From positions 62,001 through 126,000 of the IMG/VR virus record IMGVR_UViG_3300047557_003310: a stretch of 64,000 nucleotides of DNA; one strand, 5' to 3'. How positions within the stretch are numbered: position 1 is the stretch's first letter; every line of letters starts with the position of its first letter. Source of the DNA: a virus. A program made the position numbers and the translations under genes. Of this stretch, positions 1 through 64,000 are shown piece after piece. A model generated the notes under the pieces. That model was not told the DNA's origin. It did no database searches and worked only from the letters and a program-made list of their open reading frames with translations.

Positions 1-2
1 CT

Positions 3-116
3 GATATTGCTCCTTTAAATCAGATAAAGGTTTTACCTTACAAAGAAAAAGACGAATGGATACTAGAAGCAAAGTATTCTATTGGATCAAAAAAGAAAGT
101 TGTAGAAACCGATTGA
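3..116 (+). CDS. regA: RegA translational repressor, C-terminal end (partial)
   Basis: The window opens inside this gene; the last 37 codons are visible. The tail reads DEWILEAKYSIGS, which lines up with the end of T4 RegA (HEWKLVPKYTIGN, recalled). RegA binds early mRNAs at their start sites and represses translation. In T4 it also lies just upstream of gene 43, which supports the call. The N-terminus is outside the window. Confidence 0.8.
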   Translation, partial: DIAPLNQIKVLPYKEKDEWILEAKYSIGSKKKVVETD

Positions 117-123
117 TTTTTTA

Positions 124-147
124 GGGAGTTCCGTACTTCCATTTTTT
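124..147 (+). terminator. Rho-independent terminator after regA
   Basis: GGGAGT pairs with ACTTCC across a five-base loop and is followed by six T. A second, weaker stem (GTGTTGGAT/GTTCAACAC, 171-195) followed by TTTTAA lies just before the next gene. Confidence 0.7.
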
Positions 148-224
148 ATGTTCTCCAATATATAATTTAAGTGTTGGATGCTTCGGGTTCAACACTTTTA
201 ACTTGCTTAAAAAGGAGAAACAAC

Positions 225-656
225 ATGAACACAATAGTTAGGTACAATACTGGGAATATCCAGAAGTTCTTAAATGATATAGATAAGTATTCAATTGGAA
301 TGGACGAATGGTTCCATAGATTTTCTGCCTTACACCAAACAGAATCAAATTATCCACCATATAATGTAATAAAGGAAAGTAATACGGAATTTAGATTAGA
401 GGTAGCTCTTGCTGGATTTACCAAAAATCAAATTACTGTATATACTGAAAATAATAAACTTTTTGTTGAAGGAACAAAAGAAAACGACAATCAAAAGGAA
501 TATGTCCATCAAGGATTGGCACAAAGAGCCTTTACTCGTGCCTGGACAATATCAGATGATGTCGAAGTGAAACAAGTTACTTTTGATAATGGCCTACTAA
601 ACATTGAATTAGTAAAAGTGATTCCAGAACATCAAAAGAAAAAAGTTTGGTTTTAA
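225..656 (+). CDS. hsp20: Small heat-shock protein (Hsp20/alpha-crystallin)
   Basis: A 143-residue protein with an alpha-crystallin domain over about residues 45-135. It shows the GLLNIEL core strand motif near the C-terminus and a hydrophobic EVALAGF strand earlier. The family holds unfolding proteins in soluble oligomers; phage copies may protect phage or photosystem proteins during infection (inference). The start at 225 is preferred because AAAGGAG lies 8 bases upstream; an in-frame upstream ATG at 171 sits in the leader hairpin. Hsp20 next to regA and gp43 is a regular arrangement in T4-like cyanophages. Confidence 0.9.
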   Translation: MNTIVRYNTGNIQKFLNDIDKYSIGMDEWFHRFSALHQTESNYPPYNVIKESNTEFRLEVALAGFTKNQITVYTENNKLFVEGTKENDNQKEYVHQGLAQRAFTRAWTISDDVEVKQVTFDNGLLNIELVKVIPEHQKKKVWF

Positions 657-671
657 TTGAATCAAATTTAC

Positions 672-701
672 GGGAGAGGTCGGTTGACTTCTCCCTTTTT
701 T
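672..701 (+). terminator. Rho-independent terminator after hsp20
   Basis: GGGAGAGGTC pairs over ten positions (one G-U) with GACTTCTCCC around a GGTT loop and is followed by six T. The loop and 3' arm also hold the -35 box of the next promoter. Confidence 0.88.
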
Positions 702-712
702 ATTGCTATAAT
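684..712 (+). promoter_or_regulatory. Sigma70-type promoter overlapping a terminator
   Basis: TTGACT (684-689), a 17-base spacer and TATAAT (707-712). The -35 box lies in the loop and 3' arm of the hsp20 terminator, so the upstream unit ends where the gp43 unit begins. Confidence 0.8.
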
Positions 713-737
713 GGATTGGACAGCTGCTTATTGAATT

Positions 738-1034
738 ATGGATGAAGAGATTATTGAAATTTATGATACTGTATCCATTATTGTTTTGCATACAAATCAG
801 GTACTGATATCGAAAATTGAAGAAGTGTCAGCTGATATTGGAGAACCAAACTGTAGATTGATTGATCCATATGTAATTAATTACGATAAAGTAACTCAAA
901 GTGCAACTCTTACTCAATGGTTGATTCCATACACTAGTCAAAATGTTTTTATGATTAGCTCAGATAAAATTTTGACAATATCTGAACCCAAACAACAAAT
1001 TCTAGATAAGTATAACAATTTGGTAAATAGCTGA
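738..1034 (+). CDS. Conserved small protein between hsp20 and gp43
   Basis: 98 residues, alternating hydrophobic strands and no cysteines, membrane segment or catalytic motif. The segment PYTSQNVFMISSDKILTI suggests a compact beta fold. It starts about 25 bases after the TATAAT box and its TGA overlaps the ATG of the polymerase gene (TGATG), so the two are probably translationally coupled. A protein of this type occupies the same place in other T4-like cyanophages as I recall; its function is unknown to me. Confidence 0.7.
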   Translation: MDEEIIEIYDTVSIIVLHTNQVLISKIEEVSADIGEPNCRLIDPYVINYDKVTQSATLTQWLIPYTSQNVFMISSDKILTISEPKQQILDKYNNLVNS

Positions 1035-3535
1035 TGCGTTGGTATACTAATGTAAAACAACTTGGGAATCGAATCTATGTTCGTGGTTATGATAATGGAG
1101 AACACTTTAAAGATGTAGTTGAATATAAGCCAACATTCTATGTAAAGACTGATAAGAAGAGTGAATATAAAACTCTTGATGGATCATATGTTAAAATGAT
1201 CCATCCTGGTACAATCAAAGAGTCTAAAGAGTTTGTTTCCAAATATAAGAATGTAGATGGATTTGAAATATTTGGAAATGAGACTTTTATCTACCAGTAC
1301 ATCTCTGATAATTATAGCGAAGATCAAATTGACTACGACATAACCAAAATTAAGATCTTTGCAATTGATATTGAGTGTGCATCTGAAAATGGATTCCCAG
1401 ATCCAAAGACATGCGATGAAGAGATTCTGTTAATTACAATTCAAGATTATACAACTAAAAAAATCTTTACTTGGGGAACTAGAAAATTCTCAGAAAATTT
1501 AAATGACCACAAGTATTTTTATTGTCATGACGAAGCGCATCTACTTAATTCTTTTCTAAACTACTGGCAAGAGAACACACCAGAAATCGTTACTGGATGG
1601 AATTGTCTCTATTATGACTTCCCATATATTATTGGAAGAATGTATAGATTGCTTGGGACGAAGGAGACTAAAAAGATGTCTCCTTATGGTTGGATTTCAG
1701 ATAGACAAGCTGAAGTTAGAAAAGATGAATTCCAAACAGTCTATGATATTTTTGGAGTTTCAATTGTAGATTATTTTGATCTTTATAAGAAGTATTCGTT
1801 TAAAAAGCCTGAAAACTTTAGACTGGATACTATTGCATTTAATGAACTAGGTCAAAATAAACTAGATCATAGTGAGTATGAGACATTCAAAGATTTTTAC
1901 GATAAAGACTGGAATACATTTGTAAAATATAATGTAATTGATACTGAGCTCGTAAATAAGTTAGAGGACAAACTCCACATGATTGAATTGGCGATCATGC
2001 TTGCATTTGACTCTAAAACTAATTTTGAAGATGTATTTTATCAAGTTAGAATGTGGGATACGATTATCTACAATTATCTTCGTAGGAAAAAAATCGTAAT
2101 CCCATTAAAAGAACCAGCGAAAGAAAAGTCAGATAAATTTGTTGGTGCTTTTGTGAAAGAACCAGTCCCTGGATCTTACGACTATGTGGTCAGTATGGAC
2201 TTAACCTCACTGTATCCACACATTATGATGGGACTTAACATCAGCCCAGATACTTTAGTGAAAGATAGATTTTCTAATATATCAATCGATTCTGTCTTAC
2301 AAAAAACGGCAAATATACCTGAAGGTTTTAAATATTCCGTTTGTCCAAATGGGTCCATGTATAAAAAGGATCAGATGGGTTTCCTACCAGAACTTCTTGA
2401 TAAGATGTTCCAGAAAAGGAAATTTTACAAGGATAAGATGAAAGAACTTAAGAAAGAATATGAGAAATCACATTCTAGTAAGTTGAAGAAACAGATTTCA
2501 ATGTATAGTGTCAAGGAACAATCTATTAAAGTATGTCTCAATTCATGTTATGGAGCAACTGGTAATCCTTACTTCAGATTTTATGATCTGAGAAATGCTG
2601 AGGCAGTAACATATACTGGACAACTTGCAATTCGATGGATTGAAAAGAAGTTTAATGAGTACTTCAATAAAATTCTCAAAACAGATGGAATAGATTATGT
2701 AGTTTACTGCGATACAGATTCTGCATTTTTGAATATGAAACCTCTTGTTGATTTTATATTTAAAAATAAGAATCCAGATAAACTTGAAATTATCGACTTT
2801 CTTGATTCTATTTTTTCTACAAAAATCCAGGATTATGTAGATGATTCGTATAAAGAGCTAGCAAAATATTTGAATGCATATGCTCATAGACTCCACATGA
2901 AGAGAGAGAAAATTACAGACAGAGCGGTATTTATTTCTAAGAAAAGATATATTGCCAATGTTTGGGATAATGAAGGAGTTAGGTATTCTGAACCTGAATT
3001 AGCAATGACTGGCGTTGAGGCTATTAGGTCTTCTACTCCTGCTTTCTGTAGGGATAAGATTAAACAAGCTATTAGGTTAATCATGTCTTCCGATGAAAAT
3101 GAAATGATAGATTTCATTGCTAAAACTAGGGAAGAGTTTTTTAAATTGACACCAGAAGAAGTATCTTTCCCAAAATCTATAAATGAAGTTACCAAATTTA
3201 TGTCGAACTTAACGATGTATCAAAAGGGAACTCCAATACATGTGAGAGGAGCAATTCTATATAATCATTACATCAAAGATAAAAAACTACAAAGAAAATA
3301 TTCTATAATCAAGAACGGTGAAAAAATTAAGTATTGCTATTTGAAACTCCCAAATCCAATTCATGAAAATGTAATTTCTTATATTCAAAAGTTACCACCA
3401 GAATTTGAACTAGAAAAGTATATTGATTACAATATGCAATTTGAGAAAACATTTTTGAATCCTCTTAAATTAATCTTAGACATTATTGGGTGGAAAATTG
3501 AGAAGCAAAACACACTTGATTCATTTTTCTTTTAG
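1034..3535 (+). CDS. 43: DNA polymerase, family B (gp43)
   Basis: 833 residues; replicative polymerase with 3'-5' proofreading. The exonuclease site has D112/E114 (FAIDIECAS), the GWNCLYYDFPYI block and a YNVID block near 297. Polymerase motif A is DLTSLYPHI (from D389), motif B KVCLNSCYGATG, motif C YCDTDSAF (about 558-565). The protein ends in QNTLDSFFF, a PCNA-type clamp-binding box that should dock on gp45. Slightly shorter than T4 gp43 (about 900). The ATG overlaps the previous stop. Confidence 0.98.
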   Translation: MRWYTNVKQLGNRIYVRGYDNGEHFKDVVEYKPTFYVKTDKKSEYKTLDGSYVKMIHPGTIKESKEFVSKYKNVDGFEIFGNETFIYQYISDNYSEDQIDYDITKIKIFAIDIECASENGFPDPKTCDEEILLITIQDYTTKKIFTWGTRKFSENLNDHKYFYCHDEAHLLNSFLNYWQENTPEIVTGWNCLYYDFPYIIGRMYRLLGTKETKKMSPYGWISDRQAEVRKDEFQTVYDIFGVSIVDYFDLYKKYSFKKPENFRLDTIAFNELGQNKLDHSEYETFKDFYDKDWNTFVKYNVIDTELVNKLEDKLHMIELAIMLAFDSKTNFEDVFYQVRMWDTIIYNYLRRKKIVIPLKEPAKEKSDKFVGAFVKEPVPGSYDYVVSMDLTSLYPHIMMGLNISPDTLVKDRFSNISIDSVLQKTANIPEGFKYSVCPNGSMYKKDQMGFLPELLDKMFQKRKFYKDKMKELKKEYEKSHSSKLKKQISMYSVKEQSIKVCLNSCYGATGNPYFRFYDLRNAEAVTYTGQLAIRWIEKKFNEYFNKILKTDGIDYVVYCDTDSAFLNMKPLVDFIFKNKNPDKLEIIDFLDSIFSTKIQDYVDDSYKELAKYLNAYAHRLHMKREKITDRAVFISKKRYIANVWDNEGVRYSEPELAMTGVEAIRSSTPAFCRDKIKQAIRLIMSSDENEMIDFIAKTREEFFKLTPEEVSFPKSINEVTKFMSNLTMYQKGTPIHVRGAILYNHYIKDKKLQRKYSIIKNGEKIKYCYLKLPNPIHENVISYIQKLPPEFELEKYIDYNMQFEKTFLNPLKLILDIIGWKIEKQNTLDSFFF

Positions 3536-3544
3536 TGCTATACT
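3516..3544 (+). promoter_or_regulatory. Sigma70-like promoter for uvsX
   Basis: TTGATT, 17 bases, TATACT. It overlaps the last codons of the polymerase gene and ends 21 bases before the uvsX ATG. Confidence 0.55.
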
Positions 3545-3565
3545 ACATACAACTATAGGAGACAC

Positions 3566-4570
3566 ATGGATTTTCTTAAAGAAATTATAAAAGAAGTTGG
3601 TGGCGAATACACCAAACTTGCATCAGATATTGAAGAGACTGAAACTTATGTTGATACAGGTTCATACATTTTTAATGCACTGGTTTCAGGTAGCATATTT
3701 GGTGGTGTATCTGGGAATAAGATTACTGCTATTGCTGGAGAGTCTTCTACTGGAAAGACTTTTTTCTCTCTCGCCGTTGTTAAGAACTTTCTTGATACTC
3801 ATCCCGATGGTTACTGTCTCTATTTTGATACTGAGGCTGCTATTACTAAATCACTCGTAGAATCTCGTGGAATTGATACTTCTCGTCTTGTGGTTGTTAA
3901 TGTTGTTACTGTTGAAGAGTTCCGTGGAAAGGCGCTGAAAGCAGTTGACATTTATCTCAAAAAACCAATGGAAGAGCGCAAACCATGTATGTTTGTGCTA
4001 GACTCTCTAGGTATGCTTTCAACAGAAAAGGAAATTACTGATGCACTCAACGATAAACAAGTTCGTGATATGACTAAATCGCAACTGGTCAAAGGTGCTT
4101 TCCGAATGCTCACACTCAAACTAGGTCAAGCAAATGTCCCACTTCTTGTCACGAATCACACATACGATGTCATCGGAGCTTACGTACCAACTAAAGAAAT
4201 GGGGGGAGGTTCTGGACTCAAATATGCAGCAAGTACGATCATCTATCTCAGCAAGAAAAAAGAAAAGGATGGAACGGAAGTGGTCGGCAATATTATCAAG
4301 GCTAAGACTGCTAAATCGCGTTTGAGTAAGGAGAATAAAGATGTTGAGGTTCGTCTGTTTTATGATGAACGCGGTCTTGATCGATATTATGGATTACTTG
4401 AACTCGGTGAGATTGGTGGTTTATGGAAAAATGTTTCAGGTCGATATGAGATCAACGGTAAAAAAATCTATGGGAAGCAGATTCTCGCAAATCCTGAAGA
4501 ATACTTCACCGAAGAAGTAATGCAGAAATTGGATGAGATCGCAAAAGAAGAATTTAGTTATGGTACTTGA
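3566..4570 (+). CDS. uvsX: UvsX recombinase (RecA-like)
   Basis: 334 residues. Forms filaments on single-stranded DNA and drives strand exchange for recombination-dependent replication. Walker A is GESSTGKT (about 58-65), Walker B MFVLDSLG (about 144-151), followed by [14 protein letters not shown] lies 6 bases before the ATG. The stop overlaps the start of gp41. Length and order match the T4 family. Confidence 0.97.
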
Positions 4571-5952
4571 TGGAAAAGATTGAGTTTTTGATTCTAAGAA
4601 ATTTAATTTATAATGAAGAGTACACTAGGAAAGTACTTCCATTTTTAAAAGAAGAATATTTTCAGGATTATAATCAAAAAGTAATCTTTGTTGAAATAAG
4701 CTCTTTCATACTAAAATACAATGAATTGCCAACAAATGAGGCTTTATTAATTGAAGTAGAAAACAGGACAGATCTGAATGAATCTTCATACAAAGAAATA
4801 GTTTCAATTATCAGTGCAATAGACAATGTTCCATCTGAATTGCAGTGGTTGATTGATATAACTGAAAAGTGGTGTAAAGATAGGGCAATTTATCTTGCTC
4901 TTATGGAATCCATTCAGATTGCAGATGGAAAAGACGAAAAGAAAAACAGGGATTCAATCCCATCCATTCTATCAAATGCATTAGGAGTGAGTTTTGATAA
5001 CCATGTTGGACACGATTATTTACTAGATTACGAATTACGGTATGATTTATACAATAAAAAAGAAAGCAAACTATCTTTTGATCTTGAATATTTTAACAAA
5101 ATTACGAACGGTGGGCTCTCTCCTAAAACTCTTAACATCGCACTTGCTGGTACGAATGTCGGCAAGTCTCTATTCATGTGCCACATGGCTGGCTCCTACT
5201 TGCTCCAGGGAAGGAATGTATTGTACATTACGCTTGAAATGGCAGAAGAGAAAATTGCTGAGCGAATTGATGCCAACCAAATGAATATTAATATTCAAGA
5301 TATTAAAGATTTACCTAAATCTACATTTCAAAATAAGATTAATTCCATTTCAAGAAAGACACAGGGATCTTTAATTATCAAAGAATATCCAACTGCTTCT
5401 GCACATGCTGGACACTTCAAGGCATTGCTAAATGAATTGGCTTTGAAGAAATCATTCAAACCAGATGTTATTTTTATTGATTATCTTAACATCTGCGCAT
5501 CAAGTAGATACAAAGGAAATATATCTGTAAATTCATATTCTTATGTTAAATCTATTGCGGAAGAACTGAGAGGTCTTGCAGTTGAGTTTAATGTTCCAAT
5601 TATGAGTGCAACCCAAACAACTAGGTCTGGATTTGCATCATCTGACCCAGAGTTGACGGATACTTCTGAATCTTTTGGTTTGCCTGCAACTGCTGATTTT
5701 CTTTTCGCTTTAATTTCTACAGATGAATTAGAACAGTTAAATCAAATACTTGTGAAACAACTTAAAAACAGGTATAGCGATAAATCCCTACACAAAAAAT
5801 TTGTAGTAGGAATAGATAGAGCAAAAATGCGTTTATACGATGTTGACCAATCGGCTCAAAAGGACATACTTGACTCTGGACAGGAAGAGGAGTATAATGA
5901 CGAAGAGCACCAATCTGATTTAAAAAATAAATTTAGGAGTTTTACATTCTAA
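4570..5952 (+). CDS. 41: Replicative DNA helicase (gp41, DnaB-like)
   Basis: 460 residues. Hexameric 5'-3' helicase that works with gp61 primase. An N-terminal helical part is followed by a RecA-like ATPase with Walker A GTNVGKS (about 195-201), Walker B VIFIDYLN and the SATQTTRSG sensor segment. The acidic C-terminal tail (EEEYNDEEH) is a likely protein contact. The ATG at 4570 overlaps the uvsX stop; an in-frame TTG one codon earlier is less likely. Its own stop overlaps mazG. Confidence 0.97.
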   Translation: MEKIEFLILRNLIYNEEYTRKVLPFLKEEYFQDYNQKVIFVEISSFILKYNELPTNEALLIEVENRTDLNESSYKEIVSIISAIDNVPSELQWLIDITEKWCKDRAIYLALMESIQIADGKDEKKNRDSIPSILSNALGVSFDNHVGHDYLLDYELRYDLYNKKESKLSFDLEYFNKITNGGLSPKTLNIALAGTNVGKSLFMCHMAGSYLLQGRNVLYITLEMAEEKIAERIDANQMNINIQDIKDLPKSTFQNKINSISRKTQGSLIIKEYPTASAHAGHFKALLNELALKKSFKPDVIFIDYLNICASSRYKGNISVNSYSYVKSIAEELRGLAVEFNVPIMSATQTTRSGFASSDPELTDTSESFGLPATADFLFALISTDELEQLNQILVKQLKNRYSDKSLHKKFVVGIDRAKMRLYDVDQSAQKDILDSGQEEEYNDEEHQSDLKNKFRSFTF

Positions 5953-6371
5953 TGGAAAAGGTACAAAAAATTGATAGCGACAAGTACATTGATTTTGTTC
6001 GCCAAACTACAAGTCCTGCTAGTAGCAATAGCGGAAGTTTGATTTCTCGTATTGTTGATCTTGAAACTTCTTCCGGTGCTGATACTCCTCGACTTTTAAC
6101 TGCTGCTTTTGGTATGAGTGCAGAAGCAGGTGAATTTACTGAAGTTGTGAAGAAAGTATTTCTTCAAGGTAAACCATACACTCAAGAAACTGAGTTTCAC
6201 CTAAAACGAGAACTTGGAGATATCTGTTGGTATCTTGCTCAAGCTTGTATGGCACTTGATACTAATTTTGATGAAATTCTTCAGATGAATTACGAAAAGC
6301 TAAGTGCTCGTTATCCAGAAGGAACTTTTGATGTATATCGTTCTGAAAATCGTGTAGAGGGAGATCTATGA
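5952..6371 (+). CDS. mazG: MazG-like nucleotide pyrophosphohydrolase
   Basis: 139 residues with the all-alpha NTP-PPase pattern: EAGEFTEVVKKVF followed by ELGDICWYLAQ, giving the acidic metal-binding set. MazG enzymes hydrolyse (d)NTPs or related alarmones. In cyanophages it is a standard auxiliary gene in this position; dNTP recycling is the likely role (inference). TAATG overlap with gp41 and an overlap with the next gene point to one operon. Confidence 0.92.
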   Translation: MEKVQKIDSDKYIDFVRQTTSPASSNSGSLISRIVDLETSSGADTPRLLTAAFGMSAEAGEFTEVVKKVFLQGKPYTQETEFHLKRELGDICWYLAQACMALDTNFDEILQMNYEKLSARYPEGTFDVYRSENRVEGDL

Positions 6372-6550
6372 CTAAAGAAAAAAAAGTAACAATTAAAATG
6401 GATGCTCGTCAAGCAGCAGCAGTTCGTCAAATCCTTTTTGAATCCCAGGTAGGATATACTTATGATGAAGTGTGTGTACCTCCTCGTATTGCAGACATTC
6501 GTTCTGTAATTCTACAACTAGACAAAGAGCTTGAAAATCATACTCCTTGA
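6368..6550 (+). CDS. Small conserved protein after MazG
   Basis: 60 residues with a basic N-terminus, a central RQAAAVRQILFE helix and a C-terminal helix (IRSVILQLDKEL). It overlaps mazG by 4 bases and ends 3 bases before a strong terminator, so it is the last gene of the replication operon. No known family recognised. Confidence 0.7.
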   Translation: MTKEKKVTIKMDARQAAAVRQILFESQVGYTYDEVCVPPRIADIRSVILQLDKELENHTP

Positions 6551-6553
6551 TTT

Positions 6554-6577
6554 AAACCTCCTTCGGGAGGTTTTTTT
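6554..6577 (+). terminator. Rho-independent terminator closing the replication operon
   Basis: ACCTCC-TTCG-GGAGGT, an ultra-stable UUCG tetraloop hairpin, followed by seven T. The last T begins a late promoter. Confidence 0.92.
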
Positions 6578-6584
6578 ATAAATA
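6577..6584 (+). promoter_or_regulatory. T4-type late promoter
   Basis: Exact TATAAATA, the T4 gp55-dependent late -10 element, 21 bases before the ATG of a head-like gene. Confidence 0.75.
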
Positions 6585-6605
6585 GTAAAAAAAATATAAT
6601 TAAAA

Positions 6606-7172
6606 ATGAAGACTTTCTCTCAATTTTTAGAAGAAGCTAAAATAGACTGGAATGCTGGTCCTAGAGCAAAAGCAGAAAGAAAGTTATCTTCTTTGGGTAG
6701 ACAAATGCGTACCGCTAACCCAAGCCAAATGGTTAATGTGGCAAATCGTATAAAACAAATGAGATCAAAAATTTCATTAGAAAATGAGAAAAATCCACCA
6801 GCACCACAAAAACAAGGTATAAGTGGAATTGCAAGAGGTGGAGTACCACAGACACCAAAAGATGGACCAAAAGCACCTAGGGATCCAAGATTGGGTCCTA
6901 CCAGACAACAAAGAGCATCGGATGCTTCAGCTACTAGAATGGTAGGATCAGTTGAAAGGGGAGCAACAGTTGTTAGAAGAAATTCGGATGGAACAACAAC
7001 TAGAGTTGCTGCTAATTTTACTAGAGATCCTATTAATATCAGATCTGGTGCTACTAGAAAAGAAAGAAGATCTGATAGTAGCAGAACGACAGAGAGACCA
7101 GAAGTTGGTAGATGGAGAGGGGATCGTCCTGCAGAAAATGCACCAGATACATTTAAAAGAAAAAATAGGTAA
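6606..7172 (+). CDS. Basic protein with capsid-targeting-like N-terminus
   Basis: 188 residues, strongly basic and rich in Arg, Lys, Pro, Ser and Thr, with little predicted fold. It begins MKTFSQFLEEA, close to the T4 internal-protein capsid-targeting sequence (MKTYQEFIAEA, recalled). LEE followed by A fits the T4 prohead protease rule (L/I-x-E, then a small residue). Likely packed in the head with DNA; the basic body could neutralise DNA (inference). Preceded by a late promoter. No other domain recognised. Confidence 0.75.
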   Translation: MKTFSQFLEEAKIDWNAGPRAKAERKLSSLGRQMRTANPSQMVNVANRIKQMRSKISLENEKNPPAPQKQGISGIARGGVPQTPKDGPKAPRDPRLGPTRQQRASDASATRMVGSVERGATVVRRNSDGTTTRVAANFTRDPINIRSGATRKERRSDSSRTTERPEVGRWRGDRPAENAPDTFKRKNR

Positions 7173-7201
7173 AATAAATAAATAAGGAATTCCTAACAAG
7201 A

Positions 7202-8425
7202 ATGAAAAAGTTTTCGCAATTTATATTAGAATTTCGAGGATCGAGAGCATCAGAAAAGGCATATCGTCTTGGTCTCTCTTCGGATGGTCATGGCAACTGG
7301 GTAGATAGGAGTGGAAAAGTTGTAGCCCAAACAGTTGGTGGTGATCTTGAAATGATTCGTAAAAAGAGTCCAACTCCAGAAAAAGCGGAGCCAGCTCCAT
7401 CTGGACCAAAGACTCCACAGAGAGTAATTGAACCGCCACCTGCTCCAGCTGAAAGAAAAGGTATTGCAGCACCAAAACAAGAACCAGCTCCACCAGAAAT
7501 AGAGCAAGATCTCCCACTTACTATAGTATTTGCTAAATTCAACCCACCATCAGTAAAGCACGAAAAATTAATCCGAAAGGCAAAAGAAATTGCAGCTGGT
7601 GGTGAACTTAGGATATATCCATCTAGAATGCAGGACAATGAAAAGAATCCACTTGATCCTGCTTCTAAGATTAAATATATGAGGAAGATGTTTCCAGACA
7701 TCAAAGATAATATTGTCAATGATAAAGATATGAAAACTATTTTTGATGTGTTGATGTCAGCAAACGAAGATGGATATGATAAAGTAAATATTATTGCTGG
7801 ATTAGATAGGGTATCTGAATTTGAAAGACTTTCTGGTCAACATAATGGTAAACTTTACAATTTTGATGAAATAAATGTAATACCTTCTGGTCCAACTGAT
7901 CCTGATGCAGAGAGTTCATCTTCAAATCTAAGAAAAGCTGCGATTGAAAATGATTTTAATAAATTTAAAGTTGGTATACCTAAAAAAATAAAAGATAAAG
8001 ATGCTCAGGCTTTGTTCTTTGCTGTCCAAAGATCTATGTTGGGCAAAGGACAGGAAGCACAACAAGAACCACAAGATATAGCGGAAGTTTGGAAATATGC
8101 ACCAGAACTTGATCTAAATGGTTTGAGAGAACAATATTATCAGGAAAATATTTTTAGAATTGGAGAAAGAGTTCAAAATTTAAATACTGGATTAATTGGA
8201 CAGGTAATTCGTAGAGGTCCAAACTATTTGATATGTGTAACTGAAGATAATATAATGTTTAAGTCTTGGATTAAAGATGTGACCGAATGGACTGATGTTT
8301 CTGGGGTTCCTGCAGATCAAAGATTAGTTGGAACAGATCAACTCAGAAACTATACTATGAAAATGACAGGTACTACCACGATTAAAAACTTTATTCAAAA
8401 ATATAAGAGAAGCGTAAAGAAATAA
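7202..8425 (+). CDS. Nucleotidyltransferase-fold protein with head-targeting-like N-terminus
   Basis: 407 residues. Residues 1-11 (MKKFSQFILEF) resemble a capsid-targeting peptide. A Pro/Ala-rich linker leads to a Rossmann domain from about 100 to 265: FAKFNPPSVKHEKLI stands at the HxGH site of cytidylyl/adenylyltransferases, AGLDRVSEFERL follows, and SSSNLRKA matches the ISSTxIR motif. The C-terminal part has a KOW/SH3-like strand set (IGERVQNLNTGLIGQV) and a KMTG tail. The HxGH glycine is replaced by Lys, so activity is uncertain. AATAAATA late-type elements lie just upstream. Confidence 0.75.
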   Translation: MKKFSQFILEFRGSRASEKAYRLGLSSDGHGNWVDRSGKVVAQTVGGDLEMIRKKSPTPEKAEPAPSGPKTPQRVIEPPPAPAERKGIAAPKQEPAPPEIEQDLPLTIVFAKFNPPSVKHEKLIRKAKEIAAGGELRIYPSRMQDNEKNPLDPASKIKYMRKMFPDIKDNIVNDKDMKTIFDVLMSANEDGYDKVNIIAGLDRVSEFERLSGQHNGKLYNFDEINVIPSGPTDPDAESSSSNLRKAAIENDFNKFKVGIPKKIKDKDAQALFFAVQRSMLGKGQEAQQEPQDIAEVWKYAPELDLNGLREQYYQENIFRIGERVQNLNTGLIGQVIRRGPNYLICVTEDNIMFKSWIKDVTEWTDVSGVPADQRLVGTDQLRNYTMKMTGTTTIKNFIQKYKRSVKK

Positions 8426-8458
8426 TAAATAAATGTATAGGTTTAAAAATTTATACAA

Positions 8459-9787
8459 ATGTCTGATCGTATCGTAGAAAGTCTAAATGAAATGAAACAG
8501 ATTTATTTGGAATCTGTTTCAGGCAATGTCATTTCAAATAGAGATGAATATCTAGAGTATGTTGAAGAAAAGTATAAGACATCAAAAAAAGAAGACGAAG
8601 ATAAAAAAGAAAGTGAGAAAGAAGAAAAAGACGACGACGAAAAAGATGAAGACGAAGATAAGGAAGGTGAAGAAGACGAAAAACCAAAAAGATGGTGGGA
8701 TGATGATGGCGATGGAGTTGGATATGAAAAAGACGAAGTAAAAAGTAGCTTCAAAAAGAAAACTAAAAAAGTTGATGAATCACTTTCAAACTGGAGAAGT
8801 GATCTATATGAAGCAATAGGAAATATTGATGATGAAATTGAAGGATCAAAGCAAAGACAAGTTAAAGAAAAAGCAAACATTCATAATAAAATAGACATTA
8901 ATCCTAATGTTAATATTGGTGAGAGTGTAGAACTTTCAGAAGAATATATTGGAGAAGTTATTGATATTGCTGCTCAATATTTTTATGATAGGGGATTGAA
9001 TGAGGAAGGTCTCGCCATGGTAATTGAAGACCTTGGCCACGAAAAATTCATTGAGTATGTATTCTATATTTCTGAAGATTTTATGTTGAGTGAGGCAAGA
9101 ACTTTACTTGGTAAAAAGTCAAATCCAGCCACAGGAAAAGACAGAGGTATATCATTGAAAGCTGCTCCGGGAAAAACGACTCGAGCAGCGGCAGAAAAAT
9201 ATGGTACCACTAGAAGATTTTCATCATCTAGACCAACTGGGACAGTACGAAAAAAAATTGTAAAAGATCAAGGTGATAATTCTGCTAAAACTGCAGCTGA
9301 AACTCAACCAAAAGGTATAGATAAAGTTGTTAGTCAGGTTAAAAACTTTGCTACCTCACCTGACACTAAAGCTAGATTAACTAATATGATTGGTGCGGCT
9401 GTAAATAAAGCAAAATCCGATATTGGTAGAACGGGAATGGCTGCAGTTCATGCTACTGATGCTGCCAAGAAAGCAAGACAAAGAGGTGCATCTGGAGCTG
9501 GTGCAGCAGGCGCAGCTGCTGGTACATTTATTCGTGGTTTGATGCGTGGTTCTACTGCTACCGGAGTCAGAGAAGAAATCGAAGCATTTCTTCTAGAAAA
9601 ATCAGAAAGTCAACAACAACAAAAATTGTTTGGTCTTGCACTTTCAGTAAAAAGAGGTGAAACCCCAAGATCTGAAGTAAGTCAGGAAGTTCTTGATATT
9701 GTCGATAAAATGTCTGAAGCTGAGATTCGCAAATTTGCGAAAACTTCACATGAAGGACTTCCCAAAAAAGTAGAAGAAAAGGACTGA
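8459..9787 (+). CDS. Putative head protein with acidic linker and DUF3008-like C-terminus
   Basis: 442 residues. A short N-terminal helix is followed by a very acidic Lys/Glu/Asp stretch (about 38-77), then a WWDDDGDG motif near 79-86 resembling a calcium-binding DxDxDG loop. A helical segment and an Ala-rich basic region follow. The last 60 residues (LFGLALSVKRGE ... KTSHEGLPKKV) match the DUF3008 phage family as I remember it. Composition and company suggest a prohead core or internal protein (inference). A late-type AATAAATA lies about 28 bases upstream. Confidence 0.7.
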   Translation: MSDRIVESLNEMKQIYLESVSGNVISNRDEYLEYVEEKYKTSKKEDEDKKESEKEEKDDDEKDEDEDKEGEEDEKPKRWWDDDGDGVGYEKDEVKSSFKKKTKKVDESLSNWRSDLYEAIGNIDDEIEGSKQRQVKEKANIHNKIDINPNVNIGESVELSEEYIGEVIDIAAQYFYDRGLNEEGLAMVIEDLGHEKFIEYVFYISEDFMLSEARTLLGKKSNPATGKDRGISLKAAPGKTTRAAAEKYGTTRRFSSSRPTGTVRKKIVKDQGDNSAKTAAETQPKGIDKVVSQVKNFATSPDTKARLTNMIGAAVNKAKSDIGRTGMAAVHATDAAKKARQRGASGAGAAGAAAGTFIRGLMRGSTATGVREEIEAFLLEKSESQQQQKLFGLALSVKRGETPRSEVSQEVLDIVDKMSEAEIRKFAKTSHEGLPKKVEEKD

Positions 9788-9788
9788 T

Positions 9789-10214
9789 ATGTCTATCACA
9801 TTTAATCAATTTCTTGCTAGGATAGACGAGGCATACCCAACTTGGGGATCTAGCCCACGAAGAGATAGACCTACAGGACAATTGCCACAGAGATCATCTA
9901 CTAGAGGTAGAACTGGACCACAATTAGATTGGAGAGCACCAGAAACAAAACCTAAGGAATCAACACCCCCAAAACCTTCTGGTGGAATAACTTTTGATAG
10001 TCGTTCAAGTAATCGACGAGTTGTGACAAAACCAACTCCAGAAAAAGTTGAATTGGGATTGAAAAAACTTGGTGGAAACACATCTAAACCTTATCTACCA
10101 TTTAATCGACGGATGCAAAAAGTATTTGTTCCAACTTCCAATTCTGGTATAGAATTGACTGGCGCAGCAAAAAAATCAATGATACAAAAATTAAGAGCAC
10201 AGAAAAATAATTAA
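9789..10214 (+). CDS. Basic low-complexity protein with cleavage-site-like N-terminus
   Basis: 141 residues, rich in Pro, Arg, Thr, Ser and Lys. It opens with FNQFLARIDEA, again an F-x-x-F-L helix ending in I-x-E before a small residue, the form of a T4 prohead protease site. Starts one base after the previous stop, so it is co-transcribed with the putative head protein. No enzymatic motif. Confidence 0.68.
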   Translation: MSITFNQFLARIDEAYPTWGSSPRRDRPTGQLPQRSSTRGRTGPQLDWRAPETKPKESTPPKPSGGITFDSRSSNRRVVTKPTPEKVELGLKKLGGNTSKPYLPFNRRMQKVFVPTSNSGIELTGAAKKSMIQKLRAQKNN

Positions 10215-10241
10215 TTCTATACTACCAAAGCATCATCGATT

Positions 10242-10249
10242 CATAAATA
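10242..10249 (+). promoter_or_regulatory. Late promoter
   Basis: CATAAATA, one base from the T4 late consensus, 39 bases before the ATG at 10288. Confidence 0.5.
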
Positions 10250-10287
10250 TCTTTGGAGCATATCCAAAAATTATTAAGGAGGACATC

Positions 10288-10458
10288 ATGGGAGTATTAG
10301 TAGGAGTTGTAAAACCACTTCTTTTCGCAGCATTAAATTCTTGCCACACAAAAAGACTTGTATGCGAACTTCTAGATCGTTATGTACAAACTACAGACAA
10401 TGATGTAGATAATCTGATTGCAACCACAGTTAGAACTGCACTTCTAAAAAATTGCTGA
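10288..10458 (+). CDS. Small conserved protein (56 aa)
   Basis: Begins MGVLVGVVKPLLFAALNS and ends TALLKNC. Very strong ribosome site AAGGAGG 6 bases upstream, its own late-type promoter and its own terminator make it a monocistronic, probably highly expressed gene. The hydrophobic N-terminal 20 residues could sit in a membrane or be a packed helix. Function unknown. Confidence 0.75.
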   Translation: MGVLVGVVKPLLFAALNSCHTKRLVCELLDRYVQTTDNDVDNLIATTVRTALLKNC

Positions 10459-10478
10459 TATTTAATTTCAACTAAAAA

Positions 10479-10509
10479 GGGAGAGGATATTTTTGCCTCT
10501 CCCTTTTTT
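10479..10509 (+). terminator. Rho-independent terminator
   Basis: GGGAGAGG pairs with CCTCTCCC over a nine-base loop, followed by six T. A late-type CATAAATA follows at 10527-10534, upstream of the next gene. Confidence 0.9.
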
Positions 10510-10569
10510 ATTAAACATCATAACGACATAAATATTTTATAGATTAAATAGTTTTTAAAGGTAAAACGA

Positions 10570-11097
10570 ATGGCACTCTGGGGAAATAACGACAACATTT
10601 CATCCAATGGAAAAGTTTGGCTAAATTATGTCACAAGAATTGTAACTGCCACTGGAACTAACTTTGGTGCAGTTGGTGCTGCATCAACTGGAGATGTTAT
10701 TAGATTTGGAGTTGTTGGTGGAACATATTTTGGTGATGCAGTAATTGTTGGTATTGCCAGTACAACTCAACTATCTATTGCATCTACTGCAAACTTAAGT
10801 GGTGCAGCTATTGCTAACACAGATTTTAGCGTATCACAACTTCCAAAGTACCTAACTCTTGATAGTCAGTATAGCCAGACTCATACAAATTACGAGCCAT
10901 ATGTGGCTGGTGTATCTACTGCTGGAATTGCTGCAGCTCAAAATACTAAATATTCTCCAGCTCACGGTGGCTGGGTAGGAATCATGACTTATGTTGATTC
11001 CCAAGGACAATATAGAGTTAAGACAGAAACATTCGTAGCAATGTCTGGTATCCAAACAGGTAATACTCCTTTGTATGATGCAAATCCATTAGTGTGA
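10570..11097 (+). CDS. Probable virion structural protein
   Basis: 175 residues opening MALWGNNDNISSNGK, a start I associate with T4-like cyanophage structural proteins. The middle is rich in Gly, Ala, Thr and Ser with beta-strand periodicity (VGIASTTQLSIASTANLSG), typical of fibre or neck proteins. Preceded by a late-type promoter. No precise T4 counterpart recognised. Confidence 0.65.
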   Translation: MALWGNNDNISSNGKVWLNYVTRIVTATGTNFGAVGAASTGDVIRFGVVGGTYFGDAVIVGIASTTQLSIASTANLSGAAIANTDFSVSQLPKYLTLDSQYSQTHTNYEPYVAGVSTAGIAAAQNTKYSPAHGGWVGIMTYVDSQGQYRVKTETFVAMSGIQTGNTPLYDANPLV

Positions 11098-11103
11098 TAT
11101 TAA

Positions 11104-11484
11104 ATGATATTTACTGAACTGAATGAGGAAAATTTTCTCCTATTTGCTATTAAAAATTATGAGAATCCTCAGGCAGTGACGAAAGAAGATTTCGAAAAAG
11201 ATTTGAATCATTTTAAGTATATAAAAAGATTACTTAGAAGATACAAAAATACAGGTGTGTTAAAAACACACCTTTTAATTAACCATTTTATAATACTTTA
11301 TAATATTTTTGGTGATGCAACCACACCAATGCTATTTTTTAAAATTGATAAAGATCTTTGGTCTTACATGAAAACTTTTGTTGTTTTTCTGAACAGATTA
11401 CCAGAATATCCAAAAGGATATATACATGATATTCCAATAGATATTTTTTGTATGTCACAACTGGAAAGAATTACAAATGAGTAA
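11104..11484 (+). CDS. Conserved protein of T4-like cyanophages, unknown function
   Basis: 126 residues, mixed alpha/beta with hydrophobic helices (HLLINHFIILYNIF and WSYMKTFVVFLNRL) but no clear membrane segment. Begins six bases after the previous stop and overlaps the next gene by 8 bases. Its company suggests a virion or assembly role. Confidence 0.65.
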   Translation: MIFTELNEENFLLFAIKNYENPQAVTKEDFEKDLNHFKYIKRLLRRYKNTGVLKTHLLINHFIILYNIFGDATTPMLFFKIDKDLWSYMKTFVVFLNRLPEYPKGYIHDIPIDIFCMSQLERITNE

Positions 11485-11710
11485 GTTAGATAAAATTATA
11501 CAATTAATAAGAGAAAATATGGTTGCAAATGCAACAGGTAGTGGCGGCGGATTTGGGGGAAATTCTCCACAAGAAGGACCAACAGCTGGATTTGACCCAA
11601 AGGTTGAATTAGGAATGTTCCGTAGAACTATAGGTGGATTAGTTGATAGAAGGTCAAAGACATACAGTAAAAAATATGAATCTTGGTTGAAGTCAATGGG
11701 ATTACTTTAA
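11477..11710 (+). CDS. Small conserved protein with Gly-rich centre
   Basis: 77 residues: an N-terminal helix (LDKIIQLIRENM), a Gly-rich linker (GSGGGFGGN) and a basic C-terminus. It overlaps the preceding gene, so coupling is likely. I know this layout from other cyanophages but not its function. Confidence 0.65.
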   Translation: MSKLDKIIQLIRENMVANATGSGGGFGGNSPQEGPTAGFDPKVELGMFRRTIGGLVDRRSKTYSKKYESWLKSMGLL

Positions 11711-11771
11711 AATCTAAATAGTAATATTAAAGGTTATTTGTTGGCGAGTTAACAAAAAAACTATACTAACA

Positions 11772-12194
11772 ATGTCAGAAGAATCAATAAAATTAGCGGT
11801 ATTAGAGCAAAAACTTTTAGATTTTTCTAACATCGTACATAAGTTAGATGATGCCATTCAAAAGTTGAGTGAAGTAAATACGAATATAACCAGAATGCTT
11901 GCTGTTCATGATGAAAGAATTGAACAGTGCAATAAATCTGATAGTATTCTAATAAAAATGATAGATGAAATCAAGAAAGAAAATCTTGAAGATCACCAAC
12001 AAGTAATAAAAAGAATAGAATCCATAGAAGAAAAAGTATTGGAAATTAATAAAATAAAGTGGATGACTGCAGGATGTGGGACTCTTCTTGTTGTTCTTGC
12101 TGCGGCCTTATCTAGCTTAGCTTCTGGTTGGTGGACGCCAAGTGAAATGCAGCAACACCACAGAATGCAGATGGAATCCAAAATGTTGGATTGA
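11772..12194 (+). CDS. Coiled-coil protein with C-terminal membrane helix
   Basis: 140 residues. Heptad-like helices fill residues 5-90; one hydrophobic segment (GTLLVVLAAALSSLASG) spans about 102-118. The architecture resembles XhlA-type phage membrane proteins and some holin partners, but there is no sequence motif proving it. The last codons carry the -35 box of the primase promoter. Confidence 0.65.
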   Translation: MSEESIKLAVLEQKLLDFSNIVHKLDDAIQKLSEVNTNITRMLAVHDERIEQCNKSDSILIKMIDEIKKENLEDHQQVIKRIESIEEKVLEINKIKWMTAGCGTLLVVLAAALSSLASGWWTPSEMQQHHRMQMESKMLD

Positions 12195-12219
12195 CATACT
12201 GGGATTTACATGCTAGAAT
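12191..12219 (+). promoter_or_regulatory. Sigma70 promoter for primase and nrdA
   Basis: TTGACA, 17 bases, TAGAAT. The -35 box overlaps the stop codon of the preceding gene. The predicted start is about 15 bases before the gp61 ATG. Confidence 0.75.
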
Positions 12220-12241
12220 TGGGGACGCTGAAACCTAGATT

Positions 12242-13216
12242 ATGGATTTGATTGACGACAAATATATTAATCTAATATCAACAAGATTAGAAAAATTCAC
12301 TAAAAAGAATTCAAATCTCTATAATTGTAGATGTAAAATTTGTGGTGACTCTCAGAAAAATAAATCAAGAGCACGAGGATATTTTTATTCTGTAAAAAAT
12401 AATACAAATTACAAGTGTCACAATTGTGGAGTGAATGTATCTTTAAACAATTATCTTAAACAAATAGATCCAATATTACACCAGCAATATTGTTTAGAGA
12501 AGTATTCAGCTGGATTCACCGGTAAAAATTTTACAGCCGAAGCACCAAAGTTTGACTTCAAAAAACCAGTATTCAAAAAAACTTTAAATTTACCAAGAGC
12601 AAGTGAAGTTTCTGTTGCTAAGTCTTATTTAGAAAATCGTAAATTGAATCCAGATAATTTTTATTATGCGGAAAAGTTTAAAGAATGGACAAATACAGTA
12701 CAAAAAACATTTGATGAAAAAGGTTTAAAGTATGAAGAATCTAGGATTGTCATTCCACTTTATTATCAAAAAAAACTAATAGGATTTCAGGGCAGATCAA
12801 TTGGTCCAAGTGAAATTAAGTATATTACAATTATGTTGGAGGAAGATGCTCCAAAGATATATGGATATGATGAAATAAACTTGAACAAATCAGTTTACAT
12901 TATAGAAGGTCCTTTTGACTCCACATTTATTCAAAATTCAGTTGCAATGTGTGGATCCGATTTAAATCTAAAAGATCTAAATATTTCTCACCCAGTATAC
13001 GTCTATGATAATGAACCTAGAAACCAAGAAATTCACAAAAGAATGGAATCTAGAATTGAATCTGGGGATTCAATTGTGATATGGCCAAGTTTAATTAAAG
13101 ACAAAGACATAAACGACATGGTTTTGTCTGGACTTAATGTCCAATCTGTGATAGAATCAAATACTTACTCTGGACTAGTAGCAAAACTTAAATTTAACGA
13201 ATGGAAGAAAGTATGA
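12242..13216 (+). CDS. 61: DNA primase (gp61)
   Basis: 324 residues. Makes RNA primers for lagging-strand synthesis with gp41. An N-terminal zinc finger is visible as CRCKICGD ... YKCHNCG (about 30-64). The Toprim segment IIEGPFDSTFIQ (about 220-231) carries the conserved Glu, followed by PVYVYDNEPRN with the acidic residues. The stop overlaps the nrdA ATG (ATGA). Confidence 0.93.
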   Translation: MDLIDDKYINLISTRLEKFTKKNSNLYNCRCKICGDSQKNKSRARGYFYSVKNNTNYKCHNCGVNVSLNNYLKQIDPILHQQYCLEKYSAGFTGKNFTAEAPKFDFKKPVFKKTLNLPRASEVSVAKSYLENRKLNPDNFYYAEKFKEWTNTVQKTFDEKGLKYEESRIVIPLYYQKKLIGFQGRSIGPSEIKYITIMLEEDAPKIYGYDEINLNKSVYIIEGPFDSTFIQNSVAMCGSDLNLKDLNISHPVYVYDNEPRNQEIHKRMESRIESGDSIVIWPSLIKDKDINDMVLSGLNVQSVIESNTYSGLVAKLKFNEWKKV

Positions 13217-14889
13217 CCGAAGGAATTAGGGTTCAAAAAAGAAATGGCAACATTGAACCATTATATCTTGATAAGATACATTTGATGGTAGAAGAGGCTT
13301 GTAAGAATCTATCTGGAGTCTCTGCTTCTCAAGTTGAAATGCAGTCTGGTATTCAATTTTATAGTGGAATCACTACAGCTGAGATTCAGGAAATTCTAAT
13401 TAGAAGTGCAAGTGATCTTATTGATTTGGAGCACCCAAACTATCAATATGTTGCTGCTAGATTGTTGATGTATGCTACTAGGAAGAGCATCTTTGGTGGC
13501 ATGAAAGATCTACCACACCTAGAAGATCATATCAATAATTGCGTGACTTCTAAAGTATATGATCATGAAGTATATGATCATTATTCAAAAGAAGAAATCG
13601 ATAAGATCAATTCTATGATTGATCACGATCGTGACTTTAACTTCACATATGCAGGACTCAGACAGGTTGTAGATAAGTATTTGGTTCAAGATCGTAGTAC
13701 TGGGAAATTATATGAAACTCCCCAGTTCATGTATATCATGATTGCGCTAACAATGTTTTCTAGGTATCCAAAGGAAACACGCCTATCTTATATAAAAAAA
13801 TATTACGATGCAACATCAAAGCACAAAATCAACATCCCAACCCCAATCATGGCAGGAGTGCGGACGCCACTTCGACAATTTGCTAGTTGTGTTCTTGTTG
13901 ATGTTGATGACACCCTCGATTCTATCTTTAGCAGTGATATGGCTATTGGCAGATATGTCGCACAGAGGGCGGGAATCGGCATCAATGCAGGTAGAATCCG
14001 TGGCATCAACAGTAAAATCAGAGGTGGAGAAGTTCAACACACTGGTGTTGTACCGTTTCTCAAAAAGTTTGAAGCGACTGTCAGATGTTGCACGCAAAAT
14101 GGCATACGAGGTGGATCCGCGACGGTCCACTTCCCCATCTGGCACCAAGAGATAGAAGATATTATTGTTTTGAAGAATAATAAAGGAACTGAGGATAATC
14201 GTGTTCGTAAACTAGATTATTCTATTCAGTTTAGTAAGATTTTTTATGAGAGGTTCATCAAAAATGAAGAAATCACGCTTTTCTCTCCAAACGATGTACC
14301 TGGACTTTATGATAACTTCGGATTACCTACATTTGATGACCTCTATGTATCTTATGAAAATAATCCATCTATTCCAAAGAAAAAAATCAAAGCACAAGAA
14401 CTTATTCTGAATGTTCTCAAGGAAAGAGCAGAAACAGGACGAGTGTATATTATGAACATTGATCATTGTAATTCACATAGTTCTTATAAAGATCAAATTA
14501 CAATGAGTAATCTTTGCGTTGCTGGAGACACAAAGATTAAAGTAAGAATTACTACTGCTAAAGAAGTTGATGGTAATAACACAACAACATACCGTCTTCC
14601 TCCTCTTGAAATTGAAATTCAACAACTTCAAGAATTTATCGAAGAAGGTCTTTCATTGGAATGCGTAGAAGTGCTTTCTAAAAATATTGACTGTGCAAAT
14701 CGTAAAAATGATTATCATCAAATTACCGCATTTGCTCAAACGTCACCTAAAGCAAAAGTAATGAAAATTACTGATGAAAACAGTGGTAACAGTATTGTAG
14801 TCACGCCTGAACACAAAGTATTTACTGAAAATCGTGGATATGTGATGGCGAAAGATTTGAAAGAGACTGATGAGTTAGTAATTAATTAG
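13213..14889 (+). CDS. nrdA: Ribonucleotide reductase alpha subunit, N-part fused to split-intein N-half
   Basis: 558 residues: about 434 of class Ia NrdA followed by 124 of intein. The NrdA part starts with an ATP-cone-like segment (MTEGIRVQKRNGNIEPLYL) and runs to SNL, directly before the conserved Cys of the SNLC motif. The intein starts at Cys (CVAGDTKIKV) and has block B as VVTPEHKVF. Translation then stops. The rest of nrdA is in a second gene 750 bases downstream, so an active reductase should need protein trans-splicing. The ATG at 13213 overlaps the primase stop; an in-frame ATG at 13201 is less likely. Confidence 0.92.
   Translation: MTEGIRVQKRNGNIEPLYLDKIHLMVEEACKNLSGVSASQVEMQSGIQFYSGITTAEIQEILIRSASDLIDLEHPNYQYVAARLLMYATRKSIFGGMKDLPHLEDHINNCVTSKVYDHEVYDHYSKEEIDKINSMIDHDRDFNFTYAGLRQVVDKYLVQDRSTGKLYETPQFMYIMIALTMFSRYPKETRLSYIKKYYDATSKHKINIPTPIMAGVRTPLRQFASCVLVDVDDTLDSIFSSDMAIGRYVAQRAGIGINAGRIRGINSKIRGGEVQHTGVVPFLKKFEATVRCCTQNGIRGGSATVHFPIWHQEIEDIIVLKNNKGTEDNRVRKLDYSIQFSKIFYERFIKNEEITLFSPNDVPGLYDNFGLPTFDDLYVSYENNPSIPKKKIKAQELILNVLKERAETGRVYIMNIDHCNSHSSYKDQITMSNLCVAGDTKIKVRITTAKEVDGNNTTTYRLPPLEIEIQQLQEFIEEGLSLECVEVLSKNIDCANRKNDYHQITAFAQTSPKAKVMKITDENSGNSIVVTPEHKVFTENRGYVMAKDLKETDELVIN
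14515..14886 (+). other. Split intein, N-terminal half (in nrdA)
   Basis: 124 codons starting with the splice-junction Cys (14515-14517). Block A is CVAGDTKI and block B is TPEHKVFTENRG with the TxxH pattern. It ends in a stop after LKETDELVIN, where a continuous intein would carry on. Confidence 0.9.
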
Positions 14890-14894
14890 TATGG

Positions 14895-14948
14895 TAGGAA
14901 GTGTAATTTTGTTATTTTTGATAAATAGTCATGAGATTACACTTCCTA
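14895..14948 (+). promoter_or_regulatory. Inverted repeat with late promoter in its loop, before the GIY-YIG gene
   Basis: A perfect 13-base inverted repeat: TAGGAAGTGTAAT at 14895-14907 and its complement at 14936-14948. The 28-base loop holds GATAAATA (14920-14927), a T4-like late -10 element. The 3' arm ends 2 bases before the ATG at 14951. Long transcripts from upstream can fold and hide the start; a late transcript starting near 14933 lacks the 5' arm. Confidence 0.75.
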
Positions 14949-14950
14949 TA

Positions 14951-15652
14951 ATGAAAACATATATTGTCTATAAAATTACCAATAAGAAAAACGGCAAAAA
15001 TTACATAGGAAAAACTGAATACTCTTTGGAGCATCGTTGGAATCGTCATTTATCGTCAGCAAGAAATGGTTCAAAATTTAGATTTCATTCTGCGATTAGA
15101 AAATATGGTGAAGATTGTTGGGACTTATCTGTGATTGAAACTTATCAAACTGAAGATGAAAACTTTATTAATGAAAAGGAAACTCACTTCATTAAACTCT
15201 TTGAGAGCGATACTAAAGGATATAATGCTACTTCTGGTGGAACTGGTGGTTGGATGCTCCCAAGATGCCCACAGAAAGTCCAGGAAGAGTGGAAAAATGG
15301 TATTTCTACAAGAACTATAGGACACAATAATCCAAATTATTCTGGTTATTCAGATGAAGAATTAATTGAATTTGGTATGAAATTTATTAAAAAATATAAC
15401 TTTATACCTGGACTAAAAAGATTAATTAAATTTTGTAATGACGAGTTGAATGTAAATTTTCCTAAAAGTTTTTCCAAAAATAGATTTGGAGGAAGTAGAA
15501 AAAATTACACTAAATTATTAGAAGAAGAAAGTGGATTGGTATTTGATCCAAATTATAGAACAGTAGAAGAAAGAAAGCTTATTGCCCAAAAGGCATCTAT
15601 AAACTCAACTATTATGTGGAAACAAAGGAGAATTAAAAATGCTAAAGATTGA
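14951..15652 (+). CDS. Free-standing GIY-YIG homing endonuclease between intein halves
   Basis: 233 residues from ATG 14951. The N-terminal nuclease domain shows YIVYKITN and NYIGKTE, the GIY and YIG strands, then the catalytic Arg region (LEHRWNRHL) and a Glu in the INEKETHFI segment. The C-terminal basic part probably binds DNA. Lying exactly between the two halves of a split intein in nrdA, it most likely cuts intein-free nrdA and spreads the interruption. It overlaps the next ORF by 14 bases. Upstream in-frame ATG 14891 is rejected because it lies before the regulatory hairpin. Confidence 0.9.
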   Translation: MKTYIVYKITNKKNGKNYIGKTEYSLEHRWNRHLSSARNGSKFRFHSAIRKYGEDCWDLSVIETYQTEDENFINEKETHFIKLFESDTKGYNATSGGTGGWMLPRCPQKVQEEWKNGISTRTIGHNNPNYSGYSDEELIEFGMKFIKKYNFIPGLKRLIKFCNDELNVNFPKSFSKNRFGGSRKNYTKLLEEESGLVFDPNYRTVEERKLIAQKASINSTIMWKQRRIKNAKD

Positions 15653-15737
15653 ATATCTAGAAGAAGAAATTCCAGTTTATGATATTACGGTAGAAGGAGC
15701 TCATAATTTTTTTGCTAATAATATATTAGTTCATAAT
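15639..15737 (+). other. Split intein, C-terminal half
   Basis: 33 codons ending NILVHN followed by Cys at 15738, the standard C-terminal splice junction (Asn cyclisation, +1 nucleophile Cys). The short length fits natural split inteins, whose C-halves are about 35 residues. Confidence 0.9.
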
Positions 15738-16739
15738 TGTCAAGAAATCACTGAACCTACTACTCCAATTCAACATATTGATGATGACAATTATTCCGAG
15801 ATCGCAACTTGCATTCTTTCTGCGATCAATGTGGGTAGAGTTAAGTCTGATGATGAACTAGAGGAACTCTGTGATCTTACGGTTCGTGCTCTAGATGAAA
15901 TTATTGATTATCAACAATATCCAGTGAAAGCGGCAGAGAATTTCACAAAGCGTCGTAGATCTCTTGGAATTGGATATATTGGTCTTGCTCACTATTTGGC
16001 AAAACTTGGATTTAAGTATGATTCACAAGAAGCATGGGATGCTGTTCATGGTCTTTCTGAGAGCTTCCAATACTATCTTCTAAAGGCATCTAATCAACTT
16101 GCCAAAGAAAAAGGATATTGTGAGTATTTTGGTCGTACTAAGTATTCTGATGGGATTTTACCAATTGATACATACAAAAAAGAAGTAGACGAAATCACAT
16201 CAATTAAACTTCAACATGATTGGGAATCTCTTAGGTCATCTATCCTGGAACATGGACTCAGACACTCAACACTGTCCGCACAGATGCCATCGGAGAGCAG
16301 TTCCGTTGTGTCAAACGCAACCAATGGAATCGAACCACCTAGAGGATACTTGTCCATTAAAAAATCAAAGAAAGGACCACTCAAACAAATTGTTCCACAA
16401 TATCATACTCTTAAAAACAATTATACGCTACTTTGGGACATGGAGTCTAATCGTGGTTATATTAATGTTGTTTCTGTGATGCAAAAGTTCTTTGATCAGG
16501 CAATTTCTGGAAATTGGTCCTATAATCCAGAGCATTATCCAGACAATGAGGTTCCAGTTTCTGTAATGGCGAATGACCTATTGACCACATACAAGTACGG
16601 TCACAAAACCGCATATTATCAAAATACTTATGATATCAAGACCGATGAGGTAGTTGAACATCCAAAACAGGAACTTAATTCGCTTTTAGATGACATTATG
16701 AGTTCAGATGAAAGTGAATGTGAAAGTTGCACAGTTTAA
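15639..16739 (+). CDS. nrdA: Split-intein C-half fused to ribonucleotide reductase alpha, C-part
   Basis: 366 residues: 33 of intein then 333 of NrdA. The intein C-half has block F (VYDITVEGAHNFF) and ends in the canonical HN before Cys. The extein resumes with CQEITEPTTPI, matching the class I motif after SNL, and ends in CESC, the C-terminal Cys pair that glutaredoxin reduces. N- and C-exteins total about 767 residues, a full-length NrdA. AAAGGAG lies 8 bases before ATG 15639, giving it independent translation. Confidence 0.92.
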   Translation: MLKIEYLEEEIPVYDITVEGAHNFFANNILVHNCQEITEPTTPIQHIDDDNYSEIATCILSAINVGRVKSDDELEELCDLTVRALDEIIDYQQYPVKAAENFTKRRRSLGIGYIGLAHYLAKLGFKYDSQEAWDAVHGLSESFQYYLLKASNQLAKEKGYCEYFGRTKYSDGILPIDTYKKEVDEITSIKLQHDWESLRSSILEHGLRHSTLSAQMPSESSSVVSNATNGIEPPRGYLSIKKSKKGPLKQIVPQYHTLKNNYTLLWDMESNRGYINVVSVMQKFFDQAISGNWSYNPEHYPDNEVPVSVMANDLLTTYKYGHKTAYYQNTYDIKTDEVVEHPKQELNSLLDDIMSSDESECESCTV

Positions 16740-16772
16740 TTTGTTTAAATAATCAATGTGATGGAGACTAGT

Positions 16773-17951
16773 ATGGAATTTAAAATTTCTTCAGTTGAAG
16801 AAGAAACTAAAATTAAAGGTATGACTGTTTTTAATACAGAAAAAGTTAATACGAAAAAACAACCAATGTTTTTTGGTCAGCCATTAGGAGTTCAAAGATA
16901 TGATTCATACAAGTATCCAGTTTTTGATAGACTCACCACACAACAACTAGGTTATTTCTGGAGACCCGAAGAGGTCTCTCTCCAAAAAGATCGTGGTGAC
17001 TATCATACTCTTCGTCCTGAACAGAAACATATCTATACTTCTAATTTGAAGTATCAGATCATGTTAGATTCTGTTCAAGGTCGTGGACCTGGTATGGCAT
17101 TTATTCCATATTGTTCACTTCCTGAGTTGGAAGCATGTATGGAAGTATGGGGGTTCATGGAGATGATTCATAGTCGCTCATACACATACATTATTAAAAA
17201 TGTATATTCAGACCCAACAGAGGTCTTTGATACTATTATCGGTGACGAACGCATTCTAGAGCGTGCTAGGAGCGTCACAGAGTCTTATGATGATTTTATT
17301 AATTCAGCACAAATTTATGGTACATCTACTGATTGGATGTATAGACTTGAAGGAGTCACAAACGCAAAGGAAACACTCAACGATGTTAAACGAAAACTCT
17401 ACAGAGCAGTCGCAAATGTTAATATTCTTGAAGGTATTCGCTTCTACATTAGCTTTGCTTGTAGTTTCGCTTTTGGCGAACTTAAGCTCATGGAAGGATC
17501 CGCTAAAATCATCTCACTTATTGCAAGAGACGAAAACCAACACTTAGCACTTACTCAAAACATTCTGAATAAATGGAAAGAAGGTGACGATCCAGAAATG
17601 CAAAAAATTGCAAAAGAAGAGGAAGAATGGGTTTATAAAATGTTTGATCGTGCCGTAAACGAAGAAAAGAAGTGGGCAGATTATCTGTTCAAGGATGGCA
17701 GCATGATCGGACTTAACGATAAACTTCTTCAGCAATATGTTGAATGGATTGCAAATCGTCGCATGAAAGCAATTGGTCTTAAGCCAGTTTATGATATTCC
17801 AGCAAAAAACAATCCACTTCCTTGGACCGAACATTGGATTTCTTCCAAAGGACTACAAGTCGCTCCACAAGAAACGGAGCAGGAAACATATATTGTCGGT
17901 GGACTGAAACAAGACATGAAAGAAGATACATTTGCTAGCTTCAAATTGTAA
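16773..17951 (+). CDS. nrdB: Ribonucleotide reductase beta subunit
   Basis: 392 residues. Carries the diiron-tyrosyl radical that starts ribonucleotide reduction in NrdA. Diiron ligand segments are visible: ELEACMEVWGFMEMIHS and DENQHLALTQN. The start at 16773 has TGGAG 6 bases upstream; in-frame ATG 16761 is possible. It follows nrdA by 33 bases. Confidence 0.95.
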   Translation: MEFKISSVEEETKIKGMTVFNTEKVNTKKQPMFFGQPLGVQRYDSYKYPVFDRLTTQQLGYFWRPEEVSLQKDRGDYHTLRPEQKHIYTSNLKYQIMLDSVQGRGPGMAFIPYCSLPELEACMEVWGFMEMIHSRSYTYIIKNVYSDPTEVFDTIIGDERILERARSVTESYDDFINSAQIYGTSTDWMYRLEGVTNAKETLNDVKRKLYRAVANVNILEGIRFYISFACSFAFGELKLMEGSAKIISLIARDENQHLALTQNILNKWKEGDDPEMQKIAKEEEEWVYKMFDRAVNEEKKWADYLFKDGSMIGLNDKLLQQYVEWIANRRMKAIGLKPVYDIPAKNNPLPWTEHWISSKGLQVAPQETEQETYIVGGLKQDMKEDTFASFKL

Positions 17952-17955
17952 TTTA

Positions 17956-18005
17956 AAACTGAGGTTGAATGTTATATAAATAAATATAACATTCAACCTC
18001 AGTTT
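17956..18005 (+). promoter_or_regulatory. 22-bp perfect inverted repeat with central late promoter
   Basis: The arms are 17956-17977 and 17984-18005, perfect over 22 bases with a 6-base loop. TATAAATA at 17975-17982 covers the apex. The 3' arm ends 3 bases before the endonuclease ATG at 18009. As RNA this hairpin would shut the start codon and might also end nrdB transcripts; a late transcript would begin near 17988, inside the 3' arm, and escape it. Confidence 0.85.
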
Positions 18006-18008
18006 CAA

Positions 18009-18527
18009 ATGGATAATTATATTCTTTATTATTATTTAAGGGAGGACTTTAGTTCTCCCTTTTATGTTGGTTATGGTAAACCAAGAAGAATACACGCAAA
18101 GCATTTGAGAAGTAATGGGGCAAATCTATTGCCATCAAGAGAAAGAAGATGGATCGTAAAATCTGGATTAACTAAACAAGAAGCAATAGAACTTGAAGTA
18201 AAGCACATAGCACTTTGGAAAAGAGAATGTGATGGTGGAGTTTTATTAAATCAAAATCTTGGTGGAGAAGGAAAACCAGGAGGACAAAAAACTAAAGGAT
18301 TTAGTGGTAGAAAACATAGCGAAGAAAGTAAAAAGAAAACTTCATTAAAAGTTGCTGGTAAAAATAATCCAAGAGCAAAGAAATATATCTTCATTTCTCC
18401 AGATGGTAAAAAATACATTATAGAAGGTGGTGTTAAAAAGTTTTGTAAAGAAATAGGAATAACTTATGATGCGGTTTTAGGAAAGAAGAGCAAGAATACA
18501 AAAGGTTGGACTATATTAAACGCATAA
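18009..18527 (+). CDS. Homing endonuclease-like protein (degenerate GIY-YIG, NUMOD DNA-binding)
   Basis: 172 residues. YILYYYL ... PFYVGYGKP reads as a divergent GIY-YIG pair, followed by an Arg-rich helix and ELEVKHIALW with the expected Glu. SGRKHSEESKKKTS is a NUMOD3-type DNA-binding module. The end (ISPDGKKYIIEGGVKKFCK ... KGW) is like the C-terminal helix-turn modules of GIY-YIG endonucleases. It separates nrdB from a head-like gene, and its start lies directly behind the inverted repeat. Confidence 0.8.
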   Translation: MDNYILYYYLREDFSSPFYVGYGKPRRIHAKHLRSNGANLLPSRERRWIVKSGLTKQEAIELEVKHIALWKRECDGGVLLNQNLGGEGKPGGQKTKGFSGRKHSEESKKKTSLKVAGKNNPRAKKYIFISPDGKKYIIEGGVKKFCKEIGITYDAVLGKKSKNTKGWTILNA

Positions 18528-18579
18528 GCTCCCTTTTTTAATAAATATATAAAGACAAACAAGAATTTTTTGTATAACA

Positions 18580-19809
18580 ATGTCAAAATACTACTTAACA
18601 GAAGCTTACGGTGAGCTATATAACCCAAGAAAAGCTGATGAGACATTCTATGAGAATCTAAGATTCGTAGATTATCTCATGCAAGAAGAGATTGAGGAAG
18701 TCATGGAATCTCTTCTCTGGGAATTTATGGATTATGGTAATAATCTTGATGAATCTTATGGTTTGATCAAAGGTGTATTTTCTGATGATGTGATTCTAGA
18801 AGAAGTATTAACTGAAGCTAGAATGACTCCAAGACAAAAGGAAGAAAGAGCGGCACGCCAGAGAAGTAATTTGCAACTAGCTGCTGGTCAAGAAGCAACT
18901 AAAAGAAGAGAAGCTAGAAAGGCTGCTGTAACTGGAGCACTCAAACAAGCCAGGGAAACCGTAGGAAAAGTAGCTTCTGGTGTAGGATCTTCTGCTATGG
19001 GAGCGATGAGATCTGGTAAAAAGGCTGCTGCTGGCGCATATGATCGTGCTAAGGGTCTTCCTGGTAAAGCCATGGCTGCTCTTAAAGGACTTGCTCGTAA
19101 AGGTGCAGCTGCAGCTATTAAATCAGGTAGATCAACCGAAAGAGCAGGAAAAGAAGCAGAAAGAACTACAGTAACTACAACTTCCACTTCTGGTGGTGGT
19201 CGTGGCGCAGCTCCATCCACTCAAACTACAGTAGAAAAGTCAGGTGGATCTAAGCGTAGAGCAATTGGTGGGTTACTACAAAGAGCTGGAAAGGCACTTG
19301 CTGGGAAACTAAAAGCCAAACCAGATCGTATGACCAGAGGTGAATACGAAGAAAGAAAAGCTGGTAGAGCTGCTGCTGCCAGATCTGCTGTTGCTGGTAC
19401 TGTCTCATCTACAGCACCAAAACCAGAAGCTAAAAAGCCTGAGCTTGGATTTAAGAAATTAGAAGCATCTGGTCAAAAGCCAGTATACAACCCAGCTGCA
19501 GCAAATCGTAGCGAAAAGAAAAGAACAGGTGGAAAACTTCCTGCTTCTAGTGCTTTGACTCCCTGGAATAAAGGTCCAGATAAGAGCGGAAAGAAATCTA
19601 CTGCTCCTAGTACAATTCAGGCAGAAAGAAGAAAGCAAATTAAATTAGCACGCACACAGAGAGAAGAATTTGAACTTCTAGCACAATATATCCTAGAAGA
19701 CTTTATCAATGAAGGTTATGCTGATACTTATGAGGATGCACTTGAAATTCTAGAAAATCTTTCAGAAAATTCTATTATAGAACTTACTGAAATGTATCTA
19801 GAAGGCTGA
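18580..19809 (+). CDS. Putative internal head or scaffold-like protein
   Basis: 409 residues. An acidic helical N-terminus (to about 85) leads to a long Ala/Arg/Lys-rich basic region (85-350), then a C-terminal helical domain (EFELLAQYILEDFINEGYAD ... LSENSII). That end resembles the last 45 residues of the protein at 41464, marking a shared module. Late-type AATAAATA (18540-18547) is upstream. Probable head-interior protein; no T4 counterpart named. Confidence 0.65.
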   Translation: MSKYYLTEAYGELYNPRKADETFYENLRFVDYLMQEEIEEVMESLLWEFMDYGNNLDESYGLIKGVFSDDVILEEVLTEARMTPRQKEERAARQRSNLQLAAGQEATKRREARKAAVTGALKQARETVGKVASGVGSSAMGAMRSGKKAAAGAYDRAKGLPGKAMAALKGLARKGAAAAIKSGRSTERAGKEAERTTVTTTSTSGGGRGAAPSTQTTVEKSGGSKRRAIGGLLQRAGKALAGKLKAKPDRMTRGEYEERKAGRAAAARSAVAGTVSSTAPKPEAKKPELGFKKLEASGQKPVYNPAAANRSEKKRTGGKLPASSALTPWNKGPDKSGKKSTAPSTIQAERRKQIKLARTQREEFELLAQYILEDFINEGYADTYEDALEILENLSENSIIELTEMYLEG

Positions 19810-19820
19810 TCGCCAAAAGG

Positions 19821-19845
19821 AAAGGGAGCCTCGGCTCCCTTTTTT
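19821..19845 (+). terminator. Terminator between convergent genes
   Basis: AAAGGGAGCC-TC-GGCTCCCTTT hairpin followed by T, at the 3' ends of the + strand head-like gene and the - strand GIY-YIG gene. Probably bidirectional. Confidence 0.85.
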
Positions 19846-20260
19846 AGTCTTCTGATTTAATTACTATTCCGTAGATGTTATCTTTTTCAGAACTAAAGAA
19901 TTTACCTTCTACATTAGTATTGTAATAATCTTCTCTTAAAATTACATCTCGTTTAAATTGTTCCATGGTTTCATAGAAACTCATGGATTTTTTGTGTGGA
20001 CAAAGATATAATATTTCACGAAGAAATTTATCTTTGCCTAATAACTTTACATCTGCTATTAATTCATCACAAGATCCAAAGTAATCTCTCCAGTTACTTT
20101 CCTTTTTCTTTCTTCTCCCTGTTTTTCTATCTTTTCTTCTTTCCCAAAAAGTTTTCTTTCCGATATATTTTTTTTCGTTTTCCAGATTCGTGATAAGATA
20201 TACAAATCCTTCCATGCCATCTGGCACTTCATCAATAACTTTTCCTTTTATGTTCCACAC
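19844..20260 (-). CDS. GIY-YIG-like protein, minus strand
   Basis: 138 residues from a GTG start. FVYLITNLENEKKYIGKKTF is a clear GIY-YIG strand pair, followed by a basic segment (ERRKDRKTGRRKKK) and FYETMEQFKRDVILRED with a Glu suited to catalysis. A short single-domain form I recall from many T4-like phages. One of the few minus-strand genes here. An internal ATG at residue 16 would remove the first strand context, so GTG is preferred. Confidence 0.75.
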   Translation of the reverse strand: MWNIKGKVIDEVPDGMEGFVYLITNLENEKKYIGKKTFWERRKDRKTGRRKKKESNWRDYFGSCDELIADVKLLGKDKFLREILYLCPHKKSMSFYETMEQFKRDVILREDYYNTNVEGKFFSSEKDNIYGIVIKSED

Positions 20261-20289
20261 TTGACATCCTCACGACTATGGCTTATTAT
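20261..20289 (+). promoter_or_regulatory. Sigma70-type promoter
   Basis: TTGACA, 17 bases, TATTAT, starting at the divergent gene's GTG. If used, transcription begins near 20296, which would favour ATG 20312 over 20288 for the next gene. Confidence 0.6.
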
Positions 20290-20494
20290 GATTTCGAATC
20301 AAAAAGTATTTATGATCAACGATCAAGACCCAATGGAAGTTCTAGTCACTGATATTAGGGATTGGAGCATCGAAAGGTTCTCTAAATTGACTAAAAAGAA
20401 TCAATTTGAAAATGCAATCGCATTAGAAGAAGAATTTTCTGAGTGGCTATCTTCGGATTTGGATGATGATATTGAAATTATCACAGTCAATTGA
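20288..20494 (+). CDS. Small conserved acidic protein
   Basis: 68 residues from ATG 20288 (60 from ATG 20312). The core DPMEVLVTDIRDWSIERFSK and acidic helical tail (EEEFSEWLSSDLDDD) show a compact protein without known motif. Neither start has an obvious ribosome site. The stop overlaps the -35 box of the following promoter. Confidence 0.6.
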   Translation: MISNQKVFMINDQDPMEVLVTDIRDWSIERFSKLTKKNQFENAIALEEEFSEWLSSDLDDDIEIITVN

Positions 20495-20519
20495 CAAATT
20501 CTAAATAATCACTTATAAT
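20491..20519 (+). promoter_or_regulatory. Sigma70 promoter for the lysis-like cluster
   Basis: TTGACA, 17 bases, TATAAT, a near-perfect consensus. The predicted start near 20526 leaves a leader of about 120 bases before the tail-lysozyme-like gene. Confidence 0.85.
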
Positions 20520-20576
20520 GTAAAATCCCTATTATGAGTAGGGTCTTTGTTATGAGATTTTGAGTGCGATTTAGAG

Positions 20577-20624
20577 CCGTGGGTACTGCCCCTGAGAAGG
20601 GGAAATTCTCCTTTACCTATACGG
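20577..20624 (+). ncRNA. Predicted structured leader with H-type pseudoknot
   Basis: Outer stem CCGT/ACGG and GGGTA/TACCT encloses CCCC (20589-20592) paired with GGGG (20599-20602). The loop GAGAA (20594-20598) can pair with TTCTC (20606-20610), with connecting loops of 1 and 3 bases, the geometry of a classical pseudoknot. It ends 22 bases before the ATG. A CCCTA/TAGGG hairpin (20527-20543) precedes it. I do not recognise a known riboswitch class. Confidence 0.55.
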
Positions 20625-20646
20625 ATGTAGAGTTCTATTAAAATTA

Positions 20647-21312
20647 ATGCAATTTATCTTTACAGTAGCCATGCCTCTATTGGCAACGGTTACAACCACT
20701 ACGGCAACACTGCCATTCGTCAACTATAAGATGCAAGGGCCACCTCCTCCTGTTACAGGACAAGTGCCCTTTTCTATTATCAAAGAGTTTGATCTTGTAG
20801 ATGAAAAGAAGACAGCAATCCGCGAGGTTGCGCCACCAAAGCCAAAAGAGAACCGGCTAATTTGTAAAGGGTGTAATGAACATGAGAATGCTACCCTGGC
20901 ATTTTTCCAGGATCGTGGTATTAAAGACAGAAACGCCCTTGCTACCATCATGGGTAATATCCGTCAGGAATCAACTTTTATTCCTAACATTTGTGAGGGT
21001 GGTAGTAGGACTCAGTATCATAACTGCGGTCGTGGTTATGGTCTGATTCAATGGACATCTTCCGATCGTTATTATGGATTGGGTGATTTTGCTAAGAAGT
21101 TTGGTGGTTCTCCATCAGCACTTCCAACGCAACTTCGTTATCTAACAACTGAGGTTCAATGGAGACGAATCGAAGACAGGATGAAAGTCCCTGGAAAGTC
21201 TATCGATCGTTACATGGACTATGCATATAGTTGGATTGGTTGGGGACATCATGGTGCTCGTACATCATATGCACATGACTACGCTAACCGACTGATCACA
21301 GTAAAAGTTTGA
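20647..21312 (+). CDS. Tail-lysozyme-type peptidoglycan hydrolase with signal-like N-terminus
   Basis: 221 residues. The first 22 (MQFIFTVAMPLLATVTTTTA) look like a signal peptide or SAR anchor. A Pro-rich linker leads to a Phage_lysozyme2-like domain from about 85: ALATIMGNIRQEST, with Glu as probable acid, and GYGLIQWTSSDRY. Likely cleaves peptidoglycan, either as endolysin or tail-associated. The export signal, separate promoter and following small membrane gene favour a lysis role. Confidence 0.8.
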   Translation: MQFIFTVAMPLLATVTTTTATLPFVNYKMQGPPPPVTGQVPFSIIKEFDLVDEKKTAIREVAPPKPKENRLICKGCNEHENATLAFFQDRGIKDRNALATIMGNIRQESTFIPNICEGGSRTQYHNCGRGYGLIQWTSSDRYYGLGDFAKKFGGSPSALPTQLRYLTTEVQWRRIEDRMKVPGKSIDRYMDYAYSWIGWGHHGARTSYAHDYANRLITVKV

Positions 21313-21317
21313 TATAT

Positions 21318-21342
21318 AAAGGGAGTAATTCTACTCCCTTTT
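21318..21342 (+). terminator. Rho-independent terminator
   Basis: GGGAGTA-ATTC-TACTCCC followed by TTTTCTT, between the hydrolase gene and the next ORF. Confidence 0.8.
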
Positions 21343-21345
21343 CTT

Positions 21346-21642
21346 ATGTCAATAGATAATCTTCCAGATTCGGAACAAGACGCAGTAGATATAATTGCTA
21401 AAGCAGGGTATTTAAAGGCATCTAATGATAAATTGGAAGTATCATTAGAATCATCAAATACAATTAACATTCAACCTAAAGGGAATGTATTTGGTGCAAA
21501 AATTAAAGTAGAAGAAAATGGAGATATAACACCTATATTAACATTTGACACAAAAAAACTTCGTGATAAAAAAGATAGAATTGATGTGGAAGGAACAGTA
21601 GATGCGGCTTTAAAAGATTTTTGGGAAAATCAAAATGTTTAA
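21346..21642 (+). CDS. Conserved hypothetical protein
   Basis: 98 residues, acidic, with beta-strand repeats (KLEVSLESSNTINIQPKG) and no membrane segment. It starts at the end of the terminator hairpin and overlaps the next gene by 8 bases, so both depend on readthrough or on an unseen promoter. Function unknown. Confidence 0.65.
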   Translation: MSIDNLPDSEQDAVDIIAKAGYLKASNDKLEVSLESSNTINIQPKGNVFGAKIKVEENGDITPILTFDTKKLRDKKDRIDVEGTVDAALKDFWENQNV

Positions 21643-22075
21643 AATCTTTGAAGTTAAAGAAGGAAAATTAAAAGTTTTACCGTCCATACGAATAAAAAAT
21701 ATTAAAGGATTTTTTATTGGTTCTATAGTTATTATAATAATTGCTTCTTTATCTGGTTGGATGAATATCAATGAAAAAGATTTGTGGAAGATATATCATC
21801 TTCTGATTGAAAGATTAAATTTAAAACAAGAGATCCCAGAAATAATTGATAATCAAAAAAGAATAGATGCAAAAGTAGAACTTGAAGTTGAATCAGCATT
21901 GACGAAAGTTACCCCAGAGTATGATAGAATCATACAAGATGCAGACAAAAAGTACAAACCTATATACAGTGAACTTGACATAGATGAATCAGTGTGCTAC
22001 ACTGATGAATGTAAATCACTTGGTGGGGAAATGCGGTTATGTGCTCCATGGGTTGACAGCTGCACGAAACATTGA
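21635..22075 (+). CDS. Single-pass membrane protein, inner-spanin-like
   Basis: 146 residues. A basic N-terminus precedes one membrane helix (GFFIGSIVIIIIASLSGW, about 25-42), then a long helical region and a Cys-rich tail with four Cys (CYTDEC ... LCAPWVDSC). An N-terminal anchor with helical periplasmic part is the plan of inner-membrane spanins; location after a hydrolase fits. No overlapping outer spanin was found, so this stays a guess. Its last codons carry the promoter for tRNA-Leu. Confidence 0.6.
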   Translation: MFKIFEVKEGKLKVLPSIRIKNIKGFFIGSIVIIIIASLSGWMNINEKDLWKIYHLLIERLNLKQEIPEIIDNQKRIDAKVELEVESALTKVTPEYDRIIQDADKKYKPIYSELDIDESVCYTDECKSLGGEMRLCAPWVDSCTKH

Positions 22076-22081
22076 TATACT
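22053..22081 (+). promoter_or_regulatory. Sigma70 promoter for tRNA-Leu
   Basis: TTGACA, 17 bases, TATACT. The start should fall at the first base of the tRNA (22089). Confidence 0.8.
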
Positions 22082-22088
22082 TCTTACA

Positions 22089-22172
22089 TCCTCGTTTGGC
22101 GTAATCGGTAGCCGCAGCGGTCTCAAAAACCGCTTCTGAAAGGAGTCCCAGTTCGAGTCTGGGAACGAGGAC
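22089..22172 (+). tRNA. tRNA-Leu (CAA)
   Basis: Acceptor TCCTCGT/ACGAGGA, anticodon loop CTCAAAA giving CAA, long variable arm typical of Leu, T arm CCCAG-TTCGAGT-CTGGG. No encoded CCA. Reads UUG. Confidence 0.95.
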
Positions 22173-22205
22173 TTGACAATTTTGACTTTATGTCTTATGA
22201 TTGTC
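22173..22205 (+). promoter_or_regulatory. tRNA promoter with inverted repeat
   Basis: TTGACA, 17 bases, TATGAT. GACAAT (22175) and ATTGTC (22200) form an inverted repeat 19 bases apart, overlapping both boxes; the same design recurs at 22293 and 22929. Confidence 0.8.
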
Positions 22206-22209
22206 TTAT

Positions 22210-22291
22210 GGGTAGGTGTCCGAGTGGTTAATGGAGGCGGACTGTAAATCCGCTGGCTCTGCCTACGGGGGTTCAAATCCCTCCCTGCCCA
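22210..22291 (+). tRNA. tRNA-Tyr (GTA)
   Basis: Acceptor GGGTAGG/CCTGCCC, anticodon stem GCGGA/TCCGC with loop CTGTAAA giving GTA, long variable arm as in bacterial Tyr, T loop TTCAAAT, discriminator A. No encoded CCA. Confidence 0.95.
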
Positions 22292-22292
22292 C

Positions 22293-22325
22293 TTGACAAT
22301 CAAATCCTTAACTGGTATGATTGTC
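22293..22325 (+). promoter_or_regulatory. tRNA promoter with inverted repeat
   Basis: TTGACA, 17 bases, TATGAT, then TGTCTTATG. Same GACAAT-N19-ATTGTC arrangement. About 80 bases of leader separate it from tRNA-Arg; the leader holds an 8-codon ORF from ATG 22329. Confidence 0.75.
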
Positions 22326-22407
22326 TTATGAGCAACGGAGGTCCACACTTCGTATAAGTCTCACCCCTCCCATGCCTCTCAACGATGCACAAACAGGGAG
22401 GTCTCTT

Positions 22408-22480
22408 GGGCAAGTAGCATAATGGATAATGCAGCATCCTTCTAAGATGTCGATTGGGGGTTCGAGTCCCTCCTTGCCTG
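22408..22480 (+). tRNA. tRNA-Arg (TCT)
   Basis: Acceptor GGGCAAG/CTTGCCT, D stem GCAT/ATGC, anticodon stem GCATC/GATGT with loop CTTCTAA giving TCT, T stem GGGGG/CCCTC. Reads AGA, a codon common in this AT-rich phage. Confidence 0.92.
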
Positions 22481-22590
22481 TTGGAGATTATCTCCATATA
22501 TAAAAGTGATAGAGGGTAAGTCCCTGTTATATCCTTATGAGGTATATCACACTTACTCCATCTCATTTAAATATTGTATTTTCTTAAATC

Positions 22591-22782
22591 ATGGCAAAAA
22601 ACAAAACAATCAACACTTCTTATGATCTTGGTTATTCTGCCAGGAATGAAAATCATGATACAATTCGTGATATTCGAATTAATTTTGAAAATCCTGATAG
22701 TGAATTTCTTATGGAGAATCTAAATACTTGGCTTCGAGCAATTGGTGTTGATCTTGAGGTTGTAGTAAAGAAGGTGGTTTGA
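22591..22782 (+). CDS. Small conserved protein
   Basis: 63 residues, short and soluble (NFENPDSEFLMENLNTWLRA core). It lies alone between tRNA genes. The 110 bases before it hold inverted repeats (GTGATA/TATCAC) but no clear promoter. Function unknown. Confidence 0.65.
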   Translation: MAKNKTINTSYDLGYSARNENHDTIRDIRINFENPDSEFLMENLNTWLRAIGVDLEVVVKKVV

Positions 22783-22790
22783 TTTATCTA

Positions 22791-22906
22791 GTCCCAGCGA
22801 CACCGTTGGTAACGGTCTTGCAGTGGTGGTGCCACGCGATCCAGAAGGAGATTAATCTCTGAGGTAGGCGTATCAAAACTTAAGGTTCGAATCCTTATGC
22901 TGGGAC
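22791..22906 (+). ncRNA. tRNA-like element with oversized variable region
   Basis: Acceptor-like ends GTCCCAGC/GCTGGGAC, a D-arm-like ACCG-TTGGTAA-CGGT and a textbook T arm TAAGG-TTCGAAT-CCTTA. The anticodon region is not canonical: TTGCA/TGCCA with loop GTGGTGG (GGT, Thr, if read literally) competes with a stronger GTGG/CCAC hairpin. About 46 bases then precede the T arm, far too many for a normal variable loop. Pseudo-tRNA, intron-bearing tRNA or tRNA mimic. Confidence 0.6.
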
Positions 22907-22928
22907 TAATAAATGATTTTATTAACAC

Positions 22929-22961
22929 TTGACAATTAAACTTAAATAGTTTATAATTGTC
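22929..22961 (+). promoter_or_regulatory. tRNA promoter with inverted repeat
   Basis: TTGACA, 17 bases, TATAAT, with GACAAT-N19-ATTGTC as at 22173 and 22293. Confidence 0.85.
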
Positions 22962-22967
22962 TCATAA

Positions 22968-23038
22968 GCGGGTATAGTTTAGGGGTAAAATGCCATCCTT
23001 CCAAGTTGGAGTCACCGGTTCGATTCCGGTTACCCGCT
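22968..23038 (+). tRNA. tRNA-Gly (TCC)
   Basis: Acceptor GCGGGTA/TACCCGC, anticodon loop CTTCCAA giving TCC, T arm CCGG-TTCGATT-CCGG, discriminator T. One mismatch in the anticodon stem (CCATC/GTTGG). A GAACC-TTCG-GGTTC hairpin follows at 23041. Confidence 0.9.
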
Positions 23039-23054
23039 CTGAACCTTCGGGTTC

Positions 23055-23088
23055 TATAAATAATGGTAGAACAATAAAACTTCTACCA
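23055..23088 (+). promoter_or_regulatory. Late promoter overlapping an inverted repeat before the HNH gene
   Basis: TATAAATA (23055-23062) is followed by TGGTAGAA (23064-23071) and its complement TTCTACCA (23081-23088), which ends one base before the HNH ATG. A late start near 23068 would cut off part of the 5' arm. Confidence 0.65.
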
Positions 23089-23089
23089 A

Positions 23090-23392
23090 ATGCCAAAAGA
23101 AACTAGAACTTATGCTGATCGTAGAGAAGCAAACAAAGCAAGCGTTATTAAACGACGCAAGCAAAACAAACTTCTTTTGGTAGAATATAAAGGTGGCAAG
23201 TGTGAAAGATGTGGATATGATAAGTGCGTCTCTGCCTTAGAATTTCATCATCTCGACCCCACTACCAAGGAAACTAAAAACCTTGGGACCACCGCTGCCA
23301 TCGAAAAACAGAAGGCAGAAGCAGATAAATGTATTCTTGTATGTGCTAACTGCCATCGAGAAATACATTACGAACAATATAATGGGGTGTAG
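23090..23392 (+). CDS. HNH homing endonuclease inside the tRNA cluster
   Basis: 100 residues. A basic N-terminus (RRKQNKLLL) precedes a zinc-bound HNH fold: CERCGYDKC, then FHHLDP and CANCHREIH. It lies between tRNA-Gly and tRNA-Asn, and its last 10 bases are the first bases of tRNA-Asn, an arrangement expected of an endonuclease that settled next to a conserved tRNA target. Confidence 0.9.
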   Translation: MPKETRTYADRREANKASVIKRRKQNKLLLVEYKGGKCERCGYDKCVSALEFHHLDPTTKETKNLGTTAAIEKQKAEADKCILVCANCHREIHYEQYNGV

Positions 23393-23455
23393 CTCAGCGG
23401 TAGTAGCGGGATGCTGTTAACATCTAGGTCGCAGGTTCGATCCCTGCCGCCCCAG
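23383..23455 (+). tRNA. tRNA-Asn (GTT)
   Basis: Acceptor TGGGGTG/CGCCCCA, anticodon stem GGATG/CATCT with loop CTGTTAA giving GTT, T arm GCAGG-TTCGATC-CCTGC, discriminator G. The 5' end overlaps the HNH stop codon, so tRNA processing would destroy that mRNA end. Confidence 0.92.
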
Positions 23456-23664
23456 TTGGAAGGTCTGGAAATGTCTGATTCTATCATAAGAGTCGGGATC
23501 ATCATATCCGACTCACGAAATCCTAAGTTTTCTTAGGTCGGGGACTTGATCACCCCTGCTCGTATTGTAGGTGCCAAAACCTCTCCCCAGGTCGATGTTT
23601 AAACTGGTGCTTGGGTGAATGTCAAGAGTGGGGACATAGGTAAAGTTTCCAACACCTACCACAA
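23456..23664 (+). other. Noncoding stretch with several hairpins
   Basis: No convincing ORF. Stems seen: GAGTCGG/CCGACTC around 23491-23517, CCTAAG-TTTT-CTTAGG around 23522-23537 and GGGG/CCCC pairs further on. It joins tRNA-Asn to a second tRNA-like element and may be one long transcript or a remnant of lost tRNAs. Confidence 0.4.
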
Positions 23665-23736
23665 CCTCTGGTAGTCTATTGGTAAGGACGGGTGGACAAC
23701 ACACATGGAAACTAGGTTCGATTCCTAGACAGAGGC
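23665..23736 (+). ncRNA. tRNA-like element with abnormal anticodon loop
   Basis: 72 bases with standard spacing: CCTCTG/CAGAGG acceptor, D stem GTCT/GGAC, T arm CTAGG-TTCGATT-CCTAG. The anticodon arm is broken: the stem GGGTG/CACAT has a mismatch and the loop GACAACA lacks the invariant U33. A decayed tRNA or a tRNA mimic. Confidence 0.55.
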
Positions 23737-23751
23737 TTAAGTATTTTTATA

Positions 23752-23778
23752 ACTCACCTTGTAAAAGGTGAGTTTTTC
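23752..23778 (+). terminator. Rho-independent terminator ending the first tRNA group
   Basis: ACTCACCTT-GTAA-AAGGTGAGT followed by five T. Confidence 0.9.
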
Positions 23779-23781
23779 TTG

Positions 23782-23789
23782 TATAAATA
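23782..23789 (+). promoter_or_regulatory. T4-type late promoter
   Basis: TATAAATA directly after the terminator and 31 bases before the zinc-ribbon gene. Confidence 0.65.
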
Positions 23790-23819
23790 ATAAGATCTAA
23801 AAATACATCATGAGAAAAA

Positions 23820-24071
23820 ATGTTAAAGATAAGATGCAAAGAGTGCAATACTGAAGTTTCTGCACATCCTGGACAATCCAAATCATGTGGATGTCCAAAT
23901 ATGGCTACAATCAAGGGAGATAAAATATCTGCACTAGATTTGTCTAAGATAGTTATGTTGAATTCTTATGTACAAAAGGAATCCAACAGAGTTTTAACTA
24001 ACGAAGATATTATGTGGCAAGAGGCAAGACGCCAAAGAAAAGTTCGTAAATTGGATTTTGAAGTTCGTTAA
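23820..24071 (+). CDS. Small zinc-ribbon-like protein
   Basis: 83 residues. CKEC near the N-terminus and CGC about 17 residues on could bind zinc; DLSKIVMLNS and a basic C-terminal helix follow. Known to me as a small conserved phage protein without assigned function. Nine bases separate it from tRNA-Ser. Confidence 0.7.
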   Translation: MLKIRCKECNTEVSAHPGQSKSCGCPNMATIKGDKISALDLSKIVMLNSYVQKESNRVLTNEDIMWQEARRQRKVRKLDFEVR

Positions 24072-24079
24072 TAGAGTAA

Positions 24080-24161
24080 AGAGGATAGCACTAATGGTTA
24101 GTAACACGCCTTGAAAGCGTGGCCAGGTTCACGCCTGATGGTTCGATTCCATTATTCTCTG
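24080..24161 (+). tRNA. tRNA-Ser (TGA)
   Basis: Acceptor AGAGGAT/ATTCTCT, anticodon stem CACGC/GCGTG with loop CTTGAAA giving TGA, long variable arm, T arm GATGG-TTCGATT-CCATT, discriminator G. No promoter of its own; probably cut from the upstream transcript. Confidence 0.93.
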
Positions 24162-24183
24162 TTAATAAATAGCTAAAAAACTC

Positions 24184-24555
24184 ATGAGATTTAAAGAGTT
24201 TCTTGCTGAATCAAAAAAGGTTCAAGTTAAAGATTTTATGCATTTTGTAAAAGATGAACTTGGATTGCCATCATTACCAAAAGTAATTATAATAGATGAC
24301 CCACAGTTTTCTATTGACAATAAGACATTTGGTTGTTTTAATTTAGGTAGTGATGAAATTAAAGTTCAAATAGCACAGAGACATCCATTGGATGTGTACA
24401 GAACACTTGCACATGAACTTGTTCATTATCACCAAAAACAAAGTGGTAAAGAAATGAGTGGTGAAGATGGATCTGAGTGTGAAAATGAAGCTAATTCTTT
24501 AGCAGGAGTTCTGTTAAGAAAGTACACAAAAGGTATCAAAAATCACGGTTATTGA
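24184..24555 (+). CDS. Zinc-metallopeptidase-like protein with capsid-targeting-like N-terminus
   Basis: 123 residues. Starts MRFKEFLAES, fitting a T4 capsid-targeting peptide with a L-A-E cleavage site before Ser. The rest carries LAHELVHYHQKQ, the HExxH zincin site (about 82-86), and a downstream ECENEANSLA segment that can supply the third ligand. Late-type AATAAATA (24165-24172) lies upstream. Possibly packaged and injected with the DNA (inference). Confidence 0.75.
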   Translation: MRFKEFLAESKKVQVKDFMHFVKDELGLPSLPKVIIIDDPQFSIDNKTFGCFNLGSDEIKVQIAQRHPLDVYRTLAHELVHYHQKQSGKEMSGEDGSECENEANSLAGVLLRKYTKGIKNHGY

Positions 24556-24584
24556 TTGATTTGTTTTTGTATCAAGACAAATAG

Positions 24585-24612
24585 TTGACATTAAGAAGTT
24601 ACTAGTTATAAT
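24585..24612 (+). promoter_or_regulatory. Sigma70 promoter for the small-gene/gnd unit
   Basis: TTGACA, 16 bases, TATAAT, upstream of five overlapping small genes and gnd. Confidence 0.8.
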
Positions 24613-24636
24613 TACTTATTATGTGCCACTGTTTCA

Positions 24637-24786
24637 ATGGATAGTAGAACATTTGAAAACTGGGTTAAAATAAAAAATACATTTGAACAGTCTGGTAATA
24701 CAGATAATATGTTTTATAAAAGAGCATGTGAAATTGTAAAAACTGGTAAGGATCCCTTAGCGAAATTTCTTGGAGATGAAAAATGA
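24637..24786 (+). CDS. Small conserved protein (49 aa)
   Basis: MDSRTFENWVKIKN start and DPLAKFLGDEK end; an amphipathic helical protein. Overlaps the next gene by 4 bases. I know similar small ORFs from cyanophages; no function. Confidence 0.65.
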   Translation: MDSRTFENWVKIKNTFEQSGNTDNMFYKRACEIVKTGKDPLAKFLGDEK

Positions 24787-24986
24787 TGGAACCTCCCGAC
24801 GAATTTATTACTCGTTCAGAAGTTCAGGAGATGATTGATGCTGCTATACGAAGACACAACCGTAATGCTTCTATCATTAGCATGTGCGTCGGTTGGGTGG
24901 TTCTTGCTCTATTTGCTGAGGGATTACTAAGACTTATTGGTGTTATTCCACCTTTATTTCCATGGTTTAATATTTCTTTAATCTAA
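24783..24986 (+). CDS. Small membrane protein
   Basis: 67 residues: an acidic helix (SEVQEMIDAAIRRH) followed by one membrane helix (about 32-52, IISMCVGWVVLALFAEGLL). Overlaps neighbours on both sides. Function unknown. Confidence 0.68.
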   Translation: MMEPPDEFITRSEVQEMIDAAIRRHNRNASIISMCVGWVVLALFAEGLLRLIGVIPPLFPWFNISLI

Positions 24987-25099
24987 TGATAACAATTACA
25001 GAAAAAGATTTAAAACAACTACAAGAAATAATTTTAAGACAAAAAATGGAAGAACTTTTCGAAGAACCGTCATCTTATGAGGATGAAGAATATGAATAG
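24986..25099 (+). CDS. Small acidic protein (37 aa)
   Basis: Helical peptide MITITEKDLKQLQEIILRQK with a strongly acidic tail. TAATG overlap with the previous gene and an 8-base overlap with the next support translation. Confidence 0.55.
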   Translation: MITITEKDLKQLQEIILRQKMEELFEEPSSYEDEEYE

Positions 25100-25178
25100 T
25101 TTAATATTAAATACTATAATAATATTTGGACTTGTTGGAATATTTCTTTATTGGGGACTCAATAGTGCGTATCAATAA
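25092..25178 (+). CDS. Single-pass membrane peptide (28 aa)
   Basis: Almost wholly hydrophobic (LILNTIIIFGLVGIFLYWGL). Overlapping starts and stops on both sides suggest a real coupled gene. Comparable in size to small photosystem or holin-like peptides; unproven. Confidence 0.5.
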   Translation: MNSLILNTIIIFGLVGIFLYWGLNSAYQ

Positions 25179-25384
25179 TGAAAAAAGAACACGAATGCTG
25201 GAATTTTGTAATGTCATCATTTGCTAGGTTGTATGGGGTTAAGAAAGTTATAAGTGAAGAAAAGTTTCATGAGATTGCACTTCAGTGGTGTGATGATCAT
25301 GATTATGTTTGCGATATTCACTTGGATAGTTTGGCTAAAGTTGATACATACTTCAGGAAAATTTACGAGGATTGGGAAAAATGA
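25178..25384 (+). CDS. Small conserved protein before gnd
   Basis: 68 residues, with three Cys and several His (ECWNFVMSS, WCDDHDYVCDIH). Overlaps gnd by 4 bases. No known family. Confidence 0.65.
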   Translation: MKKEHECWNFVMSSFARLYGVKKVISEEKFHEIALQWCDDHDYVCDIHLDSLAKVDTYFRKIYEDWEK

Positions 25385-26403
25385 GAGTAGGATTGATTGG
25401 ACTGGGACGAATGGGCGAAGGAATGTCTCGTCGTATGATGAAAGCAGGAATAGAAGTTTGGGGGTATCGTAGAAACTATGAAAAAGCAAACAAAGCGTAT
25501 GAAAACGGATATGTTAATGGTATTACAACTTCTATACAAAGCCTTGTTCAAGTAGTTAAAGGAAATAATAAACCAGGCATTTTTCAAATGGTTGTGCCGG
25601 CAGAAACAGTAGAGGAAACGATTAATGAGTTACTACGATATTGTAGTGAAGGAGATATTATTATTGATCATGGCAATAGCAATTTTAAAGACAGTCGGAA
25701 GAGAGCAGAACGTCTGGCAAAAGTTGGTATCGAATATATTGATTGTGGCACTAGCGGTGGTGTTTATGGTTTGGATCGTGGATACTGTCTTATGGTTGGA
25801 GGTGGAAATACTGCAGTCGCCACTTGTGCGAGCATTTTTGATGCCCTCGCTCCAGGAATCAATGCTGCCCCAAGGACTCAATTTAACTCGGATGTAACAT
25901 CTGCAGAGTTTGGTTGGTTACATTGTGGGGGTCCAGGTGCAGGACATTTTGTAAAGATGGTGCATAATGGTATTGAGTATGGCATTATGCAAGCATATGC
26001 AGAAGGATTTAACATCATCAAGAACGCTAATGCAGGTGCTCAGTATGTCAGAGAAGGAGATGCAGAGGTTGCCCCTATGGCAGATCCAGAAAGTTACTGC
26101 TATGATATTGACGTTGCTGAGGTTGCTGAGTTATGGCGTCGCGGTAGCGTGGTTGGGTCTTGGTTACTTGACCTTACTGCTGATGTGCTACGCAGGGATG
26201 GTAGCCTTAAACAGTTCTCTGGAGGTGTATCCGACAGCGGTGAGGGTCGTTGGACTGTTTCTGCCGCTGTGGACTTGGGGGTTCCCGCTCCTGTCATTAC
26301 TACTGCACTATTTGAAAGATTTAACTCACGCAATCTCGGATCGTTCGGAGCAAAGATTCTAAATGGTATGAGATATATGTTTGGCGGTCATCATGTAAGA
26401 TAA
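25381..26403 (+). CDS. gnd: 6-phosphogluconate dehydrogenase
   Basis: 340 residues, the short form of the family. Oxidises 6-phosphogluconate to ribulose-5-phosphate, making NADPH. GLIGLGRMGEGMSRR is the NADP-binding loop; GTSGGVYGLDRGY and GGPGAGHFVKMVHNGIEYG are the substrate-site signatures. A cyanophage auxiliary gene that pushes host carbon into the pentose phosphate pathway for nucleotides. Confidence 0.95.
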   Translation: MRVGLIGLGRMGEGMSRRMMKAGIEVWGYRRNYEKANKAYENGYVNGITTSIQSLVQVVKGNNKPGIFQMVVPAETVEETINELLRYCSEGDIIIDHGNSNFKDSRKRAERLAKVGIEYIDCGTSGGVYGLDRGYCLMVGGGNTAVATCASIFDALAPGINAAPRTQFNSDVTSAEFGWLHCGGPGAGHFVKMVHNGIEYGIMQAYAEGFNIIKNANAGAQYVREGDAEVAPMADPESYCYDIDVAEVAELWRRGSVVGSWLLDLTADVLRRDGSLKQFSGGVSDSGEGRWTVSAAVDLGVPAPVITTALFERFNSRNLGSFGAKILNGMRYMFGGHHVR

Positions 26404-26420
26404 ACATAGGAATTAATAAA

Positions 26421-26534
26421 ATGTTTCATTTAGTGGAAACTCTTGCGGCAAGCCCATTTTTTCTTTTTCTTTGTGGGATGGGGTTGACAGTCGTTCCTTT
26501 TGCCGGTATAATGTACATACATAATAAGAAATAA
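26421..26534 (+). CDS. Small membrane protein (37 aa)
   Basis: Two short hydrophobic stretches around a Gly-Met turn (SPFFLFLCGMGLTVVPFAGI). It contains the tRNA-Pro promoter and stops at the base before that tRNA. Weak translation signals, so only moderate support. Confidence 0.45.
   Translation: MFHLVETLAASPFFLFLCGMGLTVVPFAGIMYIHNKK
26484..26512 (+). promoter_or_regulatory. Sigma70 promoter for tRNA-Pro
   Basis: TTGACA, 17 bases, TATAAT, inside the preceding small ORF; start about 15 bases before the tRNA. Confidence 0.85.
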
Positions 26535-26609
26535 CGGGATGTAGCTCAGCTTGGATAGAGTGTCGCTTTTGGGAAGCGAAAGTCGCAGATTCGAATTCTG
26601 TCATCCCGA
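26535..26609 (+). tRNA. tRNA-Pro (TGG)
   Basis: Acceptor CGGGATG/CATCCCG, anticodon stem TCGCT/AGCGA with loop TTTGGGA giving TGG, T arm GCAGA-TTCGAAT-TCTGT, discriminator A. Confidence 0.94.
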
Positions 26610-26633
26610 CTCATATAACCTCACTTCATAAAA

Positions 26634-26852
26634 ATGAAAGAACTAGATCAATTACAATCATATACTGTGCAGCAATTCCAAGATGAATTTGATACTCTTA
26701 TGGAGAGAGTAGAAAATGGTGAATCTTTTATTATAAAAGATGGTAAAAACAGTGCCGTCATAGTTCCATATAATGAAACTATACTAATGTCTGTAGACTC
26801 AATTCATGATGATATTGTAAAAATTCACACAGACCATGAAGAAGCAAGTTGA
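26634..26852 (+). CDS. Orphan Phd/YefM-type antitoxin-like protein
   Basis: 72 residues. FQDEFDTLMERVENGESFII followed by KDGKNSAVIVPYNE is the Phd/YefM fold signature, in which a helix and GES-F-I strand form the DNA-binding dimer. No toxin gene is adjacent, as both sides are tRNAs. It may bind a host toxin as a counter-defence, or act as a repressor (inference). Confidence 0.75.
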   Translation: MKELDQLQSYTVQQFQDEFDTLMERVENGESFIIKDGKNSAVIVPYNETILMSVDSIHDDIVKIHTDHEEAS

Positions 26853-26858
26853 AATGAC

Positions 26859-26887
26859 TTGACAAACAAAACCTGATATGCTATATT
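26859..26887 (+). promoter_or_regulatory. Sigma70 promoter for tRNA-Ile
   Basis: TTGACA, 17 bases, TATATT, 10 bases before the tRNA. Confidence 0.8.
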
Positions 26888-26897
26888 AGGTTATATT

Positions 26898-26971
26898 GGG
26901 AGCGTAGCTCAACTGGTCAGAGCACAGACCTTATAAGTCTGGGGTTCTGGGTTCAAGCCCCAGCGTTCCCA
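26898..26971 (+). tRNA. tRNA-Ile (TAT)
   Basis: Acceptor GGGAGCG/CGTTCCC, anticodon stem CAGAC/GTCTG with loop CTTATAA giving UAU, T arm CTGGG-TTCAAGC-CCCAG. Reads AUA directly; most bacteria use a lysidine-modified CAU tRNA instead. Confidence 0.92.
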
Positions 26972-27032
26972 TAGACAGTAAAAGCTGTCTTTCATTCACA
27001 ATCAATTATAGTTACTAGATCAATCAACTCAA

Positions 27033-27248
27033 ATGTCAATTACAGAAAAATTTAAAAAAGACATGCAAGCCATTCGTGGTGCAGCAAAAGGTGACTTTTA
27101 TCTAGATGTAAAAAACCCTAAACTTTACAAAAAACTTTTTAAATTTTATGAAAATCAAGGCATTGTTTTTTCCGGTGATCCATTAGATGATTATGAAATT
27201 CTAATGGAATATGTTGCACAAGATCTGGAAACTGTGGAAGCAGCTTAA
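27033..27248 (+). CDS. Small conserved protein
   Basis: 71 residues, basic N-terminus and acidic helical C-terminus (EILMEYVAQDLETVEAA). Its stop codon lies against a repeated sequence. Function unknown. Confidence 0.65.
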   Translation: MSITEKFKKDMQAIRGAAKGDFYLDVKNPKLYKKLFKFYENQGIVFSGDPLDDYEILMEYVAQDLETVEAA

Positions 27249-27313
27249 GTCACGGAGAGACTTTAAAAGTACTGGTCGGAGCATAGTCACGGAGAGACTT
27301 TAAAAGTACTGGT
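27248..27313 (+). repeat. Two copies of a 29-base direct repeat
   Basis: 27248-27276 and 27285-27313 are identical over 29 bases, 8 bases apart. Each holds AGTC ... GACT, able to form a small hairpin, and an AAAGTACT palindrome-like end. It lies between two small genes and may be a regulatory site or slippage product. Confidence 0.9.
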
Positions 27314-27366
27314 GGAGTCAATTATGACCCTATTGTCACACACAAACACACATATGGAGATTAATT

Positions 27367-27579
27367 ATGTCCAAAACACCTTACGAACTTCGTTTTGAAA
27401 TCTTTAAGCAAGCATATAAGATGCTTAATGATAATTTCTGTGTTGAATATGATTATGTGCGAGAATGGAATGACAATTCCATGAATACTGTCAAGATGGA
27501 TCTTCCAGAATTTCCAACTCTAAACCAAGTTCTTCAGCAAGCACAAGTGATTAATGACTTTGTTTCTGAAACGAAATAG
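27367..27579 (+). CDS. Small conserved cyanophage protein
   Basis: 70 residues beginning SKTPYELRFEIFKQAYKML, helical and soluble. TGGAG lies 9 bases before the ATG. I recognise the type as common in T4-like cyanophages but know no function. Confidence 0.72.
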   Translation: MSKTPYELRFEIFKQAYKMLNDNFCVEYDYVREWNDNSMNTVKMDLPEFPTLNQVLQQAQVINDFVSETK

Positions 27580-27690
27580 GTTTCTTGCCATTCCTTAAAA
27601 AGGCAAGTGGTGCGGATGGAGATTACTCCCGCCTGGTTTCCAATTTCCAGTCAAAGAATTGGTGGCGTGCATGGCAGACCTAAATTTATA

Positions 27691-27717
27691 AGAGGAGTTG
27701 TTTGCTCCTCTTTTTTT
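27691..27717 (+). terminator. Rho-independent terminator before the glycan block
   Basis: AGAGGAG-TTGTTTG-CTCCTCT followed by a T run. The 110 bases before it contain CCAATT/AATTGG pairing but no ORF. Confidence 0.88.
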
Positions 27718-27729
27718 ATATGATTTTAT

Positions 27730-28068
27730 ATGGAAAGAATTAATCGCCCTTGGGGCTGGTATGAAAATATACAGGAAGATACTGGATATAAAGTTAAAAG
27801 ACTTTATGTTCAGCCAAATAAAAAAATATCTTTGCAATATCACATCCAGCGAAATGAACACTGGATTGTAGTGTCTGGTGACGGTAAGTTTGAACTAAAT
27901 GAAATAGTTAAAGATGTTTCAATAGGCGATTATATTTTTGTTCCAATGACAGCTAAACATCGTATAGTTGGGGGAAGTTGTGGTATAATGATAATTGAAA
28001 TCCAACTAGGAAAAATTTGTGATGAAGAAGATATTGTTAGACTTGAAGATGAGTATGGGAGAATTTAA
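27730..28068 (+). CDS. Cupin protein, mannose-6-phosphate isomerase type II-like
   Basis: 112 residues, a single cupin like the isomerase half of ManC. The start RPWGWYENI, then KRLYVQPNKKISLQYH with metal-binding His and HWIVVSGDGKFELN. It probably supplies mannose-6-phosphate for the GDP-mannose used by the next two genes, though the guanylyltransferase half is missing and must come from the host. Confidence 0.8.
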   Translation: MERINRPWGWYENIQEDTGYKVKRLYVQPNKKISLQYHIQRNEHWIVVSGDGKFELNEIVKDVSIGDYIFVPMTAKHRIVGGSCGIMIIEIQLGKICDEEDIVRLEDEYGRI

Positions 28069-28071
28069 GTC

Positions 28072-29073
28072 ATGAAAACAGCATTAATAACAGGAATTAC
28101 AGGACAAGATGGGTCGTATCTCGCAGAATTATTACTTGAAAGGGGGTATCAAGTTCATGGAATTATTAGACGTGCTTCTTTAATTAATACACATAGGATT
28201 GACCATATTTACGATCAAATTAAGCTTCATTATGGAGATCTTACAGATTCGACAAATCTTGTAAGAGTCATTCAACAAGTTCAACCTGATGAGATTTATA
28301 ATTTAGGGGCACAGAGTCATGTAAAGGTATCTTTTGAGATGCCTGAATATACAGGACAGACTGACGCTTTAGGGACACTTCGCATTCTTGAGGCAGTTCG
28401 TCTTCTGGGTATGGAAAATAAAACTAGAATTTATCAAGCATCCACTTCAGAGATGTTTGGTAAAGTTCAGGAGATTCCACAAAAAGAAACTACACCTTTT
28501 TATCCTCGTTCACCTTATGGAGTTGCAAAAGTTTATGGATACTGGATTGTCAAAAACTACCGAGAGTCTTATGGATTACACGCAAGTTCTGGAATTCTTT
28601 TCAATCATGAATCCCCTAGAAGAGGAGAAACTTTTGTCACACGAAAAATCACTAGAGGATTATCATCTATTTCAACTGGGCAGCAAGATATACTATATCT
28701 CGGCAATCTGAACGCAAAACGAGACTGGGGACACGCTAAGGACTTTGTAGAGGCTATGTGGTTGATGCTCCAACAGGATGAACCAGATGATTATGTCATA
28801 GCTACTGGAGAGCAGTATTCGGTGCGTGAGTTTGTTGAGGAAGCAGCACCATACTTTGGTATGAATATTGTATGGGAAGGTGAAGGACTTAATGAAGTTG
28901 GTATTGATAAGAATACTAAAAGAGAGGTTGTGAGAGTGAGTCCTAAATATTTCCGACCTGCTGAAGTAGAGACCTTATTAGGTGATGCCACTAAGGCAAA
29001 GGAGAAACTAGGTTGGGAACCTAAAATTTCTTTTAAACAATTAGTTGAGGATATGTGTATTAATGGACAGTGA
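28072..29073 (+). CDS. gmd: GDP-mannose 4,6-dehydratase
   Basis: 333 residues, extended SDR. Converts GDP-D-mannose to GDP-4-keto-6-deoxymannose. [14 protein letters not shown] is the NADP-binding loop; STSEMFG and [15 protein letters not shown] hold the Ser/Tyr/Lys site; [16 protein letters not shown] is family-specific. Overlaps fcl by 11 bases. Confidence 0.96.
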
Positions 29074-30022
29074 TTCTAAAGTATTAGTTTGTGGCGCCAA
29101 CGGAATGGTTGGTTCGGCAATCGTGAGAAATCTTGAAAGTAAAGGTTATACCAACATCATCAAAGGGACTCGTAAATCTGTAGATTTTACAGATGAACTA
29201 ATAACTGATGAGTATATTCAATCTGTAGAACCTGAGTATGTGTTTGTTGCTGCTGCCAAAGTTGGCGGTATTATGGCAAATAGCAACTATAAGGCAGATT
29301 TTTTAACTGAGAATCTTCGTATTCAAACTAACATTATTGATTCTGCTTATCGTTGTGGTGTAAAAAAACTTCTCTTTTTAGGATCTTCTTGTATATATCC
29401 GAAGTTTGCGACTCAACCTATTACTGAAGATCAGTTGATGTGTGGTCCTCTAGAACCAACTAATGATGCCTATGCAATTGCTAAGATTGCTGGTATTATG
29501 ATGTGTCAAGCATATCGTCAGCAGCACGGGTTTAATGCTATCTCATTGATGCCTACGAATCTTTATGGACCAAATGATAACTTTGATTTGGAAACCTCTC
29601 ACGTTCTTCCAGCAATGATTGCAAAGTTTCATCATGCTAAGAAGAATCAATATACTATTGACATGGGAGGTCCTTGGTATGGTTCGGTAAAACTTTGGGG
29701 TGATGGTTCTGCGATGCGTGAATTTTTACACGTTGATGATCTTGCAGAAGCTTGTTATGTTTGTATGCAAAAATATGATGAACCAGAACATGTTAATGTT
29801 GGAACTGGAGAAGATATAACAATTAAAGAACTTGCGGAAACTATTTCTAGAGTAGTTGGGTTTATGGGTGATATTGAATGGGATACGACAAAACCAAATG
29901 GAACTCCTAGAAAAGTTTTGAATATTAATAAGATTAAATCTCTTGGTTGGGAACCAAAAATTTCTCTTAATGCGGGAATTAAAAAAACTTATGAATGGGG
30001 TTTAAAAAATGATAGGATTTAA
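29063..30022 (+). CDS. fcl: GDP-L-fucose synthase
   Basis: 319 residues from ATG 29063. Epimerises and reduces the Gmd product to GDP-L-fucose. [12 protein letters not shown] is the cofactor loop; [12 protein letters not shown] and [15 protein letters not shown] carry Ser, Tyr and Lys. Overlaps both neighbours, so gmd, fcl and the fucosyltransferase form one operon. Confidence 0.95.
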
Positions 30023-30800
30023 TTATCTTGGTAAGCAAGGTAGACTTGCCAATCAAATGTTTCAATATTCTGCTTTAAAAGGAATTGCCAGAAAACATGG
30101 ATACACTTGGTGTATACCACCAAGTAACTTCAGTAATCCCTATTATGAACATCAATTATTTGAAATTTTTAATTTACCATCATTAACTAATATTTCGTAT
30201 TTACCTCAAGATTTTCCTATAATACAAGAAAGAGGATTTGAGTTTGATGAAAAACTATTTGAAACATGTCCAGATAATATTAATTTATATGGATATTTTC
30301 AAACAGAAAAATATTTTAAACATATTGAAAATGAAATCCGAGAAGATTTTTCTTTCAAGGATGAAATAATCGATCCATGTAAAAAAATGATAGATGAACT
30401 TGGTGATTGTATATCGTTGCACGTAAGAAGAACGGATTATGTTTCTAACTGTATTGAACATCCTCCTTTAAGTTTAGATTACTATAGTCAAGCATTAAAT
30501 TATTTTGATGAAAATGCTAGAGTAATTATTTTTTCTGATGATGTTGATTGGTGTAAAGCTCAAGAAATTTTTAAATCAGACAGATTTTTAATATCAGAAT
30601 CTAAAAATAATGCGATAGATTTATGTTTGATGACATTATGTAATGGTCATATTATTGCTAATTCTTCGTATTCTTGGTGGGGATGTTGGTTATCTAACTC
30701 TATCGTAAAAATTGCCCCAACTAAATGGTTTGGTACAACTGGAGATACAGCAAAAAACAATACGAAAGATCTTATTCCAAGTGATTGGATTGTAATTTAG
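30009..30800 (+). CDS. Alpha-1,2-fucosyltransferase-like (GT11)
   Basis: 263 residues. Uses GDP-fucose to decorate a glycan. The N-terminal QGRLANQMFQYSAL matches the GT11 start; SLHVRRTDYVSN is the donor-binding HxRRxD motif; IIANSSYSWWGCWLS is the third motif. Placed right after the GDP-fucose genes. Confidence 0.9.
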   Translation: MIGFNYLGKQGRLANQMFQYSALKGIARKHGYTWCIPPSNFSNPYYEHQLFEIFNLPSLTNISYLPQDFPIIQERGFEFDEKLFETCPDNINLYGYFQTEKYFKHIENEIREDFSFKDEIIDPCKKMIDELGDCISLHVRRTDYVSNCIEHPPLSLDYYSQALNYFDENARVIIFSDDVDWCKAQEIFKSDRFLISESKNNAIDLCLMTLCNGHIIANSSYSWWGCWLSNSIVKIAPTKWFGTTGDTAKNNTKDLIPSDWIVI

Positions 30801-30810
30801 GAGAATAAAC

Positions 30811-32397
30811 ATGAGTTGGAATTTAATTACTTTTTCATATGGGTCGAAACAATACTATGAAGCACAATTATTTTTATCCTCTTTTTTGGAAAAACATAAC
30901 GTAAACTCGTATAATTATGATGAGTCTTATTTGAAAAATACTAAATTTTATGAGGATAATAAAAATTATTTACGTAGAGAAAATAAGTATGGGTGGTGTG
31001 CTTGGAAACCATTTCTTATCATTGAAACAATGAAAAAATTGAAAGAAGGTGATAAAATAGTACTTTGTGATGTAGATGATATTATTCATCCATATACATT
31101 TTCTTATGTAGATGAAATCATGGGAGATGACCCTTCATTGTTTGTGTTGGGTGGATCCAATCAAAAAATGCAAACGAAAAGAGATTGTTTCGTTTTTATG
31201 GATTGTGACGAAGAAGATTACTGGGATTCAGTGCAATTAGAGGCAGGAATTACATTTTGGAGAGTGTGCGAAGAATCTAAACAAATTCTTTCCGAATGGT
31301 TAAATTATTGTTTAGATGAAAGAATTAATGGGGAAGACTCTAATTTTTCTGGAAAAGAAAATTTTAAAGAATTTACTGGATGGTCTGGTAAGGATCAAAG
31401 CATTTTAACTAACATAGCGATTAAGTATGGTCTATCCGTGGATGATGGCACAATTAGAAATTATATTGAATGTAATGCTGGAGCTTGGTATGATCGATAC
31501 TTGGATTCTAAGGCTCCAATTTGTAGAGAAATTGATGTGTTACTTTTAGAATTAATTGATATATGTCCTTACATCAATAGAACTTTCCATAGCATTGTTC
31601 TTACCGTACATAACAAAGAATTTTTACTTGATAAAGTATTAAATGGGATACAGAAAAATACTATAGGTGAATATGAATTAATTATTGTCCTTGATGGTTG
31701 TATTGATAGATCTTGTGAGATTGTTGAAAAATTTGTTAACGAATACAAATCTATTCCTATTAAAGTATTAGAAACTCCAGACATTTATGAAACAAAAGCA
31801 AATAATGTTGGAATCAAAGAAGCAAATGGCGAATATGTAATCATTGTTCAAGATGACATGGTAATCGATGAAATTGGTTGGAATAGGAGACTAGAGAAGC
31901 CATTCAATTGTTTTGATGATGTTTTTGCCGTAACTGCTAGGACTTCCCATAACTGGATATATAATAAAGATTCAAAACATATTGGAATGAGTGAAGATCT
32001 TGATGATTGCTATTGTGACATATTAATACATTGCGATCATGCAGATAAAACTAATGTACCAAGAGATACTTTTGCTGTCAGGGGTTCTGTAAATAGAGGA
32101 CCATTAATGATAAAACTAGATGATCTTAAAACTCTAAATTATCTTGATGAGGAATATGCTCCTCTTGATATGGATGACCATGATCTTATGTTTAGAGCAA
32201 GAAAAGAACTTAATAAAGTTTGTGGATGTTATTGGATCAATTATCAATCTGAAAATGAATGGGGTGGAACCAGAATTAATGGATCTCCTGCTCCTTGGTA
32301 CTTAAAATCTCAACATAAAAATGTTAAAATATTTTATGATAGATATAAAGACTTTTTAGATGCTTATCGAATCATAGAAAATAGGAAAGTTAGTTAA
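30811..32397 (+). CDS. Two-domain glycosyltransferase
   Basis: 528 residues. Residues 1-245 form a GT-A-like domain with the DVDD metal motif (VLCDVDDIIHP). Residues 255-520 are a separate GT2-like domain: SIVLTVHNKEFLLDKVL, then VIIVQDDMVI with the DxD-type motif. Two joined catalytic domains suggest addition of two sugars in sequence. Start has AGGAG upstream. Confidence 0.82.
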   Translation: MSWNLITFSYGSKQYYEAQLFLSSFLEKHNVNSYNYDESYLKNTKFYEDNKNYLRRENKYGWCAWKPFLIIETMKKLKEGDKIVLCDVDDIIHPYTFSYVDEIMGDDPSLFVLGGSNQKMQTKRDCFVFMDCDEEDYWDSVQLEAGITFWRVCEESKQILSEWLNYCLDERINGEDSNFSGKENFKEFTGWSGKDQSILTNIAIKYGLSVDDGTIRNYIECNAGAWYDRYLDSKAPICREIDVLLLELIDICPYINRTFHSIVLTVHNKEFLLDKVLNGIQKNTIGEYELIIVLDGCIDRSCEIVEKFVNEYKSIPIKVLETPDIYETKANNVGIKEANGEYVIIVQDDMVIDEIGWNRRLEKPFNCFDDVFAVTARTSHNWIYNKDSKHIGMSEDLDDCYCDILIHCDHADKTNVPRDTFAVRGSVNRGPLMIKLDDLKTLNYLDEEYAPLDMDDHDLMFRARKELNKVCGCYWINYQSENEWGGTRINGSPAPWYLKSQHKNVKIFYDRYKDFLDAYRIIENRKVS

Positions 32398-33210
32398 ATG
32401 AGTAAACATAGAAGTTATTATTTAAATTTTATTAAAAATATATTTTCTCAAAATGGAGAAGATGGAATCATTGAAAAATTATTTGATGATTTAAAAATAA
32501 ATGGAGGAGTATTATGTGAATTTGGCGCTTGGGATGGAATTTACTTGAGCAATATTGCAAATCTTTATTTAAAAAATAAAAATTATGATTCTATTTTGAT
32601 TGAATCGGATTCATCCCGTGCAAAAGAATGCTTAGAATTATTATTAAATTACGACAATGTAGAAGTTTATAATATTTTAATTTCTTCTGATGTCAACAGT
32701 GAACATTCTATTGATAATATTTTAAGTAAATCATCTTTTGACTTGAGTGATGATAATTTTTCTTTAATTTCTATTGATGTCGATAGTTGTGATTACTATA
32801 TTTTTGACTCTCTAAAAAAATACAATCCAAAAGTAGTTGTTATTGAAACGGCGAATCAAAGTTTATATTATGGTTATAATTATGAATTAATAAGTTATGA
32901 TTCTGGGTGTTCTCTGAAAAGTGCAGTGAATCTTGCTGAGGAAAAAGGATATACCCTTGTTGCACACACTGGTAATGCATTTTTTGTTAGAAATGATTTA
33001 CTTGACAGATTGCCAAAAAATGATTATAGTATAAAAAACTTATACGTTGATATTTCGGAAATTATATCCTATTGTGCTGCATCTAAATCTGATGGCACCA
33101 TAGGAAAATATAATATTTCTAATGGTGATGTATATTTTACTTCTTCTGAGTATTCTGAATTTATTGACAGTGTAAAAAGTAAACTTCTAAGTGGGGGGAA
33201 ATTATTATGA
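32398..33210 (+). CDS. FkbM-like methyltransferase
   Basis: 270 residues. The opening SQNGEDGIIEKLF and LCEFGAWDGIYLSNIANLY form the SAM-binding loop, SILIESDS the acidic strand, and FSLISIDVDSCDYY a later conserved block. Probably O-methylates a sugar. Begins on the base after the preceding stop. Confidence 0.75.
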   Translation: MSKHRSYYLNFIKNIFSQNGEDGIIEKLFDDLKINGGVLCEFGAWDGIYLSNIANLYLKNKNYDSILIESDSSRAKECLELLLNYDNVEVYNILISSDVNSEHSIDNILSKSSFDLSDDNFSLISIDVDSCDYYIFDSLKKYNPKVVVIETANQSLYYGYNYELISYDSGCSLKSAVNLAEEKGYTLVAHTGNAFFVRNDLLDRLPKNDYSIKNLYVDISEIISYCAASKSDGTIGKYNISNGDVYFTSSEYSEFIDSVKSKLLSGGKLL

Positions 33211-33815
33211 AAATTTCTAGAGAAAGATGGGAAAAGGCTCAAATTGCCGAATATGCGGAATTAAATGAAACTACAGATCCCGGTGAAAGTGCTTACGAAT
33301 ATGCTGTAAGATCTACATTTGAACTTTTAGGTGCTGACCTAGGTAATGATTTTGTGGATAAAGTATTAGTTGAAATTGGAACTGGATTTTATCCTGCTCT
33401 TCTTTGGGCTAAAAACTTCAAAAGAGGTATCGCAATTGATCCACTTTTTGATAAGTGGCCTAAGCAGTATAGTGATAGGTGTTTGAATGCAGGATTAGAA
33501 ATGATTTCTCATCCTTATGAAGATCTACAAATTGAAGAAGAAGTTGATGAAACATGGTTCTTTAATGTTCTTCAACATGTAATAGATCCAGAAGAACAAT
33601 TAAAGAAAGCTATGCAAACTTCTAAAGTTGTTAGAATTTTTGAACCAATAGGCTGGGGAAATGGTATTCCACTAACTATTAATGAGGCGCATCCTCACAT
33701 TATTTCAAAAGAAACTATTACTAATGTAATGGGAGATTTTGGATTTATATATCAACCAAATCAAGTTGATAGATTTCATCAAGCTGAATGTTACTACGGA
33801 ACTTGGAAAAAATGA
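33207..33815 (+). CDS. SAM-dependent methyltransferase-like protein (copy 1)
   Basis: 202 residues. VLVEIGTGFYPALLWAK is motif I, AIDPLF the acidic strand after it, and ETWFFNVLQHVIDPEEQL a later block typical of class I methyltransferases. Overlaps both neighbours by 4 bases. The following gene is a paralog. Confidence 0.75.
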   Translation: MKISRERWEKAQIAEYAELNETTDPGESAYEYAVRSTFELLGADLGNDFVDKVLVEIGTGFYPALLWAKNFKRGIAIDPLFDKWPKQYSDRCLNAGLEMISHPYEDLQIEEEVDETWFFNVLQHVIDPEEQLKKAMQTSKVVRIFEPIGWGNGIPLTINEAHPHIISKETITNVMGDFGFIYQPNQVDRFHQAECYYGTWKK

Positions 33816-34405
33816 CTATTGCAATTACAAAAGAACGTTGGAATCAAGCTCAAGAAGAAGAATTGAGACTTTCCTCTATTGATATTAATCCTAGGTACTA
33901 TGAAAAAATGTATTTTACCATGGCAAAATTAATGAATATAAACTTTGCCATGGATTTTGTTGATAAATCAATTATTGAGATTGGTCCTGGTCCTTTAGGT
34001 GTAACTCTCCTGACTGAAAATTTTTCTAGTGCTATGATTGTGGAACCATTAATCTATAGGTGGGGTCAGGAATATGTTGACTATTATAATGAAAAAAATA
34101 TTAAAATTGAAACGACGCCGTATGAAGATTTAGAAATTGAAGAAGAAGTTGATGAAACATGGTTCTTTAATGTTCTTCAACATGTAATCGATCCAGAAGA
34201 ACAATTGAAGAAAGCAAAAAGAACTTCTAAAGTTGTTAGAATTTTTGAACCAATTAACTACCCTGTTGAACTTGCTCACCCACATCTTTTAACACAGGAA
34301 CTTTTTACTAATATTTTTGGCAAAGAATTTGGTACTCTTTACAAAGGGGGATCTATTATAGATTTTCATACTGCTGATTGTTATTATGGTACTTGGGTAA
34401 AATAA
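33812..34405 (+). CDS. SAM-dependent methyltransferase-like protein (copy 2)
   Basis: 197 residues. IIEIGPGPLGVTLLTEN is motif I. A central segment (ETWFFNVLQHVIDPEEQL) and the TADCYYGTW end are shared with copy 1, while the N-terminal thirds are diverged. The ATG overlaps the stop of copy 1. Confidence 0.75.
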   Translation: MTIAITKERWNQAQEEELRLSSIDINPRYYEKMYFTMAKLMNINFAMDFVDKSIIEIGPGPLGVTLLTENFSSAMIVEPLIYRWGQEYVDYYNEKNIKIETTPYEDLEIEEEVDETWFFNVLQHVIDPEEQLKKAKRTSKVVRIFEPINYPVELAHPHLLTQELFTNIFGKEFGTLYKGGSIIDFHTADCYYGTWVK

Positions 34406-34417
34406 TTTTTTTTTAAA

Positions 34418-35245
34418 ATGAAATACGATTTATCGAATACTACTTTTATAATTCCATTGAGAATTGAATCTGACGATCGACTTAGAAATATAATTACAGT
34501 AGTTTGTTTTTTGTTAAACACATTTGATACTAATGTAATTATAAAGGAAGTTGACACTGAGTCTATATTTGAAAAGAGTGCTCTTCCTCAAATAAAAGAA
34601 TTTTTTGGCGGCAATATTCAAGGATTGAGTCATATTTTTGAAGAATCTGATGAAAAAGTTTTTTATAGAATGAGAATACTAAATCAAATGATTTCAATGT
34701 CCAAAACTGACATTGTAGTCAATTATGATTGCGATGTATTATTGAAACCTGAAACTTACATTGAATCTTGTAGAATGATTGCAGAAGACAATTATGATGT
34801 AGTTTACCCCTATGGATTTGGTTCTTGGCAAAAGCAAATTTTTGCCGATGATGAATTAGTTTCTGAATTTCTTTCCAATGATTTTGATTTTTCTATTTTA
34901 GAGAAAAGACATATAGTGAATCTCTCTGAATATGGACATGTTCAATTTTTTAATAGGTCTTCGTATATTGAAGGTGGAATGGAAAATGAAAATTTTAAAG
35001 GGTCATCACCAGAAGACAAAGAAAGACATCATAGATTTACAACTCTTGAGTATAACGTAGGTAGATTGGACCATTGGATATATCATTTGGAGCATAGTAG
35101 AGGATCTAATTCTTGGCCGGTCTCCTATCAAACTAATCCACATATGCAAGAAAATATTGAATTGTGGGAGATGTTACAAAGATTAAATAAAAAGCAACTT
35201 GAATCATATTATAGTAATCAAAAATACTTAAAAAAATATCAATAA
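34418..35245 (+). CDS. Glycosyltransferase, GT-A type
   Basis: 275 residues. FIIPLRIESDDRLRNI starts the fold and DIVVNYDCDVLL carries the metal-binding DxD. The end has a conserved HWIYHLEHSRG. Sugar donor unknown. Confidence 0.75.
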   Translation: MKYDLSNTTFIIPLRIESDDRLRNIITVVCFLLNTFDTNVIIKEVDTESIFEKSALPQIKEFFGGNIQGLSHIFEESDEKVFYRMRILNQMISMSKTDIVVNYDCDVLLKPETYIESCRMIAEDNYDVVYPYGFGSWQKQIFADDELVSEFLSNDFDFSILEKRHIVNLSEYGHVQFFNRSSYIEGGMENENFKGSSPEDKERHHRFTTLEYNVGRLDHWIYHLEHSRGSNSWPVSYQTNPHMQENIELWEMLQRLNKKQLESYYSNQKYLKKYQ

Positions 35246-35246
35246 A

Positions 35247-36194
35247 ATGTACGTTGCATCTTGCCCTTTGAGGGTTTCTTTATTTGGTGGCTCTACTGAT
35301 AATCCATATTTTATTGAAAAATATGGATATGGGTCTGTTATTAGTTTTACTTGTGATTTGAAAACTTATGTTTCATTACATGTAGACAAATTTGGCTATA
35401 ATGTCCAGGGTAATAAGTACATTGTAAACTATTCTAGAAGAGAAGAAACTGAATACGTTAAAGATATTCGGAACGACCTTGTTAGAACTGTACTTAATTA
35501 CTTTGGTAGTTTTCCTATTACGGTTAGTATGACAAGTGATGCTTATTCACAAGGAAGTGGCTTAGCATCTTCTTCATCTTATATGATTGGATTGATCAAG
35601 TGTATATCATTGTTTAATGATTTACACTTGACAGATATTGAAATTTGTAAACTTGCATACCAATTAGAACTTGAATTTAATCCTTATTGTGGTTATCAAG
35701 ATCCATATGGGTGTGGTATTGGTGGATTTAAGAGAATTGAATTTGAAAAGGGTGGAATCGTTAAATATGATTTTCTTTCTGCCAACTTTTTTAAAAATTT
35801 TGATGTACATTTAGTTTTTACTGGTGTTACTAGAAATTCTAAAAATGTTCTTAAAGACGTAACAAATAATATTGATAAATCAGTTCCTCTTCTTAAAACA
35901 GTAGATGATGCTTATTCATCTTTAATTGAAGATGAATATGATAAATTTTTGTATTATTTAAATAAGAGTTGGATTCAGAAAAAAGAAACATCATCTACAA
36001 TTACTGAATCTCAAATTATAAAGGATATTGACAACGAATTGATTGAGAATAAAACTGTTCTTGCTCATAAACTTTGTGGAGCTGGAAATGGTGGGTTTTT
36101 CTTGACTTTTTCTAATTCTGGGGGCTTGAAAATTCCGTTTCCATCTGTTAAAATAGATGTGGAATCTAATGGAGTTATCGGAAAAAAACTATGA
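35247..36194 (+). CDS. GHMP-family sugar kinase (heptose-7-phosphate kinase-like)
   Basis: 315 residues. CPLRVSLFGGSTDNP opens the fold like HddA enzymes; QGSGLASSSSYMIGL is the ATP-binding GHMP loop; LCGAGNGGFFLTF the third motif. With the SIS isomerase and HAD/nucleotidyltransferase that follow, it fits phosphorylation of D-glycero-D-manno-heptose-7-phosphate at C1. Confidence 0.83.
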   Translation: MYVASCPLRVSLFGGSTDNPYFIEKYGYGSVISFTCDLKTYVSLHVDKFGYNVQGNKYIVNYSRREETEYVKDIRNDLVRTVLNYFGSFPITVSMTSDAYSQGSGLASSSSYMIGLIKCISLFNDLHLTDIEICKLAYQLELEFNPYCGYQDPYGCGIGGFKRIEFEKGGIVKYDFLSANFFKNFDVHLVFTGVTRNSKNVLKDVTNNIDKSVPLLKTVDDAYSSLIEDEYDKFLYYLNKSWIQKKETSSTITESQIIKDIDNELIENKTVLAHKLCGAGNGGFFLTFSNSGGLKIPFPSVKIDVESNGVIGKKL

Positions 36195-36697
36195 ATAATC
36201 CTTTCGCAGAGTATGTTGAAGCACTTCAAGGAGCACATTTAGAAGAGCAGTTTCAAAAATTTCAAGATGCATTTACTAACCATAAGAATATTATTATTCT
36301 TGGTAATGGAGGTAGCAATTCAGTTGCTTCTCATATTTCTCAAGATTACGTGAAATTTCATAATAAAAATTCATTAGTGTTTTCTGATCCATCTATGTTG
36401 ACTTGTTTCATCAATGATTTTGGGATGGAAAATGCATACTGTAAATTTCTTGAATATTATGCGAAAAATGATACTCTTATTGTTTTAATTAGTTCCGGTG
36501 GGGAATCTAGAAATATCCTGAATTGTATTCAATGGTGCGAAGATACCAATAAACCATATGGAATTTTAACGGGATTTAACTCAGATAATTCCGCAAGAAG
36601 CATTGCAATAAATGCTTTATTTGATTATCATATTAATAGTAAAAGTTATGGTATTGTTGAATGTGTACATCAAATTTTTCTTCATGGAGTAGTATGA
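36191..36697 (+). CDS. SIS-domain sugar isomerase (GmhA-like)
   Basis: 168 residues. IIILGNGGSNSVASHISQDY and LIVLISSGGESRNIL are the two SIS phosphosugar motifs. Likely converts sedoheptulose-7-phosphate to heptose-7-phosphate. Overlaps both kinase and phosphatase genes by 4 bases. Confidence 0.85.
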   Translation: MNNPFAEYVEALQGAHLEEQFQKFQDAFTNHKNIIILGNGGSNSVASHISQDYVKFHNKNSLVFSDPSMLTCFINDFGMENAYCKFLEYYAKNDTLIVLISSGGESRNILNCIQWCEDTNKPYGILTGFNSDNSARSIAINALFDYHINSKSYGIVECVHQIFLHGVV

Positions 36698-37428
36698 TCT
36701 ATTGTTTTGATATTGATGGTACAATTTGTAGTTCTGTTAATGATAGTAAATATGAATTGGCTTTACCTGATATTACTGTTATAAATGAAATTAATCGTCT
36801 TTATGGTGAAGGTAATATAATAAAAATAATGACCGCTCGTGGATGTGTAAGTAAGATTGATCACACTGATATTACAAAAAAACAATTATCAGAGTGGGGA
36901 GTAAAATATCATGAACTTTTGATGCATATAAAACCACATGCGCATTTATTTGTTGATGATAAGGGAATTCATATTGATGAGTGGAAAAAACAAATCCCCC
37001 AAGTAAAAGGTATTATTGCTGGTGCATTTGATATTATTCACCCTGGTTACATTCGTATGTTTAAAGAGTGTAAACTGAATTGCACTCACTTGACTGTTGC
37101 CTTACATGAAGATCCTTCTTTTGAACGACCACATAAACTTTCTCCTGTGCAAACTGTAGAAGAGAGAAAAGAAATATTACTTTCTTTGAAGGATGTCGAT
37201 GAAGTTATTGAATATAAGACTGAAGATCAATTCCATGATTATTTAAAAAGTGATAGTTATGGAGTAAGGTTCTTGGGAACCGATTATAAGAAAGAACAAT
37301 ATACTGGATCTAATATACCAATAGATATTGTATGGATTAATCGAAATCACGATTACTCTACTACAAAATTAAAAAACAAAATTCACAATAGTATTTTAAA
37401 AAAGGAGGAAAATAATTATTATGATTAG
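36694..37428 (+). CDS. HAD phosphatase fused to nucleotidyltransferase (GmhB/HddC-like)
   Basis: 244 residues. Residues 1-100: HAD fold with CFDIDGTIC, IMTARG and FVDDKG. Residues 110-235: cytidylyltransferase-like fold with IIAGAFDIIHPGYIR, where HPGY replaces HxGH. The two activities are the last steps to a nucleotide-activated heptose (removal of the 7-phosphate, then NTP transfer), here on one chain. Confidence 0.83.
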   Translation: MIYCFDIDGTICSSVNDSKYELALPDITVINEINRLYGEGNIIKIMTARGCVSKIDHTDITKKQLSEWGVKYHELLMHIKPHAHLFVDDKGIHIDEWKKQIPQVKGIIAGAFDIIHPGYIRMFKECKLNCTHLTVALHEDPSFERPHKLSPVQTVEERKEILLSLKDVDEVIEYKTEDQFHDYLKSDSYGVRFLGTDYKKEQYTGSNIPIDIVWINRNHDYSTTKLKNKIHNSILKKEENNYYD

Positions 37429-38314
37429 GTCTTTGGTTACTGGTGCAGCAGGATTTATTGGTTCAAATCTTGTTGATGAATTGATCAAACAGGGACATGA
37501 AGTTGTCACGATTGACAATGAAAGTGCAGAATCTAATGAAAAATTTTATTGGAATGATAAAGCAGAAAATTATAAGTATGATATTTGCGATTATGAAAAA
37601 ACTAGACCTCTTTATGATGGGGTCGATTATGTTTTTCATCTTGCAGCTGAATCTAGAATTCAGCCAGCAATTTTAAATCCAATTGAAGCAGTTACCAAAA
37701 ATTGTGTTGGTACTTGTACTGTTCTCCAATGTGCTAGAGAAGCAGGAGTAAAAAAGGTAGTTTATTCTTCTACATCTTCTGGTTATGGATTTAATGAACC
37801 ACCTAATGACGAAAATCAACCTGATGATTGTTTGAATCCTTATTCGGTGTCAAAAGTTGCTGGTGAAAAACTTTGCAAAATGTATACTGACCTATTTGGT
37901 CTTAAGACAATTATTTTTAGGTACTTTAATGTTTATGGGGAAAGGTCTCCAGTTAAAGGTCAATATGCTCCAGTAATTGGAATTTTCTTGCAACAAAAAA
38001 GAGATAATCAACCACTTACAATTGTTGGTGATGGCGAACAACGAAGAGATTTTACTCACGTATCTGATATAGTTCAAGCAAATATTCTTGCAGCAACAAA
38101 AAATATTGACGATGAATTTTATGGTCAACTTTATAATGTAGGTAATGGAGTAAATTATTCAATTAATGAAATTGCAGAAGCAATTTCAAATAATACAATA
38201 AATATTCCACCAAGAATTGGAGAAGCAAGAACTACTCTTGCAAACAATGAAAAATTGAAAACTGTTTTTGGATGGGAACCAAAAGTTGATCTTTTTGATT
38301 GGATTGGCGCATGA
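37421..38314 (+). CDS. NAD-dependent sugar epimerase/dehydratase
   Basis: 297 residues, extended SDR. TGAAGFIGSNLVDELI is the NAD loop; YSSTSSGYGF and NPYSVSKVAGEK hold Ser, Tyr and Lys; FRYFNVYG follows. Resembles UDP-sugar 4-epimerases, substrate not determinable. A strong AAAGGAGG lies 13 bases upstream. Overlaps neighbours. Confidence 0.87.
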   Translation: MIRSLVTGAAGFIGSNLVDELIKQGHEVVTIDNESAESNEKFYWNDKAENYKYDICDYEKTRPLYDGVDYVFHLAAESRIQPAILNPIEAVTKNCVGTCTVLQCAREAGVKKVVYSSTSSGYGFNEPPNDENQPDDCLNPYSVSKVAGEKLCKMYTDLFGLKTIIFRYFNVYGERSPVKGQYAPVIGIFLQQKRDNQPLTIVGDGEQRRDFTHVSDIVQANILAATKNIDDEFYGQLYNVGNGVNYSINEIAEAISNNTINIPPRIGEARTTLANNEKLKTVFGWEPKVDLFDWIGA

Positions 38315-39135
38315 TGGATAAAAATAAAGCAGTGTATAAACTCCAAGGTCTTCCTCCAATCTACTATATTAATCTGGATAGAAGTACAGATAGAAAAAAA
38401 TATATGGAAGACCAATTTAAATATTGGGAAATTGAAAATTATACTCGTGTTTCTGGATATGATGGAACTGACGATGATCTGAGTGATATTCTTAAGGGAA
38501 AATATCCAGATCAAATGAGTTCTAAAGATGTAGGATGTTGTACATCACATTTAAAAGCAATTCAACATTGGTATGAAACTTCCGATTCGCCGTGTGCGTT
38601 AATTATGGAAGATGACTGTGATTTAGAAGTAATTAGACATTGGCCTTTTACGTGGATGGATTTTATTTCAAAAATTCCATTTGATTACGATGTAGTTCAA
38701 CTTGCAATAATTAATCCATCTCAAATTTCCATGCAACTACATAGAAGATTTGCAAATGATTATTCTACAGCATGTTATTTGATTACTCGTCATCATGCTA
38801 AAAAACTCGTTCAATATTATTGTAAAAATGGTAAGTATAAATTAGATTACAATGTTAGACCAAGATGTTGTTCTGAACATGTAATTTATCAATCTGGTAG
38901 TTGCTATGCTATTCCTCTTCTTCTTTATTCTAAAGAAGAATTTGGTTCAATGATTCATGATGAAGATCATATTAATACATTTCATGTTCCTAGTCGTGAT
39001 GGGTTATGGAATTTTTGGAAAACACAGGCAGCAAAAATTTCGAATTGGTCCGATATGTTTGAATTTGATCCATATTATGGAACACTTCCTCCTGGGGTTC
39101 AACTTACAAGTGAGGAAACCCCACCATCTACTTGA
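38311..39135 (+). CDS. Glycosyltransferase family 25-like
   Basis: 274 residues. YYINLDRSTDRKKYM and LIMEDDCDLEV are the family's start and DxD-like motif; KDVGCCTSHLKAIQHW lies between. Family members add galactose or similar to LPS. Its stop overlaps the porin promoter. Confidence 0.85.
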   Translation: MMDKNKAVYKLQGLPPIYYINLDRSTDRKKYMEDQFKYWEIENYTRVSGYDGTDDDLSDILKGKYPDQMSSKDVGCCTSHLKAIQHWYETSDSPCALIMEDDCDLEVIRHWPFTWMDFISKIPFDYDVVQLAIINPSQISMQLHRRFANDYSTACYLITRHHAKKLVQYYCKNGKYKLDYNVRPRCCSEHVIYQSGSCYAIPLLLYSKEEFGSMIHDEDHINTFHVPSRDGLWNFWKTQAAKISNWSDMFEFDPYYGTLPPGVQLTSEETPPST

Positions 39136-39160
39136 CAAGAAATCAAAACCAAGCTATACT
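39132..39160 (+). promoter_or_regulatory. Sigma70 promoter for the porin gene
   Basis: TTGACA, 17 bases, TATACT; the -35 overlaps the preceding stop codon. Confidence 0.85.
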
Positions 39161-39168
39161 AAATATTC

Positions 39169-39197
39169 AGTTAAGAATTTTGTTGTAATTCTTAACT
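39169..39197 (+). promoter_or_regulatory. Perfect palindrome at the 5' end of the porin mRNA
   Basis: AGTTAAGAATT (39169-39179) and AATTCTTAACT (39187-39197), 11 bases with a 7-base loop. It starts at about +3, so it can be a 5' stabilising hairpin or an operator. It also contains CTTAACTT, like half of a cyanobacterial Pho box. Confidence 0.7.
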
Positions 39198-39229
39198 TTT
39201 GTCCTATAGTACAAACAAAAAATAAATCT

Positions 39230-40699
39230 ATGAAATTTTTCAAACAACTGATGCTTGCACCTGTTGCTCTTGGAATGGTTGCTCCTGCTGCGATGTCAGC
39301 AGACCTTAATATGAATGGAGTAAACCAATATGCATCCGCAGAGCAGGTAACAAGCGTCACTCAATTCTCTGATGTCCAACCTACCGATTGGGCATATCAG
39401 GCACTCAACAACCTTGTAGAGCGTTATGGTTGCGTTGCTGGTTATCCTAATGGCACCTATGGTGGCGGTAAGGCAATGACTCGTTATGAAGCAGCAGCAC
39501 TTCTCAATTCCTGCCTGGATCGTGTGACTGAAGTTACCGATGAACTGAAGCGTCTTCAAACCGAATTTGCCGCCGAACTCGCTGTTCTTCGTGGTCGTGT
39601 AGATAAACTGGAAGCACAAGTTAGTGAACTTGAGGCAACTCAATTCTCCACCACAACCAAACTGCGTGGTGAAGCAAACTTCGTGATCGGTAATGTTGAT
39701 GACTACAAAACCAAAGATGGTGATGTAACTCACGCTGCATTCAACTATGATCTTCGTTTGAACCTGGATACTTCGTTTACTGGTAAGGATTTGCTTCGCA
39801 CTCGTTTGCGTTCTGCTAATTTCAGTAGCGATCCTTTTGGTTCCAGTTCTTCACTATTCAAACTTGATAAAGCAGACAACACTTCCAGTGAAGTTGGTAA
39901 CAACGTAGTTATCGACCGTCTGTACTATCAGTTCCCTGCGTTCAATAACAGCACTACTATTACTGCTGGTGCTCTGGTTCGTAATACTGAAATTGCTTGG
40001 GTTCCTTCTGCTTATAACTCTAAGATCCTTGACTTCTTCCAAGTTGGTGGTACTCCTGGAGTCTATAACAAGGCAGTTGGTGCTGGTTTCGGTGTCCAGT
40101 ACGGTAAGAAAGGTCTTGTTGCTGGTGTAAACTATGTTGCCCAAGCAGGTCAAGATAGTGAGCGTGGTGAGTTTGATGAGTCTGGTGCTCTGAATACTCT
40201 GGCACAAATTGGCTATCGTGGTGATAACTACGGTATTGCATTTGGTTACCGTTATGGTACTGAAGGCACTCGTGTTCGTACCTATAATGGTCTGAATGGT
40301 GCTTCTGGTGCTCTTGCTCCTGGTCAAACTTCTAACGGTTATGCTCTGAACGCATACTGGCAACCTTCTCAGTCTGGTTGGGTTCCCTCCATCTCTGCTG
40401 GTTATGGTTGGAATACCGTAAGTGGCACCAAGAGTGATGCTACCAACAGTCAGTCTTGGATGGCAGGTCTTCAGTGGGAAGATGTGTTTGTTGATGGTAA
40501 TACTGCTGGTGTTGCTATTGGTCAAGCACCTACTGGAGAAGACCTTGAGAAGTCAACGATGCTTGAGTTCTTCTACAAGTATCAAGTGTCTGATAACATC
40601 AGCATTACTCCTGCAATCTTCTACGCAAGCGACAATCAGCGTCTTGCTAAAGATTCCTCCAACTGGGGTGCTGTTATACAATCAACATTCAAATTCTAA
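39230..40699 (+). CDS. Cyanobacterial-type outer-membrane porin (SLH domain + barrel)
   Basis: 489 residues. Signal peptide about 1-23 (LAPVALGMVAPAAMSA). An SLH domain follows (FSDVQPTDWAYQALNNL, about 46-110) that binds peptidoglycan, then a coiled coil (ELAVLRGRVDKLEAQVSELE), then a beta barrel to a terminal Phe. This is the layout of Synechococcus Som-type porins. G+C and codon use look closer to the psbA region than to the adjacent glycan genes, suggesting host origin. Next to pstS: a phosphate or iron uptake role is plausible. Confidence 0.92.
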   Translation: MKFFKQLMLAPVALGMVAPAAMSADLNMNGVNQYASAEQVTSVTQFSDVQPTDWAYQALNNLVERYGCVAGYPNGTYGGGKAMTRYEAAALLNSCLDRVTEVTDELKRLQTEFAAELAVLRGRVDKLEAQVSELEATQFSTTTKLRGEANFVIGNVDDYKTKDGDVTHAAFNYDLRLNLDTSFTGKDLLRTRLRSANFSSDPFGSSSSLFKLDKADNTSSEVGNNVVIDRLYYQFPAFNNSTTITAGALVRNTEIAWVPSAYNSKILDFFQVGGTPGVYNKAVGAGFGVQYGKKGLVAGVNYVAQAGQDSERGEFDESGALNTLAQIGYRGDNYGIAFGYRYGTEGTRVRTYNGLNGASGALAPGQTSNGYALNAYWQPSQSGWVPSISAGYGWNTVSGTKSDATNSQSWMAGLQWEDVFVDGNTAGVAIGQAPTGEDLEKSTMLEFFYKYQVSDNISITPAIFYASDNQRLAKDSSNWGAVIQSTFKF

Positions 40700-40717
40700 G
40701 GTATAAATATACTTACC

Positions 40718-40807
40718 TGGTTTGTGTGAGAACTCATCAGGTAAAGGGAGGTCTTTGGACCTCCTTTTTTATGTTATAGTATAAATATTAATATCTCACA
40801 CAAACCA
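40718..40807 (+). promoter_or_regulatory. Long-range 14-bp inverted repeat with late promoter, before HNH gene
   Basis: TGGTTTGTGTGAGA (40718-40731) is repeated inverted at 40794-40807. TATAAATA (40780-40787) sits just before the 3' arm, so a late transcript starting near 40793 lacks the 5' arm. The 3' arm ends 6 bases before the ATG. A competing stem TTACCTG/CAGGTAA (40713/40738) can occupy the 5' arm. Confidence 0.75.
40744..40770 (+). terminator. Terminator of the porin gene
   Basis: AAGGGAGGTC-TTTG-GACCTCCTT followed by T, lying in the loop of the long inverted repeat. Confidence 0.88.
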
Positions 40808-40813
40808 AGGGTT

Positions 40814-41431
40814 ATGTCTAAAAGAAAGACTATTTATGGTGTCGGTATAAATGATGCCAACTATCCAGTAAAACCAAGAATATCTGGGACAAACCAAAGA
40901 ATATCTTGTCCTTTTTATTTGAGGTGGAAAGAAATGATACGAAGATGTTATTCTGAAAAAGAACATTTAAGAAATCCAACTTATAAAGATTGTAAAGTTG
41001 TGGATGAATGGAAATATTTTTCTAACTTCAAATCTTGGATGGAAGTGCAAGATTGGGAAGAAAAACATTTAGATAAAGATATACTTGTTCCTGGAAATAA
41101 AACATATGGACCAAATACTTGTATCTTTGTTGAAGATAAGATAAATCTTTTACTTGTTAAGTGTGATTCCAAAAGAGGGAAATATCCTCTTGGTGTTTCT
41201 CCAGCAATAAGAGGTAATAAAACTTACTACCAGTCGCATATGGGTAGAAAGTATCTTGGATTTTTTGATAATATTTTTGAAGCACACCAGTGTTGGCAAG
41301 TAGAAAAATCTAATCATATTAAAGAAGTTGCATTACTTCAAACTGATGAGATATTAAAGAATGCACTTTTGGAAATATCCAATAAGTTGATGAAAGATTA
41401 CAATACTAATACTGAAACTAAAACATATTGA
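40814..41431 (+). CDS. HNH-type homing endonuclease-like protein
   Basis: 205 residues. Motif series WKEMIRRCYSEKEHLRNP, CKVVDEWKYFSNFKSWM, LDKDIL and NTCIFV is a phage HNH-like family I recognise. A C-terminal repeat-like segment (GVSPAIRGNKTYYQSHMGRK) resembles an AP2-type DNA-binding module. Inserted between the porin and the head-like gene at 41464. Confidence 0.82.
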   Translation: MSKRKTIYGVGINDANYPVKPRISGTNQRISCPFYLRWKEMIRRCYSEKEHLRNPTYKDCKVVDEWKYFSNFKSWMEVQDWEEKHLDKDILVPGNKTYGPNTCIFVEDKINLLLVKCDSKRGKYPLGVSPAIRGNKTYYQSHMGRKYLGFFDNIFEAHQCWQVEKSNHIKEVALLQTDEILKNALLEISNKLMKDYNTNTETKTY

Positions 41432-41435
41432 GATT

Positions 41436-41443
41436 TATAAATA
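41436..41443 (+). promoter_or_regulatory. T4-type late promoter
   Basis: TATAAATA, 20 bases before the ATG at 41464. Confidence 0.72.
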
Positions 41444-41463
41444 ACTAAAAAGTATTTCATAAA

Positions 41464-41937
41464 ATGAACGCACAAGAACTTCGCAATCTTCAAGAAGCAT
41501 ATTTAGAAGTTGTTGAAAACCAGCAACTTAATGAAGCAGATAGAATAGACAAAGGATTGTCTCCTCTTGTAAAAAGACAAGTAAGAAATGATCGTATTAG
41601 AGATAAAGTTAGTTCAAGAGATCCTGATGCACATACTGAACCTGAATTGGAAAAATCACGAAGAGTGATGCATAAAGCAATGAGGGGACAAAAAAAACCA
41701 GAAGCAAAATCAAGACCTACGGGTCCTGGTAAATATGGTGCTATGCAAAGAAGAGGAATGTCTGTATCTGATAAGTTTAGAAAGGAAGTTTTGGAGAGAG
41801 GAATGAAAGAAGAAGTAGACATCTATGACATTATCCTCTCACACCTACTTGATGAAGGTTATGCTGAAACACCAGAAGCAGCAGAAGCAATTATGGTGAA
41901 TATGAGTGAAGAGTGGAAAGATAGTATTATTGGTTGA
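41464..41937 (+). CDS. Head-associated-like protein with shared C-terminal module
   Basis: 157 residues, basic middle (RRVMHKAMRGQKKPEAK) and a C-terminal helical module (IYDIILSHLLDEGYAETPE ... NMSEEW). The module is also at the end of the 18580 protein. Driven by a late promoter. Structural or prohead role inferred. Confidence 0.66.
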   Translation: MNAQELRNLQEAYLEVVENQQLNEADRIDKGLSPLVKRQVRNDRIRDKVSSRDPDAHTEPELEKSRRVMHKAMRGQKKPEAKSRPTGPGKYGAMQRRGMSVSDKFRKEVLERGMKEEVDIYDIILSHLLDEGYAETPEAAEAIMVNMSEEWKDSIIG

Positions 41938-41959
41938 TAAACTACTCATAAGTTGAGTT

Positions 41960-41988
41960 AGGTCACTCCAAAAGGGGTGACCTTTTTT
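41960..41988 (+). terminator. Rho-independent terminator
   Basis: AGGTCAC and GTGACCT pair across a ten-base loop, followed by T. Confidence 0.88.
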
Positions 41989-42004
41989 ATTAGGTAATGG
42001 AAAC

Positions 42005-42049
42005 CTTAACCTATTCTTAGTTGACTTTAATTTACTGTTTTAGTAGAAT
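42005..42049 (+). promoter_or_regulatory. Pho-box-like element and promoter of pstS
   Basis: CTTAACCT (42005-42012), 3 bases, CTTAGTTG (42016-42023): the 8-3-8 repeat form of cyanobacterial PhoB sites, first half a full match to PyTTAAPyPyT. It overlaps TTGACT (42021-42026), 17 bases, TAGAAT (42044-42049), the place expected for PhoB activation. Host PhoB could thus switch on pstS in phosphate-starved cells. Confidence 0.7.
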
Positions 42050-42072
42050 TACTTTGTAGTTATTCACTTTTT

Positions 42073-43035
42073 ATGAAACTCAAAAATTTTATTGCTGTTG
42101 GTTTGGTTGCTGCTCCTGTTGCTGCTCTTGCTGGACCTGCTCTGAATGGTGCTGGTGCCACCTTCCCTGCACCAATTTATCAACGCTGGTTCCAAGATTA
42201 TGCACGAACTTCTGGGAGTAGGGTTAATTATCAGTCCGTTGGTTCTGGTGCTGGTGTTCGTCAATTCATTGCGGGCACAGTTGACTTCGGAGCAAGTGAC
42301 GAACCAATCAAACCAGCAGAAGCAGCAAAGGTGAAGCGTGGTGTCGTTCAAATCCCTATGGTGGGTGGAACGATTGCTGTTGCTTATAACAAACCTGGTT
42401 GCAAACTGAAACTAACGCAAAAGCAAACTGTCGATGTGTTCTCTGGACGAATTAAGGATTGGAAAGCACTTGGTTGTGCTGCTGGTCCTATTCGCACTGT
42501 ATATCGTGCAGATGGTTCTGGAACCACTTATGCATTTACTAATTCCCTAGATGCCTTTGGTGGTTGGACTGCTGGTGTAGGTAAGTCTGTAAAGTGGCCT
42601 ACTGGTATTGGTGCTAAAGGTAATGAGGGTGTGTCTGGTAGTATCCGACAAACTCCTGGATCTATTGGTTATGTGAATACTGGATTTGTGAAAGCAAACA
42701 AACTCCAAGCAGCAGCACTTCAAAACAAGGCAGGTAAGTTTGTTCTTCCAACTGCTGCTTCTGGTTCTGCTGCACTGAATGGTATCAAACTGGATGCAAA
42801 CCTTGCTGGTGAAAATCCAAATCCTGCTGGAGCAACTGCATATCCAATTTCCACTTTGACTTGGATTCTTGCTTATAAGACTGGCAATGGTGCCAAGACA
42901 AATGATATCCGTGCTGCTCTAAATTATGCTCTGAGTTCTAAGGCACAATCAATTGCTGATGACCTTGGATATGTTCCTTTGAGTGGTTCTGTGCTTAACA
43001 AAGCACGTATCGCCGTAAACCGAATCGGTCAATGA
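42073..43035 (+). CDS. pstS: Periplasmic phosphate-binding protein
   Basis: 320 residues. Signal peptide about 1-20 (LVAAPVAALAG). Phosphate loop regions are visible: GAGATFPAPIYQRWF, SVGSGAGVRQFI, VDFGASDEP and RADGSGTTYAFT. Captures phosphate for the host PstCAB transporter. A known cyanophage auxiliary gene. Confidence 0.96.
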   Translation: MKLKNFIAVGLVAAPVAALAGPALNGAGATFPAPIYQRWFQDYARTSGSRVNYQSVGSGAGVRQFIAGTVDFGASDEPIKPAEAAKVKRGVVQIPMVGGTIAVAYNKPGCKLKLTQKQTVDVFSGRIKDWKALGCAAGPIRTVYRADGSGTTYAFTNSLDAFGGWTAGVGKSVKWPTGIGAKGNEGVSGSIRQTPGSIGYVNTGFVKANKLQAAALQNKAGKFVLPTAASGSAALNGIKLDANLAGENPNPAGATAYPISTLTWILAYKTGNGAKTNDIRAALNYALSSKAQSIADDLGYVPLSGSVLNKARIAVNRIGQ

Positions 43036-43073
43036 TATAAGTATTAATACTTATTAAAATCAGCATTTCCTGA

Positions 43074-43102
43074 CAAGGGTGGGTTTCCCCCCTTGCTTTT
43101 TT
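43074..43102 (+). terminator. Terminator of pstS
   Basis: CAAGGG-T-GGG and CCC-CCCTTG stem followed by CTTTTTT; it overlaps the next promoter's -35 box. Confidence 0.82.
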
Positions 43103-43121
43103 ATGATTCTTGCTATATAAT
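43093..43121 (+). promoter_or_regulatory. Sigma70 promoter for hli/petF
   Basis: TTGCTT, 17 bases, TATAAT, with the -35 in the 3' arm of the pstS terminator. Confidence 0.7.
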
Positions 43122-43147
43122 CTGTAACAGTTCTTTACAAAACTATT

Positions 43148-43342
43148 ATGACTGTAACAACTAATGATCGTGGTCAACAAAATATGTGGGCCAAAGAACC
43201 TACCATGTACTACCATAATTACGGTATGCAAACCCCTAACGAATGGAAGGAGACCTATAATGGACGCTGGGCAATGGTCGGCATTATTGCTGGCGCTATT
43301 TCTTATGCTCTCACTGGTAACTTCTTCTTCGGGATCTTCTGA
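43148..43342 (+). CDS. hli: High-light-inducible protein
   Basis: 64 residues with one membrane helix holding the chlorophyll-binding motif ETYNGRWAMVGIIAGAISYA. HLI proteins bind chlorophyll and protect photosystem II assembly under stress. First gene of the hli-petF-hli operon. Confidence 0.95.
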   Translation: MTVTTNDRGQQNMWAKEPTMYYHNYGMQTPNEWKETYNGRWAMVGIIAGAISYALTGNFFFGIF

Positions 43343-43355
43343 CAATTGATTGACA

Positions 43356-43442
43356 ATGACTGAAATTATCTTTACAATCACTAGTGTTGCCTTTTTCGTT
43401 TTACTGGCACACTCTGTAAACCAACTTTCCGAAACTTACTAA
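43356..43442 (+). CDS. Small membrane peptide (28 aa) between hli and petF
   Basis: [20 protein letters not shown], then a short polar tail. One membrane helix. Its TAA overlaps the petF ATG. Size and setting among photosynthesis genes suggest a photosystem- or cytochrome-linked subunit, but no match is recognised. Confidence 0.6.
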
Positions 43443-43735
43443 TGGCTACTTATAACATTACTCTTCAACATCCTGATGGCACTGAGAATGTAATTCAGTG
43501 CGAAGACGATCAATATATCCTAGAAGCAGCAGAAGCAGCAGACCTGGATATGCTATATTCTTGCCGTGCTGGTGCCTGTAGTTCTTGTGCAGGTAAACTG
43601 GTAAGTGGTGAGGTAGATAACGAAGAACAATCATTTCTTGATGATGAACAGATTGCTGATGGGTTTATTCTGACCTGTGTGGCATATCCTAAGAGTGATT
43701 GCGTCATCCTCACTGAACAGGAAGAAAACCTGTGA
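43442..43735 (+). CDS. petF: Ferredoxin, plant-type 2Fe-2S
   Basis: 97 residues. [12 protein letters not shown] and a later TCVAYP supply the four cluster Cys. Carries electrons from photosystem I, here probably to reductases. Overlaps neighbours. Confidence 0.96.
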
Positions 43736-44007
43736 GTGCTGGGATGCTCGGGCAGTTTGCTATTGCCCTTGAGAAACTTGGGTGGGATGCCAACGATGAA
43801 ATTTCTGTAGAAATCGGTGGTGTAGCAGTTACAGGAACTGCAACTCATCCAGATGCAAATCCAAAATGGGCAAAACCCTTTGGAACTGTGACTTATCAAA
43901 ACGATGCTTTCATCGTTATTAAAAATAAATCAAGGAATCCTGTGGTTCCTTCTCAACCTAATCCTGAACTCAAACAAAAACACATTTATCAAGGAGAACA
44001 AAAATGA
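43732..44007 (+). CDS. Conserved protein between petF and hli
   Basis: 91 residues from GTG 43732 (GTGA overlap with petF); ATG 43744 also possible. Beta-rich core ([16 protein letters not shown]). No Cys or membrane segment. Overlaps hli by 4 bases. Function unknown. Confidence 0.65.
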
Positions 44008-44123
44008 AATTCGGATTTACCCCTGAGGCAGAGATCCTCAATGCTCGTCTAGCTATGCTAGGTTTTGTCATTGCTGTCGGAACTTATGCTACAACTGGTC
44101 AAGTAATTCCGGGAATCTGGTAA
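44004..44123 (+). CDS. hli: Short high-light-inducible protein
   Basis: 39 residues, nearly only the chlorophyll-binding helix: AEILNARLAMLGFVIAVGTY. AAGGAG lies 5 bases before the ATG. Confidence 0.92.
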   Translation: MKFGFTPEAEILNARLAMLGFVIAVGTYATTGQVIPGIW

Positions 44124-44138
44124 TATACCAGGTCTATA

Positions 44139-44181
44139 AACCTGTTGTTTTATAAATAGTATAAGATAATAACAACAGGTT
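44139..44181 (+). promoter_or_regulatory. Inverted repeat with late promoter, before HNH gene
   Basis: AACCTGTTGTT (44139-44149) and AACAACAGGTT (44171-44181), perfect over 11 bases. TATAAATA (44151-44158) is in the loop. The 3' arm touches the ATG at 44182. Confidence 0.8.
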
Positions 44182-44568
44182 ATGACAAAAGGCAGAAAAA
44201 AAGGACTGTGTATAAAAACTTACATTGCTCGTCCTGATGGAACAGTTTGGTCGCAAACCAAATATAAATGTACTAAACTAAATCCATCAAAACATTATAA
44301 AAAAGAATATTTACAGTTTGATATGTTTATTGATGGAAAGAGAGTTAATAAACAGGTACATAGATTTATAGCAGAACAATTGCTACCAAATCCAGATCCA
44401 GAAAACTTAACTGTTGTTGATCATATCAATAGAAATAGAACTGATAATAGATTAGAAAATTTAAGATGGTCAACGAGACAAGATAATTGGTATAACTTTG
44501 AACTTTCTATTGAAAAATCTATTGAAACATTAGAAAGAGCGGGTTATACTATAATACCCCCTCAATAA
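44182..44568 (+). CDS. HNH homing endonuclease
   Basis: 128 residues. KQVHRFIAEQLLP, VVDHINRNRTDNRLENLRW is the HNH_3 signature with the catalytic DH, N and N residues. A short N-terminal beta part (ARPDGTVWSQTKYK) leads in. Inserted between hli and the peroxiredoxin gene. Confidence 0.92.
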   Translation: MTKGRKKGLCIKTYIARPDGTVWSQTKYKCTKLNPSKHYKKEYLQFDMFIDGKRVNKQVHRFIAEQLLPNPDPENLTVVDHINRNRTDNRLENLRWSTRQDNWYNFELSIEKSIETLERAGYTIIPPQ

Positions 44569-44600
44569 TATTAAGGAGAACAATTAAAATGGAGGTAAAA

Positions 44601-45128
44601 ATGCGTAAAGAACAATATCAGGTTCCTCAGGTTCAGTTTGTATTTCGTGAATCTGGTGAATTCGTAACTAAAACATCTGCAGATCTGTTCGATGGAAAAC
44701 GTGTGGTCGTGTTTAGTTTGCCTGGTGCTTTCACTCCTACTTGCAGTGCCTATCAGCTACCTGGATTCGAAGAGAGATACGACGACTTTATTAGTCTTGG
44801 CATCGACGATATTTACTGCATCTCTGTTAATGATGGGTTTGTGATGAATGCCTGGGCACAAGACCAGAACATCGAAAAAGTAAAACTCATTCCAGATGGC
44901 AATGCTTACTTCACACGTTCTATGGGAATGCTTGTCAATAAGTCTAACCTTGGTTTCGGTGATCGGTCTTGGCGTTATGCTATGGTCGTGGATAACGGAA
45001 TCATCACTAAACTTTTCCTTGAGGCAGGTATGCGTGACAACGCCGATTCGGATCCATATGTGGAGACTACTCCGGATAATGTTCTTGAGTATGTGAGGGA
45101 TAAATTAAGAGAAGCAGTGATTGCTTGA
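44601..45128 (+). CDS. Peroxiredoxin (Prx5-like)
   Basis: 175 residues from ATG 44601. SLPGAFTPTCSAYQLPGFEE carries the peroxidatic Cys motif P-x3-T-x2-C; SVNDGFVMNAWAQ is family-typical. Reduces peroxides, relevant when photosynthesis continues during infection. In-frame ATG 44589 is rejected because its GGAGGT is the ribosome site for 44601. Confidence 0.9.
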   Translation: MRKEQYQVPQVQFVFRESGEFVTKTSADLFDGKRVVVFSLPGAFTPTCSAYQLPGFEERYDDFISLGIDDIYCISVNDGFVMNAWAQDQNIEKVKLIPDGNAYFTRSMGMLVNKSNLGFGDRSWRYAMVVDNGIITKLFLEAGMRDNADSDPYVETTPDNVLEYVRDKLREAVIA

Positions 45129-45149
45129 AATAATAATTAATATGATGAT

Positions 45150-45181
45150 ACTCTGTCCTAAATAATGGGCAGAGTTTTTTT
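45150..45181 (+). terminator. Rho-independent terminator
   Basis: ACTCTGTCC and GGGCAGAGT pair (one G-U), followed by seven T. Confidence 0.88.
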
Positions 45182-45185
45182 GTTT

Positions 45186-45344
45186 ATGCCTAGAAATTAC
45201 ATCACAAAAGATGAGATTAAAGTATTGATATTGAAGCAAAAAAATAAAGTTGCGAATGAACATCATTTCACTTCAGATCCAAAAGCAATTGCAAATAAAC
45301 ATCTCAATGAATTGCTAGACAAGATAGAAGAATTTAGATATTAA
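45186..45344 (+). CDS. Small helical protein (52 aa), with duplicated end
   Basis: MPRNYITKDEIKVLILKQ ... LLDKIEEFRY. The last 14 codons are repeated after the FkbM gene. No motif known. Confidence 0.6.
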   Translation: MPRNYITKDEIKVLILKQKNKVANEHHFTSDPKAIANKHLNELLDKIEEFRY

Positions 45345-46094
45345 ACATTTTTTTTTGATTTCATGAAACTTCCAATACATACTTGTCAAATACCAAATTT
45401 AAATCAAATATATCAGTTTTATTTTCCTGGGAAATATGAAGGATTTTTTGTTGAAGTTGGAGCTTTTGATGGAGAAACGTATTCAAATACTTCACATTTA
45501 GCCGATTCAGGGTGGAGCGGAATATACATTGAGCCAATACAAAACCACTATTTAAAGTGTGTAGATAGACATAAAGACAATGAAGTGAAAGTATTAAATT
45601 GCTCAGTTGGATCAGAAGAAAAAGAAGTGTCTTTATATGTTGGAGGATTTGCTGGTGAATTGACCACAGCAAATTCACAACAATTAGAAATTTATTCTAA
45701 TACATGGTGGTCAAGTAATTATAATTTTATCGAAGAAAAGTGTAATCAGGTAAGATTGGACACAATTTTAACTGAAGAAAATATAAAAGACATAGACATT
45801 CTTGTTGTAGATGTTGAAGGCAATGAAAAAGATATATTTGATTCTTTCGATTTGAATATTTGGACACCCAAAATGATGATAATTGAGTTAGTTGATGATA
45901 ATGTAGATTATGTGGGATATACAGAAAGAGTAGATGAATGCATACAATTGAGAGATAAATTTAAAAATTGTGGATATCATGAGATTTATCGAGATTGTAT
46001 TAATACAATTTTTTACAGAAATTAAATTTAAAAATTTTTTGATCAGGTACAATTTTAATAAACTACTAGATAAGATAGAAGAATTTAGGTACTA
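45314..46094 (+). repeat. Direct repeats flanking the FkbM gene
   Basis: The 31 bases at 45314-45344 recur at 46064-46094 with a few changes. Both encode LLDKIEEFRY and a stop. They bracket the FkbM gene, suggesting that it entered as a unit by recombination and duplicated its target. Confidence 0.75.
45363..46025 (+). CDS. FkbM-family methyltransferase
   Basis: 220 residues. FFVEVGAFDGETYSNT is SAM motif I, IYIEPIQNHY the next strand, and DILVVDVEGNEKDI the FkbM VDVEG motif. Would methylate a sugar or small glycan. Very AT-rich compared with its neighbours. Confidence 0.85.
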   Translation: MKLPIHTCQIPNLNQIYQFYFPGKYEGFFVEVGAFDGETYSNTSHLADSGWSGIYIEPIQNHYLKCVDRHKDNEVKVLNCSVGSEEKEVSLYVGGFAGELTTANSQQLEIYSNTWWSSNYNFIEEKCNQVRLDTILTEENIKDIDILVVDVEGNEKDIFDSFDLNIWTPKMMIIELVDDNVDYVGYTERVDECIQLRDKFKNCGYHEIYRDCINTIFYRN

Positions 46095-46096
46095 AA

Positions 46097-46777
46097 ATGA
46101 AAATAGATCTTCATAACTTTTTTGAATACTACGATCCTAATAATCCAAAGCATGTTGCAGCAGTTGAGCAACTGGAAGTTGATTTAAAGAATTCTCCACT
46201 TCTTGAAGATACTTCAAATTGGGTTAGAATTTTTAGAACAAAACCAACTGTTCCAGGAGTTTTATCTGTTCCTTATTATCCGCAGACAGATAATTACAGA
46301 GATGCTAATCGCACCTGCAATTCATCTGCATGTGCTATGGTTTTAGAGTATTTAAAACCAGGTACACTCAAAGGAGCAAAGGGCGATGATGCCTATGTCC
46401 AAAAAGTTTTCGCAATTGGCGACACAACTGATCATTTGGTTCAGACTAAAGTTCTTGCCTCTTATGGTATTAAGTCACACTTTAGTTACAGCCTTTCTTT
46501 TTCTGACCTTGATAATGAGCTTGCCGCTGGCAGACCTGTGGTTATCGGGATCCTTCATCGCGGTACTTTATCTGCACCTACTGGTGGGCACATGGTTGTA
46601 GTGATTGGTAAGAAAGGTGAAGACTATGTTGTAAATGATCCTTATGGGTCTTTGAACGATGGCTATACTGGACCAGTTACAAATGGTAAAGGTGCTGTAT
46701 ACAAGAAATCAGATTTGAATTATCGTTGGTTAGAGAAAGGAAAAGATAAAACTGGTTGGGGTAGAATATTTACATGA
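46097..46777 (+). CDS. Peptidase C39-like protein
   Basis: 226 residues. YYPQTDNYRDANRTCNSSACA carries the catalytic Cys region and GGHMVVVIGKKGEDYVVNDP the His and Asp/Asn part of the papain-like C39 fold. With the muramidase that follows (overlap of 4 bases) it probably cleaves cell-wall peptides. Confidence 0.8.
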   Translation: MKIDLHNFFEYYDPNNPKHVAAVEQLEVDLKNSPLLEDTSNWVRIFRTKPTVPGVLSVPYYPQTDNYRDANRTCNSSACAMVLEYLKPGTLKGAKGDDAYVQKVFAIGDTTDHLVQTKVLASYGIKSHFSYSLSFSDLDNELAAGRPVVIGILHRGTLSAPTGGHMVVVIGKKGEDYVVNDPYGSLNDGYTGPVTNGKGAVYKKSDLNYRWLEKGKDKTGWGRIFT

Positions 46778-47391
46778 GTATTAAATTTATTGATGCGGTG
46801 AAAAATCATAAAGATTTACCTCACCAAAATGATGCCTGGACATTTCTTCAAGCAACTGTTCATAAAGAAATTTTAGATGAGTTCGCAAGAAGATTTCGTA
46901 ATGAGAAGATAGAACCTACACTTGAGGGACTTCCAATTCCTGGTGTAGAATTAATAAAAAAATTCGAAGGATGTCATTTAAAGTCATATTATGATCCTCT
47001 TACTGGTGGTCTTCCAATTACGATTGGGTGGGGAAGCACTCGCAGAAAAGATGGCACTCGCTTTATGATTGGAAATACTATTACTCAAGATGAAGCAGAT
47101 GATCTTTTGTATTATCAACTTCGTCGTGAATTTTTGCCATCACTTTCAAAAATACCACATTGGGGAGAGATGAATGAAAATCAAAGGGGGGCTTTACTTT
47201 GCTTTGCTTATAATGTTGGTGCAGCTTTTTATGGAAGCCCTAACTTTAATACGATAACCAAAGTACTCAAGGAAAAGAGATGGGGCGATGTTCCTGCTGC
47301 TTTAGAACTCTACCGCAATCCTGGAACAAAGGTAGAGGCAGGATTACTTCGTAGAAGAAGAGCAGAAGGTGCTCTGTGGTCTAAAGTTTAG
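46774..47391 (+). CDS. Muramidase, GH24 (T4 lysozyme family)
   Basis: 205 residues. IKKFEGCHLKSYYDP has the catalytic Glu and ITIGWGSTRR the Asp/Thr region of GH24. C-terminal RRRAEGALW is family-typical. An N-terminal 65-residue extension is present; no signal peptide, so a holin would be needed. The 3' end overlaps a minus-strand gene by 11 bases. Confidence 0.9.
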   Translation: MSIKFIDAVKNHKDLPHQNDAWTFLQATVHKEILDEFARRFRNEKIEPTLEGLPIPGVELIKKFEGCHLKSYYDPLTGGLPITIGWGSTRRKDGTRFMIGNTITQDEADDLLYYQLRREFLPSLSKIPHWGEMNENQRGALLCFAYNVGAAFYGSPNFNTITKVLKEKRWGDVPAALELYRNPGTKVEAGLLRRRRAEGALWSKV

Positions 47392-47710
47392 TCTTAAGAG
47401 CAATCAAAGTAGCGAGCAATCCAACTAAAGTTTCTACTGATTTTGAATTGGTGTCATCACATTTACTTGGTGGAGTTCTATCTTTACTCAATCCATTTAC
47501 AGTGTAGAGATATTGTAAGTTTAATGGATGTTTGATATTACATACCAAGTAATTGAAAAATACTAAAGTAATAATTGCTGATACTACGGCACCCAATAAT
47601 ACACTAATCACCTTTTCTAAAGGTGATTTTTTTTCTGCCTCTTTTACATGGTCTGCGGATGAAGAGTCTAACTTCTCCTGGTTGGTTTTTGGGGATTGGT
47701 CTTCTGACAT
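47381..47710 (-). CDS. Holin-like membrane protein, minus strand
   Basis: 109 residues. A charged N-terminus, a strong membrane helix (VISVLLGAVVSAIITLVFF, about 34-52) and a second hydrophobic helix near the C-terminus (VETLVGLLATLIAL). Convergent with and next to the muramidase gene; size and plan fit a class II holin. No sequence proof. Confidence 0.6.
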   Translation of the reverse strand: MSEDQSPKTNQEKLDSSSADHVKEAEKKSPLEKVISVLLGAVVSAIITLVFFNYLVCNIKHPLNLQYLYTVNGLSKDRTPPSKCDDTNSKSVETLVGLLATLIALKTKL

Positions 47711-47778
47711 TTAAAAACACTCCATCATTTGTGATTAATCTCATAATCAACATTCCGATGAGAAAATGTTTTTTCATT

Positions 47779-48117
47779 TTACATGAATGGTTTTACTATT
47801 CCTTCGTTTAACATTTTTTCATTCACTGTAACTGGTTCTCCTACAAGATAAAGAGTTCCAAGCATTCTTCCATATTTATCTTCTTTGGTTGTTTCTATGA
47901 TCCATTCACCTGATTTAGAAAGTTCTTTTTCCAACCAAAGTCTTGCCTGAATACCTTTATTCTTTTCTTCTAAATCTAATGTTTTTGTCTCAGGTGCATT
48001 GATACCTTTGAGACGAATTCTGTGAGATATTGTAATACCAAATCCTAAATCAATATCTACATCTACAGTATCGCCATCAACTACTCTAGTGATCTTCTTG
48101 ATCCTGTATTGATACAT
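47779..48117 (-). CDS. Staphylococcal nuclease-like (thermonuclease) protein
   Basis: 112 residues. ITRVVDGDTVDVDIDLGFG and IRLKGINAPETKT with the catalytic Arg and metal-binding Asp; DKYGRMLGTLYL supplies the later Arg. Cuts DNA and RNA with calcium in the family. No signal peptide, so acts in the cell. Could degrade host DNA. Confidence 0.9.
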   Translation of the reverse strand: MYQYRIKKITRVVDGDTVDVDIDLGFGITISHRIRLKGINAPETKTLDLEEKNKGIQARLWLEKELSKSGEWIIETTKEDKYGRMLGTLYLVGEPVTVNEKMLNEGIVKPFM

Positions 48118-48220
48118 TTAATTCATCTGTTGCTTCTTTAAGTATGTAGTAGATTATCCAAGCAACTCCAGACAATCCAATACCTAACATTATGATTATA
48201 GACCAAACAACTTCATTCAT
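48086..48220 (-). CDS. Small membrane protein, minus strand (44 aa)
   Basis: MNEVVWSIIIMLGIGLSGVA and a charged tail; one membrane helix. Overlaps the nuclease start by 32 bases and the next gene by 4, consistent with a minus-strand operon. Confidence 0.6.
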   Translation of the reverse strand: MNEVVWSIIIMLGIGLSGVAWIIYYILKEATDELNVSIQDQEDH

Positions 48221-48408
48221 CTTCCTTCTTGTTTATGAATCCAAGTTTTGAGTTCATGTAAATAATTTCTTAACATATCTGCTTTTTGTAGATGCCAAAT
48301 ATCACCACTCTTGAAGTACTCTTGAGTGTGATTATCTATTGCTTTGAGAATGTTATGAATAGGAGAATTCCAAGGCTCACGCTTTGGAGTATTCCATTCT
48401 CTTGGCAT
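48217..48408 (-). CDS. Small conserved protein, minus strand
   Basis: 63 residues: MPREWNTPKREPWNSPIHN, then helices and ELKTWIHKQE. A sequence type I recall from other cyanophages; function unknown. Confidence 0.72.
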   Translation of the reverse strand: MPREWNTPKREPWNSPIHNILKAIDNHTQEYFKSGDIWHLQKADMLRNYLHELKTWIHKQEGR

Positions 48409-48414
48409 ATTTCC

Positions 48415-48516
48415 TCACTTCTTCTTGCCGCCGTTCTTTGCTTTCTTCGCAGTCGCATTCCCAGAATTTTGTTTGGCATTTGCTGACTTGCCTTTTTTAT
48501 TTTTGGGTTTTCCCAT
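48415..48516 (-). CDS. Lys-rich peptide, minus strand (33 aa)
   Basis: MGKPKNKKGKSANAKQ ... NGGKKK, 13 Lys and no acidic residues. First gene of the minus-strand group. May bind nucleic acid; too simple to assign. Confidence 0.55.
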   Translation of the reverse strand: MGKPKNKKGKSANAKQNSGNATAKKAKNGGKKK

Positions 48517-48553
48517 CTATTTGTACTTGAATACTATGTATTTATGTGACTTC

Positions 48554-48561
48554 GATAAATA
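48554..48561 (+). promoter_or_regulatory. Late promoter
   Basis: GATAAATA, 23 bases before the ATG at 48585. Confidence 0.55.
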
Positions 48562-48584
48562 AAACATAAGAAAGTTTAACAAAT

Positions 48585-48914
48585 ATGAAAACTTATAAGC
48601 AATTTCTTTCTGAGGGAGTTAATATTTCTGGTAATGCTTCTGTTGGTACTTTGATTATAAATGGTTCTGATTCTCAGCCGACTCCTGTTGGTGAGCAATT
48701 TTGTGCCGATTTTATGTGGGAAGGTAATCTTTATAGAATAGAATTAGTATCAGATTCTAATGTTCTGCCGAGCAGAGAAAAATTAGCAGAACAAATTCAA
48801 AATGAATATCCTGGTGCAATAGTTCATAACATTTATCCTTTGACTCCAACACAGAATTCATATAAAGTTTCAGAAGTAAAAAGATATCATCCATCAAAAT
48901 TAGAGTGGATTTGA
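48585..48914 (+). CDS. Virion-like protein with capsid-targeting-like N-terminus
   Basis: 109 residues. MKTYKQFLSEG is the closest match in the window to the T4 internal-protein leader (MKTYQEFIAEA, recalled); L-S-E before Gly fits the prohead protease. The body is beta-rich (GTLIINGSDSQPT) with IQNEYPGAIVHNIYP near the end. Late promoter upstream. Function unknown. Confidence 0.72.
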   Translation: MKTYKQFLSEGVNISGNASVGTLIINGSDSQPTPVGEQFCADFMWEGNLYRIELVSDSNVLPSREKLAEQIQNEYPGAIVHNIYPLTPTQNSYKVSEVKRYHPSKLEWI

Positions 48915-48922
48915 GGTAATAG

Positions 48923-50353
48923 ATGGCCCAATTTAATAAAATAAGTCAAGATTATTTGAATCAAGAGAGAAGTCTCTTTGAAGTGAATATGATCTCCAAT
49001 AAAAATGGTGAAGTCGTTACACTCGATAACCCATTTCCAGTTACGGGAACGGTTGGAATTTCTTCTGAAACTCTTATAACTATCAATCCAGATACAAATG
49101 CTGTTGATGCATTTGGTAGAGGTAGAGTTTCTGAACCCTTTACTCTTGGTGATTATAAGCACCTGTATGCTATTGACCCAAACTTTTTAGATAGTGTTTC
49201 TGGAGCAGGTTCAACCGTATCATTTTTACAAAACCAAGCGTGTGCAAGATTACAAACTGGTATTGGAACAACAGCATTTAGTGTTCACCAAACAAAGTTT
49301 TATCATCATTATCAACCAGGAAAGGGACAACTAATTTTTAGTTCTTTTAATTTTTATGCACCCCAAAGGAATGCAACTAAAAGAACTGGATACTTTGATG
49401 ATAGAGATGGAATTTATTTTGAGCAGGTTGGACTCAATACTTCTGATGGGATAAATCCAGGTATTGGAACTCATAACTGGGTAATTAGATCTTTTGTGAG
49501 TGGTATAGCAACAGAAACCAGAATTGCACAATCACAATGGAACAGAGATAAATGTGATGGAACAGGTACTTCTGGGTTTAATTTAGATATTACAAAAACT
49601 CAACTTGCATTTATAGATTTTCAATGGTTAGGTGTTGGTAGAGTTCGTTGTGGTTTTGCTCACGATGGACAACTTATTACAGCACACGAATTTTTTCATT
49701 CTAACAATAGCCCAACAGTCTATATTTCAAACCCAAACCTACCAGTTCGTTGTGAAATCAGAAATACTGGTGTAGGTATTGGAGCATCATCTGACCAGAT
49801 TTGTGCATCTGTGATGTCTGAAGGTGGATATGTAGAAAGTGGTATTGATTTTGCTTATACAATGCTTACCACAAGAACTACACCAACACCATCAGGAACA
49901 GAACTTCCTTTGGTTGCTATTCGTCTCAAAAATAGTTTTCAGGGATATCCAAATAGAATATCTGTCAAATTAAATAATATTTCATTATTCTGTGAGACAA
50001 ATAGTATTGTTTATAAGGTTATAAAACTTCCAAGTTCTGCTTATTTGAGTAATGCAGGAACTCTAACTTGGAATTCTGCTTCTGCAAATAGTGGTGTTGA
50101 ATATTGTATTGATGCTACAACTTATAGTGATGGTGATGTTTTTGCATCAGGTTATGTTCCTTCTGGTGCATCACAAAACTCACTCTCACCAGTTTCTTCA
50201 GGAACATTAAGTCAGGCAAAGAAAAACATTATTGTTCAAAATATAGATTCATCAAACTCCGAGATTTATGTTCTTGTTGTAAGAACAATTACATCTACAG
50301 GTAATGTTAGTGCTAACGTTGCTGCTTCTCTTCAGTGGAGAGAGATTTATTGA
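48923..50353 (+). CDS. Virion structural protein (fibre or decoration-like)
   Basis: 476 residues. N-terminal NPFPVTGTVGISS and FGRGRVSEPFTL, then a long beta-rich body (HYQPGKGQLIFSSFNFYAP, SFVSGIATETRIAQSQWN) and a Ser/Thr-rich C-terminus. The type is common among marine phage virion proteins. Nine bases after the previous gene, so late-expressed. Confidence 0.75.
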   Translation: MAQFNKISQDYLNQERSLFEVNMISNKNGEVVTLDNPFPVTGTVGISSETLITINPDTNAVDAFGRGRVSEPFTLGDYKHLYAIDPNFLDSVSGAGSTVSFLQNQACARLQTGIGTTAFSVHQTKFYHHYQPGKGQLIFSSFNFYAPQRNATKRTGYFDDRDGIYFEQVGLNTSDGINPGIGTHNWVIRSFVSGIATETRIAQSQWNRDKCDGTGTSGFNLDITKTQLAFIDFQWLGVGRVRCGFAHDGQLITAHEFFHSNNSPTVYISNPNLPVRCEIRNTGVGIGASSDQICASVMSEGGYVESGIDFAYTMLTTRTTPTPSGTELPLVAIRLKNSFQGYPNRISVKLNNISLFCETNSIVYKVIKLPSSAYLSNAGTLTWNSASANSGVEYCIDATTYSDGDVFASGYVPSGASQNSLSPVSSGTLSQAKKNIIVQNIDSSNSEIYVLVVRTITSTGNVSANVAASLQWREIY

Positions 50354-50370
50354 TCTTAGGGGGGGGGGGG

Positions 50371-50404
50371 TTGACAGCCCAGAGATTTCGTGGTACTATA
50401 AATA
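50371..50404 (+). promoter_or_regulatory. Overlapping early-type and late-type promoters of psbA
   Basis: TTGACA (50371-50376), 17 bases, TACTAT, overlapping TATAAATA (50397-50404). A run of 12 G (50359-50370) touches the -35 box. psbA could be transcribed both by host-type sigma and by the phage late system. Confidence 0.7.
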
Positions 50405-50597
50405 AGTCGGTGAGAGAAGTCAGGGTTTCCTGACAAACTTTATCACCGAACATTGAAAATAGAATACTTTTCTTTTTATCTTGCCCCACCGAGACTAATG
50501 GGCAAGTAAAATCCGTCTCTCATATCTTCTCTAGGGGTGAGAAGAAATATCGAACCCTGTTCGTCCCCACGAACTACTACTTAACCCTTTTTCAAAA
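50405..50597 (+). other. Structured psbA leader
   Basis: About 190 bases without ORF. Stems: TCGGTGA/TCACCGA enclosing GTCAGG/CCTGAC; CTTGCCC/GGGCAAG. Probably controls psbA translation or mRNA life. S-PM2 has an antisense RNA around psbA (recalled), not testable here. Confidence 0.6.
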
Positions 50598-52121
50598 ATG
50601 ACTGCTTCAATCGCTTCACGCCGTTCTGGCGAAAATACCTGGGAACAATTCTGTAACTGGGTGACTTCAACCGATAACCGCCTTTATGTTGGTTGGTTCG
50701 GTGTTCTGATGATTCCTTGCCTACTTGCTGCTACAACTTGTTTCATCATCGCATTCATCGGTGCTCCTCCTGTAGACATTGATGGTATCCGCGAACCAGT
50801 TGCTGGTTCTCTAATGTACGGAAACAACATCATCTCTGGTGCTGTTATTCCTTCTTCTAACGCAATCGGACTTCACTTCTATCCCATCTGGGAAGCAGCA
50901 AGTCTTGATGAATGGCTTTACAATGGTGGACCTTTCCAACTTGTTGTCTTCCACTTCCTTATTGGCATTTATGCTTATATGGGTCGTGAATGGGAACTCT
51001 CTTACCGTCTAGGTATGCGCCCTTGGATCTGTGTTGCTTACAGCGCACCTGTTGCTGCTGCTTCTGCAGTATTCCTGGTTTATCCTTTCGGTCAAGGTAG
51101 TTTTAGTGATGCAATGCCTCTAGGTATTAGCGGAACTTTCAACTACATGCTTGTGTTCCAGGCAGAACATAACATCCTTATGCATCCCTTCCATATGCTT
51201 GGTGTTGCTGGTGTATTCGGTGGTTCTCTATTCAGTGCTATGCACGGTTCACTGGTGACTTCTTCACTGGTTCGTGAAACCACTGAGAATGAATCACAGA
51301 ATTATGGTTACAAGTTCGGACAAGAAGAAGAGACTTATAATATCGTGGCTTGACAGAGCGGGTCACGCTAAACTGGGTGAACTGCTGGAAACCTAAGTCC
51401 TTTGTGGATATGGCAATCAGCATCCAAGTCCTAGATACATCTAGGAAAGGTTCAGAGACTACCTGAGGGATACAGTTCTCTTAATAACAGGCAAGAGCGC
51501 CCAGCACCTTTAATAGGTGAAGATATAGTCCAACCCTTAAGGAAACTTTTGGATAATTGGCTCACGGTTACTTCGGACGACTTATTTTCCAATATGCGTC
51601 CTTTAATAACTCCCGTTCACTACACTTCTTTTTGGCCGCTTGGCCAGTAGTTGGTATTTGGTTTACTGCCCTTGGTGTTAGCACTATGGCATTTAACCTG
51701 AACGGATTTAATTTCAACCAGTCCATTATGAGTTCTGAAGGAAAGGTAATTAATACCTGGGCTGATGTACTCAACCGAGCAGGTCTCGGAATGGAAGTAA
51801 TGCACGAGAGAAATGCCCATTAGAAATGGTGGCCTTATTGAGTAATCAATAAGTGTAAATCGGGTGAATTGCTGGAAACCCTCTAAAAAATAGGGCAATC
51901 AGCAGCCAAGTCTTAGATACATCTAAGAAAGGTTCAACGACTACCTGAGAAGTTCAGTCTTCTTAATAACAGGATTAAGCGCCCGACAACCTAATAACAA
52001 AGGTTGATGATATAGTCTGTGCCATAAGGATAGTAAACTTATGGAGTTCACGAATTTCCCTCTTGATTTGGCCAGCACTGAGGCAACACCAGTTGCTCTT
52101 ACTGCTCCAGCAATCGGTTGA
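50598..52121 (+). CDS. psbA: Photosystem II D1 protein, interrupted by two introns
   Basis: Join 50598-51350, 51560-51820 and 52053-52121: 360 residues after splicing, the normal D1 length. Exon 1 ends YNIVA, exon 2 runs AHGYFGRL to HERNAH, exon 3 NFPLDLA to APAIG. Ligands include the [13 protein letters not shown] segment. D1 turns over quickly in light, so phages supply it. Without splicing, a stop codon follows directly after exon 1, leaving 251 residues. Confidence 0.96.
51351..51559 (+). mobile_element. Group I intron 1 in psbA
   Basis: 209 bases; preceded by T, ends in G. Contains the group I core with GACTA and TAGTC as P7 partners (GACTACCTGAG ... GATATAGTCC), plus AATAACAGG. No ORF inside. 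Exon joining gives the exact D1 sequence VAAHGYF. Confidence 0.9.
51821..52052 (+). mobile_element. Group I intron 2 in psbA
   Basis: 232 bases; preceded by T, ends in G. The core repeats intron 1 closely (GACTACCTGAG, AATAACAGG, GATATAGTC, TAGATACATCTA). No ORF inside. Splicing joins HERNAH to NFPLDLA, the true D1 reading. Confidence 0.9.
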
Positions 52122-52149
52122 TATAAAAACTCAATAGTGTTATAATAAG

Positions 52150-52173
52150 GAGACCTGCAAAGGTCTCTTTTTT
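52150..52173 (+). terminator. Terminator of psbA
   Basis: GAGACC-TGCAAA-GGTCTC followed by six T. Confidence 0.88.
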
Positions 52174-52180
52174 ATAAATA
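52173..52180 (+). promoter_or_regulatory. T4-type late promoter
   Basis: TATAAATA directly after the terminator, 23 bases before the ATG at 52204. AGACC (52196) can pair with GGTCT (52162) in longer transcripts, a weak version of the hairpin device. Confidence 0.6.
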
Positions 52181-52203
52181 ATAGTAACTATGAGCAGACC
52201 ATA

Positions 52204-52818
52204 ATGAATGTGAAATATACTGAGGACGATAAAAAACTTTGGGAGAAAATGTATTTGTCTGGTCTTTCTTCTTATGAGATTTCCAGACAATTAAAAGTTC
52301 CAAAACCAACGGTATATAAACACATAAAATCTTGTGATATTTCTAGAAATTGGTCGGAATGGCAAATAGGAAAAGAACCTTGGAATAAGGGAGTAAAAGG
52401 AGCACAAGTATCTTGGAATAAAGGATTAACCAAAGAAACTGATGAAAGAGTTAGAAAATATGGTGAAAAGTTAAAAGGAAATAACTATCAAAATCCTTGG
52501 AGCAAAAGATATTTCGATGTGGATTATTTGTATTTGGTTATTGTTTATCTTGAGGGTAAATTGGTTTATAAGGTGGGTAGAAGTTTTAATAAGTTATCAA
52601 ACCACACTAAAAATAAATTACATAGTGTAATTAAAATATGGAAAGGAATACATTATCAAGTACATCACCTTGAAAAGTTCATTCATCAAAAATATCAAGA
52701 TTATAAAATTGATTTTGAGACCACGGACAGTGGATATACGGAGTGTTATGTGGTAGAATTACCCATAACTGAAATCATCAACCTTACAGAAAAAACATTA
52801 AAACATTATGATTACTAA
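52204..52818 (+). CDS. Homing endonuclease-like protein downstream of psbA
   Basis: 204 residues. N-terminal helix-turn-helix (SGLSSYEISRQLKVPKPTVY, about 19-38), NUMOD3-like PWNKGVKG/SWNKGLTKETDERV, then LYLVIVYLEGKLVYKVGRS, which resembles the T5orf172 branch of the GIY-YIG fold. As with the S-PM2 psbA endonuclease (recalled), it may cut intronless psbA and help move the introns. Confidence 0.75.
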   Translation: MNVKYTEDDKKLWEKMYLSGLSSYEISRQLKVPKPTVYKHIKSCDISRNWSEWQIGKEPWNKGVKGAQVSWNKGLTKETDERVRKYGEKLKGNNYQNPWSKRYFDVDYLYLVIVYLEGKLVYKVGRSFNKLSNHTKNKLHSVIKIWKGIHYQVHHLEKFIHQKYQDYKIDFETTDSGYTECYVVELPITEIINLTEKTLKHYDY

Positions 52819-52963
52819 AGAAGGATTTATTCAATCAACTGGGCTTGAACCTGAAAAGGCAGAACAACTTTACAATCATTTAAACAAAAGATTTGATGGC
52901 GATTGGAATAAAGCGGCAGAGTATCTGGAAAGTCTTTCTTCTTACCTTCAAGGACAAGAATGA
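52808..52963 (+). CDS. Small conserved protein (51 aa)
   Basis: MITKEGFIQSTGLEPEKAEQ, helical with FDGDWNKAAEYLESL. Overlaps the endonuclease by 11 bases. UBA-like size and pattern, not certain. No motif. Confidence 0.6.
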   Translation: MITKEGFIQSTGLEPEKAEQLYNHLNKRFDGDWNKAAEYLESLSSYLQGQE

Positions 52964-52976
52964 GCACTAATACCCA

Positions 52977-53010
52977 TTGACTCCTTTGTTAACTTATGTT
53001 AACATAAATA
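52977..53010 (+). promoter_or_regulatory. Promoter region of psbD
   Basis: TTGACT, 17 bases, TAACAT, overlapping CATAAATA (53003-53010), so again an early-type and a late-type element together. AGGAGGT follows before the ATG. Confidence 0.6.
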
Positions 53011-53031
53011 TGAGAAATTACTTAGGAGGTT

Positions 53032-54093
53032 ATGACTTCTTCAACTCTTACAAAACCTATTCAACAAAGGGGGTGGTTTGATGTCTTGGACGACTGGGTT
53101 AAACGAGATCGTTTCATATTCGTTGGCTGGTCTGGACTTCTTCTTTTTCCCACTGCTTATCTTGCTCTTGGTGGTTGGCTTACTGGGACAACTTTCGTTA
53201 CGAGTTGGTACACTCACGGCTTGGCAAGTTCCTATCTGGAGGGTGCAAACTTTCTTACTGCGGCAGTTAGTACTCCAGCAGATGCTATGGGTCATTCTCT
53301 TCTGCTTCTCTGGGGTCCTGAGGCTCAAGGGGATATCGTCAGGTGGTTCCAACTTGGGGGACTCTGGCCTTTTGTGGCGCTCCACGGCGCTTTCAGCCTG
53401 ATTGGATTCATGCTTCGTCAGTTTGAGATTGCTCGTCTAGTCGGTATCAGACCCTACAATGCAATTGCATTTTCTGGTCCTATCGCAGTCTTTGTTTCTG
53501 TATTCCTGATGTATCCTCTGGGACAATCCAGTTGGTTCTTTGCTCCATCTTTTGGAGTAGCAGCAATCTTCAGGTTCCTTTTATTCCTTCAGGGTTTCCA
53601 CAACTGGACCCTGAACCCCTTCCACATGATGGGAGTTGCTGGTATACTGGGAGGAGCACTGCTCTGTGCGATTCACGGAGCAACTGTAGAAAACACTCTA
53701 TTTGAAGATGGACAACAAGCAAATACATTCAAAGCATTTGAACCAACTCAAGAGGAAGAGACCTACTCAATGGTTACGGCTAACAGATTCTGGTCTCAGA
53801 TCTTCGGTATTGCTTTTAGTAATAAGCGTTGGTTGCACTTTTTTATGCTTTTCGTACCAGTTATGGGTCTCTGGACTTCTTCTATTGGTATCATCGGTCT
53901 TGCTCTCAACCTACGTGCATACGACTTTGTATCTCAGGAAATTAGAGCGGCGGAGGACCCAGAGTTTGAGACGTTCTACACGAAGAATATCTTACTTAAT
54001 GAAGGTCTTAGAGCGTGGATGGCACCAGTAGATCAACCTCATGAGCAGTTTGTATTTCCAGAAGAGGTTCTACCTCGTGGAAATGCCTTGTGA
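53032..54093 (+). CDS. psbD: Photosystem II D2 protein
   Basis: 353 residues, full length, uninterrupted. [19 protein letters not shown] and [17 protein letters not shown] are D2 signatures. Forms the photosystem II reaction centre with D1. Confidence 0.98.
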
Positions 54094-54118
54094 TAAAATC
54101 TAAATAACTGACATAACT

Positions 54119-54143
54119 AAGAGGGTATAACAACCCTTTTTTT
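54119..54143 (+). terminator. Terminator of psbD
   Basis: AAGAGGGT-ATAACA-ACCCTTTTT, followed by more T. Confidence 0.75.
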
Positions 54144-54263
54144 ATGTCACATAATCCACAACATCATCCTATGGAACCTTGGATAATCTGGGCAGGCGTA
54201 GGAATTATGATGTTCACAGTTATCATATTCGTCATATTCACTCTTTCGATGATGTACTTTTAA
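54144..54263 (+). CDS. Small membrane protein after psbD (39 aa)
   Basis: A polar N-terminus (MSHNPQHHPMEP) and one membrane helix (IIWAGVGIMMFTVIIFVIFT). Size is like photosystem small subunits. The ATG follows the terminator, so it needs readthrough or another start. Confidence 0.5.
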   Translation: MSHNPQHHPMEPWIIWAGVGIMMFTVIIFVIFTLSMMYF

Positions 54264-54266
54264 CTT

Positions 54267-54341
54267 ATGTTACTCATTCTCACACTTTTCATTCTCTTTG
54301 GTTTCTTTATGTTTATAATGTCCATAACACAAGATCTTTAA
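54267..54341 (+). CDS. Very small membrane peptide (24 aa)
   Basis: Hydrophobic LLILTLFILFGFFMFIMS. Three bases after the preceding stop. Could be coupled to it; weak support. Confidence 0.35.
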   Translation: MLLILTLFILFGFFMFIMSITQDL

Positions 54342-54374
54342 TATTACTACATAAAGATATGTTACTTTATAAGC

Positions 54375-54536
54375 ATGAAAACTTTAACATTTACTGAAGA
54401 TCAAATCAAACTCCTTGCTGATGCAGTATGGGTGCGTCAGCGTTGTTTTATTGCAGGAGATAGAAGATTTAGAGAATATGGAAAAATGCTTGACACTATT
54501 CTCAAGGATATTGACTACACGCCCAATAGGGTATAG
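54375..54536 (+). CDS. Small conserved protein (53 aa)
   Basis: MKTLTFTEDQIKLLADAVWV, helical and basic; RQRCFIAGDRRFREYGKML. Possibly nucleic-acid binding, unproven. Confidence 0.6.
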   Translation: MKTLTFTEDQIKLLADAVWVRQRCFIAGDRRFREYGKMLDTILKDIDYTPNRV

Positions 54537-54581
54537 TATATTGTATAAATTATAATAAGGTATTTTAATATAACTTGAATT

Positions 54582-55217
54582 ATGAAATATTATTACATAT
54601 ACATGATCAGATTTTGCGATGGTAGATTTTATATCGGAAAAAGAACTTCAAAAGTTGAACCACATAAGGATACCAGATACATGGGATCTCCAGTAACATT
54701 TAAGTATTTGTGGGAAGATACCAGCTTAACTAAAACTAAGCACATCTTAAAACTTTGTAAAACCGAAAAGGAAATGATTGATCTTGAAGTTGAGATGATT
54801 AAAACTGGATGGGAAAAATTTCCAGATTTAATCTTAAATCGAAATGCAGCTCCAGCATTCCACATAGAAGCATGTGTAAGTGGCGGCAAAAAAGCTAAAG
54901 AACTTGGATTGGGTATTCATGGGTTGACAAAAGAACAACTAAGTTGCATGGGTAAAAAAAACGGTACAAGATCTAAAGAATTAGGCACAGGCATTCATGG
55001 TATGTCACCTGAAGAAAGGCAAGCTGCTAGTAGAAAGGGAAATATGGTTATTGCGGAGAAGTACGCTAAAGATTTTGTTCTAAAATCACCAGAAGGAGAA
55101 ATAGTGGAGTCAAGAAATATTAAAAAATTTGCAAGAAATAATAATTTAGATCCAAGTCACGTTAGAAAAGTACTTTATGGTAAACTTAATCACCACAAGG
55201 GATGGACATTACCATGA
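54582..55217 (+). CDS. GIY-YIG-type homing endonuclease-like protein
   Basis: 211 residues. YYIYMIRFCDGRFYIGKRTS is the GIY-YIG pair; LEVEMIKTGWEKFPDLILN supplies the Glu and Asn region; the centre has repeats ELGLGIHGLT/ELGTGIHGMS; the end (KSPEGEIVESRNIKKFARN ... KGWTLP) is a DNA-binding module. TATAAATT (54544) is a possible late element. No clear inverted repeat before this copy. Confidence 0.85.
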   Translation: MKYYYIYMIRFCDGRFYIGKRTSKVEPHKDTRYMGSPVTFKYLWEDTSLTKTKHILKLCKTEKEMIDLEVEMIKTGWEKFPDLILNRNAAPAFHIEACVSGGKKAKELGLGIHGLTKEQLSCMGKKNGTRSKELGTGIHGMSPEERQAASRKGNMVIAEKYAKDFVLKSPEGEIVESRNIKKFARNNNLDPSHVRKVLYGKLNHHKGWTLP

Positions 55218-55339
55218 TAAATTCCACTACTCCTTATAAATATGCTGAAATCATAAGAGACACTTGGCCAGGTCTTTACAGACGACCACAAGTACCATAT
55301 AATAATCAAAAGACATCTAAAAATGAAAAAGTACAATAG
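55214..55339 (+). CDS. Small protein (41 aa)
   Basis: MINSTTPYKYAEIIRDTWPG, then basic. ATGA overlap with the endonuclease and overlap with the next start suggest coupling. Confidence 0.5.
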   Translation: MINSTTPYKYAEIIRDTWPGLYRRPQVPYNNQKTSKNEKVQ

Positions 55340-55634
55340 TGAAGATTATTTCTCAGTTATCGACAAAAAAACTGGAAGGAAAATTGTAGATTGTGGTGAT
55401 GAGCTAGATGCTATTGCAATGGTTTCATTTGATCCACAGAATCGCACCATCACAAGAAATAAGTTTATGATGGGTCCTGTGGTAGACCTTGAAATGCCAA
55501 AGGCACTTCCTACAAATGAGGTTGTTGCTGTTCATACAGTAAATGCAGAAAAATTTGATGAATATTTTGATAATTCACTGAAACCAAATCAATCTAAATT
55601 ACCAGAAGGAAAACAAAAACCAGTGATTATATGA
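55323..55634 (+). CDS. Conserved cyanophage protein
   Basis: 103 residues. DAIAMVSFDPQNRTITRNKF and VVDLEMPKALPTNEV are strong beta segments. Type known to me in T4-like cyanophages; function unknown. Confidence 0.7.
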   Translation: MKKYNSEDYFSVIDKKTGRKIVDCGDELDAIAMVSFDPQNRTITRNKFMMGPVVDLEMPKALPTNEVVAVHTVNAEKFDEYFDNSLKPNQSKLPEGKQKPVII

Positions 55635-55674
55635 ATCACTGCAAAAGAAAACAAGAAAAAAAAAATCAAAGAAA

Positions 55675-55824
55675 ATGTATACTCCAGAAGGATACATTTC
55701 AGATCCACCAGATGCAGTATGTCCACATTGTGGAAAAAAACAAAAGTCTTGTTCTTATTTAAATAATCTAAGCCGTATTTGGGCAAGGAGCGACTGTGCT
55801 AAAAAGAATTCAAAAATATCTTGA
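55675..55824 (+). CDS. Small zinc-ribbon-like protein (49 aa)
   Basis: CPHCG and two further Cys (SCSYLNNLSRIWARSDC) can bind zinc. An overlapping frame from ATG 55631 (44 aa) is less convincing. Confidence 0.55.
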   Translation: MYTPEGYISDPPDAVCPHCGKKQKSCSYLNNLSRIWARSDCAKKNSKIS

Positions 55825-55916
55825 AAGAGATAAAGATATTTCATATCATATAGAGTTTATTTACATCTATATTACCATCAAAGAAACTATAGATATTATA
55901 AGTTCCCATTTAAAGA

Positions 55917-56285
55917 ATGCAACTTTACAATTCATCAGAAGACTATCTTTACAACCTAGAAACATCATCTCCATCAGAAGCGAGAAGATTGTGGAGAAAA
56001 TCAATTAAAGAAAAATGGGAACACAAATGTGCTTATTGTGAATCTGAAGAAAATCTAACAATAGATCACATCATACCACAAGCAAAAGGTGGAACAGATC
56101 ACATCACAAATGTAGTTTGTGCATGTGAGTCTTGCAATCGATCTAAGGCACATGATGATTTTTATGATTGGTTCTACAGACAGCAATTTTATTCAGATGC
56201 AAAACTTGATGAAATTGAAAAATGGAGAACACAATTATCAAGACAAGAATTAAAAGTTTATCGACCTCGTAAAAACATAGTATGA
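55917..56285 (+). CDS. HNH endonuclease, McrA-like
   Basis: 122 residues. CAYCESEENLTIDHIIPQAK and CACESCNRSKAH hold the zinc Cys pairs and the catalytic DH. No hairpin or late promoter precedes it, unlike the mobile copies, and it overlaps the next gene by 4 bases, so it looks resident. Confidence 0.9.
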   Translation: MQLYNSSEDYLYNLETSSPSEARRLWRKSIKEKWEHKCAYCESEENLTIDHIIPQAKGGTDHITNVVCACESCNRSKAHDDFYDWFYRQQFYSDAKLDEIEKWRTQLSRQELKVYRPRKNIV

Positions 56286-56497
56286 AAGAAGGATTTGTTA
56301 CACAAGATTATTATGCTGCAATTCCATTCGGTAAAAAGCAGCTAATGATAATCTTTAATGGGCAGCAATTAGAAGTTGTCAATACTGAACTACAAGCAAA
56401 AAAATTTATTGAAGCGCATAGATCAACATTAGCAGGAGTAGGTACAGTTTTTGTTGGAAGTGAAGATAAGCCTAAAAGTAAAAGAAAAGCCAGATAA
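56282..56497 (+). CDS. Small conserved protein
   Basis: 71 residues, beta then helix (KQLMIIFNGQQLEVVNTELQ), basic end (KPKSKRKAR). Function unknown. Confidence 0.62.
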   Translation: MKEGFVTQDYYAAIPFGKKQLMIIFNGQQLEVVNTELQAKKFIEAHRSTLAGVGTVFVGSEDKPKSKRKAR

Positions 56498-56520
56498 ATA
56501 CCTGTTAATAGGAGAATATT

Positions 56521-56832
56521 ATGCTCTCAACTCAAGTAAGACTTCGTTTGGAAAAAATTGCTGATTCCATTAAAAGGGGAGACGAAGTAAGTTTAGAAGA
56601 TATGATTTTTGCTGAAAAATGGTCTAATGTAAATCGTTCTGCTGCGGAAATTATAAGAAAAGCAAGAAGAATAGCAATACAAGGTGAAGGCGAAAAAGGT
56701 AGTTTAGACGAATTTATGCAGATCATGGATTTAGGTAATCCTGATCCATCTACTCATTTAGATTCAAGTATGGATGTTGATGATCTCTACAATTTTTTTA
56801 AAAGTGATGATGATTCCATGCGAAGAGACTAA
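56521..56832 (+). CDS. Small conserved protein, acidic C-terminus
   Basis: 103 residues. Helical RLRLEKIADSIKRGDEVSLE, then EKWSNVNRSAAEIIRKARR and an Asp-rich tail. AGGAG is placed 8 bases upstream. Function unknown. Confidence 0.68.
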   Translation: MLSTQVRLRLEKIADSIKRGDEVSLEDMIFAEKWSNVNRSAAEIIRKARRIAIQGEGEKGSLDEFMQIMDLGNPDPSTHLDSSMDVDDLYNFFKSDDDSMRRD

Positions 56833-56863
56833 ATGTTAGATATTACAAAACACATAAACTAAA

Positions 56864-57052
56864 ATGGATTACCAAAATAAAAACCTAGCAGCGATTGATC
56901 TTCTTATAGAGGATCTTAAAACTCCACATAGTGATATTAGAATTCAAGCAAAAACTCAACAATGTGAAAATGAGTTGTCAATTTTTCAAAATCTTGTGCT
57001 AGAATATCTACACAATACTAGATTGACCCTTGATGGTCAATCTAAATTATAG
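56864..57052 (+). CDS. Small conserved protein
   Basis: 62 residues, helical (LAAIDLLIEDLK). Two bases before the next ATG. Function unknown. Confidence 0.6.
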   Translation: MDYQNKNLAAIDLLIEDLKTPHSDIRIQAKTQQCENELSIFQNLVLEYLHNTRLTLDGQSKL

Positions 57053-57054
57053 TC

Positions 57055-57321
57055 ATGAACACATACCAATCAACTATTTTAATTGTATTTGGGATCATTG
57101 TTTACATGATGATCGTGGATAAAAATGTATCCGATGGGATAAATTTGTCATTTAAATTAATTTTGGTTAAAATAGAAAGATTATATTGGATGATTCGTTT
57201 TCATCCACAGAATCCTATAACAAATTTTATCATGAAGCGCAAATATGAAAAACTGGCACAAGAGCTACACGAGGAGTTGACAAATCAAAAAAAATCTGGT
57301 AAGGTAGAATCTGAAGTTTGA
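57055..57321 (+). CDS. Small membrane protein
   Basis: 88 residues, one N-terminal membrane helix (TILIVFGIIVYMMIV) and a charged helical cytoplasmic part. Function unknown. Confidence 0.62.
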   Translation: MNTYQSTILIVFGIIVYMMIVDKNVSDGINLSFKLILVKIERLYWMIRFHPQNPITNFIMKRKYEKLAQELHEELTNQKKSGKVESEV

Positions 57322-57326
57322 AAACC

Positions 57327-57929
57327 ATGAGTACCGATTCCAATTCGATTGACCTAAAGTCACTTCAATCGAGAATTAACGAAATTAAAAAGGAAGGAGA
57401 AGAGATCACCGATTTTACTTATGATTTTCTTGAGTGTCTAATGGAAAGACATGATCTAAACGAGTGTCTTCCAGAAGATATTGAGTTAGAAGATATTCCA
57501 GACCATATCATTGACACTTTACGAAAAGGTAAAATCCCAACCAAAGAAGAACTAATTTTAATTTCTCCTGATGTTCAAAATTTTATGTGTTTTGAATTAA
57601 TTTGGATTTGTGGTATGGGTGCAATTGCCTCTTATGGTGCTGATGAGGATGGAAATGAAGAAGAAGGAATTCCTAGCACATTTGATACCATTCTTGCCAT
57701 GAGAGATGTCAGTGCTGCACATAATGTTGCCTCATATATTATTGCAGTTCTTGCTCTTTTAATGTCTCAAATTCCATCAGAAGAGATGATCGAAAGCATC
57801 ACTAATAATTTTGATGATAGTGAGGCACAAGTCCAGGCTAACATGGATAATTTTGTTGAATTTGCATCTGCAATCATTACACGATACCGAGAGGATAAAG
57901 CTTATTATGGAACACCAAAAGAATCCTGA
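57327..57929 (+). CDS. Conserved acidic protein (200 aa)
   Basis: Acidic helical N-terminus (RINEIKKEGEEITDFTYDFL) and two hydrophobic helices later (CFELIWICGMGAIASYG, VASYIIAVLALLMSQI). ATG 57327 is preferred over an in-frame TTG at 57318. Overlaps the next gene by 23 bases. No known family. Confidence 0.7.
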   Translation: MSTDSNSIDLKSLQSRINEIKKEGEEITDFTYDFLECLMERHDLNECLPEDIELEDIPDHIIDTLRKGKIPTKEELILISPDVQNFMCFELIWICGMGAIASYGADEDGNEEEGIPSTFDTILAMRDVSAAHNVASYIIAVLALLMSQIPSEEMIESITNNFDDSEAQVQANMDNFVEFASAIITRYREDKAYYGTPKES

Positions 57930-58137
57930 AGAGATCAATTGGATTGACGATGCTTTTAAGGTAGAGAAAGCTCGTTGGGGAACCTGGAAAAGTACAGACA
58001 AAGAAGGTAACGGAGTTATTACTAGCCTTACCGAAGAGGATTGTATTCGAGCAACTCGATGGTATCTTAAAAAGAAACAAGAGGGTTGGGATGAGGAATC
58101 TACTGTACACCAAGGAAGTGTTGAATATAAACTATGA
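57907..58137 (+). CDS. Small conserved protein
   Basis: 76 residues. INWIDDAFKVEKARWGTWKS then ITSLTEEDCIRATRWYLKKK. Function unknown. Overlaps both neighbours. Confidence 0.66.
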   Translation: MEHQKNPEEINWIDDAFKVEKARWGTWKSTDKEGNGVITSLTEEDCIRATRWYLKKKQEGWDEESTVHQGSVEYKL

Positions 58138-58286
58138 GCGATACGGATCCTACTGCTCCTTGGTTTGAGTTTGTATCTTATATTAGGTGTTGCGAATCTC
58201 TTGGTGTAACTCCTAGTATGAATAGATTTCTTGCTTACAACCGTTATTATAAATCAGTTTTAAATGACAAAGAAAAAACCAGTTAA
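58134..58286 (+). CDS. Small protein (50 aa)
   Basis: MSDTDPTAPWFEFVSYIRCC, aromatic-rich. Overlaps previous (4 bases) and next (23 bases) genes. Function unknown. Confidence 0.55.
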   Translation: MSDTDPTAPWFEFVSYIRCCESLGVTPSMNRFLAYNRYYKSVLNDKEKTS

Positions 58287-58515
58287 ACTAAAACCACAGG
58301 CTAAAAGAGAAAAACCTAAAGAGGAAGTTGTAATTGAGACTTTGCCATTTCATGAAACCTTTCCTATAAAACTTGTACATAAGGATGGTAAAGAGGATAA
58401 AGTTTGTTACTTTGTTTGTAAAGAACATCTAGACAAATACATGTCTCGTTACAAGTTAAATAAAAAGGGATGTCAAATTTCTAAAACTGAACCTAAAAAA
58501 CCTGAATATGACTAG
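58264..58515 (+). CDS. Small basic protein
   Basis: 83 residues, Lys-rich start (MTKKKPVKLKPQAKREKPK), then CYFVCKEHLDKYM with two Cys and a His. Function unknown. Confidence 0.62.
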   Translation: MTKKKPVKLKPQAKREKPKEEVVIETLPFHETFPIKLVHKDGKEDKVCYFVCKEHLDKYMSRYKLNKKGCQISKTEPKKPEYD

Positions 58516-58690
58516 CTATAAAGATTTTGATGATTGGTTTTATGAAGAAGGAGAATACATCAATAGATCAGATAAGTTCTTTAATGATACCCAGTGCCCA
58601 GATCCATTTGTAAAAAGAAAAGTTTTAACAGAATGGTTACAGACCGCATGGAAACTAGGACATGAATCAAGAGAAAAAACAAAAATCTAA
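58508..58690 (+). CDS. Small conserved protein
   Basis: 60 residues, aromatic and acidic start (MTSYKDFDDWFYEEGEYI). Overlaps both neighbours. Function unknown. Confidence 0.62.
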   Translation: MTSYKDFDDWFYEEGEYINRSDKFFNDTQCPDPFVKRKVLTEWLQTAWKLGHESREKTKI

Positions 58691-58886
58691 AAATGCCTGG
58701 AGATGGTGGGCAAAAGCATTGGGAGAAAAGGCATCAAAATGCGATCGTGAGTCTGATAAAATTGCAGTCATAAGATCTATAATCTTTTTTACTTATCTTA
58801 TTACAAATTGTTTTATTATTGCTGGAGTAGTTCGACATTGGAATGATGTAGAGTATACTGTACCAACAATCAACAAAAACCAATGA
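58662..58886 (+). CDS. Small membrane protein
   Basis: 74 residues. Basic start with paired Trp (AWRWWAKALGEKASK), membrane helix IIFFTYLITNCFIIAGVV near 44-61. Conserved type in cyanophages as I recall. Confidence 0.65.
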   Translation: MNQEKKQKSKNAWRWWAKALGEKASKCDRESDKIAVIRSIIFFTYLITNCFIIAGVVRHWNDVEYTVPTINKNQ

Positions 58887-59092
58887 AATACCGAGTAGTA
58901 GAACAAGCAGATTTATCGGGAGAAGTCTGCTTCTTTCCTCAATATAAAAAATTTTTTATTTGGTGGAACTTCATGGAAATGGAAGTTTTCCCAAAAATGG
59001 TTAAATTTTATTCATTAGAATCGGCAACAAAATTTATTAAAAAGCAACTAAAAAACCCTGAAAAAAAATTTTACTATATTGAAAATGATTGA
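58883..59092 (+). CDS. Small conserved protein
   Basis: 69 residues, aromatic (FFIWWNFMEMEVFPKMVKFY). Overlaps both neighbours. Function unknown. Confidence 0.6.
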   Translation: MKYRVVEQADLSGEVCFFPQYKKFFIWWNFMEMEVFPKMVKFYSLESATKFIKKQLKNPEKKFYYIEND

Positions 59093-59375
59093 AGAATTAA
59101 TTGACTTGGTTGTAAATGATCCAACTGAGAATAATAAAAACCAGTTTGAAGTTCAGTTAAATTCATTAGAATATTCTTTGTTGGTAGAGGCAGAAAATTT
59201 CCCAAAAAAATCTCAGGAGTATTTTGATTGTAGGAGAAAAGCATTTTCAGTTCGTCCTGAATATGCTAAAATCATGTTAAACAAATGGGTGTCTAAGTAT
59301 AAATCAACGAATGGATGTCCAGTTAATTATGAGATGACATTAAATATTCCATTTAGACAGATTAAAAAACCATGA
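59085..59375 (+). CDS. Conserved helical protein
   Basis: 96 residues from ATG 59085. LVVNDPTENNKNQFEVQLNS and FPKKSQEYFDCRRKAF. Function unknown. Confidence 0.62.
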   Translation: MIEELIDLVVNDPTENNKNQFEVQLNSLEYSLLVEAENFPKKSQEYFDCRRKAFSVRPEYAKIMLNKWVSKYKSTNGCPVNYEMTLNIPFRQIKKP

Positions 59376-59587
59376 ATTTTTTTGATAAGTTTTTAAAAGA
59401 TTATGAGGATGTAAATCTAAAAATTACTGATGAAGTAACTGGAGTTGAATATTCTTTAATGGATACTATTGTAAATATCATTCGAAGACTTGATGAACAA
59501 GAAAAAAGAATTACAACTCTCGAATCAGAATCAGTTGAAACTTCTAATGTAATATACGAAATATATAATACAATTGAAAAATATTAG
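59372..59587 (+). CDS. Small coiled-coil protein
   Basis: 71 residues. Central to C-terminal heptads (NIIRRLDEQEKRITTLESE). Function unknown. Confidence 0.62.
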   Translation: MNFFDKFLKDYEDVNLKITDEVTGVEYSLMDTIVNIIRRLDEQEKRITTLESESVETSNVIYEIYNTIEKY

Positions 59588-59654
59588 GTACGGATTTCTC
59601 GACTAGGATTTATTTGTAAATCTGCTAAAATAATAGTATACAAAAAGGAGAATT

Positions 59655-59894
59655 ATGGCATTATCTAAAAATGTTATTGAAAATTTAGAAGAAGCAAAGG
59701 GATCTTTGAGAGCTGCTCTTGCACATGCTGCTCGATCTGAAAAATCCACAGTAAATTATAATATTTCTGAACTTCTTGTAGCTATCGATAGAATTATTAA
59801 ATCTGAAGAGTTTTCAGATAAATTAGAAGAAATGATGGAAAAAATGAAAAAGGATGGTAATGGTGGACCGTCTTTTCTAGGGGGAATGTTTTAG
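59655..59894 (+). CDS. Small conserved helical protein
   Basis: 79 residues. ENLEEAKGSLRAALAHAARS is a clear amphipathic helix; ends GGPSFLGGMF. AAGGAG lies upstream. Known to me as a common cyanophage protein without function. Confidence 0.7.
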   Translation: MALSKNVIENLEEAKGSLRAALAHAARSEKSTVNYNISELLVAIDRIIKSEEFSDKLEEMMEKMKKDGNGGPSFLGGMF

Positions 59895-59932
59895 TAGTTA
59901 AATAAAATTGTAATAATAGAGTACAAGATTTT

Positions 59933-60100
59933 ATGTTAAGTGTTGAAGAATGGGATGAGCTAAATTCATTAAAAAATGCAATTGATGAATATCCTGCTAC
60001 TGTACATCCAGAAAAGATGGAAAGATTCACTGAACTATTTGTAAAAACATTGGAAGGGAAAGGAGATTTAGTACAAAAAGACGAACCAACTAATTATTAA
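59933..60100 (+). CDS. Small protein (55 aa)
   Basis: MLSVEEWDELNSLKNAIDEY, acidic and helical. Lies before nrdC. Function unknown. Confidence 0.6.
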   Translation: MLSVEEWDELNSLKNAIDEYPATVHPEKMERFTELFVKTLEGKGDLVQKDEPTNY

Positions 60101-60118
60101 TAGACGAGGTTTAAAAAT

Positions 60119-60355
60119 ATGAAATTTACAGTTTATTCAAAAAAAGGTTGTCCATACTGCGATAAGATTAAACAAGTTATGAAATTGTCTAATCTTGATC
60201 ACGTTGTATATACATTGGATGAAAATTTCACAAGAGATGAATTTTATTCTGAATTTGGAAAAGGATCAACATTTCCGCAAGTTATAATGAATGAGCATCA
60301 TCTTGGTGGATGTACAGATACTGTTCAATACCTAAAAGAAAAAGGAATTGTTTAA
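60119..60355 (+). CDS. nrdC: Glutaredoxin
   Basis: 78 residues. GCPYCDK is the redox CPYC site, STFPQV the cis-Pro loop and HLGGCTD the glutathione site. Electron donor for ribonucleotide reductase; it should reduce the CESC tail of NrdA. Confidence 0.94.
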   Translation: MKFTVYSKKGCPYCDKIKQVMKLSNLDHVVYTLDENFTRDEFYSEFGKGSTFPQVIMNEHHLGGCTDTVQYLKEKGIV

Positions 60356-60700
60356 ATGTACGAATATTGTTATGATGTAGAAAAAGCAATTGATTATGCT
60401 TTTGTTGAGCAAAAATTTGTAATGAATTTCTATCAGTATTTGAAAGGCAAAGATGCAAAAAGAATTGAAACTCAACAATTCTTGAACAGTATCACAGCAA
60501 TTAATTTAAAATATCTAATACTTGAATTAGATGAATATTTAGAGGGAGGTCAAGATAATTCCCATAAGCAACTTAGAGAAGCATATGGGCATTTATCCAA
60601 GCCTTTTGTCAGAAAGATTCGTAATTATGTTAATTCAATTCTAATTGATGCTGAAAAATACATACATGACAAAAAACCAGGAAGAAAGAAAAAGACCTAA
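60356..60700 (+). CDS. Conserved cyanophage protein
   Basis: 114 residues, all-helical (AIDYAFVEQKFVMNFYQYLK), basic C-terminus KKPGRKKK. Starts directly after nrdC. Function unknown. Confidence 0.68.
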   Translation: MYEYCYDVEKAIDYAFVEQKFVMNFYQYLKGKDAKRIETQQFLNSITAINLKYLILELDEYLEGGQDNSHKQLREAYGHLSKPFVRKIRNYVNSILIDAEKYIHDKKPGRKKKT

Positions 60701-60713
60701 AATAAATAGAGGT

Positions 60714-60854
60714 ATGGAGCTAATGCTCCGAAATATAAAAAAAATAGAGGAGGAACCAAAATTTTTTAGTTTTATCTATGCTAAAATGGTTTCACTTTTT
60801 AGGAGAGAACTTCATTTTCGCGTAGAGATTCACTTAAAGAAAAGAAGTTCTTAG
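60714..60854 (+). CDS. Small basic protein (46 aa)
   Basis: From ATG 60714: MELMLRNIKKIEEEPKFFSF, ends with HLKKRSS. Possibly membrane- or nucleic-acid-bound. Longer upstream in-frame starts overlap the previous gene and are not preferred. Confidence 0.5.
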   Translation: MELMLRNIKKIEEEPKFFSFIYAKMVSLFRRELHFRVEIHLKKRSS

Positions 60855-60864
60855 GAGAAAGAAT

Positions 60865-61092
60865 ATGTTGGCAACAAGTTTAGTTTTTGGTTCATTTTTA
60901 ATCGTTATGTTTTTTATTGTTGGGATGATGGGAGGATGGATAGCTAGAGAATATATGATGAATTATCGTGAGATTCCAAAACTTCATCCAGAGTTCTATG
61001 ATGACAATGGTAATATAATCCCAGATGAAGTTGTTGCGATATCATTTAATCCCGAATATTTTGATGATGAATTTGATGAAGATGACGACTAA
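60865..61092 (+). CDS. Small membrane protein with acidic tail
   Basis: 75 residues. Membrane helix about 5-28 (SLVFGSFLIVMFFIVGMMGG), then IPKLHPEFYDDNGNII and a tail of Asp/Glu. Common in cyanophages as I recall. Confidence 0.68.
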   Translation: MLATSLVFGSFLIVMFFIVGMMGGWIAREYMMNYREIPKLHPEFYDDNGNIIPDEVVAISFNPEYFDDEFDEDDD

Positions 61093-61136
61093 ATAAAATT
61101 GCCTATTTTAATGTATATTAATATTACTTGATTGAT

Positions 61137-61694
61137 ATGACAACTACTAAAATGAAAAAGACTGAGCAACAGTTACCAAAATTACAGCCAAATCCATTTC
61201 AACATGAAATTCTTGAATTAGTTTCAAAGCAAAGAACAAAAGAAAAAAAGATAGAAGTTCTTAGAGAGTATCGCAATGATGCTCTCGTTTCTATTTTGAT
61301 TTGGAATTTTGATGATAGTATTCGTTCTTCGTTACCTGAAGGTCCTGTTCCATATTCAAGCGTACAAGATCAGACTTCTGGTAATGATACGTTATCTAAT
61401 ACTATAGATAAACAACTTAATAATCCCCAAGTTATAGATTCATATAGTAATGGACAAAGAACTTCTCTTAGAAGAGAAGCTGGTATTTTTTATAACTTTA
61501 TTGAAGGTGGTAATAATGATATTTCAAAAATTAGAAGAGAAACTATGTTTATCAATCTTCTAGAAGGATTACATCCTCTAGAAGCGGAAATTTTAATTTT
61601 AACAAAAGATAAACAACTTGCATCTAAATATAAAATATCTCTTCCTATTATTAGTGAAGCATATCCTGACATTCAATGGGGAGGAAGATCATGA
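61137..61694 (+). CDS. DUF6433-like conserved phage protein
   Basis: 185 residues. KIEVLREYRNDALVSILIWN, SIRSSLPEGPVPY, RRETMFINLLEGLHPLEAEI and the end EAYPDIQWGGRS match a T4-like phage family I remember as DUF6433. Function unknown. The stop overlaps the next ATG. Confidence 0.8.
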   Translation: MTTTKMKKTEQQLPKLQPNPFQHEILELVSKQRTKEKKIEVLREYRNDALVSILIWNFDDSIRSSLPEGPVPYSSVQDQTSGNDTLSNTIDKQLNNPQVIDSYSNGQRTSLRREAGIFYNFIEGGNNDISKIRRETMFINLLEGLHPLEAEILILTKDKQLASKYKISLPIISEAYPDIQWGGRS

Positions 61695-62026
61695 AAACCA
61701 TTGCTAAGAAGGATAAGATGGAAGAATGGACAAAGGAAGAAAAACAACAAATAAATTTATTTTATGGTTGCGAAATTCTTTATGAAAAGGCAACTATTGA
61801 GCAAATTAAAGATTCTTCTTCTCCCAGTGATGCATATCTTGTTTACTATGAAACTGATAGTAAAAAATATGTAGATGTCTGTAGGGGAAGAAAACGAGCA
61901 GATATTTTCGATTTATATTATGATAAATATAAAGAAAAAAAATTGAAGAAGATAGATTTTGGATATGGTAAAGTCAATCCAAGAATCTGGGGATATAAGC
62001 CATCTGAAAATAAAAAAAGGAAATGA
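61691..62026 (+). CDS. Conserved hypothetical protein
   Basis: 111 residues, basic. YLVYYETDSKKYVDVCRGRK and FGYGKVNPRIWGYKP. Function unknown; operon with neighbours through 4-base overlaps. Confidence 0.65.
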   Translation: MKTIAKKDKMEEWTKEEKQQINLFYGCEILYEKATIEQIKDSSSPSDAYLVYYETDSKKYVDVCRGRKRADIFDLYYDKYKEKKLKKIDFGYGKVNPRIWGYKPSENKKRK

Positions 62027-62211
62027 GTAACGGTTTTAATAATAAAGAGCCTAATATAATAATCTATAAAGATGAAGTAAACGAGCTCTTAAAAAAATAT
62101 AAAAAAATTAAAAAATATATGAAGTCTTCTTTATATCAAGTTAAAACTATGGATGGAACTGAATCATTAGTTTCTGATCTTATAAAAGAATATGAAGAGG
62201 ATCCAATGTAA
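62023..62211 (+). CDS. Small Lys-rich protein before speD
   Basis: 62 residues (VNELLKKYKKIKKYMKSSLY). The stop and the speD ATG overlap by one base. Function unknown. Confidence 0.6.
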   Translation: MSNGFNNKEPNIIIYKDEVNELLKKYKKIKKYMKSSLYQVKTMDGTESLVSDLIKEYEEDPM

Positions 62212-62537
62212 TGGGAAAGCATTATCTACTTAATTTGTATGGATGCTCGTTTGTTCTTTTGGACGACGAGCGTTGTCTTATAGATTTATTAGAAAACGCA
62301 GCAGAAGCGAGTGGTGCAACTGTAGTTCAAACAATTTCTAAAAAATTTGAACCGCAAGGAGTTACTGTATTGTGCCTATTGTCAGAAAGTCATATATCAA
62401 TTCACACTTGGCCTGAAGAAGGTAAAGCAGCAGTAGATGTTTATACTTGTGGAGATTGCAATCCAAAGATTGGTTGTGATATAATTATCCAGCAATTGTA
62501 TGCTAATAACCATACACTAAGTTATATTGAAAGATAA
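62211..62537 (+). CDS. speD: S-adenosylmethionine decarboxylase
   Basis: 108 residues. LSESHISIHTWPEEGKAAVD holds the Glu-Ser self-cleavage site that forms the pyruvoyl cofactor, and YTCGDCNPKIG the catalytic Cys. Makes decarboxylated SAM for polyamines, which neutralise packed DNA. A regular cyanophage auxiliary gene. Confidence 0.95.
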   Translation: MGKHYLLNLYGCSFVLLDDERCLIDLLENAAEASGATVVQTISKKFEPQGVTVLCLLSESHISIHTWPEEGKAAVDVYTCGDCNPKIGCDIIIQQLYANNHTLSYIER

Positions 62538-62540
62538 ATT

Positions 62541-62591
62541 GTAACAAAAGTTACAAAAGAACTTTACTATATAACCTAACAGGTCTATAAT
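62541..62591 (+). promoter_or_regulatory. NtcA-type box and promoter before the riboswitch leader
   Basis: GTA-N8-TAC at 62541-62554, inside the palindrome TTGTAAC/GTTACAA, matches the cyanobacterial NtcA site. TTTACT (62563), 17 bases, TATAAT (62586-62591) follows. The box lies 31 bases before the -10, more than the usual 20-24, so the NtcA link is uncertain. Confidence 0.55.
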
Positions 62592-62598
62592 GACCTTA

Positions 62599-62639
62599 CG
62601 TTCATCCCAAATGGGACGGAAGTAAGCCGACGCGGAACG
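62599..62639 (+). ncRNA. Glutamine riboswitch-like aptamer 1 (glnA / Downstream-peptide)
   Basis: CGTTCATCC, a short hairpin, GGGACGGAAGTA and closing GGAACG reproduce the conserved core of glnA-type glutamine riboswitches as I recall it. Known in cyanobacteria and marine phages. It starts about where the promoter predicts. Confidence 0.75.
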
Positions 62640-62642
62640 GAA

Positions 62643-62693
62643 CGTTCATTCGCTATTCGCAAATAGCGAACGCAAACGCCGACTGAAGGAACG
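62643..62693 (+). ncRNA. Glutamine riboswitch-like aptamer 2 (tandem)
   Basis: CGTTCATTCGC, hairpin TTCGCTATT/AATAGCGAA, then ACGCAAACGCC and GAAGGAACGC. Same closing helix and ending as aptamer 1, with a longer P2. Tandem copies usually sharpen the response. Confidence 0.7.
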
Positions 62694-62725
62694 CTCTTTA
62701 ACCTAAAAAACTAAGGAGAACCCTA

Positions 62726-62863
62726 ATGTCTAAAGTAGTATATCGTGGTGTAGAATATGACACCCAAAAGCGTCTTGAATATCAACAACAAATGATGCAA
62801 CAACCTCAACAATACAACGAAACCTATCGTGGTGTTAAGTTTGTAAAGGAGGGGCACAAATGA
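62726..62863 (+). CDS. DUF4278-like peptide under riboswitch control (45 aa)
   Basis: MSKVVYRGVEYDTQKRLEYQ and a second YRGVKF. YRGV-Y is the DUF4278 hallmark found in cyanobacteria. AAGGAG lies 7 bases before the ATG and just after the second aptamer. Confidence 0.75.
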   Translation: MSKVVYRGVEYDTQKRLEYQQQMMQQPQQYNETYRGVKFVKEGHK

Positions 62864-62961
62864 ATACTTACTTTGTTCGCTATCTTAAGAAAAAAGCAAA
62901 GAAGGAAAAACTTCTTAAAGATGCACAATTAAATATGGCAAAACAGCCACAAGTTGCATAA
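62860..62961 (+). CDS. Small basic peptide (33 aa)
   Basis: MNTYFVRYLKKKAKKEKLLK, ends AKQPQVA. ATGA overlap with the previous peptide; both belong to the riboswitch unit. Function unknown. Confidence 0.68.
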   Translation: MNTYFVRYLKKKAKKEKLLKDAQLNMAKQPQVA

Positions 62962-62967
62962 ATTACT

Positions 62968-62993
62968 GGAGGATTGACAATCCTCCTTTTTTT
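62968..62993 (+). terminator. Terminator of the riboswitch unit
   Basis: GGAGGATT-GAC-AATCCTCC followed by seven T. The loop includes the next promoter's -35 box. Confidence 0.9.
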
Positions 62994-63002
62994 GTGTAAA
63001 AT
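62974..63002 (+). promoter_or_regulatory. Sigma70 promoter overlapping the terminator
   Basis: TTGACA (62974-62979), 17 bases, TAAAAT. The -35 is in the hairpin, as at 684. Confidence 0.78.
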
Positions 63003-63025
63003 GGGTAGACAAACTCATAGGATAA

Positions 63026-63208
63026 ATGAATCGAAAGAAAATAGAACTCATCATAAAAAATATGGAGTTACTCATTGAATCTTTGAAATTAGAATTAAAA
63101 GAGCCTAAACAATATAAAGAGGATAATGTAATTAAGATAGAAGATATTTTAAAATCCTCTCAAATTCCAGTTGACGAATATGACCCAGATTATTATGAGG
63201 AACCCTAA
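63026..63208 (+). CDS. Small conserved protein
   Basis: 60 residues, helix (IELIIKNMELLIESLKLE) and acidic end (DEYDPDYYEEP). Its stop overlaps the next ATG. Confidence 0.62.
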   Translation: MNRKKIELIIKNMELLIESLKLELKEPKQYKEDNVIKIEDILKSSQIPVDEYDPDYYEEP

Positions 63209-63399
63209 TGTACGAAGAATTAACTGCATTTGAAAGAGCACTTGCTAGGTTTGGAGATAAAGTTCAATATGTAGTTGGACTTGAGATCTCTGATAAAATG
63301 TCTCCAGAGGTTGCATATCAGGAGATTAAAGAGATGATGAAGGAACTTAAAAAACTTCGTAAAAAAGAAAAAGATACTTGGGAGAACGAAAAAGAATGA
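63208..63399 (+). CDS. Small conserved helical protein
   Basis: 63 residues (LTAFERALARFGDKVQYVVG), charged helical end. ATGA overlap with thyX. Function unknown. Confidence 0.64.
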   Translation: MYEELTAFERALARFGDKVQYVVGLEISDKMSPEVAYQEIKEMMKELKKLRKKEKDTWENEKE

Positions 63400-64000
63400 A
63401 ACCAATTAAAGCAAAAGACCTACTTGAGCTAGATAAAAATCTTGAAGTTGTAATGCTTCAATGTTATACATTACCAGAACAAGTCATTTATCAGGCAGGA
63501 AAATGTGATTATTCTGAAACACCTATTCACAATCAGCAAATTCCAAAACCAAGTGAATGTGGTGAATGGGTGGTAGAGCGTCTTCTAAGCAACGAAAAAG
63601 GCCACTGGGGGCCGCTAGAACACCCTTCCATTACCTTTTCCGTTTCTGGGTATGTTCACAATGTTGCAATGCAAGCAAGGACTCATAGAGTTGGAGTTAG
63701 CTTTGATGTTCAATCGCAACGTTATACTGGAAAACGAGTTATTAAAGTTGCTAGTGGAGAACTAAAACCAGAAGATGTGTTTTTCGTTCGCCCTCCAGGA
63801 TTCTATACAAATCGTTATGGTAAGAAATATGATTGGACTCAAGAAGATTATGATGACGAATTGAGTTGGATTGTAGAAGGTTGTAAGCGTTATGCAACAA
63901 AATACGAAAAAGGAATGTGTGAAGAACACATTAGGGACTATCTTGCACAAGCAATTCGTCAGAACTTTGTGGTTTCTTTTAACCTACGCTCTGTTCTTCA
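63396..64000 (+). CDS. thyX: Flavin-dependent thymidylate synthase (partial)
   Basis: First 201 residues; the gene runs off the window. ARTHRVGVSFDVQSQRYTG is the ThyX RHR signature region with the FAD/dUMP residues; EHPSITFSVSGYVHN precedes it. Makes dTMP from dUMP using FAD and NADPH; completes the phage dNTP supply with NrdA/NrdB. Confidence 0.95.
   Translation, partial: MKPIKAKDLLELDKNLEVVMLQCYTLPEQVIYQAGKCDYSETPIHNQQIPKPSECGEWVVERLLSNEKGHWGPLEHPSITFSVSGYVHNVAMQARTHRVGVSFDVQSQRYTGKRVIKVASGELKPEDVFFVRPPGFYTNRYGKKYDWTQEDYDDELSWIVEGCKRYATKYEKGMCEEHIRDYLAQAIRQNFVVSFNLRSVL

What the first reader, a model, noticed from the sequence alone, without database searches (positions are those of the whole stretch)
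13213..16739. Fractured nrdA: split intein halves with a GIY-YIG gene between them
NrdA stops after intein-N (Cys1, TxxH block). A separate ORF starts with a 33-residue intein-C ending HN-C and completes NrdA. The gap holds a GIY-YIG endonuclease. Both exteins together equal a full NrdA, so DNA synthesis should depend on trans-splicing. The site lies directly before a conserved active-site Cys. Fractured genes are known from metagenomes; this is one in genomic context with its endonuclease regulation visible.
Basis: partly seen in the sequence, partly recalled or inferred. Interest (0 to 1): 0.9.

Follow-up and report, generated by a model that had tools for sequence, protein, structure and literature searches.

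The report
Broken nrdA gene mended by trans-splicing
In an uncultured T4-like cyanophage the gene for a key DNA-building enzyme is broken in two by a DNA-cutting "homing" gene, with a split self-splicing protein tag on each half that should rejoin them; related phages show the same site empty, with the tag unbroken, and with it broken, which makes the origin of split inteins testable.

Summary
Confirmed. NrdA stops after intein-N (14515-14886). A second ORF begins with a 33-residue intein-C (15639-15737) and completes NrdA. A GIY-YIG gene (14951-15652) lies between. All class-1 splicing residues are intact, and the +1 Cys is E. coli NrdA C439. The 132.8-kb viral contig holds no other nrdA, but is probably incomplete. 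The arrangement is a known kind ("fractured gene", Dassa 2009); a GIY-YIG example in an RNR gene is published (AceL NrdHF).

New here: (1) 55 distinct fractured nrdA sequences in viral contigs share the site, split point and endonuclease family, while the closest relative of the window's nrdA (88% nt) has an empty site. (2) At least 14 distinct unbroken versions of the intein sit at the same site. One broken/unbroken pair shares 355 of 356 nt, and cassettes 99.7% identical sit in inteins 66% identical. So a mobile endonuclease cassette probably breaks cis-inteins repeatedly. (3) The cassette carries a conserved hairpin with the phage late promoter in its loop, and the C-half has its own ribosome-binding site inside the endonuclease gene. 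Cultured Yersinia phage TG1 has an HNH counterpart. Trans-splicing and cleavage remain untested.

The parts
13213..14514 (+). NrdA N-extein (alternative start 13201); ATP cone, all-alpha domain, first half of the barrel; ends SNL
14515..14889 (+). Intein-N (124 aa: Cys1, TPEH block) and stop TAG 14887-14889
   Evidence: unbroken homologue folds as an intein
14894..14949 (+). RNA hairpin (arms 14894-14912 and 14931-14949) ending just before the endonuclease ATG; -24.2 kcal/mol, z -4.1; covarying in relatives
14920..14927 (+). Late-promoter-like GATAAATA (cyanophage late consensus NATAAATA) in the hairpin loop, 30 nt before the start codon
   Evidence: consensus from PMC2984593
14951..15652 (+). 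GIY-YIG homing endonuclease (233 aa), catalytic domain like I-TevI, own C-terminal domain
   Evidence: dN/dS 0.09-0.15
15625..15630 (+). Shine-Dalgarno AAGGAG for the C-half ORF, inside the endonuclease coding sequence
15639..15737 (+). Intein-C (33 aa, ends HN), overlaps the end of the endonuclease ORF by 14 nt
15738..16739 (+). NrdA C-extein, starts with the C439-equivalent, ends with a CESC tail
16758..17951 (+). nrdB, RNR small subunit, uninterrupted

Best explanation
This is a fractured nrdA: a natural class-1 split intein whose halves are attached to the two halves of the phage RNR large subunit, broken by a mobile cassette [hairpin + late promoter + GIY-YIG gene]. Proposed working: (1) an early/middle nrd transcript carries both halves. 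The N-half is made from the nrdA start and the C-half from its own Shine-Dalgarno inside the endonuclease gene, while the hairpin silences the endonuclease. (2) The intein halves associate and trans-splice, joining SNL to Cys439 and giving a normal 767-aa NrdA; without splicing C439 stays tied to the intein and the enzyme should be dead. (3) Late in infection the NATAAATA promoter in the hairpin loop starts a transcript that lacks the 5' arm, so the endonuclease is made, cuts alleles lacking it in co-infecting phages, and is copied with its intein. (4) On an evolutionary scale the cassette enters unbroken (cis) versions of the same intein and converts them to split ones, or the whole element moves into empty nrdA. 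Anatomy, conservation, the cis/split/empty series and past transfers are shown by sequence. Splicing, promoter timing, hairpin repression and cleavage are inferred.
For: Split-intein residues intact in 61/61 distinct inteins. A profile of unbroken homologues best matches the NrdJ-1 split-intein fusion, E 3.9e-26; fold model pLDDT 90.6 with the same top PDB hit. +1 Cys = C439. Intein-C dN/dS 0-0.04, endonuclease 0.09-0.15. Hairpin with the late-promoter motif in its loop upstream of the endonuclease in the distinct fractured loci listed; 96% of cells paired versus 42-50% when slid, 3 pairs changed on both sides. ATAAATA lies upstream of 16 of 66 window ORFs against 4.0 expected from shuffles, mostly 27-34 nt before the start; here 30. 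A predicted late transcript lacks the structure, -1.7 kcal/mol. C-half SD -6.6 to -11.4 kcal/mol in 54 loci, endonuclease start about -2.6. Sister nrdA L005 is empty; at least 12 forced changes of the fractured state on the extein tree. Cassette 99.7% identical between L151 and L096 with intein-N 66%, exteins 76/71%; L012/L018 share intein-N 97.8% with exteins 76-77%. L108: intein-N 355/356 nt identical to unbroken L126, N-extein 95.7% to L126 and C-extein 95.5% to unbroken L004, but cassette nearest to another fractured locus.
Against: No splicing, cleavage or RNA data. The extein co-conversion signal is weak and only on the 5' side. The endonuclease start lacks a clear SD even without the hairpin, unlike T4 I-TevI. 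The L108-type mosaics could also arise by recombination in the reverse direction or in more than one step. The endonuclease model is of moderate confidence (pLDDT 72).
Confidence: 0.85

Rival explanations
1. Genes-in-pieces without splicing, as in Aeromonas phage Aeh1: the two NrdA polypeptides assemble non-covalently and the intein remnants are relics.
For: Aeh1 nrdA split by mobE works as two polypeptides (PMC2988022, PMC10448857).
Against: Both intein halves keep every splicing residue in 61/61 sequences and intein-C is under very strong selection. The break is directly before catalytic C439, so an unspliced C-half would carry 33 foreign residues on it. Unbroken cis forms exist that must splice to give NrdA.
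Confidence: 0.06
2. The break is removed at RNA level (group I intron) or by frameshift, not by protein splicing.
For: Introns are common in phage RNR genes (PMC3653736).
Against: No intron family match in Rfam at E<=0.1 in 12000-19000. Both flanks encode conserved intein halves; the unbroken homologues are in-frame inteins.
Confidence: 0.02
3. The hairpin is an RNA-processing site or terminator rather than a translational switch.
For: RNase E processing of T4 segB/segG transcripts is reported (PMC2988022). The endonuclease start lacks an SD to sequester.
Against: No U-run follows the stem. The late-promoter motif lies in the loop in all these loci; 43 of 44 distinct ORFs after such hairpins in the fetched loci look like homing endonucleases (classes partly judged by eye); the three such hairpins in the window each precede an endonuclease gene.
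Confidence: 0.15
4. The unbroken inteins are products of precise cassette loss, i.e. split to cis is the main direction.
For: Counts of changes on a tree do not give direction.
Against: Linker sequence (NEKTSTLI.EYLEE) is shared by cis inteins with very different N-parts. Fractured L108 is flanked on both sides by sequence nearest to cis copies while its cassette is nearest to another fractured locus.
Confidence: 0.2

Closest known systems
Fractured genes with split inteins (Dassa et al. 2009, gkp095; cited in PMC3653736, PMC7090010)
   Same: Conserved phage DNA-metabolism gene broken by a split intein with a free-standing endonuclease gene between; intein-interrupted nrdA from ocean metagenomes reported (7 nrdA, per PMC3653736)
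   Different: The paper is not held here, so sequence identity with those loci was not tested. Unbroken counterparts, cassette transfers, a cultured HNH counterpart and tree context are added here
AceL NrdHF split intein (PMC7891396)
   Same: RNR gene in fractured organisation with an intervening GIY-YIG endonuclease; splicing shown biochemically
   Different: Small-subunit gene, class-3 intein (Ala1), 98+48 aa; here large subunit, class-1, 124+33 aa
NrdJ-1 and gp41-1 split inteins
   Same: Closest solved structures among phage split inteins by profile and fold
   Different: Other host genes; about 32% and 26% identity in the structural alignments
Yersinia phage vB_YenM_TG1 nrdA (KP202158)
   Same: Same site before C439, homologous split intein, same 14-nt overlap of stop and start, hairpin with TATAAATA in the loop
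   Different: HNH instead of GIY-YIG endonuclease, and an SD lies in the hairpin's 3' arm
I-TevI / segB / Aeh1 mobE hairpin-regulated endonucleases
   Same: Late promoter plus hairpin absent from late transcripts (PMC2988022)
   Different: No obvious SD at the window endonuclease start; sits in a split intein, not an intron or spacer

Membership tests
Fractured gene (Dassa type) | One conserved enzyme gene in two ORFs, together full length | tested here: met
Fractured gene (Dassa type) | Split-intein halves at the break | tested here: met
Fractured gene (Dassa type) | Free-standing endonuclease gene between the halves | tested here: met
Class-1 split intein | Cys1, TxxH, penultimate His, terminal Asn, nucleophile at +1 | tested here: met
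Class-1 split intein | Trans-splicing activity | not testable with these tools
   needs co-expression
GIY-YIG homing endonuclease | GIY-YIG domain | tested here: met
   Pfam 3.3e-12; I-TevI catalytic domain by profile and fold
GIY-YIG homing endonuclease | Site-specific cleavage of the allele lacking it, leading to homing | not testable with these tools
   only past transfer shown
T4-type hairpin/late-promoter control of endonucleases | Late promoter placed so that late RNA lacks a start-blocking hairpin | tested here: met
   sequence layout and folding only:
T4-type hairpin/late-promoter control of endonucleases | Shine-Dalgarno sequestered in the stem | tested here: not met
   no SD at the endonuclease start; the stem ends next to the start codon
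Group I intron | Match to an intron covariance model | tested here: not met

The most novel reading that the evidence does not exclude
Split inteins in phage nrdA are made repeatedly in nature when a hairpin-controlled endonuclease cassette invades unbroken inteins, so cis and trans forms of one intein interconvert within a phage population, and different nuclease families (GIY-YIG, HNH) use the same intein break point with the same control logic.
Probability: 0.6. Interest if true: 0.72.

Novelty: new member of a known kind. Interest (0 to 1): 0.6.

Why it matters
How split inteins arise has been inferred mostly from isolated examples. Here one site holds empty, unbroken and broken alleles of the same intein, including a broken/unbroken pair differing at 1 of 356 intein-N positions, so breakage can be replayed and tested. 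It also shows a selfish gene held inside an essential catalytic site, apparently controlled so that it does not disturb the enzyme early in infection, and supplies many natural split inteins that may be useful for protein ligation. A hairpin with the late promoter in its loop looks like a marker of endonuclease genes in these phages.

Tried and rejected
Group I intron at the site: no Rfam match. Second intact nrdA: none in the record. Shared tail between the GIY-YIG and TG1 HNH endonucleases: collinear but weak (hhalign probability 38%, P 3e-4), left as suggestive. Extein co-conversion: only a small 5' effect. Whole-window count of ATAAATA: not above chance; only its position relative to ORF starts is informative. 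Close relatives of the TG1 HNH gene in viral contigs: none beyond TG1 itself; none in plasmids. Dassa 2009 and Carvajal-Vallejos 2012 could not be read.

Full report
WHAT IS THERE. The window is positions 62001-126000 of a 132,824-base IMG/VR virus record. It resembles T4-like cyanophages: best nrdA hits are Synechococcus phages and it carries psbA. nrdA is in two ORFs. The first (from 13201 or 13213) encodes 438/434 extein residues ending SNL, then 124 residues of intein-N with Cys1 and TPEH, then TAG. The second (15639-16739) begins with 33 residues of intein-C ending VHN and continues CQEITEP through the CESC tail. A GIY-YIG gene (14951-15652) lies between. The record holds no other nrdA, but is probably an incomplete genome. 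In the alignment of the uninterrupted relative L005 to E. coli NrdA, the SNLC Cys falls, by my count, at chain residue 458 of 8vhp, which with the tag offset of 19 is C439, the thiyl-radical residue. So one Cys is both splicing nucleophile and RNR catalyst (roles from established knowledge).

INTEIN. All 61 distinct inteins of the first set keep Cys1, TPxH, VYDIT, HN and +1 Cys. A profile of unbroken homologues matches the NrdJ-1 split-intein structure at 3.9e-26 and gp41-1 at 4e-9. The AlphaFold model of the unbroken L004 homologue (pLDDT 90.6) has the same best fold match. In the pairs compared, dN/dS is 0-0.04 for intein-C, 0.2-0.5 for intein-N, whose middle is variable, and 0.09-0.15 for the endonuclease.

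HOW WIDESPREAD. Searches with intein-N and endonuclease gave 138 and 83 related places in viral contigs. Those fetched reduce to 55 distinct fractured and 6 distinct unbroken insertions at the same site; a further search raised the unbroken ones to at least 14. The places that encode the endonuclease have nrdA sequence beside them wherever enough flank is held. In 50,697 phage records this intein-N is matched only in Yersinia phage TG1. TG1 has a homologous split intein before C439, the same 14-nt overlap of stop and start, and an HNH gene between. Klebsiella phage KP13-7 has a split intein one codon further on with a related GIY-YIG and hairpin, and a second split intein with an HNH gene.

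MOBILITY. The nearest relative of the window's nrdA, L005, is empty at exactly this site (exteins 88% nt identical). On the C-extein tree the fractured state changes at least 12 times on well-supported branches. L151 and L096 share the cassette plus intein-C at 99.7/97.9% while intein-N is 66% and exteins 71-76% identical: the cassette moved without intein-N. L012 and L018 share intein-N (97.8%) and cassette (93%) with exteins 76-77%: the whole element moved. The co-conversion signal in exteins is weak.

BREAKING OF AN INTEIN. On the intein-N tree unbroken and broken forms alternate at least four times. Four intein-N alleles have broken and unbroken copies at 91-98% nt identity. In the closest pair, L126 (unbroken) and L108 (broken), 355 of the first 356 nt are identical; then the end of intein-N, the hairpin, the endonuclease and the start of intein-C replace the linker. 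L108's N-extein is nearest to unbroken L126 (95.7%), its C-extein to unbroken L004 (95.5%), its cassette to fractured L143 (93.7%). The simplest reading is that a cassette from elsewhere entered a cis-intein nrdA; direction is inferred, not proven.

CONTROL. Upstream of the endonuclease the distinct fractured loci carry a hairpin whose loop holds the late promoter motif. In 16 representative sequences 96% of cells pair, versus 42-50% when slid, with 3 pairs changed on both sides. NATAAATA is the cyanophage late promoter (PMC2984593). In the window ATAAATA precedes 16 of 66 ORFs against 4.0 expected from shuffled upstream sequence, mostly at 27-34 nt; for the endonuclease it is 30. RNA through the element folds at -24.2 kcal/mol (z -4.1); RNA starting inside the loop does not (-1.7). 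This is the logic described for I-TevI, segB and Aeh1 mobE (PMC2988022), except that no SD is sequestered: the endonuclease start has none. The C-half ORF has a GGAG-type SD in the 54 loci examined, and the endonuclease stop lies inside intein-C coding in 54 of 54. So both NrdA halves can be made while the endonuclease is silent. Two other hairpins of this type in the window precede a second GIY-YIG/NUMOD3-type gene after nrdB and an HNH gene. Across the fetched loci 43 of 44 distinct ORFs after such hairpins look like homing endonucleases; these loci are centred on nrdA, so the figure may not hold elsewhere.

COMPARISON. Fractured genes with split inteins were described from ocean metagenomes in 2009; that paper is not held here and is known to me through citing papers and memory. 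A fractured nrdHF with GIY-YIG and demonstrated splicing is published (PMC7891396). The locus is therefore a new member of a known kind. What adds interest is the allelic series and the evidence for repeated breaking. Splicing, cleavage and expression timing remain to be tested.

Noticed in passing
window 17957-18006 and 18009-18527: Second GIY-YIG/NUMOD3-type gene right after nrdB, preceded by a 20-bp perfect hairpin with ATAAATA in the loop (z -8.9); Rfam scores it, by chance, as microRNA precursors.
   Followed up: partly
window 44139-44181 and 44182-44568: Third hairpin with ATAAATA in the loop, preceding an HNH_3 endonuclease gene.
   Followed up: partly
window 52204-52818 and 53032-54093: Endonuclease-like ORF directly before psbA (photosystem II D1), with ATAAATA upstream of both.
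   Followed up: no
L222 (Klebsiella phage KP13-7) 1653-7183: nrdA in four coding pieces: an apparent gap with an HNH gene, a split intein with GIY-YIG, and a second split intein with an HNH gene; would need two trans-splicing reactions.
   Followed up: partly
L225 4262-5312, L126, L233, L236: Unbroken-intein nrdA genes carry another insertion with a GIY-YIG/NUMOD3-type ORF about 15 codons after C439; nature of the insertion unresolved (no Rfam match in L225 or L236).
   Followed up: partly
L240 3821-4267: Distant RNR gene with an intein broken by stops and a new start but no endonuclease between: possibly a split intein that lost its endonuclease.
   Followed up: no
L220 4363-5310 versus window 14951-15649: C-terminal regions of the TG1 HNH and the window GIY-YIG endonuclease align collinearly but weakly; possible shared DNA-binding tail under different nuclease heads.
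   Followed up: partly

What the first reader, a model, noticed from the sequence alone, without database searches (positions are those of the whole stretch)
14895..14950. Hairpin with late promoter in its loop controls the nrdA-embedded endonuclease
A perfect 13-base inverted repeat brackets GATAAATA and ends 2 bases before the ATG. Transcripts reading through nrdA would fold over the start; late transcripts would lack the 5' arm. This mirrors T4 I-TevI control.
Basis: partly seen in the sequence, partly recalled or inferred. Interest (0 to 1): 0.75.

Follow-up and report, generated by a model that had tools for sequence, protein, structure and literature searches.

The report
Late-switch hairpin for homing endonuclease
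A cyanobacterial virus carries a selfish DNA-cutting gene inside a split nrdA gene, and a conserved RNA hairpin with a late promoter in its loop probably keeps that gene silent until late in infection, a trick known from phage T4 but found here in a new setting and twice in one operon.

Summary
The hairpin is real. Arms 14895-14907/14936-14948 form a perfect 13-bp repeat, GATAAATA lies in the loop, and the stem ends two bases before ATG 14951. The window holds 3 such repeats where shuffles average 0.125. The host gene is a split intein: NrdA-N+IntN, a GIY-YIG endonuclease gene, IntC+NrdA-C. In uncultured viruses the stem is kept in 39 distinct leaders with compensatory changes; NATAAATA is intact in 38 of 39. 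Three distinct endonuclease-free copies of the intein lack the element, so it travels with the endonuclease. In silico the hairpin closes the start on read-through RNA; RNA from the loop promoter is unstructured. The virus encodes a gp55-like late sigma factor. Across seven cyanophage genomes both late motifs and read-through-only structure are enriched at homing-endonuclease genes. The logic matches T4 I-TevI and Aeh1 mobE, with one tested difference: the buried start region has no Shine-Dalgarno sequence. No transcript start or translation effect was measured.

The parts
13201..14889 (+). NrdA N-part plus intein N-half (IntN 14515-14886, stop 14887-14889)
   Evidence: Pfam reductase domains and Intein_splicing (E 5e-7, below its cut-off); NCBIfam intein_Nterm over its cut-off; NrdJ-1 intein in PDB
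14895..14907 (+). 5' arm of the hairpin
   Evidence: perfect inverted repeat; paired in 39 aligned leaders with compensatory changes
14920..14927 (+). GATAAATA, predicted T4-type late promoter in the loop
   Evidence: NATAAATA in 38 of 39 leaders; motif 45 on + and 8 on - strand of the record; gp55 homologue
14931..14936 (+). inferred start of the late transcript
   Evidence: inference: about one helical turn after the TATA box (PMC2988020, passage); not mapped
14936..14948 (+). 3' arm, two bases before the ATG
14951..15652 (+). GIY-YIG endonuclease gene (HEG1), 233 aa
   Evidence: Pfam GIY-YIG E 3e-12; NCBIfam group I intron endonuclease over its cut-off; I-TevI catalytic domain in PDB; dN/dS 0.09-0.28
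15639..16739 (+). intein C-half (15639-15737) plus NrdA C-part; AAGGAG before its ATG; start overlaps the end of HEG1
   Evidence: NCBIfam intein_Cterm over its cut-off
16758..17951 (+). nrdB (start codon uncertain)
   Evidence: Pfam Ribonuc_red_sm
17956..17977 (+). 5' arm of the second hairpin
   Evidence: 22-bp stem, -33.4 kcal/mol, z -8.9; 8 of 14 pairs counted with two-sided changes in 31 leaders
17975..17982 (+). TATAAATA, predicted late promoter of the second hairpin
17984..18005 (+). 3' arm of the second hairpin, three bases before the ATG
18009..18527 (+). HEG2: endonuclease-like gene with NUMOD3 motif, 172 aa
   Evidence: Pfam NUMOD3; PHROGs homing endonuclease family as second match

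Best explanation
The element is a late-only expression switch that belongs to the endonuclease gene and is inherited with it. Transcripts that enter from upstream through nrdA carry both arms, fold the hairpin and bury the bases just before the ATG, so ribosomes do not start the endonuclease. Late in infection the gp55-type polymerase starts inside the loop; that RNA begins after the 5' arm, cannot fold, and is translated. NrdA-N+IntN and IntC+NrdA-C have starts of their own, so ribonucleotide reductase can be made early by trans-splicing while the nuclease stays off. Shown: the sequence element, its conservation with compensatory changes, its absence from three distinct endonuclease-free copies of the intein, a late sigma factor homologue, and predicted folding. 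Inferred: the transcript start, read-through by earlier transcripts, the effect on translation, trans-splicing and nuclease activity.
For: Perfect arms around the late motif and next to the ATG. 39 distinct leaders: 96.4% of cells paired, 3 pairs with two-sided changes, 0 of 500 shuffles reach the covariation score. NATAAATA in 38 of 39; the one leader that lost it (L077) has a frameshifted endonuclease. Endonuclease-free mini-inteins lack the element. Opening cost of the start region 17.3 kcal/mol higher on read-through than on late RNA, 0 of 1000 shuffles; the late RNA folds at 0 kcal/mol. gp55-like factor in the record. A second hairpin of the same design with another sequence, covarying in 31 leaders. 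Enrichment at endonuclease genes in seven genomes. Same logic described for I-TevI, segB and mobE (PMC2988022, PMC3014915, passages).
Against: No Shine-Dalgarno sequence in the buried arm: only GAG about 16 nt from the ATG, none for HEG2, so the T4 picture of a hidden ribosome-binding site does not carry over literally. The upstream stop codon is 0-6 nt before the 5' arm in 38 of 39 leaders, so ribosomes ending NrdA-N may loosen the stem. Late motif plus structure also occurs at some genes without an endonuclease match (1 of 184 at 15 kcal/mol or more, 12 of 184 at 8 or more), and three of six cultured relatives of HEG2 show no such repeat. The HEG1 leaders are closely alike and the two-sided changes are 4 cells; one slid control has as many. 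No expression data.
Confidence: 0.8

Rival explanations
1. Translational coupling: ribosomes that finish NrdA-N+IntN at the foot of the stem unzip its base and allow some endonuclease translation from nrdA mRNA, so that the dose follows nrdA translation as well as late transcription.
For: The IntN stop codon lies 0-6 nt before the 5' arm in 38 of 39 leaders and 3 nt inside it in one; the nrdB stop is 4 nt before the second hairpin.
Against: The stem is longer than a terminating ribosome would cover (inference), and neither this rival nor stop-codon placement needs a late promoter in the loop, which is conserved. The placement may only reflect how the cassette sits in the gene.
Confidence: 0.1
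2. DNA-level operator: the repeat is a binding site by which the endonuclease represses its own late promoter, as I-TevI does.
For: I-TevI binds an operator over its late promoter (PMC2988022, passages); HEG1 matches the I-TevI catalytic domain.
Against: The leader is not more like the mini-intein linker or the intein-less nrdA joint than shuffled sites (8 comparisons). One-sided changes are more often G-T than A-C (13 to 8 cells in A1 leaving out pair 18-45, and 28 to 6 in A3), as RNA pairing on the + strand would allow; these are cells, not events. Operator and hairpin do not exclude each other.
Confidence: 0.05
3. Structure that helps translation, as in T4 genes 38 and 25: the stem brings an upstream Shine-Dalgarno sequence close to the ATG.
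For: This mechanism exists in T4 (PMC3014915, passages), and the stem base lies right by the ATG.
Against: I see no conserved Shine-Dalgarno sequence just before the 5' arm in the 40 leaders listed. The AGGAAG in the 5' arm is itself paired and is lost in L077 while pairing is kept.
Confidence: 0.03
4. Intrinsic terminator or RNA processing site that separates nrdA-N from the rest.
For: A long stem between two cistrons; Aeh1 mobE mRNA is processed at an RNase E-like site (PMC2988022, passage).
Against: No T run after either arm. It would not explain the conserved late motif in the loop or the fixed distance to the ATG. Processing in addition is not excluded.
Confidence: 0.02

Closest known systems
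T4 I-TevI hairpin and late promoter control (also I-TevII, I-TevIII, segB), PMC2988022 passages
   Same: Late promoter just upstream of a homing endonuclease, so placed that late RNA lacks the 5' part of a hairpin which closes the start on RNA from earlier promoters; GIY-YIG catalytic domain related to I-TevI.
   Different: T4 cases of the I-Tev genes lie in group I introns and bury a consensus Shine-Dalgarno sequence; here the host is a split intein and the buried region has none. No operator likeness found.
Aeromonas phage Aeh1 mobE inside nrdA (Gibb and Edgell 2007, 2009; not held, known through PMC2988022 and PMC3653736 passages)
   Same: Homing endonuclease gene splits nrdA into two ORFs and has a late promoter with an inhibitory hairpin.
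   Different: mobE is an HNH enzyme; PMC3653736 calls the split an insertion of mobE without a self-splicing intron. Here intein halves flank a GIY-YIG gene.
Fractured genes with split inteins and an endonuclease gene between them (Dassa et al. 2009; not held, cited in PMC3653736 and PMC10448857 passages)
   Same: Split intein in nrdA; PMC3653736 says 7 nrdA genes interrupted by inteins were reported in ocean metagenomes.
   Different: I could not read that paper, so whether any of its loci is this one, or carries a leader hairpin, is not known to me.
T4 gene e (lysozyme) leader, PMC3014915 passages
   Same: Late promoters within the sequence of an inhibitory stem; long early RNA closed, late RNA open.
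   Different: Not a mobile gene.

Membership tests
I-TevI / mobE type late-only control of a homing endonuclease | Hairpin over the start region on read-through RNA, absent from late RNA | tested here: met
   in silico only:
I-TevI / mobE type late-only control of a homing endonuclease | Late promoter motif between 5' arm and start, with a late sigma factor in the phage | tested here: met
   promoter activity not measured
I-TevI / mobE type late-only control of a homing endonuclease | Buried Shine-Dalgarno sequence | tested here: not met
   none within reach of the ATG for HEG1 or HEG2
I-TevI / mobE type late-only control of a homing endonuclease | Read-through RNA is made early and is poorly translated; late RNA is translated | not testable with these tools
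   needs RNA mapping and reporters
I-TevI / mobE type late-only control of a homing endonuclease | Operator like the homing site (I-TevI only) | tested here: not met
   no likeness above shuffles; the true homing site is unknown
Split-intein (fractured) gene with an endonuclease gene in the gap | Intein N- and C-halves on separate ORFs with the endonuclease gene between | tested here: met
Split-intein (fractured) gene with an endonuclease gene in the gap | Protein trans-splicing | not testable with these tools
   needs expression of both halves
GIY-YIG homing endonuclease | GIY-YIG domain over the curated cut-off | tested here: met
   Pfam 47.2 against 22.6 bits; NCBIfam TIGR01453 61.3 against 56.05 bits
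GIY-YIG homing endonuclease | Endonuclease-free alleles of the same site exist | tested here: met
   L152, L154, L155, L174
GIY-YIG homing endonuclease | Cuts an endonuclease-free allele and is copied into it | not testable with these tools
   needs cleavage assay and mixed infection

The most novel reading that the evidence does not exclude
Cyanomyovirus homing endonucleases carry a portable timing cassette, a late promoter placed in the loop of its own translation-blocking hairpin, which stays with the nuclease gene, arose more than once with unrelated sequences, and works without a Shine-Dalgarno sequence by closing the bare start region. In the split nrdA gene it also keeps ribosomes off the IntC start early, with the upstream stop codon at the stem base as a possible second input.
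Probability: 0.45. Interest if true: 0.6.

Novelty: new variant of a known kind. Interest (0 to 1): 0.47.

Why it matters
It carries the I-TevI and mobE control logic to cyanophages and to a split-intein gene, where RNA splicing cannot be the reason for keeping the nuclease silent. A worked-out reason in T4, protecting folding of the host intron (PMC2988022, passages), does not apply here, so the locus could separate that reason from protection of the early host gene or avoidance of early cutting. The two nrd leaders and the endonuclease-free mini-inteins are ready-made material for such tests.

Tried and rejected
N-terminally extended endonuclease (ORF start 14891, or TTG 14909 after AGGAAG): rejected. 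Most relatives have an in-frame TAA at the end of the 5' arm; the longer frame exists in the window because its loop is 2 nt longer.

Mini-ORF in the late leader with a TAATG overlap: not conserved; lost in L007, L010, L021 and L049.

Operator resembling the homing site: no likeness above shuffles.

Hairpin used elsewhere without this endonuclease: an exact 23-mer scan of viral contigs gave 71 stretches. The script examined 67 of them; 65 encode this endonuclease and 2 end within 7 codons of the ATG with its first residues. The other four (L003, L026, L040, L041) are endonuclease loci.

Host-gene diversity: all loci with readable flanks are nrdA at the same intein site, so movement between genes is not shown for HEG1. 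A profile scan for more distant relatives listed 80 loci, mostly known contigs; I did not analyse them further.

Cultured relatives of HEG2: by eye three of six (MA01, S-CREM2, B23) have an inverted repeat around the late motif and three (S-SRM01, S-N03, RN05-S) do not. By opening cost only B23 is high (9.0; S-CREM2 5.5, MA01 2.9, S-SRM01 2.2; the other two have no motif in range).

Dropped before counts: A1 holds 39 distinct leaders from the loci and the window; leaders cut by contig ends were left out and loci first seen were not added. A3 holds 31 distinct leaders from L300-L375; of the 80 loci, L376 and L379 lack the gene start, and L377 (no hairpin) and L378 (motif present, stem not visible in 75 nt) are distant. 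In the genome scan the terminal pieces of W01, W02 and W05 were not fetched. HEG2 was lost at a stretch edge and put back. The first cost scan (32 start-motif pairs, some starts counted twice) used a shorter upstream stretch; the HNH gene at 40814 scored -0.7 there and 7.9.

Literature: I found no description of such a leader at a split-intein gene, which cover the held library only. Gibb and Edgell 2007 and 2009 and Dassa 2009 are not held.

Full report
Observation. The window has a perfect 13-bp inverted repeat, 14895-14907 and 14936-14948, with 28 nt between the arms. GATAAATA lies at 14920-14927 and the ATG of an open frame at 14951. Only three perfect repeats of 13 bp or more with loops of 3-60 nt occur in the 64 kb, against a mean of 0.125 in 40 dinucleotide shuffles. 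One of the other two (10474) has A and T runs like a terminator; the third, at 17956, turned out to be a second case of the same design.

Context. The host gene is a split intein. ORF 13201-14889 is the NrdA N-part plus an intein N-half, and ORF 15639-16739 is an intein C-half plus the NrdA C-part. Pfam shows the reductase domains and, below its cut-off, Intein_splicing on both sides. NCBIfam models for the intein N- and C-terminal splicing regions are over their cut-offs, and the N-half matches the solved NrdJ-1 intein. Between the halves lies a 233-aa GIY-YIG protein, over the cut-off of the NCBIfam group I intron endonuclease subfamily, with the I-TevI catalytic domain as its match among solved structures. 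The window is part of a 132,824-base virus record related to Synechococcus T4-like phages.

Conservation. A scan of uncultured viral contigs gave 80 loci with this endonuclease. Those with readable flanks are nrdA at the same intein site. Among phage records 204 matched, none at 60% identity or more and none covering 80% of the query. Thirty-nine distinct leaders align around the ATG. The stem is paired in 96.4% of cells; three pairs show two-sided changes (L008, L014, and L077 at two pairs) and others show G.U changes; no shuffle of 500 reached the covariation score. Sliding the partners by one to three columns drops pairing to 39-48%, though one slid version has as many two-sided changes. 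NATAAATA is intact in 38 of 39: 36 TATAAATA, one GATAAATA (the window), one CATAAATA. The exception, L077, has TATAACTA, and its endonuclease frame is broken. The endonuclease is under purifying selection, dN/dS 0.09-0.28 in 13 comparisons.

The element belongs to the endonuclease. Four contigs (three distinct sequences: L152, L154=L155, L174) hold the same nrdA intein as one uninterrupted mini-intein; they have no endonuclease, no hairpin and no NATAAATA in the printed linker. The 71 stretches with an exact 23-mer of the leader are followed by this endonuclease or end at once (four of them known).

Folding. Read-through RNA forms the hairpin (-23.6 kcal/mol). An RNA starting at 14932 has no predicted structure (0 kcal/mol). 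T4 late promoters start about one helical turn downstream of the TATA box (PMC2988020, passage), which puts the start just before the 3' arm. The extra cost of opening the start region on read-through RNA is 17.3 kcal/mol, and none of 1000 shuffles that keep the promoter reached it. NATAAATA is described as the late promoter of cyanophages (PMC2984593, passages). The same record has a gp55-like late sigma factor and carries NATAAATA 45 times on the + and 8 times on the - strand. Nucleic-acid metabolism genes are called middle genes in cultured cyanomyoviruses (PMC7238727, passages); nrd itself was not named there.

A second case. At 17956-17977 / 17984-18005 a 22-bp stem (-33.4 kcal/mol, z -8.9) holds TATAAATA at 17975-17982 and ends three bases before the ATG of a 172-aa NUMOD3 protein placed after nrdB. 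PHROGs links this protein to a homing endonuclease family as its second match. The two stems share no sequence that I can see. Of 80 loci, 78 have the start of the gene, giving 45 distinct leaders, two of them distant and without a clear stem. In 31 distinct leaders, 8 of 14 pairs have two-sided changes, 27 cells in all, and no shuffle of 500 reached the covariation score.

How general. In the own record and six cultured cyanophages, 37 of 1633 non-overlapping ORFs carry GIY-YIG, NUMOD3, HNH_3 or HNH matches. A NATAAATA 19-60 nt before an ATG occurs at 24 of 37 of these and 184 of 1596 others (Fisher 8e-14). Among those with the motif, the read-through-minus-late opening cost is higher at endonuclease genes (median 4.6 against 1.25; Mann-Whitney 1.4e-4; within-genome permutation 2e-4), also without the two nrd genes (3.45; p 9e-4). 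A cost of 15 or more occurs at 2 of 24 endonuclease genes, both in this window, and at 1 of 184 others. So the feature is enriched, graded and not exclusive. Labels came from four Pfam families, so some of the 'others' are probably unlabelled endonucleases.

Differences from T4. Reviews describe the same control for I-TevI, I-TevII, I-TevIII, segB and Aeh1 mobE (PMC2988022 and PMC3014915, passages). There a consensus Shine-Dalgarno sequence about 8 nt before the ATG of the I-Tev genes is buried. Here the 3' arm has none. The AGGAAG in the 5' arm pairs with the start region and is not kept in L077, where pairing is. The record is poor in such sites in general: 102 of 162 ORFs have at most 3 matching bases. 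I therefore call it a new variant of the known control, not a plain member.

What stays open. The upstream stop codon lies 0-6 nt before the 5' arm in 38 of 39 leaders, and 4 nt before the second stem. This may only reflect how the cassette sits, or it may let terminating ribosomes loosen the stem. The transcript start, the read-through RNA, translation, trans-splicing and cutting were not measured.

Noticed in passing
   Followed up: yes
44182-44568: HNH_3 endonuclease gene with TATAAATA 31 nt upstream and the third-highest opening cost in the first scan (8.2 kcal/mol, 7 of 1000 shuffles as high).
   Followed up: partly
23090-23392, 40814-41431, 52204-52818: Three more endonuclease-like genes (HNH or endonuclease families) with late motifs upstream; opening cost 4.0, 7.9 and, 1.1 kcal/mol.
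   Followed up: partly
L152, L154, L155, L174: The same nrdA intein as an uninterrupted mini-intein without endonuclease: natural empty forms of the split locus.
   Followed up: yes
L077, L078: Endonuclease frameshifted and late motif changed to TATAACTA, while the stem is still paired through two-sided changes: decay of gene and promoter together.
   Followed up: partly
14951-15652 and relatives in alignment A2: The endonuclease family has two kinds of C-terminal end (with and without a 7-residue block ending in STIMW or similar), as if the C-part had been exchanged.
   Followed up: no
10475-10508: Perfect repeat with A run before and T run after, like a two-way terminator.
   Followed up: no
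L387, L388, L389: In MA01, S-CREM2 and B23 a terminator-like stem is nested inside the larger repeat, upstream of the late motif.
   Followed up: no

Follow-up and report, generated by a model that had tools for sequence, protein, structure and literature searches.

The porin gene described here occupies positions 39230–40699 (+) of the window, i.e. the whole 64,000-nucleotide stretch that was analysed, and forms an intact open reading frame (ORF) of 489 amino acids (aa) with zero internal stops. The window belongs to a T4-like cyanophage record of 132,824 bases that carries the gene of the T4-type major capsid protein (Gp23), and it contains psbA/psbD, close to those of Synechococcus myoviruses. 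The start codon at 39230 is backed by homologues opening with MKxxQLMLAPVALG; the mechanical ORF list begins at 38957, within the upstream glycosyltransferase gene.

Domain structure and flanking signals of the porin gene

The predicted protein comprises, from its N-terminus, a single SLH domain, a helix and a 16-strand barrel. Pfam recognized SLH (7e-9, residues 46–89) and OprB (3e-17, residues 105–467), and the NCBIfam model NF033921 por_somb spanned the whole protein (301 bits; cut-off 100), whereas the PHROGs collection yielded no matching family. On these sequence grounds, the porin is of the SomA/SomB-like SLH-OprB type. Its N-terminus (residues about 1–24; 39230–39301, +), strongly conserved in homologues, reads by eye as a classical signal peptide. 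Within these codons dS is 0.12 versus 0.55 elsewhere in the gene, i.e. about four times lower, a difference that may point to an anchor for recombination or to a constraint on the RNA.

The SLH domain, a putative cell-wall anchor (residues 44–90; 39359–39499, +), resembles that of OmpM1, an attachment porin of Veillonella, and is followed by a long α-helix (residues 91–139; 39500–39646, +), probably a periplasmic coiled coil. AlphaFold2 placed the helix at residues 85–137 with low to middling confidence and modelled the SLH domain poorly. The 16-stranded β-barrel (about residues 140–489; 39647–40696, +) was predicted confidently, spanning residues 142–488 in the model with a pLDDT above 85 in most blocks, and the protein ends in STFKF, where the invariant F489 is the C-terminal aromatic residue of the barrel. 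The closest solved structure was OprB of Pseudomonas (Z 25.7, 3.2 Å across 314 residues). Next, in a field of many general porins, came Omp32, which is anion-selective (Z 23.6), and OprO/OprP, which are phosphate porins (Z 22.7). The model is that of an anchored porin, whose selectivity is not readable from the fold, since a common fold alone proves no function. Domain order and fold are like those of the Som/SLH-OprB porins (NF033921), e.g. Slr1908, a member of the SLH-OprB family, from which the window porin differs in being phage-borne and low in GC. The intact ORF, the Pfam domains, the full-length por_somb match and the 16-strand barrel thus bear out the original prediction of a complete, phage-encoded cyanobacterial SLH-barrel porin.

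Upstream of the gene, a σ70-type promoter sequence, TTGACA-17-TATACT (11/12 matches; 39132–39160, +), runs into TAAATA, a T4-late-like core. The same promoter class recurred in 68 of 135 viral porin leaders, compared with 2.8 expected from shuffled sequences. A perfect 11-bp inverted repeat with a 7-nt loop lies at the expected transcript start (39169–39197, +), and may constitute either a 5' leader hairpin or the end of the upstream transcript; one of the viral leader classes retains it as TTAAGAATTCTGTTGTAATTCTTAA. Downstream of the gene there is a strong intrinsic terminator, with an 11-bp stem followed by T (40743–40768, +), in a region flanked by a perfect 14-nt inverted repeat (40718–40731 and 40794–40807). 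The proposal that the porin gene has its own promoter and terminator is therefore supported at the level of sequence features. Viral porin leaders are modular in that class 1 combines a σ70-type promoter with a conserved hairpin, class 2 has a different σ70-type promoter overlapping GATAAATA, and class 3 has a T4-late-like TATAAATA behind a tRNA.

Spread among viruses and pairing with pstS

Searches of IMG/VR retrieved 228 stretches related to the porin gene, and 430 when a distant query was used. The fetched loci contained 149 distinct intact viral copies of 475–507 aa, with 51–95% identity to the window porin, which formed 16 clusters at 80%. Viral origin is based on IMG/VR for most contigs, on Gp23 for nine records including that of the window, and on isolation for phage S-SRM01; Gp23 was missing in most viral contigs, long and short, all of them partial records. 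One related contig had been binned with an uncultured Microbacteriaceae (L085). Its assignment as a host gene was rejected, as its neighbourhood reads as cyanophage, with sigma-factor-like and Hli-like genes, and the porin that it encodes is 92% like that of a virus; this metagenome-assembled genome probably contains phage sequence.

Among the cultured phages searched, the only full-length porin was that of the freshwater phage S-SRM01 (MW015081), which is annotated merely as "porin" and not mentioned in the paper on that phage (PMC8557907). It belongs to the same family and the same phage clade as the window porin, with 69% identity over the full length, and differs in its Dps-type context and in that no pstS was found in S-SRM01. 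Two other isolates, S-CREM1 (L083) and S-PM2 (L084), matched only the SLH/helix part of the porin through proteins of 280–293 aa, annotated as "iron uptake porin" and "S-layer protein", which apparently lack the full barrel. Searches of the open-access literature turned up no account of porin genes in cyanophages. The earlier view that this is not a common cyanophage gene consequently holds for cultured phages; it fails for the viral contigs recovered in this analysis, whose matches are with phages of freshwater type.

The pstS gene, encoding the periplasmic phosphate-binding protein, is located at 42073–43035 (+) (TIGR00975, 271 bits against a cut-off of 205). PstS is near the porin, as originally stated, rather than strictly beside it, because two small ORFs without a Pfam match intervene (40814–41431 and 41464–41937, both +). 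A similar porin–pstS gap of 1.4 kb was seen in several relatives (L040, L362, L365 and L375). A viral search with the PstS protein of the window produced 79 new loci, 74 of them with enough upstream sequence. In 73 of these 74 informative loci a porin gene was present directly upstream of pstS on the same strand, mostly at a distance of 120–550 bp, and in the remaining locus it was found 2.3 kb upstream. Since the viral loci were picked by similarity to genes of the window, related phages are over-represented; the spread of the pair over clusters and contexts served as control. The pair was found in 11 of the 16 viral porin clusters and in two contexts, one with GT25 upstream and Hli/ferredoxin/peroxiredoxin genes downstream, and the other with Dps downstream. 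The reverse pairing fails, as 56 viral porin copies have no pstS downstream.

About 90 isolate phages encode a full-length PstS, with at most 62% identity to that of the window, and none of them was among the full-length porin hits. A previous study detected no conserved arrangement of the genes near pstS in cyanophages (PMC10976474), whereas the order is conserved in viruses of the window type. As far as we can tell, the conserved porin–pstS order in viruses is therefore new, and it is this conserved pair, not the porin alone, that constitutes the novelty. A viral porin adjoining a nutrient-transport gene has a parallel in the glnK-amtB-ompL arrangement, which differs in containing ammonium genes and a Bacteroidetes-type OmpL porin and in being described from two viral contigs (PMC8115048).

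Host origin, composition and selection

In a tree of 88 rows, the main phage porins formed one group within a clade of Cyanobium/Synechococcus porins (support 100). That clade has 22 host members, in 12 of which pstS is situated 0.3–0.6 kb downstream of the porin gene, and all 14 host porins of the tree that lie upstream of pstS fell in one larger clade of 40 rows (support 99). Among sampled freshwater-type host pstS genes, a sample chosen by PstS similarity, about 6 of 40 had an upstream porin. The phylogeny against Synechococcus porins that had been suggested as a check thus nests the window lineage among porins of Cyanobium/Synechococcus whose genes frequently lie just ahead of pstS in the host. 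Together with Gp23 in the same record, this nesting among host porins indicates that the porin gene is host-derived and resides in a phage genome. The PstS tree does not show that porin and pstS were captured together in a single piece, and the AU test gave no rejection of such an event (p 0.43).

Prochlorococcus PhoE constitutes a separate lineage in another clade than the phage porins, and is not orthologous to the window porin; no viral relative of marine Prochlorococcus PhoE exceeded 43% identity. Like the window porin, it is linked to pstS (we read L282, L284 and L285 as Prochlorococcus PhoE from their proximity to pstS), but it has about 40% identity to the window porin, and its pstS lies on the opposite strand at a distance of 2.9 kb. 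A SphR site has been predicted for PMM0709 (PMC1906773).

Wider sampling revealed at least three porin captures by phages. In the second and third capture groups the barrel is that of other host paralogues, joined to a phage-type N-terminus in the second group at least. In L434, L358 and L463, a signal peptide, SLH domain and helix of phage type are joined to the barrel of another host paralogue, i.e. the barrel appears to have been exchanged near the helix–barrel junction. These swappable surfaces would suit a role in changing the cell surface, where the porin takes the place of a receptor porin, or hides it, and prevents superinfection. The window lineage, in contrast, showed no hypervariable loops when these were sought, and the gene is under strong purifying selection (NG86 dN/dS of about 0.16 over 77 copies). 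Moreover, host receptors persist despite an added porin, and the linkage to pstS is left unexplained. Apart from the barrel exchange seen in viruses of other groups, there is no positive evidence for the receptor replacement or superinfection block that had been suggested, and we consider it very improbable.

The porin gene has 45.0% GC and a GC3 of 33.7%, compared with phage means of 35.2% and 22.8%, and the nearest host loci, at 64–68% GC, are far above it. Hence, the host-like composition initially claimed was an error: the GC content of the gene is high only by the standards of the phage. A host-derived gene of high GC for the phage, whose host clade has the same porin–pstS pair, might be passive cargo, carried without benefit and linked to pstS by hitch-hiking. 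Such a history is made highly improbable by the 149 distinct intact copies with their deep divergence, the low dN/dS, the gene's own promoter and terminator sequences, and the repeated captures by phages.

Proposed phosphate entry and its alternatives

A Pho-box-like triple repeat, CTTAACCT-N3-CTTAGTTG-N3-TTAATTTA, precedes pstS at 42005–42034 (+) and is the sole such site in the window. Phage pstS genes have in common a Pho-box-like triple repeat about 60–100 bp before the start, and the pstS genes of marine Kyanoviridae resemble that of the window in encoding a phage PstS behind a control region of the host-PhoB type. No Pho box was found before the porin gene in phages or in pstS-linked hosts, the porin leader scoring at background, and Pho-box control of the porin was accordingly rejected. 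The window porin differs in this respect from Slr1908, which is activated by PhoB (PMC11126600). Porin synthesis may thus accompany every infection, with pstS responding to phosphate stress.

We propose, at what we judge to be even chances, that the porin serves as the outer-membrane entry channel feeding PstS during infection. According to this model, an SLH-anchored, trimeric Som-type porin captured from a freshwater Cyanobium/Synechococcus-like host would be expressed by the phage from its own promoter during infection and reach the outer membrane, keeping it open to phosphate and to small solutes of other kinds. Phosphate would then be supplied to the periplasmic PstS of the phage and the PstCAB pump of the host, and genome replication would be spared phosphorus starvation. 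The model is favoured by the near-universal porin–pstS pairing and by the pstS-linked host clade. Previous studies have reported that a pstS-bearing phage escapes delayed lysis in phosphorus-starved cells (PMC10976474) and that the PhoE porin rises more than 15-fold in phosphorus-depleted Prochlorococcus (PMC3349580). Against it stand the lack of a Pho box before the porin, the 56 copies without pstS, S-SRM01 with its porin and no pstS found, the separate lineage of Prochlorococcus PhoE, the iron-related family name and the Dps genes near many copies.

The main rival is an iron-uptake or general porin that would stand in for the short-lived porin expression of the host and let iron and other solutes enter after host shutdown, with pstS as a mere neighbour in a nutrient-gene island. 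The curated name of NF033921 is "iron uptake porin", Synechocystis Slr1908 has been described as an iron-selective porin (PMC11126600), and a gene of the iron-storing Dps family lies within about 3.5 kb downstream of many phage copies, with or without pstS. The 56 copies that have no pstS downstream also count in favour of this rival. However, the por_somb model also matches Prochlorococcus PhoE and every Som porin tested, so the name is unspecific, and viral pstS genes of the window's kind almost never occur without the porin. Furthermore, the clade acquired basic, not acidic, positions. Five basic positions (K214, K281, R330, R341 and R350) set the phage and host clade apart from other host porins and speak for phosphate entry, although the enrichment is borderline and post hoc (p 0.055). 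Total barrel charge was rejected as a group marker, as it did not separate the groups. We grant the iron or general porin appreciable weight while considering it less likely than phosphate entry.

Taken together, the porin is a real and widespread host-derived phage gene, and the original suggestion of nutrient or phosphate uptake beside PstS emerges strengthened by the pairing and the pstS-linked host clade, though unproven, the porin being without a Pho box. Extending the phosphate-entry model, we consider it a slightly less than even prospect that a phosphate-import module of two genes and two compartments (the porin, then a Pho-box-controlled pstS) is widespread among freshwater cyanophages, absent from the cultured phages searched, and endowed with a pore exchangeable by recombination with other host porins. 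Phage PstS is already known, and the crossing of the infected cell's outer membrane by phosphate has hitherto been left to the host. If the model is correct, freshwater-type cyanophages would also control outer-membrane permeability, and phage nutrient strategies would be predicted to differ between freshwater and marine habitats. The pair suggests that these viruses help their dying host to import phosphate across two successive layers of its envelope.
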